From Methanomassiliicoccales archaeon (GTDB lineage: Archaea; Thermoplasmatota; Thermoplasmata; Methanomassiliicoccales; UBA472), in the NCBI GenBank assembly GCA_028679935.1, contig JAJRAL010000031.1, positions 1 to 6,897 of the forward strand: a DNA stretch of 6,897 nt, given 5' to 3'. The position numbers and the translations under genes are program-made. Of the stretch, positions 1 to 6,897 are shown piece by piece. Numbering within the stretch: the stretch's first letter is position 1; every line of letters begins with the position of its first letter. Below the pieces are notes generated by a model. That model made no database searches. It had not been told where the DNA came from and saw only the letters and a list, made by a program, of their open reading frames with translations.

Positions 1-52
1 CGCACATGAGTATCCCGGGCCTAGTCTCCCCACCGCACGACACGCAGGCCAT
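1..52 (-). CDS. 5' end of a probable zinc-ribbon protein (possibly NMD3-like), cut by the window edge
   Basis: Reading the minus strand from an ATG at 52-50 gives an open frame of 17 complete codons to the window edge, MACVSCGGETRPGILMC. It contains Cys-x-x-Cys (residues 3-6) and a further Cys at 17, the spacing expected for the first half of a zinc ribbon. A weak purine-rich GAGG lies 3 nt before the ATG. The start is 38 nt after the Elp3 stop on the same strand, so it may be the next gene in that operon. Archaeal NMD3-type ribosome export/biogenesis proteins begin with a similar CxxC, but 17 residues cannot separate NMD3 from other zinc-ribbon proteins. Coding status is moderately likely; the family is a guess. 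Confidence 0.45.
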   Translation of the reverse strand, partial: MACVSCGGETRPGILMC

Positions 53-90
53 TTTCCTCGCGGCAAGGATGCGCGGGACCGATTAAGTAA

Positions 91-1644
91 TTATCTGGCT
101 CTGAGCGGCTTGGCCATGTGAGCCCCGGAACGCAGGTAGCCGAGCGACTCGTAGTAGCGGCGCACCCCGACGCCGCTGGTGACCATGATCTCGTTGCAGC
201 CCGCCTCGGCCGCCTGCCTCTCCGCCTCGGCCACCAGGCCCTTGCCGAGGCCGCGGTGCTGCCACTCTCCGCCAGACTTGCCGATCTGCGCCACCAGCCC
301 GAAGACCTTCAGCTCGCGCAGGTGAGCCTCGATGCCATCAGCGTTGATCCTCAACCTCGCGTAGCCGACCAATAGCTCGTCTGGCAGTTCGAGCGCGACG
401 AACCTCTCCTCGCCGCCCGAGGCGCGATAGCTCTCCGTCCTCGTCTCGATCTCCTCCAGCCTCGAGAGCGGAACGCGGTTCAGCCCGACCTCGCGGCAGC
501 GGATGCACCTGCACCTCAGCCCCTGCGAGCGCAGCCTCGCCTTCGCCAGTTCCCGAAGGTGGGATTTGTCCACGCCCGCCTCGATCAGCTGCACCGGGAT
601 GTCCCTCTGGATCCTCTGTATCCTGGCCCACTTCGGCACGAGCGCCTTCATCGCCGCCACGACCTGCGTCGCGCGCTCGGTGTCGTAGGGCTCGTACTCG
701 CCGTGCTTCCAGGAATCGTAGAGCGGCGTGCCCTTGACGACCAGGGTCGGGTAGATCTTCAGCATGTCGGGTCGGAAGCGCTCGTCCTCGAAGACCGTGC
801 GGAACGACTCGATGTCCTTCTCCGGTCCGGCGCCGGGAAGGCCGGGCATGAGGTGGTAGCAGACCTTCAGCCCCTTCTCCTTCGCGACCCTCGTAGCCTC
901 CACCACCTCCTTCACTCCGTGCCCCCGGTGGACGCATCTGAGGATGTTGTCATCCAGTCTCTGGACCCCGAACTCGACGCGCGTCGTGCCGAGGCTCATG
1001 CAGTGTTCCGCCATCGCCTCGTCGAACGTGTCCGGCCTCGTCTCGATTGTCAGGCCGATGCAGCGGTGGGGCGCCGTCTCGTTGAGGGCCTGCGCCTCCG
1101 CGAGATTCAACGAGTCTCGTTCGTTCATCGCGTCGAAGCAGCCCTTGACGAACCATTCTTGGTAGTCGAGGGGTCGCGATGTGAACGTGCCGCCCATCAC
1201 GATCAGGTCGATCTTCCCCGTCGCGTGGCCGATCGCCTCGAGCTGCTCCATTCTCTTTGCAGTTTGGCGATGAGGCTCGAACTGATTCGATATCGCCCTC
1301 CTCGCCGCCGGCTCCTTGCCGGTGTAGGATTGAGGCGAGTCGTTCTCGACGCCCCCAGGGCAGTAGGTGCAACGGCCGTGCGGGCACGGCGCGGGAGAGG
1401 TCATCGTGGCGACCACCGCCACGCCGCTAAGGGTGCGCACAGGCTTGCGGCGCAGCACCTCCTTCACGAGGGGGCGTAGCTCGTCGCTCGCCCTCGCCAG
1501 CGTCTCCGAGTTGGGCGGGAGCGTCTCAAAATGCAGCTCGCGGCAGAGCTGTATCTTCCGCTTCTGCAACTGCGCCTTGTCGGCGATCTTGCCGCTCGCG
1601 ATCTCCGCGAGGAGCGTCTCGTGGAAGTCCACGTCCCCGCCCAT
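91..1644 (-). CDS. elp3: Elp3: tRNA uridine-34 5-carboxymethyl synthase (radical SAM plus acetyltransferase)
   Basis: Elp3 uses acetyl-CoA and a radical-SAM centre to attach a carboxymethyl group at C5 of wobble uridine 34 in certain tRNAs, a cytosolic reaction; archaeal Elp3 can act without other Elongator subunits. The 517-residue product matches archaeal family length. Visible motifs are the 4Fe-4S cluster cysteines C87, C92 and C95 (CPHGRCTYC followed by PGG), the QSYTGKEP segment (105-112), GLTIETRPD (197-205), VEFGVQ (223-228), the zinc-site cluster RCRCIRC (377-383), and a C-terminal GNAT domain (about 415-517) with the acetyl-CoA loop HRGLGKGL (463-470) and RRYYESLGY (495-503). The start at 1644 is chosen because GGAGG lies 4 nt upstream; the frame stays open further upstream, but that sequence is an Arg/Pro-rich shadow of the neighbouring genes. 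An ATG at 1662 is the only close alternative. It is last of the complete genes in the left cluster, 35 nt after the small membrane protein. Confidence 0.96.
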   Translation of the reverse strand: MGGDVDFHETLLAEIASGKIADKAQLQKRKIQLCRELHFETLPPNSETLARASDELRPLVKEVLRRKPVRTLSGVAVVATMTSPAPCPHGRCTYCPGGVENDSPQSYTGKEPAARRAISNQFEPHRQTAKRMEQLEAIGHATGKIDLIVMGGTFTSRPLDYQEWFVKGCFDAMNERDSLNLAEAQALNETAPHRCIGLTIETRPDTFDEAMAEHCMSLGTTRVEFGVQRLDDNILRCVHRGHGVKEVVEATRVAKEKGLKVCYHLMPGLPGAGPEKDIESFRTVFEDERFRPDMLKIYPTLVVKGTPLYDSWKHGEYEPYDTERATQVVAAMKALVPKWARIQRIQRDIPVQLIEAGVDKSHLRELAKARLRSQGLRCRCIRCREVGLNRVPLSRLEEIETRTESYRASGGEERFVALELPDELLVGYARLRINADGIEAHLRELKVFGLVAQIGKSGGEWQHRGLGKGLVAEAERQAAEAGCNEIMVTSGVGVRRYYESLGYLRSGAHMAKPLRAR

Positions 1645-1648
1645 GCGC

Positions 1649-1653
1649 CCTCC
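1649..1653 (-). promoter_or_regulatory. Shine-Dalgarno site that fixes the Elp3 start
   Basis: The minus strand reads CGGAGGGCGC immediately before the ATG at 1644-1642, placing GGAGG 4 nt from the start. The site lies downstream of the alternative ATG at 1662, so it cannot serve that codon. This favours the shorter product. Confidence 0.7.
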
Positions 1654-1679
1654 GTTTATCATCCTGTCGATTCGGCCGA

Positions 1680-1862
1680 CTACGGGGATCGCTCCTTCGC
1701 GATGCCGTAGACGATGCCGACGAGGCTGAAGAGGAGTATGAGCACGCCGGCGCCGGCCAGGAGCACTATGTTGAAGGTCAGCCCGATCACCGAGACGACG
1801 ACAGCGGCGAGGCTGAGGAGGGCGTACAGCTGCCACTCGCTCAGGCCGAGTATCTTCCTCAT
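1680..1862 (-). CDS. Small two-helix membrane protein of unknown function
   Basis: The 60-residue product begins MRKILGLSEWQLYALLSL and is mostly hydrophobic, with two adjacent predicted membrane helices at about residues 11-30 and 33-53 separated by a short FN turn, and a charged KERSP end. I do not recognise a family. It starts 8 nt after the stop of the upstream 100-aa gene and ends 35 nt before the Elp3 start, so it should be co-transcribed with both. No clear Shine-Dalgarno site precedes the ATG at 1862, consistent with translational coupling to the gene before it. The frame is open further upstream, but that part overlaps the 100-aa gene and has the Arg-rich composition of a shadow frame. 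Confidence 0.68.
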   Translation of the reverse strand: MRKILGLSEWQLYALLSLAAVVVSVIGLTFNIVLLAGAGVLILLFSLVGIVYGIAKERSP

Positions 1863-1870
1863 CGATGCAC

Positions 1871-2173
1871 TCAGCCGATGTACTTGTCCTGCTCGTTCGG
1901 CCCCTTCTTCTTGTCCTTCTCCTCCGGTTTGTAGGACAGGACGTCGATCGCGAGAACGGTCATGATGGGCACTATTCTCAGAATGCCTTTCTCTTCCGGC
2001 TTCTCCGGGTCGACCTCTAGCGCGAGAGCGGAGTCGTTGCCGAACTGGGTATAGCCCTTGAACGTGCCGACGGTGACGATCGCCTCCGGCCCGCTGCCCC
2101 GGCTGACGACCTTGTACCTCGAACCCTTCGTCAGATTCATCTCCTCTGAACTCTGGCACCTGACATCGGCCAT
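1871..2173 (-). CDS. Conserved-looking 100-aa soluble protein, possible small beta-barrel
   Basis: The product (MADVRCQSSEE...) has alternating beta-rich segments: RYKVVSRG, AIVTVGTFKGYTQFG, SALALEVD, GILRIVPIMTVLAIDVL. It then ends in a Lys/Glu-rich tail (KPEEKDKKKGPNEQDKYIG). The strand-turn pattern with a G-x-F-x-G-Y motif recalls Sm/SH3-like small barrels, but this is a fold guess and not a family assignment. The ATG at 2173 is preferred because GGAGG sits 7 nt upstream; an ATG at 2179 overlaps the upstream stop as ATGA but lies only 1 nt from that GGAGG. A third candidate, ATG at 2140 (MNLTKG), has a purine run directly abutting it. The gene is tightly coupled to the winged-helix gene upstream and to the membrane protein downstream. 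Confidence 0.8.
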   Translation of the reverse strand: MADVRCQSSEEMNLTKGSRYKVVSRGSGPEAIVTVGTFKGYTQFGNDSALALEVDPEKPEEKGILRIVPIMTVLAIDVLSYKPEEKDKKKGPNEQDKYIG

Positions 2174-2175
2174 CT

Positions 2176-2625
2176 TCATCCCTCCTCGATCAGCTTCTGC
2201 AGGTGGTCGACGGTCTTGCGGTACGAGTCCATCGCCATCTCGACGTTCGCCTCGGTGAAGTTCCAGGCCTTGGACAGGTCCCCGTAGCGGACGCGGTAGC
2301 CCTTCTTCCTCTCCTTGCCCTTCTCCACGTCGACCTCCTCCAGCAGGTCGATGCCCTTGAGCTTGTTCAGATGCCGGTAGATCGTCGGCTTGGTCGTCTT
2401 GAGCTTGGCGGCGAGCTCCTCGACCGTCCAGGCGCGCTTCATGCTGCCGAGGAAGCACTCGAGGAACATCTTGTACGGCACGCTCTCCTGGATGCTCTTC
2501 GCCTCGGTCTTCGGATCGTATCCCTTGGGAAGGTAGCCGATCATCACCAGGAACTGGAGCGCGACATCATCGGCATCGTCCAGCGGTGTGAGCGGCGTGT
2601 TGCTGACAACCTGAAGTTCGAACAT
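2176..2625 (-). CDS. Winged-helix (ArsR-like) DNA-binding regulator
   Basis: The 149-residue product (MFELQVVSNTPLTPLDDADD...) has a helix-turn-helix at about residues 67-98: TVEELAAKLKTTKPTIYRHL followed by NKLKGIDLLEE. A basic wing follows (KGKERKKGYRVRYGD), then a C-terminal helix (about 121-149) suited to dimerisation. This layout is typical of archaeal ArsR/MarR-like winged-helix repressors. No metal-site cysteine pair is obvious, so the signal is unknown. The ATG at 2625 is chosen because GGAG is 8 nt upstream; in-frame alternatives are ATG at 2646 and TTG at 2652. It heads the minus-strand cluster and lies divergent to the ABC importer operon, so it could control either. That regulatory link is inference from position only. 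Confidence 0.85.
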   Translation of the reverse strand: MFELQVVSNTPLTPLDDADDVALQFLVMIGYLPKGYDPKTEAKSIQESVPYKMFLECFLGSMKRAWTVEELAAKLKTTKPTIYRHLNKLKGIDLLEEVDVEKGKERKKGYRVRYGDLSKAWNFTEANVEMAMDSYRKTVDHLQKLIEEG

Positions 2626-2779
2626 TTTATCGGCTCCGGTTATCATTTTCAATCCTAGTTATTGTTTTCCATCGTCTGGAGCTTCTCTGATCGCTCGCGG
2701 CGGCCTTCACGATTGAGAACCCGATGGCAAGGGTCTGGGGCGGAGTCTTTTCCCCGTTAAGGTCACTAGCCCGCTCTTC

Positions 2780-2787
2780 TTGTACAA
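2780..2787. promoter_or_regulatory. TTGTACAA palindrome, possible operator
   Basis: This is a perfect 8-bp inverted repeat about 35 nt upstream of the TATA-like element of the ABC operon. A CTTGT half at 2779-2783 is also mirrored by ACAAG at 2804-2808, giving a longer, gapped symmetry. The location would suit an activator or repressor site, but an 8-bp palindrome can occur by chance and no protein is known to bind it. Confidence 0.25.
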
Positions 2788-2821
2788 CTAGGACACTGAA
2801 TGGACAAGAATAGAGAAGCAA

Positions 2822-2827
2822 TTTATA
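2822..2827 (+). promoter_or_regulatory. Archaeal TATA-like promoter element of the ABC importer operon
   Basis: TTTATA is followed by CC and preceded by a purine-rich AGAAGCA that could act as BRE. An archaeal start site about 25 nt downstream would fall near 2848-2852, leaving a short leader that carries the ribosome site at 2850-2855. The spacing fits, but this is inferred from sequence only. Confidence 0.5.
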
Positions 2828-2849
2828 CCATCCGACCTTTCGAATGATT

Positions 2850-2855
2850 GAGGGG
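2850..2855 (+). promoter_or_regulatory. Shine-Dalgarno site supporting a TTG start
   Basis: GAGGGG ends 9 nt before the TTG at 2865. The nearest upstream ATG (2844) runs into TAG within four codons, and no ATG or GTG start lies in frame before the hydrophobic N-terminal helix, so TTG is the best start for the substrate-binding protein. Confidence 0.6.
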
Positions 2856-2864
2856 TAGATCCCT

Positions 2865-3965
2865 TTGAACAAGAAGATAGCAATTGCAGCAGTACTGGTC
2901 GTTGCGATCGTCGTCGTCGCAGCAGTCGCCGTCATCTTCTGGCCGAAGAGCTCGCAACCGACCAACGTCATTTACTGGACTCAGATTGCGCCCGTGCAGC
3001 AGAAGGCGAACCTCCAGTCGGGAACGGTGCAGGGAGCCGTCAGCTGGGAGCCCTATGTCTCGGACTCGCTGGTCGACGGGACAGCGACCGTAGTTAAGTG
3101 GTCAGGTCAGATCTGGCCTCACCACCCGTGCTGCGTCGTGGCGGTCAGGTACTCGACGACGTTCTCTAAGAACGCCACCGACATGGACCTCGTCGCCCGC
3201 GTGCTGAGGGCGCACATTGATGCCACCAACTGGATCGTGAAGACGTACCAGGAAGGCTCCGGGGCGAACTACACTGCCCTGCTGAATATGGGGGCCGTGT
3301 TCAGCCTGCGCAATACCACCGTGGTCGCATCTGCGCTCGCTGACACCGAGTACGACTACAACCTGACCACGGATGTGAAGGTTGCCCTGACGAACTTCAC
3401 GGAGATGTTCAAGAGCCTCGGGCAGTTCAGCGATCCGAGCAGCTACGGCGGCTACTCCACAGCGTCGGCCTTCATCAACGCGACCGTGGACACGAGCTAC
3501 TTGACCGCGGCGATGTCCGTCACGCCCAGCGCGTCCATACTTGGGACGGTCAGGCTCGGATACCTCAACGGCGACCTTCACCAGTTCGCTCGCGTGGTCG
3601 CGTCGAACACAACCATCTGGGGCGGACAGACGCTGTTTGAGAAGTACGGTGTGCACATCACGTCGCCCGGCCCGTACGCCAACGGTCCGGCGGTCATGGG
3701 CGGCTTCGCGGCAGGCGTGATCGACATGGGATACCTCGGCGCGCCGCCTGCGATCCTGCTGAAGATCAACGCCGGCACCGCGATTGATATCGTTGCGCTG
3801 GCGAATGCGGAAGGCTCGGCGATCATCGCGAAGAGCCCGATCACCAGCCTAGCGGACCTGGTCGGCAAGACCGTGGCAACTCCTGGACCTGGGTCGATAC
3901 AGCACCTCCTCCTGATGTACTACGTGACCCAGCAGGGCTACCAGCTGAAACTCTCGGGGACGTAG
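2865..3965 (+). CDS. ABC importer substrate-binding protein, NMT1/SsuA-like, apparently circularly permuted
   Basis: The 366-residue protein should sit outside the membrane and bind the solute for the adjacent permease and ATPase. Residues 5-25 form an uncleaved anchor or signal helix after MNKK; there is no lipobox Cys. Residues about 34-215 match the usual C-terminal lobe of the family, beginning with the interlobe strand and GTVQGAVSWEPYVSD (53-67; compare GSVDAWVIWDPF in E. coli SsuA). Residues about 226-366 match the usual N-terminal lobe: VRLGYLNGDLHQFA (229-242), FAAGVIDMGYLGAPPAI (281-297), SPITSLADLVGKTVATPGPGS (324-344, two residues trimmed in the family core). The lobe order is therefore reversed. 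Seven N-x-T sequons suggest glycosylation, and Cys89-Cys90 is the only cysteine pair. It starts at TTG behind GAGGGG and is followed after 44 nt by the permease. The substrate (sulfonate, nitrate, taurine, pyrimidine precursor or other) cannot be told from sequence. Confidence 0.9.
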   Translation: MNKKIAIAAVLVVAIVVVAAVAVIFWPKSSQPTNVIYWTQIAPVQQKANLQSGTVQGAVSWEPYVSDSLVDGTATVVKWSGQIWPHHPCCVVAVRYSTTFSKNATDMDLVARVLRAHIDATNWIVKTYQEGSGANYTALLNMGAVFSLRNTTVVASALADTEYDYNLTTDVKVALTNFTEMFKSLGQFSDPSSYGGYSTASAFINATVDTSYLTAAMSVTPSASILGTVRLGYLNGDLHQFARVVASNTTIWGGQTLFEKYGVHITSPGPYANGPAVMGGFAAGVIDMGYLGAPPAILLKINAGTAIDIVALANAEGSAIIAKSPITSLADLVGKTVATPGPGSIQHLLLMYYVTQQGYQLKLSGT

Positions 3966-3971
3966 TCCCCG
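3955..3971 (+). terminator. GC-rich stem-loop across the substrate-binding protein stop codon (possible attenuator or mRNA 3'-end stabiliser)
   Basis: GGGGAC (3956-3961) pairs with GTCCCC (3965-3970) around a GTA loop, and a C-G pair at 3955/3971 extends the stem to 7 bp. The stop codon TAG (3963-3965) is inside it. A pyrimidine- and T-rich run (CCCTTTTCTCCCTTCATTTG) follows up to 3995. Such elements after the first gene of ABC operons often lower expression of the membrane genes relative to the binding protein; whether this one terminates or only stabilises the mRNA is unknown. Confidence 0.45.
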
Positions 3972-4009
3972 CAAACCCTTTTCTCCCTTCATTTGTTTAA
4001 GGTGCCACA

Positions 4010-4831
4010 ATGAGCGACGGGTCGCGCTACCTTTTTGGGATAATAAAGAAGGAACAGGCCAGGTCGCTCTCGATCAAAATCGCGATCACTGTCGCCTCGC
4101 TCGTAGTCTTCATCATCGTCTGGTGGTTGATCGCCCTCCAGCTGGACTTGGCCTACGTGCCGACGCCTGACAAGGTATTCGCAGCCTTCATCGACTCTTT
4201 CCAGACGCCGGACATCGTCCTCGGCACGACGATGTGGGACAACATCGGCGCCAGCCTGGAGCGCTTCGCCATCGGGTTCGCCCTGGCCTTTCTGCTGGCC
4301 CTGCCGATCGGCCTCCTAATGGGCTACTTCCACTTCGCGGACATGTTCCTAATGCCGCTGGTCGAGATCTTCCGCCCGATACCTCCGATAGCGTGGGTGC
4401 CGGTCTTCCTGCTCATCTTCAGCGTGTTCTGGGGACCGGTAATGGTCATCCTCATTGGCGTCTTCTTCCCGTTGCTCTCCAACGTCATCTTCGGCGTCAG
4501 GTCAGTCGACAAATCGCTCATCGACGCGGCCAAGACGATGGGCGCGAAACGGACCCAGATGTTCAGCAAGGTGATCCTCCCGTACACCGTGCCCTACCTG
4601 ATGACCGGTATCACCATCGGCCTCGGGATCGGCTGGATGTGCATCGTCGCGGCGGAGATGATCGGCGCCGTAGGCGGAGGCGTAGGCTACTACATCCAGT
4701 ACACCGAGAACATCGGCAAGTTCGACTACATGTACGCCGGAATGGCCGTCATCGCGATCCTCGGCATACTCACCGTCGGCGTGAGCAGAATCGTCGAGAA
4801 GCAGCTGAACAGAAGGATGGGGATCAAATGA
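4010..4831 (+). CDS. ABC importer permease, SsuC/TauC-like (BPD transport family)
   Basis: The 273-residue inner subunit should form the membrane channel as a homodimer. It has an N-terminal cytosolic stretch (1-22) and about six membrane helices, the first at about 24-44. Family marks are FRPIPPIAWVPVFLL (121-135), typical of nitrate/sulfonate/taurine permeases, and the EAA coupling loop DAAKTMGAKRTQMFSKVILP (172-191) that docks onto the ATPase. Length and motif order are normal, with no sign of truncation. A weak GGTG lies 6 nt before the ATG, downstream of the hairpin at 3955-3971. Its stop overlaps the ATPase start as ATGA (4828-4831), showing translational coupling. It is probably the sole permease, as only one is encoded here. 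Confidence 0.96.
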   Translation: MSDGSRYLFGIIKKEQARSLSIKIAITVASLVVFIIVWWLIALQLDLAYVPTPDKVFAAFIDSFQTPDIVLGTTMWDNIGASLERFAIGFALAFLLALPIGLLMGYFHFADMFLMPLVEIFRPIPPIAWVPVFLLIFSVFWGPVMVILIGVFFPLLSNVIFGVRSVDKSLIDAAKTMGAKRTQMFSKVILPYTVPYLMTGITIGLGIGWMCIVAAEMIGAVGGGVGYYIQYTENIGKFDYMYAGMAVIAILGILTVGVSRIVEKQLNRRMGIK

Positions 4832-5634
4832 TACTCTCGATCCGCAACCTGACCAAGAAGTTCCCCACCGAGGACAAGGACCTCGTGGCAATCCAGGACT
4901 TCAGCCTTGACATCGAGGAGGGGGAGTTCGTCTGTGTGCTCGGCCCATCGGGCTGCGGCAAGACGACGCTGCTCCGCATCATCGCCGGCCTCGAGTCCGC
5001 TTCTGGCGGGGAGATACTCTTCGAGGGCAGGCCGATCGCAGGACCCGGCTCTGACCGAGGTATGGTGTTCCAGGAGTTCGCCCTGCTGCCCTGGAGGAAC
5101 GTCCGCCGTAACATCGAGTTCGGACTGGAGATAAAGAAGGTGCCCCCGGAGGAGAGGAGGAAGATCTCCGACAGGTACATCGACCTCGTCGGGCTGAAAG
5201 GTTTCGAGAGGGCCTACCCATGGTCGCTGAGCGGGGGGATGAAGCAGCGCGTCGGCATCGCCAGGGCGCTCGCGAACGACCCCGCCATCCTGCTCATGGA
5301 CGAACCGTTCGGAGCGCTCGACGCGCAGACGCGCAACCTGATGCAGAAGGAGCTGCTGCGCATCTGGAGGGAAACGAAGAAGACCGTTGTGTTCATCACC
5401 CACTCGGTGGACGAGGCCGTCTACCTCGCGGACCGCATTGTGTTGATGACGTCGAGGCCGGCGACAGTCCGCGGGATAGTCAAGATATCCTGGACCAGGC
5501 CGAGGGACCGCGCCTCCGTCGAGTTCGCCCAGCTGAGGAAGGAGATCCTCGAGCAGCTGGAACGCGAGGTGTCCTGCACTCCGCCGATAATCACGCCTAC
5601 AGAGCTTTCTTCGCCGCAACCTCGATCGCCCTGA
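4828..5634 (+). CDS. ABC importer ATPase, SsuB/TauB-like
   Basis: The 268-residue cytosolic ATPase should power the importer. All key motifs are intact: Walker A GPSGCGKTT (39-47), Q-loop FQEFALLPW (81-89), signature LSGGMKQRVGIARAL (134-148), Walker B ILLMDEP with D-loop FGALD (154-165), and the H-loop His192 in FITHS. FQEFALLPWRNV is typical of the nitrate/sulfonate/taurine class. The ATG is chosen because it overlaps the permease stop and has GGGGA 4 nt upstream; the frame is open far into the permease gene but that is shadow sequence. The last residues (about 249-268, ending TELSSPQPRSP) are Pro/Ser-rich and the final dozen are encoded by DNA antisense to the convergent regulator gene, so this tail is probably a non-conserved extension. 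Confidence 0.97.
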   Translation: MILSIRNLTKKFPTEDKDLVAIQDFSLDIEEGEFVCVLGPSGCGKTTLLRIIAGLESASGGEILFEGRPIAGPGSDRGMVFQEFALLPWRNVRRNIEFGLEIKKVPPEERRKISDRYIDLVGLKGFERAYPWSLSGGMKQRVGIARALANDPAILLMDEPFGALDAQTRNLMQKELLRIWRETKKTVVFITHSVDEAVYLADRIVLMTSRPATVRGIVKISWTRPRDRASVEFAQLRKEILEQLEREVSCTPPIITPTELSSPQPRSP

Positions 5635-6118
5635 GGACCGAGTCCTTCGGGATGACGACCGACACCGGTATCGTGAGTATCTTCTCGACCGTCGAGGCGA
5701 CGATCGGCGCGCAGACGACCGCCAGCGCGCCGTCCCTCTCCGCCAGAACGGCGGCGATGATCGCCTCCTCCATCGTCTGGGCCGGATACTCCTTGACGCG
5801 CATGCTCTTGTCCGCCACCTGGACGATGCGCTCCTCGATCTTGTTCAGCACGCCCCTCGCGGCGATGACGGCCACGAACGGACCTTGCGGCGTCTTCTCC
5901 ATCTGGCGCACCGCGCGCATGACGCTCCTCACCGTGCGCAGGTTCGGCTCCCGCCTCTCCTGCAGTATCTTGTAGATCGTGCTCGGAGAAATGGCGGTCC
6001 GCGAGCAGAATTCGTTCACGCTCATGTCCAGATCGTTCTGAAGCACCGACCGCAGCGCGTCCCCGAAACCGTCCGGACCGCGCATGATGCCGGCGATCAG
6101 ATTGTCAACCAGCGACAC
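5597..6118 (-). CDS. XRE-type helix-turn-helix regulator with a C-terminal, possibly ligand-sensing domain
   Basis: The 173-residue product has a Cro/XRE-like HTH at about residues 32-73 (MSVNEFCSRTAISPSTIYKI, then LQERREPNLRTVRSVMRAV). The C-terminal half (about 79-173) alternates strands and helices: FVAVIAARGVLNKIEER, TMEEAIIAAVLAERDGALAV, VASTVEKILTIPVSVVIPKDSVLRAI. This resembles the PrpR N-terminal type of sensor fold, where a segment after a strand reads 'IPV' before a SxxxxxA helix; that match is from memory. The GTG at 6118 is chosen because GGAGG lies 7 nt upstream, inside the end of the preceding gene, and it begins 2 nt after that gene's stop. It should be co-transcribed with the thioredoxin-reductase-like gene and may respond to a related metabolite or redox state. 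Its 3' end overlaps the convergent ATPase gene by 38 nt. Confidence 0.87.
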   Translation of the reverse strand: MSLVDNLIAGIMRGPDGFGDALRSVLQNDLDMSVNEFCSRTAISPSTIYKILQERREPNLRTVRSVMRAVRQMEKTPQGPFVAVIAARGVLNKIEERIVQVADKSMRVKEYPAQTMEEAIIAAVLAERDGALAVVCAPIVASTVEKILTIPVSVVIPKDSVLRAIEVAAKKAL

Positions 6119-6120
6119 TC

Positions 6121-6897
6121 TCAACCCTCCTTCCGTACGTACTTGGCGGCATTCGACCCGGCGACGCATCCCTGGCCCACCGCCTTGGCCAGCTGCCACG
6201 GCTCGCCGGTGACGTCCCCGCAGGCATACAGCCCCGGGACCTCCGTCTCCATCCTTTCGTTGACCTTGATCAGTCCCGACGGATCGGGCAGCAGTCCGAG
6301 GTCCAGGGCAAGGTCCACCGAGCCCTTCGCACCGAGCTCAATGAAGACGCCGTCGACCTCCAGCCTGCTCCCGTCATCGAGCTCCAGTCCGGTCACAACA
6401 TCGTCACCGACAACCTTCGTCGGTCTGCTCGGCGCGACCACTCTGGCCTTCGTCTGCCTGACTTTGCTCATGAGCTGGTCGGAGACGCTCGGTTGATTGG
6501 AGACCCAGTAGACCTCGGAGGCATACTCGGTGAGCAATATCGCTGAGGATGCGGCCGTGCTCTCGTCCCCGATCACTGCCACCTTCCGTCCCCTGAAGAA
6601 ACCGCAGTCGCAGGCGGCACAGTAGCTGACGCCCTTTCCGAGGAACTCCTTCTCACCGGGAACGTTGAGCTTCGCCCTCGATACGCCTGGTGCGAGGACG
6701 AGCGCCTTGCAGCGCAACTCGACGTCGTGGTCCGTCGTGACGACGAACGAATCGTCCTTCCTCTCCGTCCTGAGCACATCCTCCTCGAAGAACTGCGCTC
6801 CGAAGCGCTTCGCCTGCTCGATCCCGAAGGCGAGGATCTGCGCCCCGTCCGTCTTCGGCATCCCGAGGTAGTTCTCGACGTGCGCCTTGTTCAGGCC
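6121..6897 (-). CDS. Thioredoxin-reductase-like flavoprotein, 5' end beyond the window
   Basis: The visible 258 codons continue in frame to the window edge (GLNKAHVENYLGMPKTDGAQ...), so the ATG at 6861 is internal; the N-terminal FAD Rossmann motif and the true start are outside. Visible marks are VENYLGMP, matching the family's 'VENYPGF', the redox-active CAAC (visible residues 93-96) followed by DCGFFRGRKVAVIG, and the C-terminal FAD motif YACGDVTGEPWQLAKAVGQG. The enzyme class passes electrons through FAD and the CxxC to thioredoxin or a related small thiol protein. The pyridine-nucleotide region is atypical: the usual GGGNTA reads GDESTA, and the HRR that binds the NADPH phosphate reads VSN. 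NADPH use is therefore doubtful; some archaeal relatives, such as the Thermoplasma enzyme, are known not to use it. The gene ends 2 nt before the regulator start. Confidence 0.9.
   Translation of the reverse strand, partial: GLNKAHVENYLGMPKTDGAQILAFGIEQAKRFGAQFFEEDVLRTERKDDSFVVTTDHDVELRCKALVLAPGVSRAKLNVPGEKEFLGKGVSYCAACDCGFFRGRKVAVIGDESTAASSAILLTEYASEVYWVSNQPSVSDQLMSKVRQTKARVVAPSRPTKVVGDDVVTGLELDDGSRLEVDGVFIELGAKGSVDLALDLGLLPDPSGLIKVNERMETEVPGLYACGDVTGEPWQLAKAVGQGCVAGSNAAKYVRKEG
6125..6130 (-). promoter_or_regulatory. Shine-Dalgarno site that fixes the GTG start of the XRE regulator
   Basis: The minus strand reads GGAAGGAGGG, then TTGAGA, then GTG at 6118-6116. The complete consensus at ideal spacing outranks the in-frame upstream ATG at 6199, which lies inside the preceding coding sequence. 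Confidence 0.75.

Follow-up and report, generated by a model that had tools for sequence, protein, structure and literature searches.

The substrate-binding protein (SBP) gene in the window (the whole stretch of 6,897 nucleotides analysed here, contig JAJRAL010000031.1 of a Methanomassiliicoccales archaeon) encodes a membrane-tethered protein of the NitT/TauT type in which all segments are kept and their order is rotated. Canonical relatives run A-B-C, whereas the window protein reads anchor-C-A-B, and our sequence comparisons support the original prediction that it is a natural circular permutant. We put at about 0.93 the probability that A-B-C became C-A-B within the operon, most likely by a duplication route, and that this cycle was repeated in the family. 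The protein is not a one-off: to judge from its relatives, C-A-B is a family trait and one of several rotations.

We defined segment A as running from the start of lobe 1 to GAPPAIL, segment B from IDIVALAN to the SIQHLLL helix, and segment C from NVIYW to the canonical end; Table 1 gives their limits according to segment HMMs built from the family. Segment C covers the later part of lobe 2, the return strand WPHHPCCVVAVR and the lobe-1 helices that close the canonical protein. Segment A is the canonical N-terminal part of lobe 1 (LGYLNGDLHQ ... GYLGAPPAILLK), and segment B comprises the end of lobe 1 and the start of lobe 2 (IDIVALANAEGSAII ... TPGPGSIQHLLLMYY). The gene (2865-3965, + strand, TTG start, 366 aa by ORF call) is open throughout, as had been claimed, and adjoins the permease and ATPase genes identified with Pfam.

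Pfam, NCBIfam and PDB comparisons bore out the reversed profile order: the first half of the protein matches the later part of the profiles, and the second half the earlier part. Residues 32-126 align with positions 150-240 of 252 in NMT1_2 (Pfam PF13379), whose score of 73.7 bits against a cut-off of 24.7 places the protein among the homologs of this profile. Residues 270-361 align with positions 35-133 of 242 in Phosphonate-bd and residues 282-359 with positions 39-117 of 216 in NMT1, both Pfam matches lying slightly below the curated cut-offs. The best stretch of SsuA_fam (NCBIfam TIGR01728) pairs residues 256-350 with positions 21-119 of 290, but the score of 82.4 bits is below the curated cut-off of 163.5, and we therefore do not file the protein as SsuA. 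Against E. coli SsuA (2x26), residues 257-359 correspond to 25-129 and residues 38-78, in a weak match, to 136-176. The pieces are also crossed when the unrotated protein is compared with the A-B-C relative P0123 (6-221 with 157-368, 43%; 227-366 with 37-179, 59%), so that profiles, segment HMMs and this comparison all depart from the canonical order. Once rotated, the protein aligns end to end with the 13 A-B-C relatives listed, at 46-51% identity over 98-99% of its length; rejoining its ends does rebuild an ordinary family sequence, as anticipated.

The short linker expected near residues 210-226 is present at about 216-226, with pLDDT above 90 in the predicted model, at the site where canonical relatives end and start. 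The break was expected to fall cleanly at the hinge, which proved wrong: the cut sits in a lobe-2 loop that follows the SIQHLLLMYY helix and a short strand and leads into the NVIYWT strand. The predicted structure of the canonical relative has strands 173-176 and 185-190 on either side of this loop. The old termini are thus joined by a short linker and the new termini fall in a loop of the canonical model, as in a circular permutant. We take the SsuA/TauA/NrtA kind of SBP, which the canonical relative matches, to be type II, and the cut loop presumably lies between the two chain crossings of this type. The best explanation of these features is that in C-A-B proteins lobe 1 has become continuous, lobe 2 is divided between the two chain ends, and it is lobe 2 that carries the anchor. 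Among the relatives printed, N-terminal hydrophobic stretches are visible by eye in every order, and the tethered lobe would be lobe 1 in A-B-C and B-C-A and lobe 2 in C-A-B and C2-A-B-C1. To judge from homology, the anchor would tie the binding domain to the membrane, and the lobes would close around the ligand and pass it on to the permease and ATPase.

Table 1. Features of the window and of its SBP gene
Feature	Coordinates	Strand	Basis
Elp3-like radical SAM/GNAT protein	91..1695	-	PF16199, PF04055, PF23613, PF00583
ArsR-like HTH protein, upstream	2176..2652	-	PF12840/PF01022
N-terminal membrane anchor helix, residues 1-24	2865..2936	+	Model: helix 3-24
Segment C, residues 34-215	2964..3509	+	Family segment limits; NMT1_2 profile 150-240
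Linker, residues 216-224, old C-terminus to old N-terminus	3510..3536	+	Gap between segments C and A
Segment A, residues 225-302	3537..3770	+	Family segment limits; SsuA_fam 21-119 covers A+B
Segment B, residues 306-361	3780..3947	+	Family segment limits
ABC transporter permease, PF00528	4010..4831	+	Pfam
ABC transporter ATPase, PF00005, NitT/TauT type	4828..5634	+	Pfam, NCBIfam
HTH regulator, conserved neighbour	5597..6118	-	Pfam HTH matches below cut-off
Thioredoxin-reductase-like (TrxR-like) flavoprotein, cut by window end	6121..6897	-	PF07992

The same order, which the original prediction had proposed to look for in related genomes, is widespread. A first protein search gave 455 matches at E<=1e-3 among 7994 scored candidates, and our counts of orders rest on the 120 matches listed in it and 19 further ones listed in a second search. 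C-A-B was found in 122 of these 139 proteins, the window's own included; the others are 13 A-B-C proteins, 3 fragments beginning inside C and 1 split match. The window is a single record of 6,897 bases, which might raise the suspicion that a collapsed tandem pair of ordinary SBP genes was misread, in assembly or binning, as one rearranged gene. But the order recurs in these proteins (46-100% identity among the matches listed in the first search), it is retained together with the window's neighbours at L001 and L002, and contigs of 1.46-1.94 Mb carry B-C-A, double and C2-A-B-C1 forms (L040, L043, L053, L081). This recurrence across genomes refutes an artefact for the family and leaves it a negligible chance. 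Where source names were given in the two listings they were Methanomassiliicoccales, besides 'Euryarchaeota' and a single partial entry labelled 'Deltaproteobacteria', from a contig of 1481 bases. Matches occurred in 131 of 400 genomes sampled from the class of the L001 genome, and in the order to which G148 belongs a B-C-A profile matched 138 of 147 genomes, some of them only weakly. Within the L001 genome, SsuA_fam (E<=1e-3) matched only the two permuted SBP genes.

Some C-A-B domains are part of larger proteins. P0085 (597 aa) carries, by eye, a long coiled-coil-like and Ig-like N-terminal extension before the domain. The second C-A-B copy of the L001 genome (L005, 28-2739, - strand) is without the HPCC motif discussed below and is fused at its C-terminus to a long repeat region resembling, by eye, fibronectin-III domains, followed by a C-terminal transmembrane helix.

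Segment HMMs revealed two further rotations: B-C-A at L034-L042 and many other fetched loci, and C2-A-B-C1, cut after the WEPY helix, at L053-L059 (the last piece of L053 and L055 being shown by comparison with L060). Among the 120 proteins listed in a third search, 77 were B-C-A, 33 C2-A-B-C1 and 7 A-B-C, and 3 were partial or overrun (P0207, P0216, P0220). After rotation, the best identity between orders was 52.7% for C-A-B and A-B-C, 45.0% for C-A-B and B-C-A, and 57.9% for B-C-A and C2-A-B-C1. The C2-A-B-C1 cut falls in one common loop in two lineages, each judged against its own B-C-A relatives: between residues 206-207 and 210 of L060 for L053 and L055, and between residues 184 and 187-189 of L083 for L054 and L056. 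More divergent B-C-A paralogs (L061, L151, L155, L157-L160) have extra sequence between B and C, and several of them share a genome with another B-C-A copy (G242, G329, G108, G305, G437); L061, L151 and L157 are those included in the 87-row tree below.

The position of the SBP gene beside permease and ATPase genes, as in the family at large, is kept in the relatives. The permease adjoins the SBP at 32 of 34 C-A-B loci, 41 of 42 B-C-A loci (L088 included), and all double (3/3), A-B-C (3/3) and C2-A-B-C1 (7/7) loci. The HTH regulator is found at the three A-B-C loci and at 11 of 34 C-A-B loci, most of which have only 1.5 kb of flank (L001 and L002 are among the 11); the TrxR-like gene is found at the three A-B-C loci and at L001 and L002, the Elp3-like gene at all three A-B-C loci, and the ArsR-like gene likewise upstream of the B-C-A loci L034 and L035. 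Each of the three A-B-C loci, L046-L048, has the window's seven genes (Elp3-like, HTH, SBP, permease, ATPase, HTH regulator, TrxR-like), and the SBP was therefore most likely permuted in place within its operon. If SBP genes had instead been replaced repeatedly and independently by foreign copies, permease and SBP trees should conflict, and they do disagree in some, mostly weak, branches. Yet the shared seven-gene neighbourhood, and the agreement of both trees on which B-C-A relatives accompany the C2-A-B-C1 groups (L060, L085, L086, L090; L083, L088, L089), make such replacement very unlikely. The rotated alignment, this common neighbourhood and the many independent permuted sequences together argue for a natural circular permutation.

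How the order could change is suggested by tandem doubles. L148 reads C-A-B-C-A-B in one open frame of 731 aa (2297-4426), with the window's neighbours present and copies 52% identical, and L043, L044, L045 and L149 read B-C-A-B-C-A, with copies 61-86% identical. By eye, each double has one N-terminal anchor, and the segment matches of its two copies are 3 or 15-16 residues apart. These in-frame doubles back the predicted route, in which the outer parts are lost after a tandem duplication; we consider it the most likely one. The binding domain of an ancestral A-B-C protein would have been duplicated in frame behind a single anchor and then trimmed, giving C-A-B at the same operon site. The permuted chain would have retained the bilobed fold, presumably closing on a small ligand and passing it to the permease. 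Repetition of the cycle would have given rise to B-C-A, to C2-A-B-C1 on at least two occasions and, by a return, to A-B-C again.

No partly trimmed tandem, such as B-C-A-B, was recognised in the limited sample of loci and proteins classified. Two candidates were rejected: 'C2-A-B-C-A' at L104 is the G148 double cut by the end of the locus, and in P0220 ('C-A-B-C1') the C match overruns into the anchor. The gene could also have split into two parts that later fused in the opposite order without passing through a tandem, and fission and fusion are a recognised alternative route to circular permutants (PMC3320104). But the few fragments among the classified proteins (P0056, P0103, P0120, P0142, P0216) include none recognised as a stand-alone half, and tandem forms occur in both the C-A-B and the B-C-A lineages, which makes this route improbable. 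In L148 the first copy is without the HPCC and GDLHQ motifs, as if decaying, and the second keeps the conserved motifs. In a different, amino-acid-type SBP family within the same taxonomic order, L112 (G121:C1 670954-674061, - strand frame) is by eye an apparent in-frame double fused to a permease domain.

The history of these changes was traced on trees from 'quick' searches with SH-aLRT support only, built on rotated alignments with order as a label. Copies of L001 and L002 (L003/L004), L049, L061, P0093 and the fragments P0056, P0103 and P0120 were left out before counting and tree building. The 227 rotated rows were reduced to 125 at 75% identity and to subsets of 104, 93, 63, 87 and 61. 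The 104-row tree omits half of the database C-A-B rows and L005. The 93-row tree adds three outgroup rows and drops more database C-A-B rows, the long branches L091, L037, L092 and L063, and L005. The 61-row tree was hand-picked (14 of 34 C2-A-B-C1, 13 of 77 B-C-A and 5 of 7 A-B-C database rows, with 29 locus rows), and the permease tree covers 86 locus rows and the window.

The SBP trees require at least 5 order changes with five labels (104 rows), 6 with the outgroup (93 rows) and 8 with seven labels (87 rows). A single origin of C2-A-B-C1 is rejected both on the SBP (dlnL 157, p 8.7e-60, 63 rows) and on the adjoining permease (dlnL 80.9, p 0.0029). The permease tree unites all the B-C-A, double and C2-A-B-C1 loci included (100*) and attaches four C-A-B loci to them (95*). 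Its labels take 6 changes, 4 being the least possible, and its three A-B-C loci, on weak branches, do not form one group. One lineage returned to A-B-C: L156 has this order, yet it shares 67% identity with L056, a C2-A-B-C1 protein, and nests with both L056 and L054 (99*); forcing it into one group with the remaining A-B-C proteins is rejected (dlnL 377, p 1.5e-92, 87 rows). Database copies are P0140, identical and on 3 contigs, and P0141 at 85%. Starred branches of the 61-row tree imply two changes for returned A-B-C and four for C2-A-B-C1, but a single clade of returned rows is not rejected (p 0.185, 61 rows), so only one return is secure. The A-B linker of L156 resembles by eye that of C2-A-B-C1, which suggests that both types may have been trimmed differently from one tandem ancestor.

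We are unsure of the root of the family. The A-B-C clade near C-A-B could itself be a second return, from C-A-B, with B-C-A or C-A-B the older order in this archaeal family: A-B-C rows nest between two C-A-B groups (support 90 with 93 rows, 80 with 104, 82 with 87), and the distant outgroup paralogs attach among B-C-A rows at an unresolved fork (93 rows). Yet, on 63 rows, neither a single C-A-B clade (p 0.511) nor the outgroup with A-B-C (p 0.288) is rejected, nor are all B-C-A types as one clade (p 0.316), and the 95* permease branch leaves A-B-C on the other side from the B-C-A types and the four C-A-B loci. A second return is thus rather unlikely, and we infer that A-B-C came first. A conservative count gives at least five order changes: A-B-C and C-A-B are linked by one, B-C-A and the returned A-B-C require one each, and C2-A-B-C1 requires two. 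Two kinds of tandem duplication come on top. On balance, we lean towards the position of the chain ends being an evolving trait, from A-B-C through C-A-B and B-C-A to C2-A-B-C1 and in one lineage back, by tandem duplication and trimming, with the anchored lobe re-chosen each time.

NitT/TauT-family SBPs (SsuA, 2x26 and 3e4r; TauA, 6ssy; NrtA/CmpA) resemble the window protein in their segments and in an operon with one permease and one ATPase, and the likeness in fold holds for the canonical relative. The window protein differs in its C-A-B order, a score far under the SsuA_fam cut-off and a transmembrane anchor, and C-A-B proteins differ in an HPCC motif invariant in their alignment. The canonical relative matches this kind and does not have the Type I (cluster B) fold of TpMglB-2-like 'Type Ic' proteins. 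TpMglB-2 (Tp0684) is a circularly permuted glucose-binding protein, for which its authors raise tethering as a possible reason (PMC4990184). Like the window protein, it is a natural permutant of an ABC-importer binding protein. It is of Type I with one altered topology, whereas the window family, type II on our assumption, shows several successive orders, doubles and a return. Within the window protein's superfamily, OpuAC is circularly permuted relative to ProX and molybdate-binding proteins, with any pair below 24% identity (PMC2395249); the window family reaches 58% between orders, in the same operon and with tandem forms. Permutation by duplication is a standard model, with intermediates documented in DNA methyltransferases and saposin/swaposin as a further example (PMC3320104). 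These share the predicted route through a tandem repeat, whereas a single SBP family, that of the window protein, combines four orders and two kinds of double with a return to the canonical order. Natural permutation of binding proteins and the duplication model are thus already in print; our literature search found no published permutation in the NitT/TauT-type SBP family, and no serial permutation with tandem forms and a return within one family.

In many cases circular permutants are known only from remotely related pairs, such as the binding proteins of PMC2395249 at under 24% identity. In the family studied here, related methane-making archaea still have an unpermuted protein alongside several rotations, doubles of both kinds and a return, and neighbouring orders are 45-58% identical. 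The duplication-and-trimming model, the choice of cut site and any effect of tether position on an ABC importer are therefore directly testable in this family. Permuted proteins can also escape ordinary fold searches: at E<=1e-3 the permuted form had 1 PDB match and the canonical relative 997.

In the PDB, the canonical profile finds its best sequence matches in TauA (E 1.1e-12) and SsuA (E 2.5e-12), and a small sulfonate or related anion is therefore the leading, if tentative, candidate for the ligand. The vicinal cysteine pair of the HPCC motif (window 3129-3134, residues 89-90), together with the TrxR-like gene beside the operon, may point to a thiol or metal ligand. All 68 aligned C-A-B proteins and all 10 aligned A-B-C proteins have this pair, and in 20 aligned B-C-A proteins it is nearly invariant (alignments A1, 68 rows, and A3, 20 rows, are chosen subsets).
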